IMG/VR virus record: IMGVR_UViG_3300012006_000007
Span: 1 to 48,105 of that record
DNA length: 48,105 nucleotides
Source: a virus
Reading direction: 5' to 3' (one strand)
Shown here: positions 1 through 48,105 of the stretch, one piece after another
Numbering within the stretch: position 1 is the stretch's first letter
Layout: every line of letters begins with the position of its first letter
The notes under the pieces: model-generated
Seen by the model: the letters and a program-made list of their open reading frames with translations, nothing else
Database searches by the model: none
Told to the model about the DNA's origin: nothing
Translations under genes and position numbers: made by a program

Positions 1-614
1 CCCAGACAAACCATTACCAAGGCAACTATTGGGATCTACTTGATGGTAGTCACCATTGGGATATGTTGCTAGGCCACCCAACCTGCACGAACATGGCTAA
101 CAGTTCAGTGAGCAGGCTAACACAGCAAAACCCAGACGGTACTCTTAGGTACCCTACTAGAATGCAAGACATGCAAAGAGATGCAGAAGATTTTAAACGC
201 ATGTTAAACACACCGCACGCAGATAGGGTTATGTTGGAAAACCCACTCATGCACGGGCACGCAACAAAGATAATTGGTGAGAAATCTAGCTTTGGAATCC
301 AGCCGTTCCAACACGGTGCGACTGAGTCAAAGCACACTAGGTTCCATACACGCAATGTTCCACCAATGAAGCCAACCCAAGTTATGCCTAAGCCTGCTAA
401 TGGTCTTTGGGATAATCAAATTAGGGGAAAGAACGGAAAGGTGTATCCAAAGGAGCCACCATCCGCACAGAGGGCAACGGACAGATCGCGCACAAGACCT
501 ACTGTGGCTAAGGCTATTGCAGAACATATACACTCTTTAATTCCTCCACCGGAAAGCAAGGTTAAAATGTCTAGAAGAAAAGACGGATCTTGGTATTTCA
601 CTAATGCAGTCTAG
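1..614 (+). CDS. C5-methyltransferase-like protein, 3' part (joins 47901-48105)
   Basis: This is the larger, C-terminal part of a gene that starts at 47901 and crosses the contig junction; the joined protein is 239 aa. The joined N-terminus has a methyltransferase motif I-like stretch (VLIAGECSNG), then a HPTCT motif with a Cys at about residue 64, in the place of the catalytic PC motif of cytosine-C5 methyltransferases. In this part I see an ENP motif (MLENPLMH) and an SRTRPTVAKAIAEH end. This layout matches a widespread small phage family usually annotated as SAM-dependent or DNA cytosine methyltransferase, which lacks a separate target-recognition domain. The residue before the Cys is Thr rather than Pro. 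Activity is not proven. It overlaps the next gene by 11 bp and heads the YqaJ operon. Confidence 0.75.
   Translation, partial: QTNHYQGNYWDLLDGSHHWDMLLGHPTCTNMANSSVSRLTQQNPDGTLRYPTRMQDMQRDAEDFKRMLNTPHADRVMLENPLMHGHATKIIGEKSSFGIQPFQHGATESKHTRFHTRNVPPMKPTQVMPKPANGLWDNQIRGKNGKVYPKEPPSAQRATDRSRTRPTVAKAIAEHIHSLIPPPESKVKMSRRKDGSWYFTNAV
2..99. repeat. Terminal direct repeat, left copy
   Basis: These 98 bases are identical to 48008-48105. Base 1 differs from base 48007, so the match is exactly 98 bp. It lies inside one reading frame that continues across the junction, so the window is a circular contig of 48,006 bp with an overlap. A length of 98 equals k-1 for a 99-mer assembly graph, which makes an assembly overlap more likely than a biological terminal repeat. 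Confidence 0.95.
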
Positions 615-834
615 TCGTGTGTATGACTGGGATGGTACAATAGACCCGTACCTGCCTACGGTATATCCACCCGGCTCACCTGAAAAGATTCGGGTAATGC
701 AAATTCGTGCAGAGCTGGAGTTACCGCTTCATCACACCGAGGATAATAAGAATGTTGAACTGCAAGTATGTGACCTTAGATCAGAGCGGTTCAGAGTGGT
801 TGAGATGGCGACAGGGCGGGGTAGGTGGTTCTGA
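604..834 (+). CDS. Small protein of unknown function
   Basis: A 76-residue ORF that starts inside the end of the methyltransferase-like gene and overlaps the YqaJ gene by 83 bp. The middle (PPGSPEKIRVMQIRAELELP, then LHH) resembles a short segment I associate with small phage and bacterial proteins of the form 'PGSxEKixvmxxRaexgxPLxHPxD'. The tail after that segment is read in the overlap with YqaJ and may carry little constraint. There is no strong Shine-Dalgarno sequence before the ATG at 604; GTG at 619 is an alternative. Function unknown. Confidence 0.55.
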   Translation: MQSSRVYDWDGTIDPYLPTVYPPGSPEKIRVMQIRAELELPLHHTEDNKNVELQVCDLRSERFRVVEMATGRGRWF

Positions 835-1354
835 TGCTGCTGTACTAATGGGTTCTAACCCTTGGTGCAAGCCAGACGAACTAATGGGAAAAAAAATAGG
901 AACTATACCTGAGCAGTACGAGAACGAGCGAATGGCTAGAGGCAAACGCCTAGAGCCTATTGTGCGTGAGATGTACGAAGACCTGACAGGATTAAAAGTT
1001 GAGCCAGCTTGTGTTGAACACGAAAAGTTTCCGTGGTTCATGGCCAGCCTAGATGGTATCACCAAGGATGGTCGATTGATTGTAGAGATTAAATGCCCCA
1101 ACGACAGGGCACACTCAGAGGCACTCAGAGGATGGATACCAAAATACTATTACCCCCAGGTGCAACATCAACTAGGGGTGACAGGTGCGAAGGTAGCACA
1201 CTATGTATCCTATTCAGATGCCGATAAGTTTAAATTACATGAAAGGCTAGCCTTGGTAGAGATGCGACCCAACGAAGGATATATCAAAGAACTCTTTTTA
1301 AAGGAGCTATCATTTGTCACACAACTCGAACATCAGAAGGCTCGACTTACATGA
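752..1354 (+). CDS. YqaJ-type viral recombinase / exonuclease
   Basis: A 200-residue nuclease of the YqaJ (PD-(D/E)XK, lambda-exonuclease-like) family that resects double-stranded DNA 5'-3' to give single strands for annealing. It shows GGSDAA near residues 25-30, GKRLEP with Glu68, ASLDG with Asp101, the VEIK core (Glu112, Lys114) and the YPQVQHQ motif near 134-140. I start it at ATG 752, preceded by GAGG at 739-742, because the N-terminus then reads like the family (SEWLRWRQGGVGGSDAA); a longer in-frame ATG at 707 lacks this. It probably works with the candidate annealing protein at 3149. Confidence 0.85.
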   Translation: MLNCKYVTLDQSGSEWLRWRQGGVGGSDAAVLMGSNPWCKPDELMGKKIGTIPEQYENERMARGKRLEPIVREMYEDLTGLKVEPACVEHEKFPWFMASLDGITKDGRLIVEIKCPNDRAHSEALRGWIPKYYYPQVQHQLGVTGAKVAHYVSYSDADKFKLHERLALVEMRPNEGYIKELFLKELSFVTQLEHQKARLT

Positions 1355-1748
1355 TTTAGACCACCACTATGTGGAATTACTCAATGAATTTGCACCTGTT
1401 TTCACGACTATAGAAGAGATGAAAAGGTGTTATTTGGACAGGAGCTTTGCTGGCTCCTGTCCTACTTTTTTGTACCTTAGTGATTGCGGAAAACCATTAG
1501 GGAGTATTACAGTCCAATTAGTAGATAAAATGATTTACAGATTACCTTACGCATTCATAGATGATTTTATTGTAGCCGAGGCTTGGCGTTCAAAAGGTAT
1601 CGGCAAGATGCTAATGAGGCACGCAATAAATTACTGCCACACAAAAGGATGTTTTAAAATTATTTTAGATTGTTCACCCACCCTGGAAAAGTACTACGCA
1701 GGTTTTGGCTTCTATGTCAATGGCACCACAATGCGTTTAGATTTGTAA
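1314..1748 (+). CDS. GNAT acetyltransferase, GNA1-like
   Basis: A 144-residue GCN5-related N-acetyltransferase. The acetyl-CoA loop reads WRSKGIGKMLM (residues 91-101), preceded by the FIDDFIV strand, and followed by CFKIILDCS and YYAGFGF. The order and wording resemble glucosamine-6-phosphate N-acetyltransferase (GNA1) more than generic GNATs; substrate specificity is inference only. I choose a TTG start at 1314 because a perfect AAGGAG lies at 1301-1306, 7 bases upstream. It overlaps the YqaJ gene by 41 bp and is last in this operon; a tandem hairpin region follows. Confidence 0.8.
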   Translation: MSHNSNIRRLDLHDLDHHYVELLNEFAPVFTTIEEMKRCYLDRSFAGSCPTFLYLSDCGKPLGSITVQLVDKMIYRLPYAFIDDFIVAEAWRSKGIGKMLMRHAINYCHTKGCFKIILDCSPTLEKYYAGFGFYVNGTTMRLDL

Positions 1749-1750
1749 GG

Positions 1751-1801
1751 AAAACGCATACATATTTCTGTCAGAAAAACGCATACACTTTTCTGACAGA
1801 A
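1751..1801. promoter_or_regulatory. Two tandem operator-like repeats / 13-bp hairpin
   Basis: Two direct copies of a 26-bp unit, about 3 mismatches apart, begin at 1751 and 1776, each with AAAACGCATACA then TTCTG-N-CAGAA. Each TTCTGNCAGAA (1766-1776 and 1791-1801) is a perfect 11-bp palindrome; centres are 25 bp apart. Together they also form a 13-bp perfect inverted repeat (1766-1778 with 1789-1801). This could be a pair of dimeric repressor sites or a transcript-end hairpin for the acetyltransferase gene; there is no T tract directly after it. Confidence 0.6.
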
Positions 1802-1820
1802 TTACCATTGGCACGGTAAT
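1801..1820. repeat. Small hairpin ATTACC/GGTAAT
   Basis: ATTACC (1801-1806) pairs with GGTAAT (1815-1820) across an 8-nt loop, directly after the operator-like repeats, and is followed by TGCTTTTA. It is a weak candidate terminator. Confidence 0.3.
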
Positions 1821-1852
1821 TGCTTTTATACCTATATATATCTACTAGCTAT

Positions 1853-1884
1853 AGTTAGTATTTCTCTGAAGAGAAATACTAACT
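1853..1884. repeat. 14-bp perfect inverted repeat with TGAA loop
   Basis: The arms 1853-1866 and 1871-1884 are fully complementary around a TGAA loop. It is AT-rich and has no following T tract, so it looks more like a regulatory or origin hairpin than a simple terminator. A 12-bp perfect palindrome TAGCTATAGCTA follows at 1891-1902. The rest of 1749-2079 is AT-rich and has no gene that I can support; a TTGACA box lies at 1969-1974 without a good -10 partner. Confidence 0.6.
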
Positions 1885-2066
1885 TATACTTAGCTATAGC
1901 TATATTTAAAAATACTTTTCAATTTAAAGGCATGTCTGCTAAGTACTTACAACAACAGTAAAAATACTTTGACAAAATATTGGCAACTGGGGTTGCAGTC
2001 TGCTTTTTAGATTATAGATTACCTTTATGTGAAGCACAGAGCGACACACGGAACACTAAATCTTTG

Positions 2067-2079
2067 AGGGGGATTAGTC
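2067..2079 (+). promoter_or_regulatory. Strong Shine-Dalgarno of the replication operon
   Basis: GAGGGGG lies 7 bases before ATG 2080 at the head of the long replication operon, at the end of the AT-rich control region. Confidence 0.6.
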
Positions 2080-2439
2080 ATGGCAGTAAAGTACTTTGTT
2101 TCTGATTATGTTGTAAAGGCTATGGACGACTTCGACAAGAAAACTTGTTACGATGCAACCGAATGGGATAGATTCTACTCTGTGATTTTAGGCCTTGCTA
2201 AGGCTAGTCATTTTAAAATCATTTCGACAAAGACTGGTCCAAACCTGCAAGTTGATTTCAAGATTGAGATCAAAACCTATGATTGCAAAATGGTACAAGA
2301 CTACACATTGTACCCACCTCTAATGGCTAATTGGTTTGAAGAAACTGTTCTATCGTTGGAATGGTGTGACCAAGAATGCAATCGCAAGATTGTTGAGTTG
2401 ATTGCTAAAATTGAAGAAGAGGAGAACGCTAATGTTTAG
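2080..2439 (+). CDS. Hypothetical protein, first gene of replication operon
   Basis: A 119-residue protein I do not recognise. It starts after a very strong GAGGGGG Shine-Dalgarno. The predicted chain looks globular with mixed helices and strands, and ends in a charged helix (KIVELIAKIEEEENANV). It has no signal peptide, membrane segment or metal motif. Being first after the regulatory region at 1749-2079 suggests an early, highly translated protein, perhaps host-directed or regulatory; that is only context. Its end overlaps the next gene by 8 bp. Confidence 0.7.
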   Translation: MAVKYFVSDYVVKAMDDFDKKTCYDATEWDRFYSVILGLAKASHFKIISTKTGPNLQVDFKIEIKTYDCKMVQDYTLYPPLMANWFEETVLSLEWCDQECNRKIVELIAKIEEEENANV

Positions 2440-2644
2440 TCCACCTGACCACAATGATTACGACCTTGATCAGCACGATCACGGTGACGATCCTAGAGAA
2501 TACCAACAGGATGAGAACGACAGTGCGGAAGACGCACTGGAGGCGGAGTCTAGGTCTAAACCTGACTACGATGATCCTACAGAAGAGAACGATTTAAGAA
2601 TGCAAAGTTATGACGATGACCACTACAACTTAATGGGAGAATAA
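2432..2644 (+). CDS. Very acidic small protein
   Basis: A 70-residue protein started at ATG 2432, which overlaps the stop of the previous gene and has GAGGAG just upstream. It is extremely rich in Asp and Glu, with His and Tyr clusters (DYDLDQHDHGDD near the start), and is probably disordered. Such acidic small phage proteins are sometimes DNA mimics that inhibit host DNA-binding proteins; there is no direct evidence for that here. I do not recognise the family. Confidence 0.65.
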   Translation: MFSPPDHNDYDLDQHDHGDDPREYQQDENDSAEDALEAESRSKPDYDDPTEENDLRMQSYDDDHYNLMGE

Positions 2645-2645
2645 C

Positions 2646-2849
2646 ATGTCAAAGATTAAAGAGACAATACCTGAGAGAGCTAACTTTCATGACGACAGTC
2701 CTGAATACGAGCCATCAGATTCAGAGTGTGTAAGAATTGATGCAGGTTGGGATAAAGTAGCTAAGGCGTTTTTTGTTGATACGAGTCCTGAATCACTCTG
2801 GCAGAAGGTTGCTAAGGTGGTAAACACCATACCTGGAAAGGGGGAATAA
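2646..2849 (+). CDS. Hypothetical small protein
   Basis: A 67-residue protein with GGAG at 2636-2639 before ATG 2646. The first half is acidic and polar (DDSPEYEPSDSE); the second half could form a helix (SPESLWQKVAKVVNTIP). No recognised domain, membrane segment or catalytic motif. It sits 1 bp after the acidic protein and 1 bp before the next gene, so it is co-translated in the early operon. Confidence 0.6.
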   Translation: MSKIKETIPERANFHDDSPEYEPSDSECVRIDAGWDKVAKAFFVDTSPESLWQKVAKVVNTIPGKGE

Positions 2850-2850
2850 G

Positions 2851-3156
2851 ATGTCAGACACTTTATCTTCCTGTGAATTCTATCCGTTGTATTCACAGGT
2901 GCATGTTTGGGGAATGAGTGGGGAACATCCTGACAATGTTCTGCATGGGCAGATATGTTCACCTTTGATTCCGTACTACCACGGCGATAGTACTGCGATG
3001 GGGTATCTTGTAAAGTTAGATGAACCTTTGACTGTGTCACAGACAGATTCTGCTGTGTCAGGTCAAATGCAGGTGGTGTTTGTGCACTACTCAAGTTGTG
3101 AATATATTTCTGCGGGTGATCCACCCACTTCTCCAGGGAGTCCTTTTGATGAGTAA
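2851..3156 (+). CDS. Hypothetical protein
   Basis: A 101-residue protein after a GGGGGA Shine-Dalgarno. It looks strand-rich with several aromatic and His residues (YPLYSQVHVWGMSGEHP near the N-terminus) and ends in a polar Pro/Ser tail. I do not recognise it. A long open frame exists on the opposite strand here, but the forward gene has the ribosome binding site and the 8-bp overlap with the next gene that the rest of the operon shows. Confidence 0.55.
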   Translation: MSDTLSSCEFYPLYSQVHVWGMSGEHPDNVLHGQICSPLIPYYHGDSTAMGYLVKLDEPLTVSQTDSAVSGQMQVVFVHYSSCEYISAGDPPTSPGSPFDE

Positions 3157-3871
3157 TATTGTGCCTAATGATACATTTGCGAATGTGTCTGATATGGAAC
3201 GGTTTGCTGTAGCTGCTGTTAAGTCCGGTATCTACAAAGATGTTAAAGACGCTGCATCTGCGATGGTGCGAATACAAGTTGGTAGGGAACTAGGATTAGG
3301 AGCGGCAGCATCATTGAAAGCTATACAACTAATTCAGGGTACTCCAACATTTTCTGCAAACTTCATTGCAGCACTTATTAAAAAATCTAGACCACGGTAT
3401 AACTACCGGGTAAAAGTCCTGACACCACTAGAGTGCTCAGTTGACTTTCTTGAAGACAAGGAAGTAGTAGGTAATCACCAGTTTACTTGGGATGATGCCA
3501 AGAAAGCAGGGTTGACCACAAAGGAAGTGTGGACTAAGTTCCCAAAGAGTATGTTGTTTGCACGGTGTATCACTGCTGGTGGTAGGGTTTACTGCCCTGA
3601 CCTCACAGCATTCCCGTACTACACTCATGAAGAGTTAGGAGGTGCTCACAGTGAAGACGACATACTTGAGGACGAGAAACAGGAGAAGACTTTTGTGCCA
3701 TCCTCAGAAGTTTCTTTGGAAGATCGTTACAAGCTTCTCACAAGCTGTGGTACACAGGGTATCACAGTTTCAAAGTTGTGCAAACACCTGGGTATCCAAT
3801 CGTTTGAAGCAATGAGTGAGTTAGAGTTTAAGCGTGCGGTAAGTTTTGTAAATTCATATAAGGGAGAGTAG
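3149..3871 (+). CDS. Candidate RecT-like single-strand annealing protein
   Basis: A 240-residue protein started at ATG 3149, with GGGAG 8 bases upstream. The N-terminal two thirds follow a pattern I associate with phage recombination proteins often compared with RecT/Redbeta: repeated Ala-rich helices (VRIQVGRELGLGAAASLKAI), a FSANFIAALIKK helix, a FTWDDAKKAGL segment, then FPKSMLFARCIT and a PD..AFPYYTHEELG end of the core. The last 70 residues form a separate helical tail after an acidic linker. The neighbours support this: a YqaJ exonuclease upstream and an ssDNA-binding protein 2 bp downstream form a typical recombination set. The family assignment is by pattern memory and needs a profile search. 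Confidence 0.6.
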   Translation: MSNIVPNDTFANVSDMERFAVAAVKSGIYKDVKDAASAMVRIQVGRELGLGAAASLKAIQLIQGTPTFSANFIAALIKKSRPRYNYRVKVLTPLECSVDFLEDKEVVGNHQFTWDDAKKAGLTTKEVWTKFPKSMLFARCITAGGRVYCPDLTAFPYYTHEELGGAHSEDDILEDEKQEKTFVPSSEVSLEDRYKLLTSCGTQGITVSKLCKHLGIQSFEAMSELEFKRAVSFVNSYKGE

Positions 3872-3873
3872 TT

Positions 3874-4467
3874 ATGTCTGAGATGTTGCCTGTTGGAAAT
3901 TATAATGCCCAGATTGAGGGGCATGACCTTACCGCACTCGGCGATAAGGGTACACCTTGTGTTGTGTTTAATGTTGTCCTTCGTGATGGTAAGGACGCTG
4001 AAAAACAAAATGTAGATTGTGAAGGCGTTCGTAAAAAGATTCTGATGTGGTTGACTGACAAGGCCTTGCCTTACACAGTTAAAAACATACGCTCACTTGG
4101 GTACACCCAGGACGATATCAAAGGACTTGGTATGGAGCACGAAGAGTCGTCAGGTTTGTTAGGTGTTCAGGTTCGCATATCTTGCAAACACGCAGAAGAC
4201 CAGAATGGTGTTGTACGAGAACGGTTGGGTATGTTCCCATCCACTAATAATGCGAAGCCACTAGCTGCGGAAACTATGTCTATATTTGCAAAGTTGTTCA
4301 GGGATGAGCAGCACAAATTAACTAAGGAGGAATCTAAAGATGTTCAGGAAGATGATTCAGACGAAGCGGTGGTTGTTGCTCCGCCTAAGAAAAGCCCTGC
4401 GATCAGTACCACGAAGCAACCTGCAAAAGTAGCTAGGGGCAAGAGTGGATATCAAACGCCTTTCTAA
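3874..4467 (+). CDS. ssDNA-binding protein, DUF669/OB-fold-like
   Basis: A 197-residue protein that opens MSEMLPVGNYNAQIEGHD, the style of phage OB-fold single-stranded DNA-binding proteins (DUF669-like), followed by strand-rich sequence with VRISCKH. The last 50 residues are disordered: an acidic patch (EDDSDEA), then a Lys/Pro-rich stretch and a C-terminal YQTPF. Ending in Pro-Phe recalls the bacterial SSB tip (DDDIPF) that recruits partner enzymes, though the acidic patch is not directly next to it here. Position between the annealing protein and the primase-helicase fits. Family assignment is moderate. Confidence 0.6.
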   Translation: MSEMLPVGNYNAQIEGHDLTALGDKGTPCVVFNVVLRDGKDAEKQNVDCEGVRKKILMWLTDKALPYTVKNIRSLGYTQDDIKGLGMEHEESSGLLGVQVRISCKHAEDQNGVVRERLGMFPSTNNAKPLAAETMSIFAKLFRDEQHKLTKEESKDVQEDDSDEAVVVAPPKKSPAISTTKQPAKVARGKSGYQTPF

Positions 4468-4482
4468 GTTAGTAACCTTTAT

Positions 4483-4525
4483 GGAGGGAGATCGCTCTGA
4501 CGGGCGATCTCTACAAAAGAACATG
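4483..4525 (+). promoter_or_regulatory. Shine-Dalgarno separated from its start by a hairpin
   Basis: GGAGGG at 4483-4488 is too far from ATG 4523, but GAGATCGC (4488-4495) and GCGATCTC (4504-4511) form a perfect 8-bp hairpin between them. Folding it would leave an effective spacing of about 11 nt. Similar folded spacers are known in phage T4 genes. Confidence 0.5.
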
Positions 4526-4891
4526 GCTAAAAGTAGTTCAGAAAAAGTAGAAGCATTTGGGGTCTTTTCGTATGCGTTCACCCACTGGGGTAACCGTATA
4601 AGGAAGGTGCAAGTGGACAGCCTAGATGCTTTTGACCTGCTAATGGCACAGTTCGTTAAAGATGGAAAACAGATAGATAAAACATCTGATTTGTTTCTAG
4701 TTAATGCGGCAGCGTACTGGGCAGCAATCGCAGATGTTGCCCACACACTGTCTTTAACAGCAGAGCACTTGTCTAGAGAATGCAATAAAATTTCAGGTTA
4801 TCAACTTGATATGGGGGATATAGAGGATGTCTTTAATCAGCAAAGAAAATGGAATGACAAACACCTTGGAGAAGGTACTAAATCTTCTTGA
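4523..4891 (+). CDS. Hypothetical protein in replication operon
   Basis: A 122-residue protein if started at ATG 4523 (MAKSSSEK). Alternatives in the same frame are ATG 4481 and GTG 4445, the latter after a weak TAGGGG. The body reads FGVFSYAFTHWGNRIRKVQVDS near its start and then is mostly helical, with an Ala-rich helix (VNAAAYWAAIADVAHTLSL). I do not recognise it. It overlaps the primase-helicase start by 65 bp. The start choice depends on the hairpin just upstream; see the separate regulatory entry. Confidence 0.6.
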   Translation: MAKSSSEKVEAFGVFSYAFTHWGNRIRKVQVDSLDAFDLLMAQFVKDGKQIDKTSDLFLVNAAAYWAAIADVAHTLSLTAEHLSRECNKISGYQLDMGDIEDVFNQQRKWNDKHLGEGTKSS

Positions 4892-6545
4892 GGGAGTGAC
4901 CACCAGCGGTGGTGAATATAAATCGTTGTGCCCCTCTCATGACGACTCTTCACCATCGTTGAGTATTAGAGAGCGTGACGGACAGATACTCTTGCACTGT
5001 CACGCTGGCTGTAAGCCAAAAGATATATTGGATGTCTTAAATCTAGAATGGAAAGACTTATTCACAGACCCAGACCTTGATCTGTGGCACGAAGTGTATA
5101 AGGAAATGATTCAGTTGTGCGAACTGTCGTCTAGTGATAGTACCTTGCTCGTTGCAAGAGGACTAACTGAGGAATGGGTTGCTTTAGGCGGGTACCGTTC
5201 CTTATCATGTCCTGCCACTAGACGCAGTGTAATAAAGTTGTTTGAATTGTATGGAGACTCCCTGTTGAGTGTTCCAGGGTTCACACGCAAAGGTGAACAG
5301 CCCATACGAATAAAAGCAACTAAGGGAATACTACTACCTGTGACAGATACCCACATGAGAATTCGTGGGTTCCAGATAGCCACAGGTGGTACTCCCAAGT
5401 ACCTTTGGTTCTCAGGTGACGCACAAGCCAAGACTACCTGCCATGTGCCTTGGAGTGCACAAGACCGTGAGAGAGTTAGAATCACAGAGGGTGTTCTGAA
5501 GGCTGACATAGCTTGTTGCGTTGATGAAACGACACTTACTATAGGTGTGCCTGGAACATCTAATTGGGCAACAGCATTACCTGTGCTTAGGTCAAGGCAA
5601 TGCAAGGAAGTGTACATCGCCTTTGACATGGATTGGCAAACTAATGACGCTGTGAAGACTCAGATGATGGAGCTATTCTTTGCCTGCAAGTCTGAAGGAA
5701 TCACCACATTCATAGAAATGTGGGATTCAGCACAGAAGGGCATTGATGATGCCCTTCTTGCTGGATCGGCTATAACGATACATGCTAGCTTGCCCGGCAA
5801 CACAATTGTTGAAGGTGTTAGGCCTGCTAGCTCTTATAAGACGGTGGCTGTGGATTGGCTGTGGAAGGGTTGGATACCTAAGGGCATGTTGTGTGTTCTT
5901 GAAGGTGACCCCGGCCTAGGTAAGAGCACCTTGTGTGCGGACATTGCGATGAGGATTACAACCTGCACGCCGTTTCCGGGCGAGATAGACAAGCCTGTGT
6001 GTGGCTCTGTGTTGTTTCTATCGGCTGAGGATGACCCAGGGCGTATTACAGTGCCTAGGATGCGTGCTGCGGGCGCGAATCTAGACAAAGTCTTCTTCTG
6101 GGATTACCACCCAACATTCCCTGAAAAATTGGCACAATTAGAGGCCATCATTGAGCAGATGGGAATAGTCTTGGTAATACTAGATCCTTTCCTAGCCTTC
6201 CTAGACTCTGATATAGACTCTTATAAGGATCAGAACATCAGGCAGGTTCTAACGCCTATCAGCAAGATGGCAGAACGCACAGGGTGTAGTGTTCTTCTGA
6301 TACGCCACCTGAATAAGTCACAGGGTCAGGTAAACAAGATGTACAAGGGCACAGGCAGCATTGCAGTTGTAGCTGCTGCTAGAGTTTGTCTGTACATGAT
6401 TCAGGACGAAGACAGCAATGATAAAATTCTAGGTCAGGTTAAAAACAACCTAGCACCTGCACAAGCTTCTTGGGCTTTTGAGTTTGAAGAAGGTGAGAAT
6501 TGGCACGACACCCGCCTACATTGGAAAGGACGATCAGAGCTATGA
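4827..6545 (+). CDS. Primase-helicase: zinc finger, TOPRIM and RecA-type ATPase
   Basis: A 572-residue replication protein with three parts. A CHC2-like zinc finger uses Cys35, His38, Cys58 and Cys62 (CPSH...HCHAGC). A TOPRIM-like region (DUF3854-like) spans about 215-320, with ITEGVLKAD near 218, GVPGTSNW, and the AFDMDWQTN motif. A hexameric RepA/AAA_25-type RecA helicase core follows, with Walker A GDPGLGKST at 360-368 and Walker B VILDP with Asp453, then a LLIRHLNKS sensor-like segment. It should prime and unwind at the fork. ATG 4827 is used, with GGGGG about 10 bases upstream; ATG 4854 is possible and would keep all domains. The stop overlaps the next gene's start (ATGA). Confidence 0.88.
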   Translation: MSLISKENGMTNTLEKVLNLLEGVTTSGGEYKSLCPSHDDSSPSLSIRERDGQILLHCHAGCKPKDILDVLNLEWKDLFTDPDLDLWHEVYKEMIQLCELSSSDSTLLVARGLTEEWVALGGYRSLSCPATRRSVIKLFELYGDSLLSVPGFTRKGEQPIRIKATKGILLPVTDTHMRIRGFQIATGGTPKYLWFSGDAQAKTTCHVPWSAQDRERVRITEGVLKADIACCVDETTLTIGVPGTSNWATALPVLRSRQCKEVYIAFDMDWQTNDAVKTQMMELFFACKSEGITTFIEMWDSAQKGIDDALLAGSAITIHASLPGNTIVEGVRPASSYKTVAVDWLWKGWIPKGMLCVLEGDPGLGKSTLCADIAMRITTCTPFPGEIDKPVCGSVLFLSAEDDPGRITVPRMRAAGANLDKVFFWDYHPTFPEKLAQLEAIIEQMGIVLVILDPFLAFLDSDIDSYKDQNIRQVLTPISKMAERTGCSVLLIRHLNKSQGQVNKMYKGTGSIAVVAAARVCLYMIQDEDSNDKILGQVKNNLAPAQASWAFEFEEGENWHDTRLHWKGRSEL

Positions 6546-6916
6546 GCGGGAAATTTTCTAGGGATAAGGGAATGCGTAGAGAGCGTGAGTTTGTGCACCG
6601 CTACATGAAGTTGCACGGTGTGTTTTGTCATCGAGTACCACTAAGTGGTGCTGATGCAAATTACAAAGGTGACTTGAAGATTCAGGCAGGTGTGCACGAA
6701 TGGACCGGGGAGGTCAAGTGCAGGTCTACCGGATTCAAACAGCTATATGACTGGCTAGGAAAGAATGATATTCTACATGTGCAAGCTGACAACAAGGAAC
6801 CGCTGGTCGTACTACCTTGGTGGTTGTGGGCGTGCATTGTAGAGAAATTATCAACAGAGGAGTTTATAGATGGGTACACTATTAAAGACAAATATGTGGA
6901 AAGGCCAGCACCTTAA
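6542..6916 (+). CDS. Holliday-junction-resolvase-like endonuclease
   Basis: A 124-residue PD-(D/E)XK nuclease resembling archaeal Hjc-type resolvases. It has RREREF with Glu15, the RVPLSGAD segment at 31-38, YKGDLKI with Asp44, and GEVKCR with Glu57 and Lys59, which together form the expected catalytic core. GFKQLYDWL and a VVLPWW strand complete the fold. I start at ATG 6542 because it overlaps the helicase stop (ATGA) and starts with the charged MSGKFSRDKG typical of the family; an upstream in-frame ATG at 6500 lies within the helicase gene. It likely resolves recombination branches before packaging. Confidence 0.75.
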   Translation: MSGKFSRDKGMRREREFVHRYMKLHGVFCHRVPLSGADANYKGDLKIQAGVHEWTGEVKCRSTGFKQLYDWLGKNDILHVQADNKEPLVVLPWWLWACIVEKLSTEEFIDGYTIKDKYVERPAP

Positions 6917-8993
6917 GTGTGATGGTGCTTTCGGTTTCGACACAGAGACTACAATGATTGAGCCTGGAATTATACCAGAATTAATCGTTCTCACATTCAG
7001 TGACAACAAGCGTAGCTACATTGTGTCACCAGACATGGTTGGTGCTTGGGTTGAAATGATCTACCTGAGCGGGTGCAATATAGTAGCACACAATGTTGCG
7101 TTTGATTACCATGTTGTGTTCGCAGCACTGAAGTATGTTGAAGAGATTCGTATGTGGAAGGCTATGGTCGAACAGAACAAAGTCTGGGATACAATGATTC
7201 TAGACTTCTTAGTCAGGTTAGCCAATGGTGAGGAGGACGGTCCACTAAGGCCTAAAAGCCTTAGTGACCTGTCCGAGCACTATTTGTCAGTTAAGCTAGA
7301 CAAAACTTTACAGACAGAGTGGACTAAGTTTCTAGGACAACCAATGGAGGATATACCTGATGAATACCTTGCTTATGCTCTTAAGGATAGTGCTGTTACT
7401 AGGGAGTTATTCAACGAACTTCACCCTGTTGCTGTGCACATATCCAACCACAACAATTGTCTAATAGATATGCACGGACCACTAACACACCACACACAAG
7501 TTAAGGGTTCTATCGCACTCACAGACTGTAGCAGGGTTGGTATCAAGGTTGATACTGAGGCACAGCAAAACATTGGTGTAGAAATAAAACTACAGATAAA
7601 CGATATCGTTAATTGGTTAGATAGTAATTATCCAGCGTTGTTCAAGAGAGATGTACGCAAGAAGTTTGCAGGTAAGCTGATGTACAATTACACAACAGGT
7701 GTTCCAGCGATAGATAGCAAAGCTCTTCGTGTGTACTTGTTGAACATTGCTACAGAGTTAAAGCTTAAGGATAAGTCTATACCTAAGACAGATAAGTCCG
7801 GTGAGATAACAACTAGTGCTGAATACTGGTCAGAGCACAAGCACCCATTCATACAGAATTGGCAAGACATGACCACAAAGGCGAAGCTACTAAACTTTGT
7901 TGAGCAGATAAAGACAGAGCGTGTGAACCCTAGGTACCAAGCACTTGTCCGTACTGGAAGGACAAGTTGTAGCAAACCTAACCTTCAGCAAATGCCAAAG
8001 GCACAGTGGTTCAGGAAGCTATTCGTACCTAGCAAGGGAACTAAGTTTATCATAGCTGACTATAATGCTGTGGAGCTTAGGTGTTTGGGCGCGATATGTA
8101 AGAGCAGGTTTGGATTCTCACAGCTAGCACGAACATTCTATGAGGGTATTGATCCGCACGCATACACAGCGTCTAGCCTATCAAATATACCCTTTGCAGA
8201 GTTCATGAGTCTTAAGAAATCAGACCCAGAAAAGTTTAAGAAGTTTAGACAATCAGCTAAGGCTGTAAACTTTGGTGTGCCCGGTGGTCTTGGTGCTAAG
8301 TCACTAATGGAATACGCATCAGCATCATACGGTGTGACTATGACCCTGGATGAGGCCAAGGAGTGGAAGAACAAACTAGTGACAGAGGTGTACCCAGAGT
8401 TGTCTAGGTATTTGTTTCAGGATGTGCTTGGTGCACTGTGCTTCAACCTACAGTGTGGTGCTGATGAGGTGTGTGATGCGTTCAACCTGAGATCCGCTGG
8501 CGTGTACGCATTCAGCCCAATACAAGATGTAGTGTCAGGCAACATGCGTAGTAGGAAGGGCACAGGTTACACAGGTGCTTTTAGGCGGCATGTGTGGAAC
8601 GCACTATCTAAGATAAACAAAGATAGCTCGCTAGAGATGCCACTGAGATCCCAGCGAGGTAGCCCTAGTCTAAGACGCAGAATATTTGGTAACACTGTGG
8701 TAACACTCACAGGGCGTGTGCGTGGTGCCGCTGAATACACAGAGTCGTGCAACACACAATTCCAGGGGCTGGCTTCAGATGGTGCCAAGCTTGCATTGTA
8801 CGCCGTGTCACAGTTGTACCCTGTGGTTGCATTTGTGCACGATGAATTAGTTGTAGAGGTGCCTGACGATTCACCTGAGACACACGGTAAGGTGATAGAG
8901 TCTTTAATGAATACTAGCATGGACAAAGTGCTTAATGGTTTCGTAAGATCAGAAGTTGAATGGGTTGTTTCTGACACATGGAGTAAGACATGA
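6870..8993 (+). CDS. Family A DNA polymerase with 3'-5' exonuclease
   Basis: A 707-residue PolA-type polymerase. The DnaQ-like exonuclease has motif I FDTET (Asp24, Glu26), motif II AHNVAFDYH and motif III YALKD (Tyr169, Asp173). The polymerase domain has motif A IADYNAVELR (Asp397), motif B RQSAKAVNFGVPGG near 460 and motif C VHDE (His657, Asp658). In motif B the position of E. coli Tyr766 is Gly, and motif A has Asn where Ser is usual. An insert of about 55 residues sits before motif C region (near 525-580). GAGGAG at 6857-6862 supports ATG 6870. It overlaps the resolvase gene by 47 bp and the next gene by 4 bp. Confidence 0.93.
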   Translation: MGTLLKTNMWKGQHLKCDGAFGFDTETTMIEPGIIPELIVLTFSDNKRSYIVSPDMVGAWVEMIYLSGCNIVAHNVAFDYHVVFAALKYVEEIRMWKAMVEQNKVWDTMILDFLVRLANGEEDGPLRPKSLSDLSEHYLSVKLDKTLQTEWTKFLGQPMEDIPDEYLAYALKDSAVTRELFNELHPVAVHISNHNNCLIDMHGPLTHHTQVKGSIALTDCSRVGIKVDTEAQQNIGVEIKLQINDIVNWLDSNYPALFKRDVRKKFAGKLMYNYTTGVPAIDSKALRVYLLNIATELKLKDKSIPKTDKSGEITTSAEYWSEHKHPFIQNWQDMTTKAKLLNFVEQIKTERVNPRYQALVRTGRTSCSKPNLQQMPKAQWFRKLFVPSKGTKFIIADYNAVELRCLGAICKSRFGFSQLARTFYEGIDPHAYTASSLSNIPFAEFMSLKKSDPEKFKKFRQSAKAVNFGVPGGLGAKSLMEYASASYGVTMTLDEAKEWKNKLVTEVYPELSRYLFQDVLGALCFNLQCGADEVCDAFNLRSAGVYAFSPIQDVVSGNMRSRKGTGYTGAFRRHVWNALSKINKDSSLEMPLRSQRGSPSLRRRIFGNTVVTLTGRVRGAAEYTESCNTQFQGLASDGAKLALYAVSQLYPVVAFVHDELVVEVPDDSPETHGKVIESLMNTSMDKVLNGFVRSEVEWVVSDTWSKT

Positions 8994-9559
8994 AATATCA
9001 AGTAAAAGACAGTGGTGAGCGTGAAGAGTTTCCAAGTGGTTCTGTGCGTGACTCTCAGTTTGCTAAGGGCAGGTACGACCTGTTACCTTTTTCAGCATTA
9101 GAGAGGATTGCCATACACACAGAGTTGGGTGCTATGAAATATGGTGCACGCAATTGGGAGAAGGGTCAACCGATTGCACGCTATATCAATAGTGCTCTAC
9201 GCCACATAATTAAATATGCAATGGGCTATCGTGATGAGGATCACTTAGCTGCTTGTTGTTGGAATGTGATGGCAGCAATGTGGACTGAGGAAGAAGTTTT
9301 ACTAAACAATTTACCCGCTGAACTAGGAGAAGGTTATGTTATCAGATCACACAGGGGAAGACAATTCCGGCCTGAAGAACAAAATGTCACAGCACAAGAT
9401 AATCAAAAAGGAGAGGAGGTTAGAAGCGATAGGGATGCGAAAACAGGGGATGACATATGCAGAGATTGGTCGTGCAATGGGTGTGACAAGGCAAGCTGCG
9501 TACAGTTATGTAGAGAGAGAATTCAAAAGCTTGATGAAGGAGGGCAGTGTAGTAGCTGA
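8990..9559 (+). CDS. dATP/dGTP diphosphohydrolase-like protein (DUF5664)
   Basis: A 189-residue protein whose first 112 residues match the DUF5664 / dATP-dGTP pyrophosphohydrolase (MazG-like all-alpha) pattern: GRYDLLPFSALERIA, HTELGAMKYGARNWEKG, then YINSALRHIIKY and EDHLAACCWNVMA with acidic metal ligands. Such enzymes alter nucleotide pools and are known in phages with modified bases. The domain ends at almost the exact base where the small-terminase-like gene begins; the last 75 residues are read in 224 bp of overlap with it and form a Cys-rich tail with six Cys. That tail may be fortuitous. Starts by ATGA overlap with the polymerase. Confidence 0.75.
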   Translation: MKYQVKDSGEREEFPSGSVRDSQFAKGRYDLLPFSALERIAIHTELGAMKYGARNWEKGQPIARYINSALRHIIKYAMGYRDEDHLAACCWNVMAAMWTEEEVLLNNLPAELGEGYVIRSHRGRQFRPEEQNVTAQDNQKGEEVRSDRDAKTGDDICRDWSCNGCDKASCVQLCRERIQKLDEGGQCSS

Positions 9560-9866
9560 GAAAGCACTTAGCCTAACACTGGCTAGGTTCGATGAGCTAC
9601 TAAAGGTATACTATAAGGAGGCAACCGCTGGTAACAGAGAATCACTTCAGTCTGTGTTATCTATCATGGATAGACAGATTAAGATATTAGGACTTGAGGC
9701 ACCTAAGAAGTCTGAATCTACTGTCACATACCAGACTCTATCAGACCAAGAGCTAATACAACAGGCAGGCATGTGGGGTATCAGTATCCCAATGGACCAG
9801 CTGACTGTGCAACCTGAATCCCTGAATGATGGAAACTTTCCAAATCATCCAGATTTATTGCAATAA
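9336..9866 (+). CDS. Small-terminase-like HTH protein
   Basis: A 176-residue protein with an N-terminal helix-turn-helix (MRKQGMTYAEIGRAMGVTRQ, residues 34-53) followed by AAYSYVE, then a helical middle (LTLARFDELLKVYYKEATAG) and the segment IMDRQIKILGLEAPKKSES common in phage small-terminase or DNA-binding adaptor proteins. It would recognise the packaging site and hand DNA to the large terminase at 11372. GGAG at 9326-9329 supports ATG 9336; a second ATG at 9384 lacks a site. It is separated from the large terminase by a terminator, three small genes and one reverse gene, which is unusual. Confidence 0.65.
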   Translation: MLSDHTGEDNSGLKNKMSQHKIIKKERRLEAIGMRKQGMTYAEIGRAMGVTRQAAYSYVEREFKSLMKEGSVVAEKALSLTLARFDELLKVYYKEATAGNRESLQSVLSIMDRQIKILGLEAPKKSESTVTYQTLSDQELIQQAGMWGISIPMDQLTVQPESLNDGNFPNHPDLLQ

Positions 9867-9930
9867 TTCCCAGGTTGGTACGAATAACTAGTGTTGGCTC
9901 GTTGGATCTTGTTTGCGAAGACGACAACAA

Positions 9931-9964
9931 AACACCTAGATTAAACCCTGGGTGTTTTTTTTTT
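9931..9964 (+). terminator. Strong intrinsic terminator of replication operon
   Basis: AACACCTAG (9931-9939) pairs with CTGGGTGTT (9948-9956), nine pairs with one G-T, around an 8-nt loop, followed by a run of about ten T. It ends transcription after the small-terminase-like gene. Confidence 0.9.
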
Positions 9965-9984
9965 ATTTATTTTTTCTGCTAAGC

Positions 9985-10012
9985 TTGCCGATAGATAAAT
10001 GTGGAGTAAGAT
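9985..10012 (+). promoter_or_regulatory. Possible promoter for 10066 operon
   Basis: TTGCCG (9985-9990) and TAAGAT (10007-10012) are 16 bp apart, right after the terminator and before a strong GAGGGAG ribosome site. Consensus match is partial. Confidence 0.35.
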
Positions 10013-10065
10013 AACCGTATAAGGCTGACGCAGTGTCAACCTGAAACACTTGAGGGAGTGAAGAA

Positions 10066-10323
10066 ATGGCTACTGTTAACTTAGAATTGAACATGATCGA
10101 AATCAACAACATTAGAAACGCTATCACAGTTAAGTTGAGCGTGAATGAAGACAAAAAACGAGGTTATAAGAAGTTTATAGCTGCTTCACTTTTGCCAAAT
10201 GGTGAAGAGTGTGCGATGGTTCGTGAAGACTTAAGACAGATTAATATTGCTTTAAGCGAACTTAGAGTTTTAGAAAACAAGATTGATGCAGCAGTTAGAA
10301 ACCAAACAGGGGAGGACATGTAA
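10066..10323 (+). CDS. Hypothetical small helical protein
   Basis: An 85-residue protein after GAGGGAG, first in a three-gene operon between two strong terminators. It is mostly helical and charged, with a possible coiled coil (REDLRQINIALSELRVLENK). No recognised domain. Its stop shares a base with the next start (TAATG), so the two are translationally coupled. The high-quality ribosome site and isolated transcription unit suggest a separately timed small regulator or host-directed protein, as inference. Confidence 0.65.
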   Translation: MATVNLELNMIEINNIRNAITVKLSVNEDKKRGYKKFIAASLLPNGEECAMVREDLRQINIALSELRVLENKIDAAVRNQTGEDM

Positions 10324-10505
10324 TGACACATGAAGAATATGTAAAAGCTACTGAGGACTTGGCGTTCAACAGGGAGCTAGCTAGGGATAAGGCTTGGTTA
10401 AAGTATCATGACGCTAGGACTAGGATCGACCTAGCGTATGATAAGGCTATGGAAAAACTTTGGAATAAACTTTGGGTCACTGAAAAGAAAGAGGTTGTAT
10501 CATGA
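10323..10505 (+). CDS. Hypothetical small helical protein
   Basis: A 60-residue protein coupled to the previous gene by TAATG and to the next by ATGA. It is a single run of charged helix with Trp and Tyr residues (MEKLWNKLWV near the end) and probably forms a coiled coil. No recognised family and no membrane segment. Confidence 0.6.
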   Translation: MTHEEYVKATEDLAFNRELARDKAWLKYHDARTRIDLAYDKAMEKLWNKLWVTEKKEVVS

Positions 10506-10849
10506 GTATTCAATTTGTGCGGAATGATGAGATTATACCTGCCTTGCTTGCTAGTGGTCACCTGACCACTGGCAACAAGATACCTAATAGGAATGGAATC
10601 CTCAGGAAGCCCCTAGAAGGCACGATCTCTATTGAGGAGGCTAACGAGTGCACTGATAACTATTCAAAGAAATTAGGCACCAATGAGAACCCCTATTACT
10701 ACATTGAGTCTGATGACATCAATGATGAAACAGGCTACTCAATCCCAGGGTTGGAGAAATACGACAAGGTCACAGGTAAGCCTATTGTAACCCACCTACA
10801 GAATTTGCAATACGACTGGTTGATGCGTAAGACCTGCAAGTTGGACTAA
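10502..10849 (+). CDS. Hypothetical protein
   Basis: A 115-residue protein, last of the three-gene unit, starting by ATGA overlap with GAGG upstream. It is polar and Asn/Tyr-rich, with ENPYYYIESDD in the middle, and has no recognised domain or membrane segment. A composite hairpin and then a strong terminator follow its stop within 45 bp. Confidence 0.6.
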   Translation: MSIQFVRNDEIIPALLASGHLTTGNKIPNRNGILRKPLEGTISIEEANECTDNYSKKLGTNENPYYYIESDDINDETGYSIPGLEKYDKVTGKPIVTHLQNLQYDWLMRKTCKLD

Positions 10850-10858
10850 GGAACTCCG

Positions 10859-10890
10859 TTAGTTCAGGGAAACGCATTTGCGTGAACTAA
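10859..10890. repeat. Composite hairpin
   Basis: TTAGTTCA (10859-10866) pairs with TGAACTAA (10883-10890); inside, ACGCA and TGCGT form a second small stem. It stands directly before the terminator, so the two form consecutive stems in the transcript. Confidence 0.5.
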
Positions 10891-10891
10891 G

Positions 10892-10934
10892 ACTCAATTA
10901 CTAATTTAAAAGATATTAGTAGTTGAGTTTTTTT
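10892..10934 (+). terminator. Strong intrinsic terminator
   Basis: ACTCAATTACTAAT (10892-10905) pairs with ATTAGTAGTTGAGT (10915-10928) over 14 pairs with one G-T, followed by seven T. It ends the 10066 operon in the forward direction; there is no T tract on the reverse strand. Confidence 0.9.
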
Positions 10935-10944
10935 GTTAATTAAC

Positions 10945-10974
10945 TTGACACATAAAACAAGCACAGACTATAAT
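10945..10974 (+). promoter_or_regulatory. Consensus sigma70-like promoter
   Basis: TTGACA (10945-10950) and TATAAT (10969-10974) are perfect boxes with an 18-bp spacer, just after the terminator. The first forward gene downstream is the large terminase at 11372, so this is the best candidate for a promoter of the packaging and structural genes, reading through an antisense gene. The predicted transcript begins at the base of a long hairpin. Confidence 0.7.
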
Positions 10975-10975
10975 C

Positions 10976-11036
10976 GCATATAGAGAGATTTACTGCCAGA
11001 GCGCGAGCGTCAGGCAGGTAAATCTCTTATATACAA
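10976..11036 (+). promoter_or_regulatory. Long hairpin at predicted transcript 5' end
   Basis: AGAGATTTACTGCC pairs with GGCAGGTAAATCTCT, with one bulged base, and an outer ATATA/TATAT extends the stem to roughly 19 pairs. The loop region is GC-rich (AGAGCGCGAGCGTCA). There is no T tract after it. It could be a stabilising or regulated leader, a small RNA, or the 3' end structure of the reverse gene at 11043. Confidence 0.5.
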
Positions 11037-11042
11037 ATTGCA

Positions 11043-11303
11043 CTAGTCTTCTAGATCTTTTACAAATCCCATTAGCTGAAACATACTAGCACAATAGGTT
11101 TCTAGCTGGACAGGGTTGTCCTTGGTTGCAACAAATGTACCATCGTTGCGTTCAATAGTCCAATTCTCAACATCATCCCTGAACTTCATCATCGCACCAA
11201 TAAACTTGTACATCTTACCAAGGTTTAGTTGCCAATCACAGGTGTAGTCTGTCTTGTCTGTGAACAACACATGAATCCTGAAGCACATCCCACGCTTAAT
11301 CAT
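11043..11303 (-). CDS. Hypothetical protein on reverse strand
   Basis: An 86-residue protein of unknown function, the only reverse gene outside the methyltransferase cassette. I start it at 11303 (MIKRGMCFRIHVLF) because GAGGGAG lies just before that ATG; an in-frame ATG at 11339 has no site. It is strand-rich with conserved-looking DWQLNLGKMYKFIGAMMKF and ETYCASMFQL segments. It lies between the candidate late promoter and the large terminase and is antisense to that transcript, so forward and reverse transcription may interfere. Confidence 0.6.
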   Translation of the reverse strand: MIKRGMCFRIHVLFTDKTDYTCDWQLNLGKMYKFIGAMMKFRDDVENWTIERNDGTFVATKDNPVQLETYCASMFQLMGFVKDLED

Positions 11304-11344
11304 AGCTTTCTCCCTCAAAATGTGATAATGTAAAACCAACTGTT

Positions 11345-11372
11345 ATTATATAACCTCACTGGGAATAAACAA
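11345..11372 (-). promoter_or_regulatory. Possible reverse promoter for 11043 gene
   Basis: On the reverse strand, TTGTTT (11372-11367) and TATAAT (11350-11345) are 16 bp apart, upstream of the GAGGGAG site. The boxes overlap the start of the large terminase gene. Confidence 0.45.
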
Positions 11373-12946
11373 TGTCAGCAGCAATGACCAGATTAGAATT
11401 AGAGGAGAAGTTAAAACAAGCTTACACTATTGCGGAGTTAGCATCAGCACGCAGTATTAAAGGATATTTAGACTCTGTAATTATTGACTCACGCCCTGAG
11501 CCTAGGCGTTTCGCACATGTCGCACGACCTTGGCAATGGAAGCGTACTGATTACATGATGGCACCTATTGAGGCGTTGTGTGGTTTACGCCCTGAGTTTA
11601 AAGGTCCTCGCAACACATGGGAAACATTACCCCGTGGTCATGACAAGACAACAGGACTCGCACGCATATGTAATTGGGTACTAGCGTTCAGTCGTAAACC
11701 AATTGAGATAGTTGCAGCAGCGGCAGATTTCGACCAAGCAGCACTACTTGTTGAGTCTATGGCAGCAGAGGCTAGATTGAATCCTTGGTTAGCTAAACGC
11801 ATTGTGTATGGTGCTAAGAGAATCAAAGGACCGGGTGGAATACTAAAGATTCTAACTGCGGATAGCGCAACATCATTTGGATTGAGAGCAGACTTGGTTG
11901 TGTGTGATGAGGTGACGCACTGGAAGAAGAGAGACTTGTGGGATACACTATGGTCAGGTAGGCAGAAGCGACCTGGATCTGTGTTTGTTGTTATCACAAA
12001 CGCTGGCACACTTGGTTCGTGGCAACATGAGATTGTAGAACAAGTTAAGACAGATGATAGCTGGACAGTCTACGAAGCTAATGGACAATTAGACTCTTGG
12101 ATGGATGCAGAAGCTATCCAGCGTGATCGAGCACTATTACCTAATGGTGTTGCACGCCGTGTGCTAGACAATGTGTGGATTGACCCAGCAGAAGAGTCAG
12201 GTTATCTAACAAGAGCAGAGATAAATTTAGGTACACAGCTAGGTGCAACAAAAAACCTTGTTTATACGACATCCGGTCTGCATGGCATGGAATATGTTGC
12301 TGCAATTGATTATGGAGCCAGAAGAGATAGGACTTCCATGTGTGTTATGCACCGTGATTTGGATGGTGTTTATGTGCTTGACAGAATGGACATTATCCAG
12401 GGCACACCACTTGCACCAGTACCAATTGCCACTGTTGATTCATGGATAGAGAATGTAGCTAGTAACTTCAACAATCCCACTATAATTATAGACCCTTGGC
12501 AGATGGAAGCCACCGTTCAAAAGTATGAACACAGACTGCGTTGCACTAGGTTTGATGGGCGTTCAGGTAAGTCTAATTATGAGATGGCGGAGTTGCTAAG
12601 GAGCCTATTAGTCAACAACCAATTAGCGTGGTATTCTGACCCTGCACCACTACAAGTTGGTAAGAGAAAAGAGACACTTGTTGAGGAGATGGCAGGCCTA
12701 ATAATCAAGACAACAGGTGCCTCGTACAGATTCGACCACACGAATGGCCTGCACGATGACCGCACAGTATCAATGGGCATGGCGCTAGTCACACTAGCTG
12801 GACAACAACAGGTAGGCCCGTGGGTAGCACCTGGTAGCCTGCTCAAACCTGCACCCACTGATTATAGCCTGCGCACACCTAAGTTCAATGGTATGTTTGG
12901 CTTAGGTCTAAAACCGGATAGTGCAGGTCGCAATATATTTGGTTAG
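11372..12946 (+). CDS. terL: Terminase large subunit
   Basis: A 524-residue packaging motor. The ATPase has a Walker A-like loop LPRGHDKTT (residues 86-94, Lys92), in the deviant Arg-Gly-His form seen in many phage terminases, and Walker B LVVCDE with Asp179 and Glu180. The RNase H-like nuclease shows AAIDYG (Asp313), IIIDPW (Asp374) and HDDRT (Asp462/Asp463). The protein translocates DNA into proheads and cuts it. The start at 11372 has only a weak GGGA upstream, and the gene overlaps a reverse promoter candidate. The 3' end carries TAGCCTGC words that continue into the repeat region beyond the stop. Confidence 0.93.
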   Translation: MSAAMTRLELEEKLKQAYTIAELASARSIKGYLDSVIIDSRPEPRRFAHVARPWQWKRTDYMMAPIEALCGLRPEFKGPRNTWETLPRGHDKTTGLARICNWVLAFSRKPIEIVAAAADFDQAALLVESMAAEARLNPWLAKRIVYGAKRIKGPGGILKILTADSATSFGLRADLVVCDEVTHWKKRDLWDTLWSGRQKRPGSVFVVITNAGTLGSWQHEIVEQVKTDDSWTVYEANGQLDSWMDAEAIQRDRALLPNGVARRVLDNVWIDPAEESGYLTRAEINLGTQLGATKNLVYTTSGLHGMEYVAAIDYGARRDRTSMCVMHRDLDGVYVLDRMDIIQGTPLAPVPIATVDSWIENVASNFNNPTIIIDPWQMEATVQKYEHRLRCTRFDGRSGKSNYEMAELLRSLLVNNQLAWYSDPAPLQVGKRKETLVEEMAGLIIKTTGASYRFDHTNGLHDDRTVSMGMALVTLAGQQQVGPWVAPGSLLKPAPTDYSLRTPKFNGMFGLGLKPDSAGRNIFG

Positions 12947-13212
12947 CCTGCACCTCCCGGAATAAGAGAGTTGTAATGTGCGTAATAGGTTAGCCTGCAC
13001 ATTCCATGTTACAAACTGTGGGCATCGCTGCGCGATAGCCTGCATTGTGTACTATAAAATTGTAGCGGCTCCGCGCCGCCTCCATGCAAAAACATGTAGT
13101 GCACTTCGTGCACATCAGTTGTAGTCTGTAGTTGCAGGTCGCTACGCTCCCTGCACAAAAGCGGCGAATTAAAGATATAAATAGTCTTAATCTATTTTTA
13201 GTTGCAGGCTAT

Positions 13213-13240
13213 CACCAAACGCTATAAAAATAGGGGTTTC
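13213..13240 (+). repeat. 28-nt hairpin repeat, copy 1
   Basis: Copy 1 of the CACCAAA...GTTTC element. CTAT and ATAG arms flank an AAAA loop, with AAA/TTT pairing outside. It differs from copy 2 at about five positions. Confidence 0.7.
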
Positions 13241-13313
13241 AGCACACCGCGCCGCTGCCTGCACATTAGAGATAAGAGATGTGCGAATATATTTTATTGC
13301 CTGCATCGATGTG

Positions 13314-13341
13314 CACCAAAGCCTATAAATATAGGTGTTTC
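13314..13341 (+). repeat. 28-nt hairpin repeat, copy 2
   Basis: Copy 2, with arms CCTATA and TATAGG around AA. It begins 101 bp after copy 1 and is followed by GTGCAGGC. Confidence 0.75.
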
Positions 13342-13444
13342 GTGCAGGCTTCTTTTCTTGCCTGCACAATAGCGGCGAATAACGGATATAACTACTCTCA
13401 ATATATTAAGACTACACATGTGCGTTATTATTATTTTGCATGTT

Positions 13445-13472
13445 CACCAAAGCCTATGTTTATAGGGGTTTC
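13445..13472 (+). repeat. 28-nt hairpin repeat, copy 3
   Basis: Copy 3, with arms CCTAT and ATAGG around GTTT. It begins 131 bp after copy 2. The stem is kept while the loop differs from copy 2. Confidence 0.75.
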
Positions 13473-13552
13473 ATGACATACATTAGAGACACGCTTAGTG
13501 CACTATTACCTATTGCGGATAAGCGTAGTGTAAATATATTTATAGTGCGTAT

Positions 13553-13577
13553 CGCCGAGTACGGCGTTTTTTTTTTT
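13553..13577 (+). terminator. Intrinsic terminator after repeat region
   Basis: CGCCG (13553-13557) and CGGCG (13562-13566) form a perfect stem around AGTA, followed by eleven T. It ends forward transcription after terL and its repeat region, so the 600-bp repeat region is probably transcribed as an untranslated 3' segment. Confidence 0.92.
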
Positions 13578-13592
13578 GATTATTTTGTGTTA

Positions 13593-13619
13593 GGGGGGGG
13601 GCACCACCAGTGGGGGGGG
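13593..13619 (+). other. Two long G tracts
   Basis: Nine G (13593-13601) and eight G (13612-13619) are separated by CACCACCAGT. They lie between the forward terminator and the end of the reverse-strand cassette, and could form a G-quadruplex or mark a polymerase-blocking boundary. Homopolymer lengths may carry sequencing error. The rest of 13578-13666 holds nothing else I can support. Confidence 0.7.
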
Positions 13620-13666
13620 TACCTAAAATTTACGGAATAAAAAAAATGACACTATCTTCACAATAT

Positions 13667-13798
13667 CTACTTATTTAGAGATTTGAGTTCTTGTATAAAT
13701 TTGTACAGCACAAGTGCGTCATTCATTTGTATAAATGGTTTGGAGGCCTTGAACGCAGTTTCAATGCGTTCAAGGACTTCTAGTAATTCAGGAGTCAT
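13667..13798 (-). CDS. Small helical protein downstream of GP88-like gene
   Basis: A 43-residue ORF on the reverse strand, MTPELLEVLERIETAFKASK at its start and ending QELKSLNK. AAAGGA lies five bases before the ATG, and the start follows the stop of the GP88-like gene after one base, as in a real operon. It is amphipathic and helical. Function unknown; too short to recognise. It is the last member of the reverse cassette. Confidence 0.55.
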   Translation of the reverse strand: MTPELLEVLERIETAFKASKPFIQMNDALVLYKFIQELKSLNK

Positions 13799-13799
13799 G

Positions 13800-14492
13800 T
13801 TATCCTTTAAATCTTTTAGATTCTCTTTTAGACTGTTGCTGCCCAAATGTTAAACCATCTTGTATTTTAATAAACTGAGGAATCCTATTAGAGACAATCC
13901 CAATCTTATTTGTTGGCAAGGCGAAACAAAGTAAATCACTAGCACCTTGATCCATGTAACCAGCGTCTAAAAGTGCTTGTTCTGTAGGGAAAACATCACA
14001 GTGCCTGTCGTTCTCCTTGTCAATTAGGTGGTCTTCCCTGCCACCCATAGAAAACAAGTACCTGAAGTTGTGCGGTATCTCACGCTGGTATCTTTTAAAA
14101 CGGCTAACCTCTTTTGTGTAGGCATAAAATGTAACCTGTTCATGAAGTATAGCTATATCAATCCACGACTGTAGGTAGTCGTCTGAGAAGAAATCACCTG
14201 CATCGTGTATCCTCAGGTATTTCAAATTTCTCTTCTTGCGTATCTCAGCACTCATGTCAGTAAACCACTCAGCCTGTTTAAAAATAAAGTGCTCCAAGTT
14301 AGCAAGGTGCTTAGCCTTCACCACTGGAAAAAGGTAAGTACCATTGCGTGCGTAGCACATCTTCGCACACACACCTGCATTAGGGCAGCAGTTAAACCAG
14401 CTACCATCAGACATTTTTACATTCCATGCAGGTATAGTCCAATTCCAGATTCCATCCTTACGCAGTTCAGAATTCTGTGTTAGTAACTTCAT
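13800..14492 (-). CDS. GP88-family protein
   Basis: A 230-residue protein resembling the phage 'gene product 88' family. The N-terminus has IWNWTIPAW, then a Cys cluster (CCPNAGVCAKMCYARNG, Cys35, 36, 42, 46), a FKQAEWFTDM helix region and the RIHDAGDFFSDDYLQSWI motif near 94-111, followed by FYAYTKEVSRF. These elements are the family hallmarks; the biochemical role is not known to me, and the Cys cluster suggests metal or Fe-S binding as inference. Its start shares a base with the methyltransferase stop (TAATG on the reverse strand), so the two are co-translated. Confidence 0.72.
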   Translation of the reverse strand: MKLLTQNSELRKDGIWNWTIPAWNVKMSDGSWFNCCPNAGVCAKMCYARNGTYLFPVVKAKHLANLEHFIFKQAEWFTDMSAEIRKKRNLKYLRIHDAGDFFSDDYLQSWIDIAILHEQVTFYAYTKEVSRFKRYQREIPHNFRYLFSMGGREDHLIDKENDRHCDVFPTEQALLDAGYMDQGASDLLCFALPTNKIGIVSNRIPQFIKIQDGLTFGQQQSKRESKRFKG

Positions 14493-15958
14493 TACTTTAG
14501 CTCCTTGTTTACTTTGTTAATTCGTTCACCAATCCAACGCATAACAGGCACAGCCATAGAATTCCCTAGAGCTTTATATCTAGGGCCGTCTGGGCACAAT
14601 TCGGCAGGTTTATTCTTCCACGCAATAGATGTGTAGTCGTCAGGAAATCCTTGTAACCTTTCACATTCACGGGGTGTAAGTCTTCTAACAGCCGTACTTT
14701 TAATAAGCACATTTTCGCCGCCATTGTTCCTACCTTGTGCGTAGGCAATATCAGAAACACAAGGATCTTGTGTTCCATGAACAATGTGTGCGGACGAGCC
14801 AACGCCTGACGAAGTCAAGGCGTTGCTCGCATCAGTCTCATTCACATACAAACCACCATTGGGTCTGTCTTTCCTAGTGCCATTAGAATCACAAAATGTG
14901 ATGTTATAGGCAGCAGCAGTTTGGTTGTCTCCCATATCACCCCTTAGTGTACCTGTCATCTCCGGTATAAACCTGCTAGGGCTACCTTCCCTAGCTGCGA
15001 TTCCGGGTTCAAACGAGATAGACGCTAGCGGTGTGTCACCACGAACATTCGCACAATTCTTTGTTGTGAGTTGTGCTGTGTCGCTAGGTTGTGGGTTATG
15101 GTGTTGCTTCATGTCGTAGGTGGCTATGTGTGGTGCTTCATGAAGACAGTTTAGGGTTGGGCACAGGTCGTAGCACACCTCTGCGTCACCCTGTCCTGAA
15201 CTTCTACAAATCACACTCACAAGCTTACCTTCATGTGCGTACTGATCACTAACACCCTTAGGCCCATCAGCAGCAGCTAGTGCACCTGTGATAGGGGATG
15301 AGTATTCTATCTTGTAAGCACCGTCAACTATTTGTGAGTGGTCAACACCACGGTCGCCAAAGCCTCGTGTAATAGTTCCGGTAATTTCTTTCCTCTTTTC
15401 TCTGCTCGGCGTAGAATCCCTGCGCACGCTTTCGCACTCAAATAGAACCTTGGAAGCACTTGTTGTGTCTCCAAGACATCCGACAACAAACACACGCTTG
15501 CGTCTTTGGGCGAGTCCGAACCATTGAGCGTCAAGCACTCTGTAGGCCCACCCATACCCCATGTTCCCCAACGATGTGATGAAGGTAGAAAAATCTTTTC
15601 CTCCGTTAGATGACAATACACCGGGGACATTTTCCCAGACAATCCACTTAGGCCGTCTACTTTCAACGACTCTAAGGTAGGTAAGCATGATGTTTCCCCT
15701 GGGATCGTCCAATCCACCTCGCAAGCCTGCAATGCTGAAAGACTGGCAAGGTGTTCCTCCGACCAAAAGGTCAATTGTTGGTAACTTCCATTTTTTGTGC
15801 TCATTGATGTCTCCGTAGTTCTTAACTTTAGGGTAATGGTGTTTTAAAACTTCACAAGGAAAAGGTTCTATTTCAGAAAAACCTGCGGGTTTCCACCCTA
15901 GGTTTTTCCAAGCAACAGACGCTGCTTCTATACCTGAACATACCGATAAATACCGCAT
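14492..15958 (-). CDS. dcm: DNA (cytosine-5) methyltransferase
   Basis: A 488-residue m5C methyltransferase. Motif I is SVCSGIEAASVAW at the N-terminus, motif IV GGTPCQSFS has catalytic Cys71, motif VI is WENVPG near 108-113, motif VIII is QRRKRVF at 151-157. A variable target-recognition region of about 230 residues follows, with repeated T-x-L and GAL-type segments, then motifs IX and X (RRLTPRECERLQGFPDDY, RYKALGNSMAVPV). GAGGGT lies before the ATG. No partner restriction enzyme is nearby, so it is an orphan enzyme, probably protecting phage DNA or hiding it from host restriction. Confidence 0.93.
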   Translation of the reverse strand: MRYLSVCSGIEAASVAWKNLGWKPAGFSEIEPFPCEVLKHHYPKVKNYGDINEHKKWKLPTIDLLVGGTPCQSFSIAGLRGGLDDPRGNIMLTYLRVVESRRPKWIVWENVPGVLSSNGGKDFSTFITSLGNMGYGWAYRVLDAQWFGLAQRRKRVFVVGCLGDTTSASKVLFECESVRRDSTPSREKRKEITGTITRGFGDRGVDHSQIVDGAYKIEYSSPITGALAAADGPKGVSDQYAHEGKLVSVICRSSGQGDAEVCYDLCPTLNCLHEAPHIATYDMKQHHNPQPSDTAQLTTKNCANVRGDTPLASISFEPGIAAREGSPSRFIPEMTGTLRGDMGDNQTAAAYNITFCDSNGTRKDRPNGGLYVNETDASNALTSSGVGSSAHIVHGTQDPCVSDIAYAQGRNNGGENVLIKSTAVRRLTPRECERLQGFPDDYTSIAWKNKPAELCPDGPRYKALGNSMAVPVMRWIGERINKVNKELK

Positions 15959-16007
15959 TATGACCCTCTTTTCTAGTACAATTGGGGCTAAAAATTAACA
16001 CTTGGTT

Positions 16008-16013
16008 ATTATA
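16008..16013 (-). promoter_or_regulatory. Possible -10 box for reverse cassette
   Basis: TATAAT on the reverse strand lies about 50 bp upstream of the methyltransferase start. No convincing -35 partner is seen. Confidence 0.3.
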
Positions 16014-16048
16014 TGACATTTCAATAAAGTGTATAGCCTAAATTAGTA

Positions 16049-16076
16049 TTGACTAATAGTCTACCAATGGTATCTT
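16049..16076 (+). promoter_or_regulatory. Possible promoter for head genes
   Basis: TTGACT (16049-16054) and TATCTT (16071-16076) are 16 bp apart, between the divergent reverse cassette and the portal gene. A structured leader follows. Confidence 0.45.
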
Positions 16077-16090
16077 ATAACTACCTTGAT

Positions 16091-16150
16091 GTCTATTTCC
16101 CCATAGACTGGGTGCACCCAAAAGAGGCCCTCGCTGAAAAGCGGGGGTCC
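16091..16150 (+). promoter_or_regulatory. Structured leader of the portal gene
   Basis: Three consecutive structures: GTCTAT/ATAGAC (16091-16096, 16103-16108), the perfect palindrome GGGTGCACCC (16110-16119), and GGCCCTCGC (16126-16134) pairing with GCGGGGGTCC (16141-16150) with one bulge. The last stem contains GGGGG, the only Shine-Dalgarno-like sequence before ATG 16159, so it could hide the ribosome site. Confidence 0.5.
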
Positions 16151-16158
16151 AAATATAA

Positions 16159-17631
16159 ATGGCTAAAGAAGATGTAATACCGGACCCGTTCGCACAGATA
16201 CCACAAGAGCGTGGGTACGACTTTCCAGAAGCAGAGATAAAAGAAGGTCGTGTGCCTGGGGATGGCGGTCAACCACTACCACACTTCATGACATTTAGTC
16301 AGGTTGTGAATTGGGCATCACGCACATACCGTTACACATTTGATGAAGCACTAAGACACAGTGCAAAAAACACACTTGCGATGCGGCGTGACCCTGTGAT
16401 CATGGAGTGCATACGGTCAAGGCAAATGCCAACCGCACAATTGGGGTGGCACCTAGAGCCACAGAACCCAGAAGACACAGCACAGATGGAAGCAGCTAAA
16501 GAGTTAACGGATATCATTAAACAGACTCCAAGACTCCAGCAACTACTGATGCACCTCTTAGAGGCAATGTTCTATGGTAGGTACGCCGTCCAGCTAAACT
16601 ACGAGTGGGATTTCTCAACAAAGAAACGCCGTATGTTGGTTAAGGGTTTTAAACCCATTAACGGTGACAAACTTGTGTTCAGGTATTCAGGACAGGCTGG
16701 AATACTAGTGCACGCAACTTTTGACGGTTCATGGGCTATTACGGATCGTGGAAGGGCACATTTCTTCACGCCTGACGAGCGTGAGCAAATAATCATACAC
16801 AAGCACGAACCAGAAGACGCTGACTTCTATGAAGGCGAGCTAGCTGGTGGTATTCATGGTGTAGGTATCCGCAGTAAGATTTACTGGCTGTGGTATCTAA
16901 GGTCACAAGTTTTGACCTTTCTGATGGACTATCTAGAACGCATTGGTGCAGGTGGACTCACTGTGTACTATTTCGAGGCTGGTAACCCACAATCGCTAGC
17001 TGAAGTTAAGCAATGTGCTGAAGAGCAGATGAGGAACAACACAATCCTATTCCCAAGATACCGTGACAACTCAACTGCGGGTCCGGGGATAGAGAGAATT
17101 GACCCATCACCCGCTGGTGCACAGCTATTGTACGACCTTATTACGGCCTATTTTGATCAACAGATCAGAAGGTTCATAAAGGGTGCCGATGATAATGAAA
17201 TGACCTCAGGAGAGGCACAGGAGATCGGCGACACGCACTCTAGGATGGTGCGATACGATGCGATGAACCTACAAGACACACTGACGGAAGAACTTGTTGC
17301 GACTCTTCAGAAATACAACTTCCCCGGATTACCACAAATACGCTGGAAATTCGATATTGATAAACCTAATGCAGGTGAAACACTCACCGCAGCACAAGCG
17401 TTTTATCAGATGGGTGGTACTTTAGATGAAGATGAACTTAGGGCTATTTTAGGCTTGAGCCGACCACAACCCGGTCATGCGATACTAGCCCAAAACATGC
17501 CGCTAAACCCGTCCACAATGGGTAGCCAGCCAACAGGTGTGCCTCAACAAGGGCAACCAGGGCCTATGCCTGAACAAGGTGCAGAAGCGGCTCAACCTAC
17601 ACCGGACGGGGCACAAGGTGCGGGGGCATAA
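16159..17631 (+). CDS. Portal protein, DUF935 / Mu gp29-like
   Basis: A 490-residue protein with the layout of Mu gp29-like (DUF935) portals: RDPVIMECIRSRQMPTAQLG near residues 77-96, a long helical/strand core, RSKIYWLWYLRSQVLTFLMD near 236-255, and the crown region TSGEAQEIGDTHSRMVRYDA near 350. The portal forms the dodecameric DNA channel at the head vertex and docks the terminase. The C-terminal 60 residues are Pro/Gln/Gly-rich and disordered. It is the first head gene; its ribosome site may be folded into the leader hairpin, and its stop codon lies in a hairpin loop. Confidence 0.82.
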   Translation: MAKEDVIPDPFAQIPQERGYDFPEAEIKEGRVPGDGGQPLPHFMTFSQVVNWASRTYRYTFDEALRHSAKNTLAMRRDPVIMECIRSRQMPTAQLGWHLEPQNPEDTAQMEAAKELTDIIKQTPRLQQLLMHLLEAMFYGRYAVQLNYEWDFSTKKRRMLVKGFKPINGDKLVFRYSGQAGILVHATFDGSWAITDRGRAHFFTPDEREQIIIHKHEPEDADFYEGELAGGIHGVGIRSKIYWLWYLRSQVLTFLMDYLERIGAGGLTVYYFEAGNPQSLAEVKQCAEEQMRNNTILFPRYRDNSTAGPGIERIDPSPAGAQLLYDLITAYFDQQIRRFIKGADDNEMTSGEAQEIGDTHSRMVRYDAMNLQDTLTEELVATLQKYNFPGLPQIRWKFDIDKPNAGETLTAAQAFYQMGGTLDEDELRAILGLSRPQPGHAILAQNMPLNPSTMGSQPTGVPQQGQPGPMPEQGAEAAQPTPDGAQGAGA

Positions 17632-17648
17632 AGCCCCCCGCCCTTGTG
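17612..17648 (+). terminator. Large hairpin over the portal stop codon
   Basis: Bases 17612-17627 pair with 17633-17648 over about 15 pairs with two bulges, including GGGGGC/GCCCCC, and the stop codon lies in the five-base loop. Only TGTAATTTT follows, so it may attenuate transcription or stabilise the upstream mRNA. Confidence 0.55.
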
Positions 17649-17674
17649 TGTAATTTTAACAAAGGGGTTTAAAT

Positions 17675-18058
17675 ATGCATGGTGACAATGTTAGAAAAGC
17701 TATTAAAGATACCGATAGTAGAAATAAAATAACAGAAGGTGTGAACAAAGTTCATGCTACTGCATGGTACAACCAAGAAGGTAGAACATACCCTTTGGAG
17801 AAATCTATGAAGACTGATAAAGATACAAAGTATACAAAGAAATCCGGTGCAACGCCTGGAAAAACTGTTAAAGCACAAGTTAAAAAAACTAAAAGTGAAA
17901 ATAAATCAGCAGAAGCTTACAACACTCGCCATGAAATGACAAATAGAAAACGAAAAGACGAATTTAAAAGATCCTTTGGATCTAAATCTACAGTACCGTC
18001 TGTTAGCTTTAATCACAACTGGGGCAAACGGAAAGACGGATCATCTGGACCTGTATAA
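17675..18058 (+). CDS. Basic protein, paralogue of 18085
   Basis: A 127-residue very Lys/Arg-rich protein, probably disordered, without a recognised domain. It shares with the next gene a region near residues 60-110: KxxVKxQVKKTK, then an N/A-rich helix, EMT/AMT, a basic patch and FGSKSTVP. The two are clear tandem paralogues. The basic charge and location between portal and protease suggest a DNA-contacting virion or scaffold-associated protein, as inference. Starts after AAAGGGG. Confidence 0.7.
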   Translation: MHGDNVRKAIKDTDSRNKITEGVNKVHATAWYNQEGRTYPLEKSMKTDKDTKYTKKSGATPGKTVKAQVKKTKSENKSAEAYNTRHEMTNRKRKDEFKRSFGSKSTVPSVSFNHNWGKRKDGSSGPV

Positions 18059-18084
18059 CATTTTTTACATTAAGGAGTTTTAAC

Positions 18085-18420
18085 ATGGCCGGAACAGAAA
18101 AAAGCGGTAAGTACGAAAAGTTTCAAACTAAAAAAGACACAAAAGTGCCTAAAAAAGACGATATTCCTGAAAAGGGAGAGACTATTAAAGATCAGGTGAG
18201 AAGAACTAAAAACAGAAACTCACAGGCTCGCGCTAGAAACGATTACTACGCTATGACAGGAAAAGGTAGGCCTGTTAACCAAACAGAAAGAGCGTTTGGT
18301 CCTAAATCTACAGTACCAAAAATTAAATACGAAGCAGGTTCTGAACCATCAGGCACAAACACAAATCTACCCGGAATGATGGGAAGAAAAAAACGACCAG
18401 ACGGTTCTTACGGCTGTTAA
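18085..18420 (+). CDS. Basic protein, paralogue of 17675
   Basis: A 111-residue basic, polar protein after AAGGAG. It matches its upstream neighbour through IKDQVRRTKNRNSQARARN, an YAMTGKG segment and FGPKSTVP, while both ends differ. No recognised domain. It likely arose by duplication within the phage and is packaged or acts in head assembly; function unknown. Confidence 0.7.
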   Translation: MAGTEKSGKYEKFQTKKDTKVPKKDDIPEKGETIKDQVRRTKNRNSQARARNDYYAMTGKGRPVNQTERAFGPKSTVPKIKYEAGSEPSGTNTNLPGMMGRKKRPDGSYGC

Positions 18421-18438
18421 CAACACAAGGAAATTACA

Positions 18439-20154
18439 ATGCCCCCTAGAGAAAACAGTTTAGGCGTTCCCGGTCAAGCTGCGTCAAATGCACAACACTT
18501 ACAAAATGTAAGACAACAAGGTGCTAACTACAGAGGCCAGCAAATATACAACGACCCTACCACACACGCTGGTAGAGAAGCTCAAGCTGCGTGGTTAAAA
18601 AATAACCCTATACCTCAACAAAGTATTGACACAGTTTACGGAGGCGTAAACTACGGTAATAAGCTACAAAAAGATACTGAGGTAGCTGTTGATCAAGAGC
18701 AGATTGCACGAGGTGGACCCGGCACAGGCAATGCAATGATTCGCGCAGGTATGCTTGATGCTAACGGATATAAACTTGGCACTCCAGGTGTTAATACCAG
18801 AGATACAAGGTCTGAATCTGCTCAACATGCACAGCACAATCAAGTTATGGCCGATATTAAACGAGAGGGTGCTGAAGCAAGAGCTAGAGGGGAACAATTC
18901 CAGCCTAAAGGGGTTAATGTAGTTAACCCATCTAAGAGAGTAGATATCTCAGGGGATAGAAGGCGAACAGAAGCTAAGAACGGTTGGGCTAAAGGTTCTA
19001 TGGATCAAGGTGGAGAGCACTACGCAGATAATGGACCACGCTCTGCTAATCCACCCGCACCACTTGCTGCACCAACACCTGCACCTGTTGCACAGGCCAC
19101 ACCTGCACCAACTGAGTATAAATGGAAGTCTGAAACAGCTAAAAAATTGTACGAAGATTCAGTGAAAAAACCGGGTTCTGGATATAACGGAAATGTTAAC
19201 ATGGGTGGTGGTTCATTAGGTGGTGCAGCAGCACAGAGGCCTCAAATATCAAGTCTTCCCGGTGCTCAACAAACTACAGCACAACTCCAGCAGTCAGGAC
19301 AGATGGCACCTAGACCTGCGGGTAGGTACGGTATGACAGACGAACAGTGGTTTAATACTCCTGAAGGTCAGAAACAAGCACAGGCTATGAAAGACACACA
19401 CGCTGGCTTACTTAAAGATGGAAAAATTGGGCCTAGCTCTGGCACAGCGGAAATGGGTGAATTCCCAGGGTATGGTAGTGTGGGTGATACTGATTCAGGC
19501 CTTGATAAGAATGGGTTTGATTCACCTGAACTACCTAAACCAGACCCTCGTATACAAGCTGGTATAGCCCCTCCAATGGGAAGTACACAGTCTGGTGGGT
19601 TCAGTGCCCCTCTTAAATCAAAAGAGCAGCTTGCTACAGAAGAACGAGCAAAACAAGAACAAATAAAACAAAAGACACATGAGATGTTGTATGGTGATTT
19701 AGATAAACAAATACAAAAACACCAAAACGATCTTAAAAATGCACCTGGCATTCAAAGACCTACTCCGCCGCCATCAAGCGGAATAAAGGGTTCAACTACC
19801 GGAAAAATTGCACCTAACAGACCTAAGCCATCAACACCTGTTAGTAGAGAAATAGATTTTCAGGAAAGAACACCTAACGCCGCAGAGATGATGGAAGACC
19901 GTAGAAGCCGTGCGTACACAGGTAACTCCGGTGCAGATAAAATTAGAGACAATGTTCCTCAATTTAATGAGGGCTTTGGGGCACAACAAGTACGCCCTAA
20001 AAGTGAAAATGAAAAAATGCCAAAAATTAGCAAGTCTAACCCTATTACAGATACGATTAAGGCAGCTAATAACCCTGTTCCTGTGGCACAACCTAAGCCG
20101 CAAAATAAGATACAACCTGTCCGAAATGTAATTAAAAGAATAAGGGGCAGGTAA
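18439..20154 (+). CDS. Long disordered structural-region protein
   Basis: A 571-residue protein rich in Pro, Gln, Gly, Ala and Asn, with low-complexity segments (APTPAPVAQATPAPT near 205-225), no membrane segment and no recognised enzyme motif. Short structured islands may lie near residues 230-245 and 295-330 (GMTDEQWFNTPEGQKQAQAM). The C-terminus is strongly basic (NVIKRIRGR). Placed between the basic paralogues and the giant protein, it may be an internal head protein or assembly factor. Unrecognised. Confidence 0.65.
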   Translation: MPPRENSLGVPGQAASNAQHLQNVRQQGANYRGQQIYNDPTTHAGREAQAAWLKNNPIPQQSIDTVYGGVNYGNKLQKDTEVAVDQEQIARGGPGTGNAMIRAGMLDANGYKLGTPGVNTRDTRSESAQHAQHNQVMADIKREGAEARARGEQFQPKGVNVVNPSKRVDISGDRRRTEAKNGWAKGSMDQGGEHYADNGPRSANPPAPLAAPTPAPVAQATPAPTEYKWKSETAKKLYEDSVKKPGSGYNGNVNMGGGSLGGAAAQRPQISSLPGAQQTTAQLQQSGQMAPRPAGRYGMTDEQWFNTPEGQKQAQAMKDTHAGLLKDGKIGPSSGTAEMGEFPGYGSVGDTDSGLDKNGFDSPELPKPDPRIQAGIAPPMGSTQSGGFSAPLKSKEQLATEERAKQEQIKQKTHEMLYGDLDKQIQKHQNDLKNAPGIQRPTPPPSSGIKGSTTGKIAPNRPKPSTPVSREIDFQERTPNAAEMMEDRRSRAYTGNSGADKIRDNVPQFNEGFGAQQVRPKSENEKMPKISKSNPITDTIKAANNPVPVAQPKPQNKIQPVRNVIKRIRGR

Positions 20155-20155
20155 T

Positions 20156-23100
20156 ATGATTAATTACAATCCATCCATAAAAAAACTTAGACAAGCTGAA
20201 AAATTTTTTCGGCGTGCTGCTGTAAAATATTCTAAAGATTTATTAAAAGATAACACTCCTCCCCCCGCGCCTACAAGCCTGCCTAAAAGTCCTCTTTCAA
20301 AAGATTTAAAACCTACTCCTGACCCAATAGCAAGCCCGTTTAAGGAGCAAGCACAAAACCCAAATAAGTCTAGCGGTGGTATGCAAAGCTCACAAGAAGG
20401 AATTAGGCAAGGTCTTAAAATAAAAGAGGGGTACACAGAGCAAAGCCCTGTCCTTAAAACTATTTTAAATAATTTTGATAAATTTTATGCAACCACTGGG
20501 CCAGATGGCAAACCTCACCCAGACACGATTCACGCACTTCACTATTTAGATTCACATGATCTTTTAAGAAGAGGTGTATTACCGGGTCTCTCAAGTGCAC
20601 TTTTGTCAAAGTCGTTTAAAGAAGATGTTCAAAAAGAGCACGATACTAAAATAAGAATTGCAAAAGAACAAACTGATGAATCTCAAACACAACGAAAAGC
20701 TAAACTAGACGAATACATAAAACAAGCTCAAGCTAAATTTGATGCTAATGCCGCAAAGGGTAAAGGGAAGTGGTCAAATCCTGAATATGTTGAAGCACAG
20801 CGTAAAAAACTAGAAGAAGACATAGCTAAGAAGAGTTCTAACAGAAATGCACCATTTACAGACGAGCAATATGACGCAAGAATAGAAAGTGGCCGACCTA
20901 AAACAGTAGTTGGATCTGCAACAAGAGTGCTAAAAGGATTGCTACCAACGCTACAATCTTTAGTTGGATATAAAGAAGGCTCCATCTACCCTAGTGATGC
21001 AAAATTAGAAGACGATCCAGAATTAAATGATCCAATTATTAAAAGAACAGGCGAGCTTAAAGATGCACCTGGGTTATTAAATGAAAATACATCTGCGAAC
21101 ACAGTGGAAAATGCACTTGCGTCTGATAAAGAATTAAATAGCAGAGGTGGCAGATCTCCAACTAATCAAGCAAGTGTTCTTCGCTGGCTAAAAAACGGAT
21201 TTTTTAATAATGTTATAAAACCTTTGATGTCAGATCCACAGCTTGAAATTCAAAACGAGGCTTTGTATCACAAAGGCGGCGCTCAAGCTGTTTTAGAACA
21301 CTTGGAGCGTAAACACGAAATATCACCAGAAGAAAGCTTATACGCTTCTGCTGCGCTTTTATTTTTAGGTCAAAGAGATGATGTTTCCCATGAGCTAAGT
21401 TTGATGGGAGAAAAATATCTATCTACTGACGGAACAATAAAATCTAATTATGACCCAGGTGATTTGTGGTATGACGACAACATGTTGCAAACAGATCATG
21501 GAATAGCACATGTGGTTAACCATCTTCATGGGCGTGAAGTTGTTCCGGTAGACCGTCATAGCGGTATGCCTATTTTAAACAATGGAAGGCAACACCCTCA
21601 CATATCAGCGTTCAAAGCTATAATGGCTCCAACTAGTTATGGAATGCAACCTGGGGCAAACTTAAACACATCATTTGATGTTTATACTCAAGCAAAAAAA
21701 GCTTGGGAAGAAGATGGGGCTGACCCAAATAAATCTGTGTTTGGCTACATGGATATTAAAAGAAAAGTTTCCCCTCAAGAGGAAATAAAACTTTTTGGGG
21801 AAAACACATTTTATGAACGGTGCAAAGCATTAAGCAATTCTATGGAGTATATAGATCCTAAAGAATATCAAAGGGTTACAAGTCTTTACCAAGGCGGAGA
21901 TAAAAAGTTAGCATTACAAGAACATAAAAATTGGTTAAGAAAAACTTTTACGGATAACCCTTCATTATACAGTGGTGCGGATGGCAAACTATTAACCACA
22001 ATGGACGAAACTAAAGAGGGGTGGGCTGAAAAACCTAGACCTTTAAATCTAGACGGTAACGGTAAGGACGACTTAGATTTAATTATGCAAGGTGCGTTAA
22101 AGCCGCCTAAAGCTAAACAACTTAGCAGACACACAAAGTTTGATTTAAAATTACAACGAAATAAAAACATTTGGGTTGGCGATGCTCATGTGCTACACCC
22201 TAGTGCTATCATAGATCATATTTCAAATTTAGAAGTGTCTGATAGTGATATTCAAAAGGATTGGACTACTAGAGGCGGTTCTATTAATTCTATGTTGCGT
22301 TTTGTTAAAAATGTATGCAAAAATGAAGGCGAGCAAGGGTTACATAATTTTCTTGAGGGAGAGCACACATTAGACACATTAATGAAAGTCTGGATGGATA
22401 ACTCTCAAGAGAAAGACGCTGAAGGAAGAACACAATACGATTATGATGATGAAGAAAAAGCTGACTACATTGAAAGAACTAAAAAGAAATTTCTAGATTC
22501 TGTGCCAGATAGCGAGAGAGAAAATTTGCTTAAAGGTGGTACCGCTAAAGGGGCTTACATATTTGGGCCTAAAGGCGGAAACTTTTGGCAAGACATTTCA
22601 TATCAAGGCGGAAACCCTACAAAAGATTTGTGGTTTACCAGAGCGTCATTATTTGTTCTTGGGGGTATGACTACTGAAAATGGAACACTTATAGACACGC
22701 CGCCTGCCTCTTTACGAGAGGCATTTGACTTAGCTAACAATTGGGTAGGTCACTCTTTAGGATTAAGCTCAAAACAAGTTCAAGCGATATGGTGGTATCA
22801 TAAAAAAACTTTAGATACTATGATGGGTGTAAAAACAGCGGGTAATGAAAGTTATGTACAAGCCGCCGAAAAAGCAGCAAAAGGAGTTAACAGTGGATAC
22901 ACAAAACCAGAAATCGACAGATTTGGACCAAGTAGCTCAGCAGCTAGTAAAAGATCGCAAAATGCCAGAGCTGGGATTTTTTCTGCAACACCTGGCCAAA
23001 ATACAAAGCCAGTTTCGGAAGTCCTTAGCCGCCCACCAAGCATACCAAACGCACAAGAGATAATAGATAAAAATTTAAAATTTAGAAGTTCTAAAAAAGG

Positions 23101-24553
23101 AAAAAAATTAAAATTTGCACAGTTCACACAAGCACCCGGTGGTATGACAGGAACACCTGTTGCGACTAGAACCAATCAGCCGTTCTCCAATGCTGTTGCT
23201 AAATCCCCAGGTGGTAAGAACCTAGCACAGGGTGCACTTGGTAACCAGATTAATGCCAAGGGGGGTGTAGAAACCACCGCACAGAATGCGGTTGGTGATT
23301 GGCCTAACGGTTCTGAAGAATCAATCGTGCACACGGCACCACAAGGCACAGACCCAGCTAGATTAAAATACCTAGCAGCTTGGCACGGTATCTCAGGGCA
23401 GAAGAAATCTGTACTTGTATTCCACCCGAATTCAAAAGGTCCAGATAGTTTGTACCACATAACACACCCTTCAACGGACATGGGTGAAGTGCGAGATTCT
23501 TTAATAGCGGCGGGTATAAACTACAAGACTTTACTTCCCGGAAAAACAAACACTAAAGTATTAGTGTACGACCCAAACAGACAAATGAGAAACACCGTAG
23601 ATCAATATGCTACAAATAATAACTTAAATGTAGAAGAAAACATTGGACAAGGTGAAATTGTAGGACATAATGGTGATTGGAACAGCGCTGGTGCTCTACC
23701 GAAATCCAGACAAGCTTACACAAACATCATAGGTGAATATGAGCAGAATAGTAACCAAGCCGGGCCTACCAACAATACTAGTGGGGCACCCACCAATGGC
23801 ACAGGCACCAGCACAGGGAAAGCCCAGCAACTCTCCCGCAAAACCACAGCCAAGACCAAAATAAAATTTGACCGTAGTCGTAGGGTGTTGGAAGGTTTCT
23901 TAAGACAACACAACACACCTAACAAAGAGCTACCACCTGTTGGGGATTTACTAAGCCAAGACCTACAGAACATAAAGCCAGAGCATCTATCAAAGTATCA
24001 ACAGTTGATTCCAGACGCTAAGTGGTCAGACATAGAAGGTGCGGTAACCTCACTGCAAAAAGACCCTAGCTTGTACGATGACATGACGAGTGAATCTAAC
24101 AGGCGAGAGATGTACTGCAAGGAACACGCAAGGACAGTACTTCAAAGCAGTGGTTTAAAGAAGCTAATTGATAGTCTTAGAGTGCAAAATTTGATACCTG
24201 AACACGCACAGCACTTGATTGAAGACGCTAAGGATGGAGATTACTTTTCCTTAGAAGCCATTAGCTCAGAACTACAACACAGTGTACCTTCACTGCGGGC
24301 TTTCTCAAAAGCCGCAGAGAAGGAATACAACAAAGCTGGAAAGGCATGGGATAAAATGCGAACAGGGCAACCACAAAAGTTTGCTAAGAAATCCGCACAC
24401 GCTAAAGATCAGTATCGAGCAGGTGCACACGGTATTACATTCCGTGGTAGGAATTACAACGGCGGACAATTTGCACCACAGAATGACGGTGTTAAAAGGT
24501 TTGAAAAAGACTCCAACCTAACACACATGATTAAAAAACTGCGAGGAGCTTAA
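20156..24553 (+). CDS. Giant multidomain head-module protein
   Basis: A 1465-residue protein between portal and protease, where Mu-like phages carry head-morphogenesis genes, so an internal or ejected virion protein is likely. The N-terminus is basic, then Pro-rich. Residues near 120-640 are helical. Around 805-890, GGNPTKDLWFTRASLFVLGG, PPASLREAFDLANNWVGHSL and SSKQVQAIWWYHKKTL resemble a small helical domain found in phage polyproteins (DUF7178-like). Residues about 1071-1197 form another apparent domain (SVLVFHPNSKGPDSLYHIT, TLLPGKTNTKVLVYDP). The C-terminus has ITFRGRNYNGGQFAPQ. A basic QLSR-H/K-T linker occurs twice, near 652 and 1230. Base composition changes near 23,110, so the gene looks mosaic. 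Confidence 0.7.
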   Translation: MINYNPSIKKLRQAEKFFRRAAVKYSKDLLKDNTPPPAPTSLPKSPLSKDLKPTPDPIASPFKEQAQNPNKSSGGMQSSQEGIRQGLKIKEGYTEQSPVLKTILNNFDKFYATTGPDGKPHPDTIHALHYLDSHDLLRRGVLPGLSSALLSKSFKEDVQKEHDTKIRIAKEQTDESQTQRKAKLDEYIKQAQAKFDANAAKGKGKWSNPEYVEAQRKKLEEDIAKKSSNRNAPFTDEQYDARIESGRPKTVVGSATRVLKGLLPTLQSLVGYKEGSIYPSDAKLEDDPELNDPIIKRTGELKDAPGLLNENTSANTVENALASDKELNSRGGRSPTNQASVLRWLKNGFFNNVIKPLMSDPQLEIQNEALYHKGGAQAVLEHLERKHEISPEESLYASAALLFLGQRDDVSHELSLMGEKYLSTDGTIKSNYDPGDLWYDDNMLQTDHGIAHVVNHLHGREVVPVDRHSGMPILNNGRQHPHISAFKAIMAPTSYGMQPGANLNTSFDVYTQAKKAWEEDGADPNKSVFGYMDIKRKVSPQEEIKLFGENTFYERCKALSNSMEYIDPKEYQRVTSLYQGGDKKLALQEHKNWLRKTFTDNPSLYSGADGKLLTTMDETKEGWAEKPRPLNLDGNGKDDLDLIMQGALKPPKAKQLSRHTKFDLKLQRNKNIWVGDAHVLHPSAIIDHISNLEVSDSDIQKDWTTRGGSINSMLRFVKNVCKNEGEQGLHNFLEGEHTLDTLMKVWMDNSQEKDAEGRTQYDYDDEEKADYIERTKKKFLDSVPDSERENLLKGGTAKGAYIFGPKGGNFWQDISYQGGNPTKDLWFTRASLFVLGGMTTENGTLIDTPPASLREAFDLANNWVGHSLGLSSKQVQAIWWYHKKTLDTMMGVKTAGNESYVQAAEKAAKGVNSGYTKPEIDRFGPSSSAASKRSQNARAGIFSATPGQNTKPVSEVLSRPPSIPNAQEIIDKNLKFRSSKKGKKLKFAQFTQAPGGMTGTPVATRTNQPFSNAVAKSPGGKNLAQGALGNQINAKGGVETTAQNAVGDWPNGSEESIVHTAPQGTDPARLKYLAAWHGISGQKKSVLVFHPNSKGPDSLYHITHPSTDMGEVRDSLIAAGINYKTLLPGKTNTKVLVYDPNRQMRNTVDQYATNNNLNVEENIGQGEIVGHNGDWNSAGALPKSRQAYTNIIGEYEQNSNQAGPTNNTSGAPTNGTGTSTGKAQQLSRKTTAKTKIKFDRSRRVLEGFLRQHNTPNKELPPVGDLLSQDLQNIKPEHLSKYQQLIPDAKWSDIEGAVTSLQKDPSLYDDMTSESNRREMYCKEHARTVLQSSGLKKLIDSLRVQNLIPEHAQHLIEDAKDGDYFSLEAISSELQHSVPSLRAFSKAAEKEYNKAGKAWDKMRTGQPQKFAKKSAHAKDQYRAGAHGITFRGRNYNGGQFAPQNDGVKRFEKDSNLTHMIKKLRGA

Positions 24554-25701
24554 TGGACGATAAAGATATGATTGTTAAACACCATGTTCCTATTCTGGAC
24601 GAGCATGAGCTTAAGGATGGTAAAGGGAATGTGGTGATTCGGCTCGACCAGAAGAAACTATCTGAGATAGTTAGAGTAAACAATAAGCGCATGGGTAATA
24701 CTGGTGACGAGATACCACTTGTCATTGGGCACACCAAAGATGACGCTCCTGAAGGTGAGCAACCTGAAATTGTTGGATACGCTACCAACCTAAAGGTAGA
24801 GCCGTTCTTCAAAACAGGTAGGAAGTGTATCACAGCAACCTTCAAGTTCTTCAAACATGCTGCTGATAAGGTTCGTGGTTTCCCAAGGAGATCAATAGAA
24901 CTTTGGCTAAGTGACTACAAGATTGACCCGATTAGTTTGCTCGGTGCAACTACTCCTGAACGAGACTTAGGCTTACTCCGACTTTCTAAAGGCGGGGTTA
25001 AAAAATATCAAAGGACTATAGGAATGAATGATCAACAAGGTATTATTGACGGTGTTATAGCCGGACTCCAACAAACGGATGTATGGCAATTTCTTACAGC
25101 ACTTTCACAACAGGGTGGTGAAGCACCACCTGAGGAAGGTGGTATGCCGCCTGACGGAATGCCCGGTGAAGAAGCACCTATGCCTGAGGAAGGTATGGAA
25201 GACCCTAGCATGGGTGGACCTCCTATGGATGAAGGTATGGGTGAAGAACCTATGCCAGAAGAATCTACGGAGGAAGAAGAACCTATTCAATCTAGTCGTG
25301 GTAACAGAAAATACGACAGGATTAAACTATCCAGGGTAGAACAGGAAAACCAACTTCTCCACAAGGAGATCCAAAACATCAAGATTAAATTCCAGCGTGC
25401 AGAGCGTGAGAAAGATCTTATTGAGTTGGAAGCTGAAGGTTTCATGTTAGACCGTGGTGAAGAGCTATCCTTGGTCCAATCTTTACCTGAGAAGACCTAT
25501 AGGGCACATCTTCAGATCATCCGTAAAAGGTACCAAAAAGCACCTATTGGTGCACGGGCCTCTTATTACCAAGAATCTCGTTCTGGTGGGGTGCGTGGCC
25601 GCACTAAGGACGAAGTGAACGAAGCTATTAACTTTGCAACTAATAACGGCATTAGCTACCAAGAAGCTCTTGGTAAAATCAATGCTGAAAAAGTACTTTA
25701 A
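24553..25701 (+). CDS. Prohead protease / scaffold fusion candidate
   Basis: A 382-residue protein. The N-terminal 145 residues look like a phage prohead-protease-type domain: VIRLDQKKLSEIVRVNN, IPLVIGHTKDD, and FPRRSIELWLSDYKIDPISL followed by LGATTPERDLGLL. His59 and Ser114 could be catalytic, but I cannot verify the dyad. A Pro/Met/Glu-rich acidic linker (about 195-245) leads into a coiled-coil C-terminal part (VEQENQLLHKEIQNIKIKFQ), as in scaffolding proteins. Its place directly before decoration and capsid genes fits. Stop/start overlap with the giant gene is TAATG. Confidence 0.65.
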   Translation: MDDKDMIVKHHVPILDEHELKDGKGNVVIRLDQKKLSEIVRVNNKRMGNTGDEIPLVIGHTKDDAPEGEQPEIVGYATNLKVEPFFKTGRKCITATFKFFKHAADKVRGFPRRSIELWLSDYKIDPISLLGATTPERDLGLLRLSKGGVKKYQRTIGMNDQQGIIDGVIAGLQQTDVWQFLTALSQQGGEAPPEEGGMPPDGMPGEEAPMPEEGMEDPSMGGPPMDEGMGEEPMPEESTEEEEPIQSSRGNRKYDRIKLSRVEQENQLLHKEIQNIKIKFQRAEREKDLIELEAEGFMLDRGEELSLVQSLPEKTYRAHLQIIRKRYQKAPIGARASYYQESRSGGVRGRTKDEVNEAINFATNNGISYQEALGKINAEKVL

Positions 25702-25716
25702 CTAGGAGAATAATTC

Positions 25717-26142
25717 ATGCCTTTGTACAATCCGGCTTTTATTGCGGGTGGAGATATCAAACCTGCTAGGTTCGTGCGAATCACAGGTGAGTTTACTATT
25801 TCACAGTGCTCCCTATCAAGTCAGCCCATCATAGGGGTATCCCAAGAAGGTACCTTTAGCCCGCCTAATCTTGCAACCCTTTTGGGTGGCACAGAAAGTG
25901 GACTAGCTGCTAGTGAAGGGCAATCACTTAAAGTCTTCGGACTTGGGGATGTTTGCATGATCTTTGCAGGTAGTGGTGGTGTTACCGCTGGAACTAAAGT
26001 TAAATCCGATGGTGACGGCAAAGCTGTCAATATTGGAACTGCGGCTGGTACTTACCATGTAGGTGGTACCGCACTCAATACCGTTGCTGCTGGTGAAAAG
26101 GTTCTGATCCAAGTAAACCCACATGTTGTGGTTGTTGCTTAA
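25717..26142 (+). CDS. Head decoration protein, DUF2190-like
   Basis: A 141-residue Gly/Val/Ala-rich beta protein with AGGDIKPARFVRITGEFTIS, an AASEGQSLKVFGLGDV strand pair and a GVTAGTKVKSDGDGKAV turn, the pattern of DUF2190-type capsid decoration proteins that bind and stabilise the shell. It starts after AGGAGA and precedes the major capsid gene by 27 bp. Confidence 0.8.
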   Translation: MPLYNPAFIAGGDIKPARFVRITGEFTISQCSLSSQPIIGVSQEGTFSPPNLATLLGGTESGLAASEGQSLKVFGLGDVCMIFAGSGGVTAGTKVKSDGDGKAVNIGTAAGTYHVGGTALNTVAAGEKVLIQVNPHVVVVA

Positions 26143-26169
26143 CAATATAACTAATTAAGGATAAATATT

Positions 26170-27270
26170 ATGGCAGATTTTGTATCGGCAAACGCCCAAT
26201 TTCCAAGTGGAACAAACACATATATCCCTAGTTTTGACGCTACTGGTCAGCTAGTGGTATCGTTCAGCCGCAACCCTAAAGACTTTGCGTTGAACAAATA
26301 TATCACCATCACCCCTGTTAAAAAGTCTTCAGGCTACTACCTGAAACTTAATGCAGAGCAAGCTGCACGGGTTTCTTACGATTCCCTTAAAGATCATGTG
26401 TGGCACGATGGTAATGACGCTCCACACGGGGAATGGAATAATGAAAAGTTTGAGTGGTTGAACTTCAATACCCAACGGTATGTGTTCCCATTCAGGCTAG
26501 GTTATAAAGCAGTTGATCAAGCTGATTGGAAGATTGTGGCTTCCTACAGTGCGATCAACGCACAACAAGCTATGACAGCTCGAGTGGTTAAAGTTTGGGA
26601 TAAGTTGCAGAGTGCTGTTGGTTCTGGTATCAACGATATCGCAACACAAAGCTGTACTGCTGCTGCTAACGCCTACACAGGTGGTTCTGCACTTGTGGAC
26701 GGCGACTCCGGTGATATCGCGCAAGGCACATCTAAAGGGCCTGTGTTTAAGAAAGCTTTGAACGCTGTCTCTAGAAAGATTAACAAGGATACCTTGGGTG
26801 CTTGTGGTCCTAAAGAGATGTGTGTTATCATCAACCCAACTGTTGCTGACGCACTTAGTCGTTCTAAAGAACTCCACACATACCTGAAAGAGTCGCCAGT
26901 TGCACTTGCTCAGATTCGTGGAGATTCAGACTCTATGAATGGTAAATATGGCTTGCCTGACAAGCTATATGGATACGATATTATCGTTGAGGATGTTGTA
27001 AAGGTTGCCAACAAAAAAGGTGCAACTCGAACAACTGACTATGTTTTAGGCGACAACGAAGCTTGGGTTCTTGCACGCCCAGGTGATCTAGTTGGTTTTG
27101 AAGGTTCGCCTTCGTTCTCCACTGTGCACCTCTTCGCATATGAAGAGATGACGGTTGAGCAAAAGGACGACCCAGATAATCGCCGCATCAATGCTCGCAT
27201 CGTAGAAGACTACGGTATTGAGGTTGTTGCACCTATCACTGCTTTCAAGTTTAGCAATGTGGTATCCTAA
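26170..27270 (+). CDS. Major capsid protein
   Basis: A 366-residue protein in the expected place between decoration and connector genes. It has no signal or membrane part and an alpha/beta composition compatible with the HK97 fold: a spine-helix-like segment SAINAQQAMTARVVKVWDKL near 120-140, a PKEMCVIINPTVADALSRSK strand-helix pair near 215-235, and a C-terminal YEEMTVEQKDDPDNRR segment typical of the P-domain strand. Shell assignment rests mostly on position, length and these patterns. Confidence 0.78.
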   Translation: MADFVSANAQFPSGTNTYIPSFDATGQLVVSFSRNPKDFALNKYITITPVKKSSGYYLKLNAEQAARVSYDSLKDHVWHDGNDAPHGEWNNEKFEWLNFNTQRYVFPFRLGYKAVDQADWKIVASYSAINAQQAMTARVVKVWDKLQSAVGSGINDIATQSCTAAANAYTGGSALVDGDSGDIAQGTSKGPVFKKALNAVSRKINKDTLGACGPKEMCVIINPTVADALSRSKELHTYLKESPVALAQIRGDSDSMNGKYGLPDKLYGYDIIVEDVVKVANKKGATRTTDYVLGDNEAWVLARPGDLVGFEGSPSFSTVHLFAYEEMTVEQKDDPDNRRINARIVEDYGIEVVAPITAFKFSNVVS

Positions 27271-27794
27271 TGGCACACGCAACTGTGTCTGATCTTCTGA
27301 TGCGTTACGACCTCCGTAGAATTGCTGATCTTGTGTTAGACACAGACCAGCGAGCAACTGCGGAGGAACTAGCTGGAAACAGCACAGCAGGGCTGGTCGT
27401 ACAGACCGCCCTGTCTGATGCTTCAGGTATGATCAACAGTGCAATACTTGCAGGTGGCAGGTACGAGCTTGTAGACTTAGTAGCTATGACAGAAGATTCT
27501 AAGGGGCACCTTAAAAGAATCTGTTGTGATATAGCTTACGGACTTCTAATCTCTAGGCGTGGATACGGTGCTGCCGATTTAGATGCGATGACATCACGAT
27601 CTAAAGAATCAGAAGCAATCTTAGAGTTGTTACGCACAGGCGAGCGGGTATTTGAAATTGAAAAAAATGAACAAGCCTCAACACCACAACAAGCACAAGT
27701 TAGCAAAACTGTAAGTCTATTCTCTAGCGAGATGGACCGTTACTTCGGTATGCGGCAATCAGCATCAAACGAATTTTTTAACCCAAGGAGTTAA
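27270..27794 (+). CDS. Head-tail connector, DUF1320-like
   Basis: A 174-residue helical protein with the pattern of Mu gp36-like (DUF1320) adaptors: ATVSDLLMRYDLRRIADLVL, a DASGMINSAILAGGRYE helix, then LKRICCDIAYGLLISRRGYG. These proteins form the ring below the portal. The C-terminal 40 residues are polar. It overlaps the capsid stop (TAATG). Confidence 0.72.
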   Translation: MAHATVSDLLMRYDLRRIADLVLDTDQRATAEELAGNSTAGLVVQTALSDASGMINSAILAGGRYELVDLVAMTEDSKGHLKRICCDIAYGLLISRRGYGAADLDAMTSRSKESEAILELLRTGERVFEIEKNEQASTPQQAQVSKTVSLFSSEMDRYFGMRQSASNEFFNPRS

Positions 27795-27795
27795 A

Positions 27796-28446
27796 ATGGC
27801 ACAAATTATTACGACAGGGCCAGCCCATGTCTTTATAGGACACTGTGGAAACACATACGACACTTTAGAGTATTTAGGAACATGTCAGAAAAGCCCTGGC
27901 ATTACTATTCAAACTCTAAAAGAAGATGTAATGAATGATATCGGTGGCGAAACCCCGATATCATTTTCTAATCAAGGACAAGTAGGAACAATTAAACTAA
28001 CACTAAACAGATACGATGAGGTGGTTTTTGCTAAAATTGCACTTGGTTTGTATTTATCTGGAACAGGCAACAGAACAGGTAGTCGAGGTGAAATCACCCG
28101 TAACCAAATGGGTGTTCTTGCACAAGGTATGGAATATGATTTTCACTTAATGTTTTACTTCCCATTCCATCAAGGCTTTTTAGCAGGCAGCACTGAACCA
28201 ACGCACAACACATCACACCCTGAAGGTATTCATTTTCATTCTGTGGTACCTACTAAAGAAAAGCTATCTGAGATGGGAACTAGGGCAAGGATTGCATCAC
28301 TAGAGCTTAAGTGTATTCCTAAGCTTGTGTTTTCTAACACCAATGTGGATAGCAATAGCACAGCTGGAAATCTCAATACTCGTGAATTTAGATTGTATGA
28401 AAATATTAAGACTCTTCCCTCCGTTCTTAAAGAAAGGGTAAACTAA
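27796..28446 (+). CDS. Virion structural protein A of a paralogue pair
   Basis: A 216-residue beta-rich protein, paralogous to the next gene. Both begin with TGPAHVFIGH or TGAAHVYVGH, a YLGTCxxSP turn, an ED/GD-x-x-NDIxGGxPI motif and a TR/NRYD segment. I do not recognise the family. Tail tube or neck subunits in this position are typically this size and fold, so a tube/neck role is the best inference. AAGGAG lies 5 bases before ATG. Confidence 0.65.
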   Translation: MAQIITTGPAHVFIGHCGNTYDTLEYLGTCQKSPGITIQTLKEDVMNDIGGETPISFSNQGQVGTIKLTLNRYDEVVFAKIALGLYLSGTGNRTGSRGEITRNQMGVLAQGMEYDFHLMFYFPFHQGFLAGSTEPTHNTSHPEGIHFHSVVPTKEKLSEMGTRARIASLELKCIPKLVFSNTNVDSNSTAGNLNTREFRLYENIKTLPSVLKERVN

Positions 28447-28448
28447 CT

Positions 28449-29111
28449 ATGCCAGCTAAACTTCATGTAACAGGTGCAGCACATGTGTATGTAGGTCACA
28501 AAGATAGCCTACCTGCCGCAGGCCTATACTTAGGAACTTGCGAAAGATCTCCAGAATTTGAAACTGAATTTAAATGGGGGGATATTCAAAACGACATTGC
28601 AGGCGGAGCACCTATAGATCTTATTTTTAAAGGTATGTCTAGCAAACTTCAATTTCTAATGACAAGGTTTAACGATCAACATGTTCAAAACTTTGTGGGC
28701 AATGTTAATTCTAGAGTTGCACGACATGGTATTAACCATCAACCTGGGTATACAGATGGTGGTCAGATTGGTTCGCTATCTGAGTACACTCATGCGAGTG
28801 TAGTTAGTGCAGGATATTGGCTAGCTGTTAAGTTTGAATTTGGTAGCTTAACCGCAGTGGATTCTGAAATTCCTAGAGGTTATTTCTTTCCATCTGTGAC
28901 ACCTTCTCAATTTGGTTACGAGGAAGGAAGCTTAGGAACAAACGCTAAAAAACTCCAGCTAGGTGTTGAGGCACATGCATCTGTAGTTAAACCTGGGGTT
29001 TACGGTCTAGCTGGTGCAAATGCAGGTATGACAGCAGGAGATTACATTTTGCGTCTTTACACTACTGACACAGCAGTGTTTGATTTTGCTACACTCCCTA
29101 ACATCGACTAA
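28449..29111 (+). CDS. Virion structural protein B of a paralogue pair
   Basis: A 220-residue protein, paralogous to 27796 by the shared N-terminal half (AAHVYVGH, YLGTCERSP, NDIAGGAPIDL). The C-terminal halves differ. It is slightly more Gly/Ala-rich, with ADAxx loops near the end. The pair may form alternating rings or a main and a capping subunit of the tail or neck; unknown. Confidence 0.65.
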   Translation: MPAKLHVTGAAHVYVGHKDSLPAAGLYLGTCERSPEFETEFKWGDIQNDIAGGAPIDLIFKGMSSKLQFLMTRFNDQHVQNFVGNVNSRVARHGINHQPGYTDGGQIGSLSEYTHASVVSAGYWLAVKFEFGSLTAVDSEIPRGYFFPSVTPSQFGYEEGSLGTNAKKLQLGVEAHASVVKPGVYGLAGANAGMTAGDYILRLYTTDTAVFDFATLPNID

Positions 29112-29121
29112 GGGGTAGGTT

Positions 29122-30744
29122 ATGCCAGAAAAACCAAACATGATCCCAATAGATCACGATAAGCCTAGGAAGAAATTCCTAGGCTTAACTCTTCCTAAGA
29201 CACCTGAAGAGGTGGTTAAAGAGTATAGGGATTCTCAAGAGAAAAAACAAACTTCTAGCCCATCACCTGCACCATCACCAACGCCTACAGAAAATCCAGA
29301 ATCTCCAAAAGTTGAGAAGTTATTTCCTGACGAGCCTTTCGACCAGAATGTACCCGATAAAAATGGATTAGGGTATTCTAAAAATGAAATTGCAGATAGG
29401 GCGATGCCTAGCTACTTAAACAAGCAGTTACAGAACCTTGGCGGGTACAGCACAAACGCAGAAGTAAGGGATAAGGCACAAAAAACTATAAGGGAGCAAC
29501 AAGAGAAAGATTCTAGTAACATGGGCGGTAGCAGGTGGAGTAAAGAAGATATAGCTAAAGTTCAATCTGCTCGATCAAAGGACTTAGATGTTTTAGACGA
29601 AAAAGAAAAGCTACTACCTGGAAAATACCCTACACAAAACCAAACTATATTTTTAAACTCTGTAAGAAGTCAACGCAAAAGAACAGACCAACAATCACAC
29701 GATGAGCACCGTAGTAATAACCCCTCAGGTTGGGAACCATCAACCCCGAGTAAAATAACACCTACAACTTCCTTTGAATTCCTTGGATTGTTTCGTTTGC
29801 CTAGTGCTCCAAAAATGCCTCCAACTACACCTAAGGTACCGGCTACACCTAAAGTAGATAAGGATTTTAGAGAACAGATATTTAAGTTTCCGGGTGCAGG
29901 CAAAGACTACAAACCTAATCCAACAATGACTCCTCCTCCCCCAACACCTGCACCTAGCCCTACGCCTACAGAAAAACCAGAACAGAATCAAGCAACATGG
30001 CCTAGACAATCAACCACTGCTGTAGGTTTTGAATCACCTGAACTTAGTGCACGACCAACTAACCAAGCAACATGGCCTAGACAATCAACCACTGCTGTAG
30101 GTTTTGAATCACCTGAACTTTCTAATAGACCCTATGTAGGAAAACAAGAAAAAGAACTTGCACCTACGCCTAGCCCATCTCCAACAAGGCTAGCTAAATC
30201 TATTCCTATGCAACAACCTATACCAATACCACCACCTATACGACCGCCAGTAATGCCAAGCATTCCTGATTGGATAAGAAAACTAACGCCTTGGTTATTT
30301 CCAAAAACTCCAGTCAATCCAGATCCTAATAAACCAGATCCTAAAGATCCTAATAAACCAGATCCTAAAGATCCTACCCCAATAGAAACAGAAGATGATA
30401 AAAGAAAAAAGAAAATAGAAAAAGAGGAAGAAGAAGAAAGAAAAAGGCAAGAACAGGCAAGCGGTGGCGTACCTGGGGCAGGTGGTCAGGCTAACACGCC
30501 ACCACAACCACGCCCTGAACAACCTGTGCCCGCTGACCCTGTGCCAGACCCTAAGCCACCAGAAAAAAAAGATCCGCCAAAAGAACCTAAAAAACCAAAC
30601 CCTATGGATTTTGCAATGATGTTACCTACGCAAGGTAGTGTTAGCTCATTCCCTAGCATGGTTACTGGAATTCCAACCCACAGTGCACCTTCATTTGAAA
30701 AGACACAATTAGAGATAAACTATTACTCTGAATTAGGATTTTAA
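29122..30744 (+). CDS. Pro-rich disordered structural protein with internal repeats
   Basis: A 540-residue low-complexity protein. It has PSPAPSPTPTE-type linkers, two exact 25-residue tandem repeats starting NQATWPRQSTTAVGFES, a NKPDPKDP tandem repeat, a charged coiled stretch (KKKIEKEEEEERKRQEQ near 430-447) and a compact C-terminal tail ending NYYSELGF. No membrane segment and no recognised domain. It sits between neck-like genes and tail genes. The short conserved tail could be a docking peptide. Unknown function. Confidence 0.65.
   Translation: MPEKPNMIPIDHDKPRKKFLGLTLPKTPEEVVKEYRDSQEKKQTSSPSPAPSPTPTENPESPKVEKLFPDEPFDQNVPDKNGLGYSKNEIADRAMPSYLNKQLQNLGGYSTNAEVRDKAQKTIREQQEKDSSNMGGSRWSKEDIAKVQSARSKDLDVLDEKEKLLPGKYPTQNQTIFLNSVRSQRKRTDQQSHDEHRSNNPSGWEPSTPSKITPTTSFEFLGLFRLPSAPKMPPTTPKVPATPKVDKDFREQIFKFPGAGKDYKPNPTMTPPPPTPAPSPTPTEKPEQNQATWPRQSTTAVGFESPELSARPTNQATWPRQSTTAVGFESPELSNRPYVGKQEKELAPTPSPSPTRLAKSIPMQQPIPIPPPIRPPVMPSIPDWIRKLTPWLFPKTPVNPDPNKPDPKDPNKPDPKDPTPIETEDDKRKKKIEKEEEEERKRQEQASGGVPGAGGQANTPPQPRPEQPVPADPVPDPKPPEKKDPPKEPKKPNPMDFAMMLPTQGSVSSFPSMVTGIPTHSAPSFEKTQLEINYYSELGF
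29986..30120 (+). repeat. 75-bp in-frame tandem repeat
   Basis: Fifty-seven consecutive bases at 29989-30045 recur exactly at 30064-30120, period 75 bp, with only a synonymous Asn codon change just before. The exact match suggests a recent duplication. Confidence 0.9.
30322..30369 (+). repeat. 24-bp tandem repeat
   Basis: The 24-bp unit beginning GATCCTAATAAACCA occurs twice exactly, encoding DPNKPDPK repeats in the Pro-rich protein. Confidence 0.9.
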
Positions 30745-31275
30745 ATGGAACAAGTAAAATCACCCTTAGTAGATATACTTAAATCTATAAAAACATTAAT
30801 TAAAACTAGTTTAAGTATTACAAACGATAGCTCTGTAAAAATAGTAGCTAGGGATGATATGCCAATATACTCAGGAGACTTTGACATACTTATAAAAGCT
30901 AACTTACCTTTTCCTGTTGAGGAGTTTGTTAGTGGGGCTGGAAGAACCGCCAGCGTTCTTCTCAGAACTATAACTATTGTAATTAGGACAAGGCTAGGTG
31001 TTGATAGGAGCGACAGTGATGAAAGAGCACTTATGGACCCTGTGTACGGTCACTTAAAAAGAGAAGAACAAATATTAAATTGTTTACATTTAAAATTCTT
31101 ATACAACACAAATGGTGATATGATAACAGCAGAGCCAGTTAGACTTTCAGAACCTAACGCAGCTTGGGGAGAAATCGCGCACTACACTAAAGAAGATACA
31201 GAAAAATCCTCCCAGCGACAGGTATCTAGGTCATTCTTAAATTTTGAAGTTAAATACATAATGGATGTTGCATAA
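30745..31275 (+). CDS. Tail/neck completion protein candidate
   Basis: A 176-residue protein with an N-terminal helix (LVDILKSIKTLIKTSLSIT), then beta strands (SVKIVARDDMPIYSGDFDI, ASVLLRTITIVIRTRLGVD) and a LEPVRLSEPN-like segment. Size, strand order and place after the connector fit tail-terminator or neck proteins that complete the head-tail joint, but there is no sequence family I can name. Overlaps next gene by TAATG. Confidence 0.5.
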   Translation: MEQVKSPLVDILKSIKTLIKTSLSITNDSSVKIVARDDMPIYSGDFDILIKANLPFPVEEFVSGAGRTASVLLRTITIVIRTRLGVDRSDSDERALMDPVYGHLKREEQILNCLHLKFLYNTNGDMITAEPVRLSEPNAAWGEIAHYTKEDTEKSSQRQVSRSFLNFEVKYIMDVA

Positions 31276-32882
31276 TGGCTAATTCTGCAAACTACTTACA
31301 ATATGGCCCAATTAAGATAAACCTTGTGCTTGTAAAGGAGTACAAGAGAGAACCTATATACGCTGACAAAGAGCAAACACACTACCTATACACAAGGCAC
31401 ACACTTAGTGTTGATGGTGTTATAGCCCAAGACAACGAAATTAACAGAGAGACATTTAAACCTGCTGAAAATGCAATAGAAGTTGATGTAATTATTAAAC
31501 ATTTTTTAACACAACCGAGGCAGATCCTAAAATATTTTGTTGGGGGTGAGGAAGGTAATTTTAATGGGTTTCTTTTAGAGAGTCCTGAACCCGATCAAAG
31601 GGTAGATTGCACCAACGGGCCAAAGCCTAGGGGGTTCACTCTTACGAGAATAAACGGTACTAACAGTGCTCAGGTATCTTTTGTAATACAAACAGATATA
31701 AACGATGCCCACATGTTCGGTGCACCAAAGTACCCTATACTTAGTAACAGCTACACGATGGAACACATAATTGACCAAGATTTCTACACCTCTAGAAAGG
31801 TTTCAGGCTTAATTCATTTCAGAACTGATGTGATGATAGATGAGGATCTATCACCTGACGACTTTAGAGAACTTATAAATATACCAACGCCAAAAACAAT
31901 GAAGAGGGATTTAGTTAAGGTTAGGTTGCACCCTGGATCAATGAAGATGGAGTACAGCTTTATTGACAGAGAAACACATTTTCATTTAGAGAACAACCCA
32001 AAGTATAATGATCCAAATAAAAGCACATTAGACGGTATACCGTATCCAAATATGAAAAATATAACTAGGTTAGAGATAACACAAAGTGTTAACAACATGC
32101 AACCTAGCCCGTACTCCGCAGCACAAGATGCGTGGAAAGAAACTAAAGGCGGAAACACGGCTGGGAAATGGGGAAAACTTTTAGACGCTGGAAACTTTGC
32201 TATAGCTGCCGCTGGTTATTCTCTTCCTGTTAATGAGGAAACTCTTACAATTCAAGTGTACGGTAACAACCTTTCAGATAAGCATGATTTAGAGTATCTA
32301 ATATATTATATAGTTGCTAAAAAACTACCTTATTCAAGATCCGCAGGAAAGTATAATTTTAAATTAGAGATAGATGCGTTAGGAAGCTACGCAAGAATTC
32401 AAGTGTCTAGAACATCAAGCCCTCTAAATGTAGACCTTGTTGGATTAGGGGAGTCTATAAATACTTTATTATCTAAACACCTTTTTGGGGATAAAGATAA
32501 TAGCGAAGTTAAAGGTATGTTTTTAGATGCGTCTGTATTACTAACAGGGCAGAAATTTGATTTAAATAAACTTAGCAAAAAAAGCTTTTTTTCAGATTAC
32601 GATGTTAACACTAAACAATTTAAAGAGAGTATGCCTGGAGTTTATCAAAAAACTTATATTCAGGGAATCGAAAACCCTGAGCTTACAGATTGTTCTCAAA
32701 TATCAGCTAGAGTTGGTAAAGATCAAATGCGAGGGTCTTACCAAGAACAAATATTTGTTGAAGGGGTTAGGTCTAACCCAACAGAATACCCTATAGATCC
32801 TCACCAAAATGATCACTGGGTTTACGACAATAAGCGTGATAAAATTGAGCCTGAGTTACACTTAGGAGAAAAAACAACATGA
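31275..32882 (+). CDS. Virion structural protein, unrecognised
   Basis: A 535-residue protein with many beta strands and few low-complexity parts. It begins NYLQYGPIKINLVLVKEYKR and has repeated charged loops. An Ala/Leu-rich segment (LLDAGNFAIAAAGYSLPV, near 305-322) interrupts it. There is no catalytic motif. Given its length and location it may be a tail, sheath-like or baseplate component. The start overlaps the previous stop and the end overlaps the next start (ATGA). Confidence 0.55.
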   Translation: MANSANYLQYGPIKINLVLVKEYKREPIYADKEQTHYLYTRHTLSVDGVIAQDNEINRETFKPAENAIEVDVIIKHFLTQPRQILKYFVGGEEGNFNGFLLESPEPDQRVDCTNGPKPRGFTLTRINGTNSAQVSFVIQTDINDAHMFGAPKYPILSNSYTMEHIIDQDFYTSRKVSGLIHFRTDVMIDEDLSPDDFRELINIPTPKTMKRDLVKVRLHPGSMKMEYSFIDRETHFHLENNPKYNDPNKSTLDGIPYPNMKNITRLEITQSVNNMQPSPYSAAQDAWKETKGGNTAGKWGKLLDAGNFAIAAAGYSLPVNEETLTIQVYGNNLSDKHDLEYLIYYIVAKKLPYSRSAGKYNFKLEIDALGSYARIQVSRTSSPLNVDLVGLGESINTLLSKHLFGDKDNSEVKGMFLDASVLLTGQKFDLNKLSKKSFFSDYDVNTKQFKESMPGVYQKTYIQGIENPELTDCSQISARVGKDQMRGSYQEQIFVEGVRSNPTEYPIDPHQNDHWVYDNKRDKIEPELHLGEKTT

Positions 32883-33436
32883 GCTATTACAATAGAATAG
32901 AACAAGTTGCGGAAAATCAAATTCAAGTGGACGGTAAGCAGCATCATAGAAAAAGTATAAGATATTACAGAGAAAGAAAAGAACCTAAAAAGGGAAAGCC
33001 TATACTACCTGTGGTTGGTGATGTTTTTGTAGACGCAGAATTAGCAAAGCCACAGGTTTCTAAAAGATCCCTTTTGAGTGCTGAAGGTAAGAAGAGGTTT
33101 GACAAAATATTAAACTCTCAAGTTTCTAATTTTATATTTAGAAACTTTCCTTGGGATAAGACAAAAAAGCCTAGGGAGTTATGGATTGCTGTAGATGAAG
33201 TAGAAGAGAATGTAATGTTAACTGGCTTTGAATCGTACAATAGTTGGTACAAAGTTTTTAAGAGTGGTATAGGCGATAATAGGTCTAACACATCTACGGC
33301 GACTGAGGCAGGCACAGGATTCTGGCTGTTAGCAATTAATAAGCTAATGAGTGGTGGTTACCATTCTGAATCAGGTATAAATCTATTTGCTTTAGATGAA
33401 CTTTTACGCAAGATTGAGGAGCAGTACATTGAGTGA
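32879..33436 (+). CDS. Virion-region protein, unrecognised
   Basis: A 185-residue basic protein, with a His/Arg/Lys-rich N-terminus (DGKQHHRKSIRYYRERKEPK, near 18-37) and a more structured C-terminal half (ELWIAVDEVEENVMLTGFES; GTGFWLLAINKLMSGGYHSE). No recognised domain. It starts by ATGA overlap and ends 8 bp into the next gene, so it belongs to the tail operon. Confidence 0.55.
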   Translation: MSYYNRIEQVAENQIQVDGKQHHRKSIRYYRERKEPKKGKPILPVVGDVFVDAELAKPQVSKRSLLSAEGKKRFDKILNSQVSNFIFRNFPWDKTKKPRELWIAVDEVEENVMLTGFESYNSWYKVFKSGIGDNRSNTSTATEAGTGFWLLAINKLMSGGYHSESGINLFALDELLRKIEEQYIE

Positions 33437-33956
33437 AACTAACCAGCGTAAAGTTCTAATAACCTTAGCACACGCAAGGTTTCCGTACACATCAGCTAAC
33501 ATAGCTGTAACCTACAACACAGAAAATAAAGTTCTTATAGCCCCTGTTTTAGGGTTGCAATCCTCTTCTAAAATATTTGAACTTGGCTCAACTGCAACAG
33601 AAACTCTTGCGTTCTCTTTCTCTAGGTCAAACAAGCCACCGGACATACCATCTTTCCTAAGCCAATACACATCTTTAAATAAAAGAACACTGCTAAGCCA
33701 CACACTTAGAATGGAAGCTCCTTTAATAAATTACTCAACAAATACTACAGAATATTCTTGTAGCGGTTCTGCGGTGTACATGTTAGAATATTCAGATATT
33801 TATAGTCTTAAATCAAAGAGATTTTTCTATCCAAGAAGCCCAATTGATGGTAATGATATTTTTGCACACGCCTCCCATATGAATGGGGATAAAAAGGAAG
33901 ATTGGACAGGATTTATATACGACTGGATGGGCGGCATGGAATATTCAACAACTTAA
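33429..33956 (+). CDS. Virion-region protein, unrecognised, TTG start
   Basis: A 175-residue protein. I choose TTG at 33429 because GAGGAG lies at 33416-33421, seven bases upstream; the ATG at 33396 has no site and would add a long overlap. The sequence is Ser/Thr/Tyr-rich and beta-like (TSANIAVTYNTENKVLIAPV), with a C-terminal FYPRSPIDGNDIFAHAS. No recognised domain. Likely a small tail or baseplate part. Confidence 0.55.
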   Translation: MSETNQRKVLITLAHARFPYTSANIAVTYNTENKVLIAPVLGLQSSSKIFELGSTATETLAFSFSRSNKPPDIPSFLSQYTSLNKRTLLSHTLRMEAPLINYSTNTTEYSCSGSAVYMLEYSDIYSLKSKRFFYPRSPIDGNDIFAHASHMNGDKKEDWTGFIYDWMGGMEYSTT

Positions 33957-33970
33957 AATTAAGGAAAAAA

Positions 33971-35329
33971 ATGATAGACTACACAGGACCATACGGGTTG
34001 TTCACTAAACTTGGTTTAATTGGAGGTTTTATTTCAGATATAAACACCTTCCAAAAATCACTTGTTAATGTTAAATCTCCAGCACTTGTTAACAAATTTA
34101 CATCAAACGGAAAAACTAAAATTGTATTAAATTACATACCTGCTGTAGATTCTCAAATTAGCTCTGTTAGTAGTCTTGTTCCTGGAGTTTTTGTAGATGT
34201 TGCCGAAGGTGTTTTAATAGACGCTGTAACAACAAACGACCCTTTAATACCTTCAACAGTAGATGATTGTTTAATAGAATTAGTATCTCAAATGAAAAAT
34301 GATAATATAACAGTACAGAAAATAACAAACACTGTGACTGTGTCAGACCCTAGCGGATTAAATCTTGTAAGGGTGGCTTTAGTAAATTCTGACGGAGGCC
34401 TTAATCAACACACAATAGCTGAAAAAATAAGATTAGAAGTCACTTCTGATTCTTTCACAGGAAGCACAGCCCCCGGTAATGAAACTTTAACGGTTATAGC
34501 AAAAGATGCTGCCGAAGATGTGTTTAATTACGACTACCCCGCTGGGTCTGGCTCAACCGTTACACTAGAACGCACCAATATGAACGCTAGCTCCTCAGAA
34601 GGTAACTCAGTTACAAATGGTAACTTTACTTTATTTGATACAGATACTCCAACAATACCAAATAATTGGAATGCTATAACATCCTACGGGGTTGCAGGCA
34701 CAAACTGGCTTATATCCTCTAACGGTTTAAAAATTCAGAATTTAGCTAGCGTTAGACTACAGCAAGATATATCGTCTTCCGTAAGAGCTAAAAATGTGTA
34801 CCATGTGCATTTTAGATTTAAATTAAATTCTTCAGTTGTTTTATCTAGCGGTTCTATAACTGTAGATTTAGTAGATTCTTCTGGTAACACTATGGTAGAT
34901 AACTCTAATACATACTTAGCAAAGAGTGTTTTATTTAGCTCTATCGATTTAGCTAATTTAGGTGTTTATCAAGATGTTGATGCAACTTTTGTGGTTGGTT
35001 CAAAAACACCAAGTACGGTCTTTTTAAGAATTATGTGCAACGGCACAGATCAAACTGGCGTTACTGTAGAACTAAACAGACTTGTGCTAACCGAGATGCA
35101 AGAACTGTACGATGGTGGTCCTTATATTTCTTTACTAGGCCTAGACTCAGACACTTTGTATTCAGGTCAAAGAATTGATATTACTATTACAAAGATCTTA
35201 GATGGTGGAGGAACATTTACTAACAACACATTCCAAGTTTTATTTGACAGACTTTTTGGAATGTCGTCAAAGGGCATTACTTTACCTTCTAGCACCGTTC
35301 CAACAGTATTGGATAGCCTAATAGCATAA
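33971..35329 (+). CDS. Tail/baseplate protein with carbohydrate-binding-like module
   Basis: A 452-residue protein started at ATG 33971 after AAGGA; an in-frame ATG at 33902 overlaps the previous gene without a site. The N-terminal half includes IDAVTTNDPLIPSTV and beta-rich stretches. Residues about 224-370 look like a jelly-roll module of the kind that binds sugars (SVRLQQDISSSVRAKNVYHV, then a run of paired strands, and TVFLRIMCNGTDQTGVTVEL). The C-terminal part has DITITKILDGGGTF. It probably lies at the tail tip and helps bind surface glycans; inference. Confidence 0.55.
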   Translation: MIDYTGPYGLFTKLGLIGGFISDINTFQKSLVNVKSPALVNKFTSNGKTKIVLNYIPAVDSQISSVSSLVPGVFVDVAEGVLIDAVTTNDPLIPSTVDDCLIELVSQMKNDNITVQKITNTVTVSDPSGLNLVRVALVNSDGGLNQHTIAEKIRLEVTSDSFTGSTAPGNETLTVIAKDAAEDVFNYDYPAGSGSTVTLERTNMNASSSEGNSVTNGNFTLFDTDTPTIPNNWNAITSYGVAGTNWLISSNGLKIQNLASVRLQQDISSSVRAKNVYHVHFRFKLNSSVVLSSGSITVDLVDSSGNTMVDNSNTYLAKSVLFSSIDLANLGVYQDVDATFVVGSKTPSTVFLRIMCNGTDQTGVTVELNRLVLTEMQELYDGGPYISLLGLDSDTLYSGQRIDITITKILDGGGTFTNNTFQVLFDRLFGMSSKGITLPSSTVPTVLDSLIA

Positions 35330-37944
35330 TGCAAGCATACTACGATGGAACGCCGCTGTTGCAACCTAGTGAAGACATACTTAAGTATGCAAGTACTGAC
35401 GGTATGTTCAAGCCTGAAGACTACTTTAAAGAATTGCCCCACTACAGCAAACTGAAACTAGGGCAATTGTACTGGCCTTCGGGTGCGTCTAGGTTTGGTG
35501 CAGGCTTCTTCTTAGTTAGTTCTGATTTCTTAGAGAAACTTCCTAAATACGACATAACAGGTGCGGGTGATGCAGAGGACACCGTGGGCGGTTTACGCTC
35601 CACGGTGAACTATATGCACCGATACGAGGCTAAGAACCTAGACCTAGTAGAAGGTGACAAACCGCTTCAGGCTAAACTGTGGATGCTACCACCTAGGCCT
35701 CTATTCCAACAGCGTAGGGTGCCCTCAGGTTTAGTAGAAAATATAGCAAGGATTCCTTACGCCCATTTAAATGGTATTTGGGTTCTCCCCTTAGTCGATG
35801 CACGGTATTGGTGGAGGAACTTTACTACCGGGGACTTCCAGCTTCCCTCATGCTCCACTTGGGAAACCTTGTTTAAAACAATCTTTAAAAAGTTAGGGTA
35901 CACAGAAGCACAAATCACAATTGACCCTATTTCAGTAGACTATCTTTTCCCACACTCAACGCTTCGTAGTGCATCACAATTTACAGATGTACCAACCCTA
36001 CTAGACACCATCGCATATTCATGCGGTACTAGGGTGATTCTAAAATATGACGGTACGGTGCGTGTGATGAATGCACAAAATTCTTTTGAGGAGGACGGCA
36101 CACGCTACTCCACAAGCAACACCCAAAAAGCAGGTGGGTTTGGTAGCCTTATCTCCACAGCTAAAAACACAATCGGGGATAACTACTCATCTGCCGCGGA
36201 CATCACCAAGAATGCAACCGAGTTTAAAAAGCTAAAAAGTCTTATGCGCGACACTGCGGGTGTAATACCCAGGTCGTTGAGCTTCCTAGTATCAGGCACC
36301 GTGTACTCCACGGTAACCACTGAGGGTGGAGGGGAGACAGGTACACCAGTTAACGCAGAAGGTGATGACAACACCTTCTCCGCATTTATGGGAGGTGGTC
36401 AGGTGTACTACTTCACATCGACTGATGAGAACATGGAACCCCCTGCATTCACACGCAATGTAGGTGGAACTACAGAAGAACCAATTACACCTGTTTCAGG
36501 TGACTACGCCTACGACCTTAGGAAGAGACTACTCTACCCTTTTACCACTAGCTGGGGCGATCCATCCGCAGGTGAAAGCTTACCTAGCAAGTATCTCAAG
36601 CTAAATGCATCGAGTTACAAGGCTAAGGTTAACCAGTGCCCTGAGTACGCCAAAAAACCCACTAATATGACGGATAAGGAGTTTAGCCAACTTCAGCTAA
36701 ATAACTTCATTGAAGTGTATAAAAACGACTGGGTTCTGTATCAGATGAGCGATGTTAACCTTATTCTAAATGGGATTGAGAAAATAGACCTTACTGGGTT
36801 GTTCGACTATGTGATGTACGACATAGCTAACATATGCACTAAGGTGGTCAGGGGGCCGTACAATGAGCAACCACAGGACATCTACATTGAGTCCTACTTG
36901 GGTGATGAGGCAGGGTGTGATTCAGACACCTACCCGTGTGGGCAATGCAAAGGTATGCAGGGGGGTAGTGTTACAAGCCAACTGTATGGTTTTGGTAATG
37001 CTAGTATGTTTCTACCCTATAGCCCTGTGCAAGTAAAAAACTCTACACTTCCTGTTGGTGCGGACCCATTGTTGTACCCAAACTACCACAAGCCCCCCTA
37101 TGTAGTAAAATTCTGCCTAGGGAATGGTATCGGGAATGTCGCACTCGACTACCACTTCCAAACGCAGGCAATGGTCAGTGTGTACTGGAATGGGAGCAAG
37201 GTAACCTCTAGACAGATCAATGGGGGAAAGTCATTCACCTGCCAAGGTTGTGCACAATGTTGGGGAAGACTCACATTTGCAAAAACTGCAAAAAGCCCTG
37301 CCTATGCAACAGTGGTAATTGAAAAAGTAAACGACTACGACACAGATTTACAGCTATTACAAAACCAAAATTGGTACATGAACATGCGGTGTGTAGATTC
37401 ACAGCCCTACCCTGCACCCAGGGCGGTAGCGTGCGATCAGAAGCTAGATGAGGTTGGTGGAATATTTACCTTAGGTATGTTTACTAGTATTCCAATTAAC
37501 ATACCATCAAGCAGCAATGGTTTAGTTCCAAATACCTCAGTGTGCGTAGCGGATGCGGCAGAGTCTACTTTTCAGTGCGGTGGGGTAAACTGCACCATAC
37601 CTGCAAATCTAGTTCTAACCTTTGAGACTCCACCCAATTCATGCAAGTACTTAAAAGACATTGTTATCCCATTACAGCAGTCAGTATTTGACGGTGGGTG
37701 GGCAGGTATCCACGATCAGTTTGGTCCACTAAAAGATATTATTCAAGTCAAGCTAACAACTACCGGAAACAACGGATTTAATTTAGTTATTAAAGATATA
37801 GTTAATGTTAGTAAACCCCAAGTTCAGTTAACTTCTGGATTTACCTGCGTTTGCACACCATTAAAAATAGAGTTTTTAAATGGAATTCTAGACCCTCTTG
37901 CGTGCTCCGGTTCCTCCACCAAAATAGTAATTAAAGAGGCTTAA
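35329..37944 (+). CDS. Large Cys-containing tail-hub-like protein
   Basis: An 871-residue protein starting by TAATG overlap. The segment GIWVLPLVDARYWWRNFTTG near 155-175 and the domain after it (WETLFKTIFKKLGYTEAQIT) have a flavour of phage baseplate-hub proteins. From about residue 520 on it becomes Cys-rich: CDSDTYPCGQCKG near 530, CQGCAQCWG near 637 and several later single Cys, which could bind metal or form disulphides in the virion. It precedes the fibre genes. Assigning it as hub or tail-tip is inference; no family recognised. Confidence 0.55.
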   Translation: MQAYYDGTPLLQPSEDILKYASTDGMFKPEDYFKELPHYSKLKLGQLYWPSGASRFGAGFFLVSSDFLEKLPKYDITGAGDAEDTVGGLRSTVNYMHRYEAKNLDLVEGDKPLQAKLWMLPPRPLFQQRRVPSGLVENIARIPYAHLNGIWVLPLVDARYWWRNFTTGDFQLPSCSTWETLFKTIFKKLGYTEAQITIDPISVDYLFPHSTLRSASQFTDVPTLLDTIAYSCGTRVILKYDGTVRVMNAQNSFEEDGTRYSTSNTQKAGGFGSLISTAKNTIGDNYSSAADITKNATEFKKLKSLMRDTAGVIPRSLSFLVSGTVYSTVTTEGGGETGTPVNAEGDDNTFSAFMGGGQVYYFTSTDENMEPPAFTRNVGGTTEEPITPVSGDYAYDLRKRLLYPFTTSWGDPSAGESLPSKYLKLNASSYKAKVNQCPEYAKKPTNMTDKEFSQLQLNNFIEVYKNDWVLYQMSDVNLILNGIEKIDLTGLFDYVMYDIANICTKVVRGPYNEQPQDIYIESYLGDEAGCDSDTYPCGQCKGMQGGSVTSQLYGFGNASMFLPYSPVQVKNSTLPVGADPLLYPNYHKPPYVVKFCLGNGIGNVALDYHFQTQAMVSVYWNGSKVTSRQINGGKSFTCQGCAQCWGRLTFAKTAKSPAYATVVIEKVNDYDTDLQLLQNQNWYMNMRCVDSQPYPAPRAVACDQKLDEVGGIFTLGMFTSIPINIPSSSNGLVPNTSVCVADAAESTFQCGGVNCTIPANLVLTFETPPNSCKYLKDIVIPLQQSVFDGGWAGIHDQFGPLKDIIQVKLTTTGNNGFNLVIKDIVNVSKPQVQLTSGFTCVCTPLKIEFLNGILDPLACSGSSTKIVIKEA

Positions 37945-37945
37945 T

Positions 37946-40900
37946 ATGCTAATTCAATTTAAAAATGGACCTAATTCTGTAATTGAAGCCAACGCCCTAG
38001 CTAACGCCTATTTAGCAGGTGAGCCAGCATACGCCAACAACACCAATAGCCTCTACATCGGTGGGGTGCTGTTATCCACTGGGGCAACCTACTACATCCA
38101 AGGTGCACAACCATCGAACCCGGCTAACCCTGACACGGCTAAGGCGTTCTGGTTTGATACAGATGACAACTTTTTATACATCTGGAAGTACGCTGGTGGT
38201 GTAGGTTCTTGGACTCGTGTTTTAGCATCTGGTGCAGAAGGACCAGCGGGTCCAGCTGGCGCAATAGGCTCAACAGGGGCACAAGGAATTCAAGGTATTC
38301 AGGGAGTCCGTGGGGCTACCTTTCTATCGGGCACAACAGGCCCAATTTCAACAACTACCGCAATAGACGGGGATTACTTCCTTAATACAACAACACGCCT
38401 GTTATACGGCCCCAGGGTCACTACAAGCGGTGTTGTCAGTTGGGGTGGAGCAATAGATCTTAAAGGGGAAACCGGAGCACAAGGGGCACAGGGAATTCAG
38501 GGTGTAGCTGGTGCTAATGGACCCGCAGGTTCTAAAATTTTCTACGGTAATGAAGTTCCAACTAGCATGTTCCCTAGCCCATCAGAGCGTAGGGAGGGTG
38601 ATTTTTACATTGATCTTGTAGCAGGTAGGCTGTACGGTGGGTACACTAATTCACAAGCATGGGGGGCAGGTGTATCACTTCTAGGTCCAGCGGGTTCTGC
38701 GGGTGCACAAGGTGCAAAAGGGGATGCAGGTAGTGCTGGTTTAGAATGGAAGGGAACATGGTCATCAGGCACCACTTACCCTATTCACTCGGTGGTACAG
38801 CACTCAGGTTCTAGTTATGTGTCTATAAAATCTACAACTAATGTGCCTACAAACGCATCAGATTGGGAGCTTGTAGCCTCAAAGGGAACTAGCACAACAG
38901 GCACGGCTACCATTTATGCAAACTCTCCAATTGTGTGGGATGAACCTACTACAACTCTTAGCTTTAATGTTCCAAATGCAACAACAGGTAATGTTCTAAA
39001 ATATGACGGTACAGCGTGGGTAGCAGGTACCAGCGTAGCAGCTAAATCAATATACTCTGGGGCAGGTGCACCAGCCTCTGAAACAGGGTCAGATGGCGAC
39101 TTTTATATGCAGATGGCTGGAACAGGTGCACCAATACTATTTGGACCAAAATCGGGCACAGATTGGGGATCTGGTGTGTCTCTAATAGGGGCTGATGGTA
39201 ATGACGGTCAAAATGGTATAGCTGGACCTGCGGGTGCTGACGGCACCCCAGGCATGGAGTGGAACTACGAGTGGGATTCTACGGTAAACTACTCTAAAGG
39301 TGCTGTGGTATCTTACTTGGGGTCGCTGTATATCTGCGAGGTTGATGATACTTTAAACATCACACCGAACACAACATTTAATTGGGATCTTCTAGTAGCT
39401 AAGGGTGAGCAAGGCGAGACAGCAAACATTGTAGGAACACTCCCTATTCTTACTGAATCTGTAACCACAGGTGTTTTTCCTGACGAGTCTACCACCCTCA
39501 CAGTCTCTCTAGCTGATGGAACAACCACAGGTGATGTTCTAACTTGGAATAGTGTATCTAAGACATGGGCAAGCCAGCAACCTATTGAGCTTCTAGATGG
39601 TCTAGCTGATGTAACAATTACTAATGTAGCATCTGGTCAGGTTTTAACCTATTCAGGAACAGAGTGGATAAACGGTGAGATCACTATTGAATCTCTATCT
39701 GATGTTTTAACAACATCAAATCAAGTTGGGGATGTTCTATCCTTTGACGGTACTAATTGGGTAAATTCAACAACAGTAAGCTCAATTAATGCAATAGCCC
39801 CTTTAAATTGGGATTCCAAAACATCTACAATAAAGATAGGGGATGGATCAAAAGAAGATCAAGCAATTTTGTGGAACACTACCACCTTAGCTTGGGAAAT
39901 TAAAGACCTACCCGCTGCTGACATCACTGCAAATGCACCACTGTTCTGGAATTCAACAGATAAGGTTCTTTCATTCGGAGTTGACGCACAGTCTGGGAAT
40001 GTGCTCATGTACGATGGTGTTGCGTGGGTTGCAGATACACCATACGACCACTCAAGGCCTACCATACTTTGGGGTGACGGTGTACCACCTCAGGGTATGG
40101 GGCACAGCGGTGATTTTTATATTGATACTACCGGGCATTATCTGTACGGACCAAAATGTTCAGGATGTTTAAACAACAAGTGGACATCTATTCAAGAACC
40201 TGTCAACTTAGTTGGTCCAACAGGTGCAATTGGTTTAACTGGACCACAAGGGGTGCAGGGAATTCAGGGTTTAGTAGGACCACAAGGTCCACAAGGAAAT
40301 TCAACACAAAACCTTATCCGAAAAGTAGACTTTGTTGGCACCCCGATGCCAGCCCCAACAACTTACAATTACCTTGGAAACAACGGTGACTTTTTAATAG
40401 TTAACGGAACAACTAGTATACGGTGGTACGGGCCTAAAGCAGCAGGTGTTTGGCCTACACCTTACATTGAATTAAAAGGCACAGAAGGTCCACAAGGCGT
40501 ACAAGGTATTCAGGGAATTGCAGGCCCTCAATCTGGTCAGATAATCCACAGTGCGACAGTATCTTCAAATAGCTCTACACCACCTGACCCTAGTGCAACA
40601 TTAGGTGATGTTGGCGACTTCCACATTACAGAACTTAATACCACCACAGGCGAGTATATTGGTAGTTATTTGTTTGGCCCAAAGACATCAAGTGCAACAG
40701 ATCCGTGGGGAACACCTAGAAACCTTAGAGGCCCAACAGGCTCGACAGGTGGCACAGGTGCACAAGGTCCAGCAGGCACAACCCCTAACCCAGCTTTATC
40801 GGACATAGATGGTGGTTTGTTTAACACAGGAACACCACAAGACCCAACTTTAGCCATAAAAACTACTTCAGGAACAGGCCTAGTTTTAAAAAACATTGGA

Positions 40901-41032
40901 ATAGCCACACACCCCCATTTATCACTTGATCTAGGGGCACTAGGTGTGTTTTATTTAAACAGTAGCAACCAACTAAGCCTCAGGCCTATCTCTAACAACG
41001 CCTCGCAAAGAAGGAGCTTTTTTGGAATATGA
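37946..41032 (+). CDS. Collagen-like tail fibre
   Basis: A 1028-residue fibre with at least seven Gly-x-y collagen-like tracts, the first at about 96-123 (GPAGPAGAIGSTGAQG). Between tracts, about six copies of a 45-50-residue module recur with the core GDFYID...LYGPK...WG..V.L.G. Two segments (WKGTWSSGTTYPIHSVVQHS and WNYEWDSTVNYSKGAVVSYL) resemble carbohydrate-binding CBM5/12-like modules with paired Trp residues. The C-terminus has a LDLGALGVFYLNSSNQLSLR tail. Fibre trimerises through collagen tracts and should bind receptors on the cell surface. Domain shuffling is probable. Confidence 0.88.
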   Translation: MLIQFKNGPNSVIEANALANAYLAGEPAYANNTNSLYIGGVLLSTGATYYIQGAQPSNPANPDTAKAFWFDTDDNFLYIWKYAGGVGSWTRVLASGAEGPAGPAGAIGSTGAQGIQGIQGVRGATFLSGTTGPISTTTAIDGDYFLNTTTRLLYGPRVTTSGVVSWGGAIDLKGETGAQGAQGIQGVAGANGPAGSKIFYGNEVPTSMFPSPSERREGDFYIDLVAGRLYGGYTNSQAWGAGVSLLGPAGSAGAQGAKGDAGSAGLEWKGTWSSGTTYPIHSVVQHSGSSYVSIKSTTNVPTNASDWELVASKGTSTTGTATIYANSPIVWDEPTTTLSFNVPNATTGNVLKYDGTAWVAGTSVAAKSIYSGAGAPASETGSDGDFYMQMAGTGAPILFGPKSGTDWGSGVSLIGADGNDGQNGIAGPAGADGTPGMEWNYEWDSTVNYSKGAVVSYLGSLYICEVDDTLNITPNTTFNWDLLVAKGEQGETANIVGTLPILTESVTTGVFPDESTTLTVSLADGTTTGDVLTWNSVSKTWASQQPIELLDGLADVTITNVASGQVLTYSGTEWINGEITIESLSDVLTTSNQVGDVLSFDGTNWVNSTTVSSINAIAPLNWDSKTSTIKIGDGSKEDQAILWNTTTLAWEIKDLPAADITANAPLFWNSTDKVLSFGVDAQSGNVLMYDGVAWVADTPYDHSRPTILWGDGVPPQGMGHSGDFYIDTTGHYLYGPKCSGCLNNKWTSIQEPVNLVGPTGAIGLTGPQGVQGIQGLVGPQGPQGNSTQNLIRKVDFVGTPMPAPTTYNYLGNNGDFLIVNGTTSIRWYGPKAAGVWPTPYIELKGTEGPQGVQGIQGIAGPQSGQIIHSATVSSNSSTPPDPSATLGDVGDFHITELNTTTGEYIGSYLFGPKTSSATDPWGTPRNLRGPTGSTGGTGAQGPAGTTPNPALSDIDGGLFNTGTPQDPTLAIKTTSGTGLVLKNIGIATHPHLSLDLGALGVFYLNSSNQLSLRPISNNASQRRSFFGI

Positions 41033-42213
41033 AAACACTAATACTTAGTTATAAATCCAGACTGTATGTTCAATCCCAAGGTGTTGCGTGCAATGTCACG
41101 GCTAGCACTCACTTGATGGAGTTTGTAAAAGACTCCAACTTATACCCAGGACCCGGTGGAGAGGAAAACTACGAGCGTGTTTTCTATAGCCACCCACAGC
41201 AGAACAATGTAAACACCCTAGTGGATAACACCTCAGAAGGCACAAGGGTAGTTCGAGAAATCTACCTCTATAACAACGCAATAGACGCACAAGTTTACAG
41301 CATTAGAATTCGCACCTATTTAGATATTACATTATTAGCTGGTGAAGGGGCTGGTCAGAAAGACCACCCCGACAACTACACAGACACATGTTTAATAGAC
41401 ATTACAATACCATCTGAAAAAGTGTGGAGATTCTCAGAAGCGTTTCTACTTAGCTACCCGTCTGTAATTGTGTTAGACAATGGGAACATGGACGAGATAT
41501 CCATAGTAACAGCACCAACTGGCGTGGATACTTTAAACAGTTCAGATAAGATCCATGTTACCATGTCGCACGGTATCACAGGCCAGACCACTTGGGGAAT
41601 TACAGAGACACTAACTCAGAAAGTTATTGCGGGTACAGCTAATACATCACTGTACAAGCTGCCATACTCCGCTTCACCAACTGCAACGGTGATTAAGCAG
41701 ATCTGTGTGTATAACTCTAGTGGTAAAACCATCCATGTGAAGGTGGGTTTTGGTCCAGCCACATCGAGCAATCTGCAAGGGTACATCTACGATGGTGAAA
41801 TTGCACCAAACGGTAGCTGGTGGAGTGACGGCAGCACCTACCAAAACATAGAAGACTACACAGGTGGCTCTGGTGGCTCTGGTGGTTCTCTAACACTAAA
41901 CCCAGTACTACCACTGTCGTACACACCTTCAGGAAGTGTACTAAGAATAGCACAGGCTGGTGCACAAGACAGGCAGGTTCTAGGCTGGGATGCAACCGCA
42001 CTAGAATGGCGGCCACAGGACAACCTAGAAGTGTTGACACCTGTTTACCCGCTAGAGTACAATATGAGCACCTTGGAACTCTTAATAGGGCGTAATGGTG
42101 CTTCAGACGGTCAAACACTCACTTGGAACACACTAAACAACAGGTGGCAACCGGGTGCTGCTTCTGGAAGTGGTGCACTGGCTGGTTTAGAAATTGATGG
42201 AGGTTCCTACTAA
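41029..42213 (+). CDS. Tail fibre / receptor-binding protein
   Basis: A 394-residue Gly/Ser/Thr-rich beta protein directly after the collagen-like fibre, starting by ATGA overlap. Segments such as DNLEVLTPVYPLEYNMSTLE and QTLTWNTLNNRWQPGAASGS echo the 'xxxL.W......W' tokens of the collagen-fibre module, so the C-terminus may be related to it. It has no recognised enzyme motif. Most likely a fibre or tip protein. Confidence 0.65.
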   Translation: MKTLILSYKSRLYVQSQGVACNVTASTHLMEFVKDSNLYPGPGGEENYERVFYSHPQQNNVNTLVDNTSEGTRVVREIYLYNNAIDAQVYSIRIRTYLDITLLAGEGAGQKDHPDNYTDTCLIDITIPSEKVWRFSEAFLLSYPSVIVLDNGNMDEISIVTAPTGVDTLNSSDKIHVTMSHGITGQTTWGITETLTQKVIAGTANTSLYKLPYSASPTATVIKQICVYNSSGKTIHVKVGFGPATSSNLQGYIYDGEIAPNGSWWSDGSTYQNIEDYTGGSGGSGGSLTLNPVLPLSYTPSGSVLRIAQAGAQDRQVLGWDATALEWRPQDNLEVLTPVYPLEYNMSTLELLIGRNGASDGQTLTWNTLNNRWQPGAASGSGALAGLEIDGGSY

Positions 42214-43352
42214 TGGCTATTATTAAAACACTAAAGATAATCACACACCCACAAGGTGCGCGATATAACGCAACCCTAAGTACTCAGCCAGTAATCCATG
42301 TTGGTGACCTAGACACGGTAACTAATGAATTTACGATAGATACTGCGTTTGTAGGATCAGTGTTAATTGCGGAAGGACCCGGTAACACAGGCTATAACCT
42401 TTCAGGAACACTCACAAAGACTTTTGTGAGTGGTGTTGCAACATTCACCAATGTTGGGATTGTTCCAGACAACACAAACACGGCACTGGATATATCTTCT
42501 GCGTCTTTGTCGTTTGTAACCACTAATCTAAATATTGTAACATCGAACACATTCCAAATATCCAACGCATCTAAATTAGTAGTAACATCAAGTCCGGTTC
42601 CTACCACAACTACACTCGGTAGGGTGATGCAGATACCTGTCAAGGTGCAATTTAAGGATGTGGATAATAATGACATACCCTTGAGTGGGATTAGCATTGT
42701 TGCGAGTGCACAGGGTGCGACAATGTCAGGAACAACCACACTACAGAGCGGTGTGTCAGGCTTTGTAATATTCACACAGTTGACTTTTTCAGGTGGTTCA
42801 CAAGTAGTACTTACATTCTCTTCACAGGGGATGACTTCTGCTGTAATTACTATAAACCTTATACCAACAAACATAATTAAACCTAGACGGAGCATAGTCG
42901 CTGGAGATCCTCCTGTTGTTGGGGATATTGTACCTTTTGAGATAGCTATTAATATTCCTGACCGTCAATTGTGGGTTGCTGACGAAACAGGCACACCTGT
43001 TCTAATTGTTAGCGGTGGTAGTAGTAGTAGTATTGTCAGGTCAGGGTGTGAACCAGATGGTTATGCAAGCTTATTAAGTTGCAACGGTTCTAATAGTTTC
43101 TGGGTAGATGATGCTGCTGCACATATCACTACCAATTTTATTGAAGGTCAGACAACCGAACATTATTGGACATTTGCTACAAACGGAAGCTTAATATTCC
43201 CAGATAACACAGTACAAACTACAGCTTCTACTAAATTCACTTCAGGTGCAACAGCACCAACTTCACCTGCACAGGGTGACAGGTGGATTAACACTACGGA
43301 TGCTGTTTTATACACATACTACCAAACAGCCTGGGTGCAGTTTAATAATTAA
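42213..43352 (+). CDS. Fibre-region protein with Ig-like repeats
   Basis: A 379-residue protein with two Ig-like bacterial domains: the segment ending FVSGVATFTNVGIVPDN and the later TTTLQSGVSGFVIFTQLTFS follow the 'GxxxFxxl' strand pattern of Big-type domains. The C-terminal part has a GSLIFPDNTVQTTAS motif common before fibre tips, and a final GDRWINTTDAVLYTYYQTAW segment. It overlaps the previous stop by TAATG. Probable adhesin/fibre; not identified further. Confidence 0.65.
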   Translation: MAIIKTLKIITHPQGARYNATLSTQPVIHVGDLDTVTNEFTIDTAFVGSVLIAEGPGNTGYNLSGTLTKTFVSGVATFTNVGIVPDNTNTALDISSASLSFVTTNLNIVTSNTFQISNASKLVVTSSPVPTTTTLGRVMQIPVKVQFKDVDNNDIPLSGISIVASAQGATMSGTTTLQSGVSGFVIFTQLTFSGGSQVVLTFSSQGMTSAVITINLIPTNIIKPRRSIVAGDPPVVGDIVPFEIAINIPDRQLWVADETGTPVLIVSGGSSSSIVRSGCEPDGYASLLSCNGSNSFWVDDAAAHITTNFIEGQTTEHYWTFATNGSLIFPDNTVQTTASTKFTSGATAPTSPAQGDRWINTTDAVLYTYYQTAWVQFNN

Positions 43353-43363
43353 GGGTATATAAT

Positions 43364-45535
43364 ATGGCAAATTACTGTAGAAGCGGTGCTCTATTTACAT
43401 TCACAAACCCAACACCCCCATATAATAACGCAGGGTGCACAAACTACCCTAATGGTTACTGGACTACCAACACCTGGAACATCAATGACCCTAATAGACA
43501 AATACTTGGATATGGTCAGTATGTTGGTTCTGATTATAGGTGGATGCTAACAAGCAACGCTACCTCTAATTGTGTTATTCAAACATCCACCGCTCCTTAC
43601 AACAACAACATACCCCCACTTGCAGAATTTGGATTGATAGAAGGGGCGTGTCCACCCCCACCACCCGGTGTAGGTTATGTTTCACCGGATAGCGGTAATA
43701 TCGCAGGTGGCACCAGCATAACCATCACAGGTGTTAACTTTACTGGCGCAACTGCTGTTACCATCGGTGGAGTTGCTGCCACTAATGTTATTGTGGTTAA
43801 CTCAAACACTATCACGGCAACCACTCCCGCTGGAACTGTTGGTGCTAAAGCTGTGGTAGTTACCACACCAGATGGCACTAGTGCACTTGACAGCTTCTTA
43901 TTCACCTATACCCAACCATCTCCACTATGCGTGCCTATTAGTGCTACGGTTACAATAAGACCGTGGGGCAACCCGCAACTTAATGTAACCAGAAGTGTAG
44001 ATGCATTTTACAATTCTTCTAGTTCATACGGCTCCCCAGTTACTTTGGCATATTCGGAGTTAGGTCATAACTCAACCACATACCCAACTGTGGTCGTAAT
44101 GAAAAACCAAGGGGATCAATATGTTGTAATGCATAATAATTGGACTCAAGGTGCCCCTGGAGGATATGCGTTCTTTTTTGGGGATCGTTTGATAACCCCA
44201 AACACTACTCAGACATACTACGACTCAGACTCTTTTAATGGAGAGTTTGAAACTACAATTACTTGGGGTGCAGTGTATAGCTCTACACCCACACCTAGTC
44301 CAACTCCAACATCAACACTAAGCCCATGCCTTGCACCACCAGATACCAACACAGGTCCATTCTTTTTCCCAACTACAAAAGCAACAAACGACATCTACAG
44401 CTTTGCGGGTAGAGCTTGGTATTGGAACAGCTACGCATGGCACAGATATTGTATGAGTACAACACCAACACCAACGCCTACACCTAGCCCTACTCCAACA
44501 CCTGGAGCAGTAGCAGGGTATTATTTAACTTTGGATGTAACTTATCCAGACAACACACATGATTATATTTCTTCAGGTCATATGTACAATATAGCAAATA
44601 TTAACGGAAAGCCGTTTTACACTACAGCAGACGGTTGCAATTCTGTTTATTGGGATAACTCAAAATGGGTATACACTGGTAGGTATGGACAAAAAGATAC
44701 GACTCACCAAGGCACAGTTGTAAGTATTAGTGGGCCATCTTCAGGCGACACTTTCCCTATGACCGGATGGATTGTAACTAGTCATCAAGCTTACACAACA
44801 GGAATAGTAACTGTTGGTACAACTCCTCAAGCAGTACCCCCGACATTTGGAGATTGGATTTGTTTAGAAACTACAGGTATGTATTCAGGGCAGGTAAACG
44901 GAGCTTATTTCAGTACAAGCACAAGCAATGGTAGCTATTACAGATTAGACGGTGCTATAGGAAGCCCAGGTGCTAGTTGTGGACCGGACTTAGTTAAAAA
45001 TGGAACAGTGTTATATTTAACAGCAAATGGATATGGGTGGTCTGGTAATTTAAGTTACTTAGAACCTGTTACTGGGTTTGGTGAAGAACCTAATAGTAGA
45101 AGTATTGTAATGGTTTACTTAAACACATGTGGCCCAAATACTACTCCTACACCAACACCAACTCCTACACCAACTCCTACACCAACTCCTACACCGTTCG
45201 CCTTTGTTAGTCAATCTAGTGGGGGTAACTACAGTGGAACAGGTGGAAGCTCTTACGACTCCTTATCAGGTCAACTCTACTCCTACGGTTCACCTGAAAC
45301 AATGGTATTCACGGCGGGTATTACGGGCACCCTCAATTACAATATAAGCGGGTACGACATGATGGGTGGCTCAGGGGTTTACATGAGCATCTCGGTAGAC
45401 GGTAGTACTATAGCCACAAGTAGCTCTATGTCCTCATCAAGTGGAACTACTGCAATCACCGCAGGTCAATCAGTAACTTTGACTTTTGTTGGGTCAAGTA
45501 TGGCGTACAGTAACTTCTCAATTTACATGAGTTAA
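43364..45535 (+). CDS. TIG-domain adhesin with Thr-Pro linkers
   Basis: A 723-residue protein. After a Cys-containing N-terminal part, an IPT/TIG Ig-like domain at about 104-187 is clear (VSPDSGNIAGGTSITITGVN, TVGAKAVVVTTPDGTSALDS). Three Thr-Pro-Ser spacers (PTPSPTPT types) separate later beta-rich modules, one with many Gly/Tyr, and a C-terminal Ser-rich domain (GTLNYNISGYDMMGGSG, TAITAGQSVTLTF). This architecture is that of secreted or surface adhesins, suggesting a receptor-binding or decoration protein on the tail. AAGGGT precedes the ATG. Confidence 0.78.
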   Translation: MANYCRSGALFTFTNPTPPYNNAGCTNYPNGYWTTNTWNINDPNRQILGYGQYVGSDYRWMLTSNATSNCVIQTSTAPYNNNIPPLAEFGLIEGACPPPPPGVGYVSPDSGNIAGGTSITITGVNFTGATAVTIGGVAATNVIVVNSNTITATTPAGTVGAKAVVVTTPDGTSALDSFLFTYTQPSPLCVPISATVTIRPWGNPQLNVTRSVDAFYNSSSSYGSPVTLAYSELGHNSTTYPTVVVMKNQGDQYVVMHNNWTQGAPGGYAFFFGDRLITPNTTQTYYDSDSFNGEFETTITWGAVYSSTPTPSPTPTSTLSPCLAPPDTNTGPFFFPTTKATNDIYSFAGRAWYWNSYAWHRYCMSTTPTPTPTPSPTPTPGAVAGYYLTLDVTYPDNTHDYISSGHMYNIANINGKPFYTTADGCNSVYWDNSKWVYTGRYGQKDTTHQGTVVSISGPSSGDTFPMTGWIVTSHQAYTTGIVTVGTTPQAVPPTFGDWICLETTGMYSGQVNGAYFSTSTSNGSYYRLDGAIGSPGASCGPDLVKNGTVLYLTANGYGWSGNLSYLEPVTGFGEEPNSRSIVMVYLNTCGPNTTPTPTPTPTPTPTPTPTPFAFVSQSSGGNYSGTGGSSYDSLSGQLYSYGSPETMVFTAGITGTLNYNISGYDMMGGSGVYMSISVDGSTIATSSSMSSSSGTTAITAGQSVTLTFVGSSMAYSNFSIYMS
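45143..45196 (+). repeat. 12-bp Thr-Pro microsatellite
   Basis: Four 12-bp ACTCCTACACCA-type units, plus one 6-bp half unit, encode an uninterrupted Thr-Pro linker. Slippage would change linker length in frame, not the reading frame. Confidence 0.85.
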
Positions 45536-45537
45536 AA

Positions 45538-45921
45538 ATGTCAAGACCTTGCACATGTAATAATGTAATTCCTAATAGCACTTGGGATAACACACAGTGC
45601 CAACTTTGTTGGCATTACCACCACAACACAAGGGTAAGGGCTGCCTGGGATAATGACGAGCCAATACAAGTTCCACCTATGTTAGAACAAGCTAGCTCTT
45701 TAATGTCTTCTGTAGCTAAATGGAGCTTTTCGGGTTGCACTCGAGTACCCTTAGAAGTGCAAGAAAACAGGTTAAATATTTGCAACAATTGCGAATTTAA
45801 AAAGTTCGATAAATGCGGAGTTTGTGGATGTTTTTTAAAAATTAAAGCTAGCTGGATCACTGAGAAGTGCCCACTAGGGAAATGGAGCGAACATGACACC
45901 ACAGGATCTACCACCAATTGA
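45538..45921 (+). CDS. Cys-rich putative zinc-binding protein
   Basis: A 127-residue protein with two Cys clusters: CTC near residue 5 and CQLC at 21-24; then CNNC (82-85), CGVCGC (93-98) and CPLGKW (111-116). The second cluster (RLNICNNC...CGVCGCFLKIKAS...CPLGKW) is a form I associate with small phage and bacterial proteins carrying Zn ribbons (a DUF6171-like pattern). Function unknown. There is no good Shine-Dalgarno sequence; translation coupling to the adhesin stop three bases upstream is likely. It overlaps the next small gene by 29 bp. Confidence 0.7.
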   Translation: MSRPCTCNNVIPNSTWDNTQCQLCWHYHHNTRVRAAWDNDEPIQVPPMLEQASSLMSSVAKWSFSGCTRVPLEVQENRLNICNNCEFKKFDKCGVCGCFLKIKASWITEKCPLGKWSEHDTTGSTTN

Positions 45922-46057
45922 ACTTTTAGAGGATATTTTACTACCTTTAAAGTGGACTATTGATAGAATATACTGGTGGGGATTTAAAGACGGAGTTACA
46001 ATGGGTGGAATTGCGTTTTTTGTGTTGTTCCTTCTCACTAACAGGAGAGCATCATGA
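45893..46057 (+). CDS. 54-residue membrane protein, holin candidate
   Basis: A short gene with one hydrophobic segment (GGIAFFVLFLLTN, near 38-50) and an amphipathic N-terminus (ELLEDILLPLKWTIDRIYWW). It overlaps the Cys-rich gene by 29 bp and the peptidase gene by 4 bp (ATGA), the common position of a holin before an endolysin. No homology known. Confidence 0.6.
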   Translation: MTPQDLPPIELLEDILLPLKWTIDRIYWWGFKDGVTMGGIAFFVLFLLTNRRAS

Positions 46058-46818
46058 ATAAGGTAATCGGGATGTTAATTATAGCTGTAGGCCTTATAAC
46101 AGCTAATGAGGTGTACTTTGGGAACCTGAAGTTTGACCCAATACCACTCCTCAGGCCAAAGATCACGCCACCAATACCACTGCCAGTTAAACCAGACGAG
46201 CCTAAGCCTAAAAGACCTTGGGGCAAAGACCTAGAAGGCTCAGTTGAGTCTATAACACTAGGTAGTTCGATTGCTCCTGACGGATCAACACCACTACAGA
46301 TTGACTACCCATTGAGCCAGCACATTAGCAATATTGGATCTCATGTAGATGGTGCAGGTATGTGCGTTATGTCTTCTATTGAGATGGCTGGTAGGTGGCA
46401 GAACCTAGAGCAGGTTCGTGGCCTACGCAATTGGTGTGCCAATAAGCCAGGTGGTGGGTACCCCTCCAAGGTAGACAAACAACTAAAAGAGTACGCTCAG
46501 GTACAGAAAATTAACACGCCTGAGTATGTGCAATATGAAGGGAAAGAATTAGACTTGCTTAAGCTTGCACTCAAGACAGGTAGGTTTCCAGCTGTGACTT
46601 ATTCAGGGCGCGATAAAGTGCGATATTCTGGCACAATCGCCCACATGGTGTGTTTGGCTCACTTAGACGAGAAGTGGGCAGCAATATGGGATAATAATGG
46701 CACAGCAGGCGAGCTAATCTGGATGACCCCTGAGGAGTTTAAAAGTAGATGGACTAATGATTCTAACGGTTGGGCTTTTGTTTGGCTCGCACCACCACCA
46801 CCACCAGTACCACGATAG
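46054..46818 (+). CDS. Papain-like (C39-like) peptidase, endolysin candidate
   Basis: A 254-residue protein with an N-terminal membrane or signal-anchor segment (VIGMLIIAVGLITA, residues 4-17), a Pro-rich linker (about 28-56), and a cysteine-peptidase-like domain. GMCVMSS carries Cys104; IAHMV carries His197; and IWDNN near 211-215 supplies the Asp/Asn partner. The segment NKPGGGYPSKV near 130 is diagnostic of a family I recall from planctomycetes. The C-terminus ends in a Pro run. It might cleave cell-wall peptides or other envelope proteins; planctomycetes have unusual envelopes. A sugar-cleaving motif is not visible. Confidence 0.65.
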   Translation: MNKVIGMLIIAVGLITANEVYFGNLKFDPIPLLRPKITPPIPLPVKPDEPKPKRPWGKDLEGSVESITLGSSIAPDGSTPLQIDYPLSQHISNIGSHVDGAGMCVMSSIEMAGRWQNLEQVRGLRNWCANKPGGGYPSKVDKQLKEYAQVQKINTPEYVQYEGKELDLLKLALKTGRFPAVTYSGRDKVRYSGTIAHMVCLAHLDEKWAAIWDNNGTAGELIWMTPEEFKSRWTNDSNGWAFVWLAPPPPPVPR

Positions 46819-46826
46819 GAGATGCT

Positions 46827-47567
46827 ATGAGTTTATTATTTGCTGTGTTTATGATTTCAGGTTGGGATTGGGTGCCTACTGACGATCCTCGTCAGGTGGC
46901 ACTTTATAGCGACTCTGTGCAAGTGGGGGTTTACAAGGTGCCTGAACGAGTCTACCTAAGCTTAGACGCTAATGGGGATTTTAAAGAATCCGAACTACCT
47001 ACGCCAGTGCCAAATTCGTATTTAGAGCTATTCCCTATTAAAAAGATAGCTAATTATGGTATTGACTTATCTGAGATGAAGGGTAGGCCTGAGAGCTACT
47101 ACCACAACGGTAGGAGTATCACTAAGGAGAGTGCACTTCTTCTTATGGGAACTCAGGGAATACCTGACGATAGTGATTTTATCAGAGTCACCGTAATTGG
47201 TTCTGAGGCTATTAGAAAGAAAGTGCGTGATGACTTGCAGAACGACCCAGCACTTTTAGACTTTAGGTTTATCACAGTAGTACAAGACTACCCTAAAGAC
47301 CATTGGGCTGTTAGTAATATTGGCTATGAAGTCAATGGTGATATTGCAATTTATGTGCAATCTCCAGACGGCACAGTAGTGCACAGGCAGAACGACTACA
47401 CGGATGGAGCGGTGGGTTTGGCAACAGCACTAAGGAAGGTGGACCCTAGCTATAGGAAAGGGGGTGATCCAGATCTCAGAGCTACCCTTGAGGGATCTCT
47501 GTTGGTTTTTGTTATCGCTGTTACACTAGTCTTGGCTGTATTCTTTTTTAGGAGGACTGACGAATGA
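46827..47567 (+). CDS. Membrane-anchored protein of lysis region
   Basis: A 246-residue protein started at ATG 46827 with AGGAG upstream; an in-frame ATG at 46770 lies inside the peptidase gene. The N-terminal ten residues are hydrophobic and could be a weak signal. The body is alpha/beta, with VTVIGSEAIRKKVRDDLQND, VVQDYPKDHWAVSN and GTVVHRQNDYTDGAVGLATA, which looks like a thioredoxin-like or similar small fold. The C-terminus has a transmembrane helix (LLVFVIAVTLVLAVFFF). It is of unknown function, perhaps spanning or supporting lysis. Similar proteins occur, as far as I recall, in planctomycetes. Confidence 0.55.
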   Translation: MSLLFAVFMISGWDWVPTDDPRQVALYSDSVQVGVYKVPERVYLSLDANGDFKESELPTPVPNSYLELFPIKKIANYGIDLSEMKGRPESYYHNGRSITKESALLLMGTQGIPDDSDFIRVTVIGSEAIRKKVRDDLQNDPALLDFRFITVVQDYPKDHWAVSNIGYEVNGDIAIYVQSPDGTVVHRQNDYTDGAVGLATALRKVDPSYRKGGDPDLRATLEGSLLVFVIAVTLVLAVFFFRRTDE

Positions 47568-47746
47568 GTATTATATCTATTGCGTTTGCTATTGCAGGTT
47601 TTGCAGGTGGTTGGATTGCCAGGGAAACTTGTCGCCCTAAAGACCACCCAATTATTGATGGTGTTAGAAAGCTTCTAGCACAGAAAGCTAAAGAAGCTAA
47701 AGTTATTGATGTTGAAGAAGAACTTAAAAAACTTAAAGGAGTATAA
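47564..47746 (+). CDS. Small membrane protein of lysis region
   Basis: A 60-residue protein starting by ATGA overlap. It has one hydrophobic N-terminal segment (IISIAFAIAGFAGGWIA, residues 3-19) followed by a charged Lys/Glu helix that may coil. The layout matches a one-helix membrane anchor with a cytoplasmic or periplasmic tail; an i-spanin or holin accessory is possible. No family recognised. Confidence 0.6.
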   Translation: MSIISIAFAIAGFAGGWIARETCRPKDHPIIDGVRKLLAQKAKEAKVIDVEEELKKLKGV

Positions 47747-47748
47747 TT

Positions 47749-47901
47749 ATGGCTGGATTTAAAACATATATCGCATGTGCTGGATTGTTGGGATTAGCTA
47801 TATTCCAACTCTCAGAAGGGCACTTTGAACAGGCTGGACAATCGTTCCTAGCTGCATTAGCTGCTTACGGCTTACGCAGTGCACTGAAGAATGTAGCCTA
47901 A
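47749..47901 (+). CDS. 50-residue holin-like membrane protein
   Basis: A small gene found by reading, MAGFKTYIACAGLLGLAIFQ at its start and ending GLRSALKNVA. It has two hydrophobic helices separated by a short polar turn (SEGHFEQAGQ), in the style of small phage holins. Its stop shares a base with the methyltransferase-like gene at 47901 (TAATG). Confidence 0.6.
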   Translation: MAGFKTYIACAGLLGLAIFQLSEGHFEQAGQSFLAALAAYGLRSALKNVA

Positions 47902-48105
47902 TGGGAAGGGTACTTATAGCTGGTGAATGTAGCAATGGTGTTGCAGGGCACTTGCGTTCCCTGGGGCACCATGTCACCACTGCTGATTTTAAACCTAACG
48001 AGGTTGACCAGACAAACCATTACCAAGGCAACTATTGGGATCTACTTGATGGTAGTCACCATTGGGATATGTTGCTAGGCCACCCAACCTGCACGAACAT
48101 GGCTA
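47901..48105 (+). CDS. C5-methyltransferase-like protein, 5' part (continues at 1)
   Basis: The N-terminal 68 residues of the 239-aa gene described at 1-614. It carries the SAM-binding-like VLIAGECSNGVAGHLRSLGH at the start, then DFKPN, HYQGNYWDLLD and the HPTCT catalytic-like motif. It starts by TAATG overlap with the holin-like gene, so it is the last gene of the lysis operon as well as the first of the early one, unless an unseen promoter intervenes. Confidence 0.75.
   Translation, partial: MGRVLIAGECSNGVAGHLRSLGHHVTTADFKPNEVDQTNHYQGNYWDLLDGSHHWDMLLGHPTCTNMA
48008..48105. repeat. Terminal direct repeat, right copy
   Basis: Exact copy of bases 2-99; see that entry. Annotating both copies separately would count the same DNA twice. 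Confidence 0.95.

Follow-up and report, generated by a model that had tools for sequence, protein, structure and literature searches.

The window, meaning the whole stretch of DNA that was analysed, is a virus record from IMG/VR and is 48,105 bp long; its two ends overlap by 98 bp, which makes the assembly circular. Its source is a freshwater phage. The genes lie mostly on the plus strand, in the order recombination and replication genes, probable TerS, terL, the array region, a cargo slot, the portal and structural genes. TerL found no match among GenBank phages in tblastn, and the portal search against GenBank phages returned a single match (25%). About 30 related contigs were collected by searching with TerL and the portal and by scanning for motifs. 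Four lineages were compared: A (the window, L010 and L017; TerL 99%), B (L004 and L005; 94–95%), C (L012–L014; 83%) and D (L142, L030 and L157; 77%). The features of the locus are as follows.

9336–9866, plus strand: probable TerS, an HTH protein (PF13384)
11372–12946, plus strand: terL (phrog_9, E=1.4e-29; PF03354), of the phiC31/HK97 (3'-cos) group by profile comparison
About 12944–13555, no strand: variable array of GCCTGCA words, hairpins and tandem alpha-H-beta units
13134–13157 (approximate limits): hairpin with the constant loop TCGCTACGCTC, whose arms differ in A, B1 and B2 and still pair
13208–13243, plus strand: hairpin unit H1
13309–13344, plus strand: hairpin unit H2
13440–13475, plus strand: hairpin unit H3; lineage D has one such unit, in single copy
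13553–13577, plus strand: intrinsic terminator of the window's own lineage; lineages C and D have no T-run terminator
13556–13564, plus strand: CGAGTACGG, the only 9-mer common to the compared sequences of the four lineages and a candidate terminase recognition word
13593–13619, plus strand: paired G runs, G9-CACCACCAGT-G8; nowhere else in the genome does a run of G or C reach 7
13655–13662, no strand: TCTTCACA, putative neighbourhood of the predicted cos cut
13800–15958, minus strand: cargo slot genes (GP88 and cytosine methyltransferase), between the array region and the portal
16159: Mu-type portal, followed by the structural genes

The cargo slot (13646–15958) separates the G runs from the portal. 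It holds GP88 and the cytosine methyltransferase in the window, the methyltransferase alone in L004 and L005, other genes in L030 and an HNH gene in L057. An 86-aa frame present in L010 survives in the window only in truncated form (MTLSSQYLLI*). Upstream of terL there is a perfect sigma-70 promoter (TTGACA-N18-TATAAT, 10945–10974). A long hairpin (AGAGATTTAC...GTAAATCTCT) comes after it, within 10945–11050, and this promoter and hairpin face a conserved small minus-strand gene (11043–11339). Elsewhere, a near-perfect 16-bp inverted repeat at 1763–1804, inside a 330-bp gap, belongs to a stretch that folds among the strongest of the genome. The structural genes contain Thr-Pro low-complexity repeats (29245–30252 and 44273–45202) and collagen-like Gly-rich repeats (38254–40525).

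The repeat and hairpin stretch after terL is real, and the elements that the first-pass annotation had described there were all recovered. GCCTGCA words occur in both orientations, with 8 exact copies in 12946–13366 (6 on the plus and 2 on the minus strand). The whole genome has 16 exact copies, and half of them fall within these 421 bp, for which shuffles predict about 0.05 (5.97 per 48 kb). The 20-nt block recurs with one mismatch (CCTGCACAAAAGCGGCGAAT at 13150 and CCTGCACAATAGCGGCGAAT at 13361). The three hairpin units share the pattern CACCAAAssCTATnnnnATAGGnGTTTC, start at 13208, 13309 and 13440 (spacing 101 and 131), and follow the order alpha-H-beta-H-alpha-H-beta, with H standing for the CACCAAAGCCTATnnnnATAGGnGTTTC hairpin. 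The short GC-rich palindromes correspond to hairpins at 13024–13036, 13065–13079 and 13099–13113, among others. Perfect stems of at least 5 numbered 6 in the window region against 2.4 ± 1.5 in shuffles, and the hairpin count of L012 was also raised (13 versus 5.1 in shuffles). The loops of the short hairpins in 13024–13161, read on the minus strand, are mostly GNA triloops (GCA, GAA, and GC-GTA-GC flanked by tandem GA). The GNA triloop is a very stable type of single-stranded DNA hairpin and is used by phage N4 promoters too. The strong terminator was found at 13553–13577 (CGCCG-AGTA-CGGCG-T11).

The array changes rapidly among relatives. Between lineages A and B, and inside each of them, whole units were gained or lost exactly between GCCTGCA words; a unit of L010 is missing from L002, and a unit of L005 is missing from L004. 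When the window, L004 and L005 were compared, the hairpin loop TCGCTnnGCTC was constant, while its arms changed from TGCAGG/CCTGCA to GTTCCGG/CCGGAAC and to CCAC/GTGG with pairing kept. In lineage C almost nothing could be aligned to the array, yet AGCCTGC was independently the most enriched 7-mer. In lineage D the corresponding region spans just some 290 nt, with one hairpin unit and zero GCCTGCA words. This turnover and the absence of the words from D suggest that the array is evolvable and that the words are non-essential. In the collinear relatives, the outcome on absence or random drift was mixed, because the region was always present and its core was stable, while the array drifted. From these comparisons the array is best read as a rapidly rearranging noncoding flank, possibly holding auxiliary protein-binding words.

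The core was kept in the four lineages while the array was replaced or lost. CGAGTACGG was observed in all of them, whereas 0.03 shared 9-mers are expected in shuffled lineages, and CGAGTACGGC has a single occurrence in the genome. In all four lineages (TerL 99 to 77%), two runs of 6–10 G surround ACC and lie 37–42 bp after CGAGTACGG. In lineages A, B and C, TCTTCACA starts 34–38 nt past the second G run, which is a near-constant spacing; lineage D does not have it. Judged by this conservation, the interval first reported misses part of the core, since the functionally conserved stretch (13556–13665) straddles its end. Six relatives have contig ends that group inside the G runs or shortly ahead of them. 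These ends were considered as genome ends and set aside, because they scatter and miss the predicted cut; they are probably homopolymer assembly breaks.

The terminase proteins were compared with known ones. TerL was matched by hhalign to phiC31 (E=3e-7, prob 93) and HK97 (E=1.5e-5, prob 79), both of them 3'-cos phages, and not to P22, lambda, Mu or Soul22 (Soul22 E=0.04). By these profiles, TerL belongs with the phiC31/HK97 group and not with P22, lambda or Mu. The HTH protein is 70–99% identical across all lineages, and the alignment shows almost no change in the recognition helix. Its structural model (pLDDT 67, modest) was matched by Foldseek to viral proteins annotated as terminase small subunit (E 8e-5 to 9e-4), and no match was found among solved TerS structures in the PDB. 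The HTH protein is probably TerS, and the model is supportive only. Since the helix hardly varies across lineages A–D, CGAGTACGG would be a better candidate for the TerS word than GCCTGCA. An HNH gene (PF01844) was found in 1 of 33 family records (L057), and its adjacency there was rejected as a packaging mark of the family.

G tracts were then looked for at the right ends of 14 3'-cos phages, which had been hand-picked and of which some are related to one another. A G run of at least 5 ended 30–50 nt from the right end in 9 of the 14 (1.34 expected from shuffles). Two further phages of the set had a G run at 17–23 nt from the end, and C runs were found at the right end of 3 of the 14. The controls, lambda and two circularly permuted phages, had a G run in 0/3. 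HK97 and HK022 carry G9 exactly 42 nt before the right end, and the distances are similar for phiC31 (G5, 40 nt), phiBT1 (G5, 39 nt), Soul22 (G7, 37 nt), TM4 (G7, 35 nt) and Bxb1 (G6, 34 nt). The right ends of D3 and DinoDaryn carry GGGGtGGGG/GGGGaGGGG, and Reyja has a paired G run (GGGGGTAAGGGGG) at 43–51 nt from the end. D3, phiC31, phiBT1, TM4, Bxb1, Soul22 and Ogopogo are known as 3'-cos phages. The overhangs of the Gordonia phages were taken from PMC6965592 and that of HK97 from PMC9410871/PMC11331095.

A pattern search for paired G runs in IMG/VR gave 95 stretches. In L089, L096 and L083, the paired G run adjoins terminase genes of other families. Among non-redundant unrelated contigs with TerL within 3 kb, the motif was 5' of TerL in 15/15 and on the TerL strand in 11/15, which fits a cos-terS-terL order; the distance to TerL was not shorter than chance, so only sidedness and strand are informative. 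One of these contigs, L097, could be aligned with Soul22-type mycobacteriophages (cluster F) at their cos junction, and its paired G run lies some 25 nt inside that genome end. A literature search found nothing linking G tracts with phage cos. Guanine is not mentioned in the HK97 literature examined, nor is G-rich in the part of that literature searched for it. Separately, an element GGGGGGGACCCTTTGGGGGGGTCCC recurs with conserved flanks in L076, L082, L086, L106, L108 and L116, which are long virus contigs (52–311 kb), probably of giant viruses. The core GGGGGGGAACCAACGGAGGGGGGGT is identical in L075, L085 and L088, and the flanks of L088 differ from those of L075 and L085.

We consider that the region is probably the terL-side flank of a packaging cut site, and that the predicted site is most likely 3'-cos of the HK97/phiC31 type, a class to which its membership is plausible. 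The observed base of this reading is the conservation pattern, the uniqueness of the G runs, the kinship of TerL and the G-tract spacing in known 3'-cos phages; from it we infer that there is a cut, where it falls, and which element each protein would bind. The 3'-cos reading is supported by the retention of CGAGTACGG and the paired G runs in four lineages despite array loss, and by the TerL kinship with phiC31 and HK97. It is also supported by the G runs 30–50 nt from the right end in 9/14 phages, the paired G run of L097 at a mycobacteriophage cos junction, the position 5' of TerL in 15/15 unrelated contigs, the TCTTCACA spacing in A, B and C and the near-invariance of the TerS helix. It is weakened because the HNH gene, usual beside 3'-cos sites, is in one relative only, because cos would sit 3' of terL and not 5' of terS, and because lineage D is without TCTTCACA. 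The chance-level distance between motif and TerL, the contig ends off the predicted cut and the hand-picked, partly related reference phages (14) also count against it. Among the roles that had been suggested earlier, a packaging site for the HTH protein is the best-supported candidate, though more as a 3'-cos site than as a headful pac, and with its centre on CGAGTACGG and the G pair at the right edge and not on GCCTGCA.

The following mechanism is proposed. Late in infection, the terminase (HTH TerS and TerL) would recognise the concatemer at this site, where TerS would read a word, with CGAGTACGG as the favoured candidate. The approach to the cut would be marked by CGAGTACGG and the paired G tracts. 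TerL would then cleave about 35–45 bp past the G tracts, on the conserved TCTTCACA; the predicted position, about 13653–13664, comes from applying the G-tract spacing of 3'-cos phages to the window. In the linear genome, terL would lie at the right end, with the array, then CGAGTACGG and lastly the G pair between it and the terminus; the left end would start with the cargo slot and portal.

It is rather unlikely that the site is instead a headful pac, at which TerS binds the GCCTGCA array or CGAGTACGG, the first cut, made close by through TerL, is imprecise, later cuts are sequence-independent and the genomes are permuted. An array of short words beside terL, together with an HTH protein, would suit such a site, as would circular contigs that open at unrelated places. 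Three contigs do circularise at unrelated places, with k-mer-sized overlaps (98, 127 and 127 bp); circular contigs fit ligated cos ends but also headful permutation, and do not separate the two. However, TerL groups with the 3'-cos enzymes and not with P22, lineage D has no word array, and a precise cut agrees better with the exact spacing between the G runs and the octamer downstream of them. A replication origin, with iteron-like words, AT-rich blocks, hairpins of single-stranded DNA type (the minus-strand GNA triloops) and an R-loop over the G runs, is improbable. The transcript R-loop would provide the primer for DNA synthesis by the family A polymerase of the phage, in the manner of ColE1 or of the mitochondrial heavy-strand origin. 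The non-template strand does carry the G runs, at the point where a structured and presumably transcribed stretch ends, and the replication set of the window includes family A polymerase and primase-helicase genes. In contrast, GC skew at fourfold sites showed no sign change marking an origin at the array region, and unrelated phages have G runs at packaging loci. The earlier idea of iterons as an essential origin is weakened by the loss of the GCCTGCA words in one lineage: they are enriched in A, B and C, and none is found in D, with its 77% TerL.

A structured noncoding RNA, or a long 3' UTR that carries the terL transcript on to the terminator at 13577, is more improbable still. Folding of the region as RNA was strong, with z of about -4 to -4.8 (-4.8 for the 631 nt, with 20 shuffles), the constant-loop hairpin exchanged its arms but kept pairing, and a terminator and a strong upstream promoter are present. 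However, 4 of 32 other 600-nt stretches of the genome match or exceed the array region in RNA folding, and the region is ordinary when cut into 300-nt pieces. Scans with Rfam 15 covariance models (at gathering score) and for tRNA gave no match. Sequence and architecture are not conserved in lineages C and D, and it is the minus strand, with its GNA triloops, that seems to give the hairpins their optimal loops; folded as DNA, this strand gave z -5.2 (20 shuffles). The packaging RNA once suggested may still exist, but the fold is not unique among genome stretches and has no Rfam counterpart. Least probable, and by our estimate very remote, are mobile or self-propagating palindromic repeats without phage function. 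They would agree with the way in which entire units come and go at GCCTGCA words, but the hairpin pattern is absent from the rest of the window genome, and in unrelated genomes, outside the relatives' family, it occurs only at about chance frequency, which does not support this earlier suggestion.

A site of the HK97/phiC31-type 3'-cos class gives a genome whose ends are fixed and carry 3' overhangs of about 10 nt. The window is like HK97/HK022 and phiC31-type phages in its related TerL, a G tract about 35–45 nt from the presumed cut and a probable small terminase with HTH. Unlike their sites, its G runs are paired with ACC between them, a long variable repeat array lies on the terL side, and the predicted site is 3' of terL, before the cargo slot and portal, without a conserved HNH gene. 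Cluster F mycobacteriophages (Soul22, Avani) and L097 have G runs 25–45 nt inside the right end, paired in L097, but their TerL is of another group (hhalign E=0.04) and their HNH-terS-terL genes are directly right of cos. The R sites of lambda cosB are likewise short repeated words close to a terminase cut, whereas lambda has 5' overhangs, a right end without a G tract and a TerL that does not match that of the window.

In the herpesvirus a sequence, as described for duck plague virus, pac1 consists of two C tracts around an A/T block, lies 32 bp from the cut and adjoins variable direct repeats (PMC10763189). According to a review (PMC13386867), pac1 DNA can adopt a G-quadruplex in vitro. The layout of the window resembles the a sequence (pac1/pac2), by analogy only, in the variable repeat array, the two C/G tracts and the terminase cut, a predicted one in the phage, about 30–45 bp on; it differs in that pac1 has C and not G on the strand toward the end, and an A/T spacer. 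Tentatively, a G tract, often paired, about 30–45 bp from the cut may be a general and largely unremarked 3'-cos element and the counterpart of herpesvirus pac1, with the terminases of herpesviruses and of tailed phages reading the same kind of end mark beside a fast-changing array, although we hold this to be doubtful. If the proposed reading is right, the TerL group together with a spaced G tract would allow the packaging sites of uncultivated phages to be predicted from their sequence, and genome ends could be obtained without virion DNA. It would also suggest a G/C-tract end signal common to 3'-cos phages and herpesviruses, which the available in vitro packaging system of HK97 (PMC9410871) makes testable.
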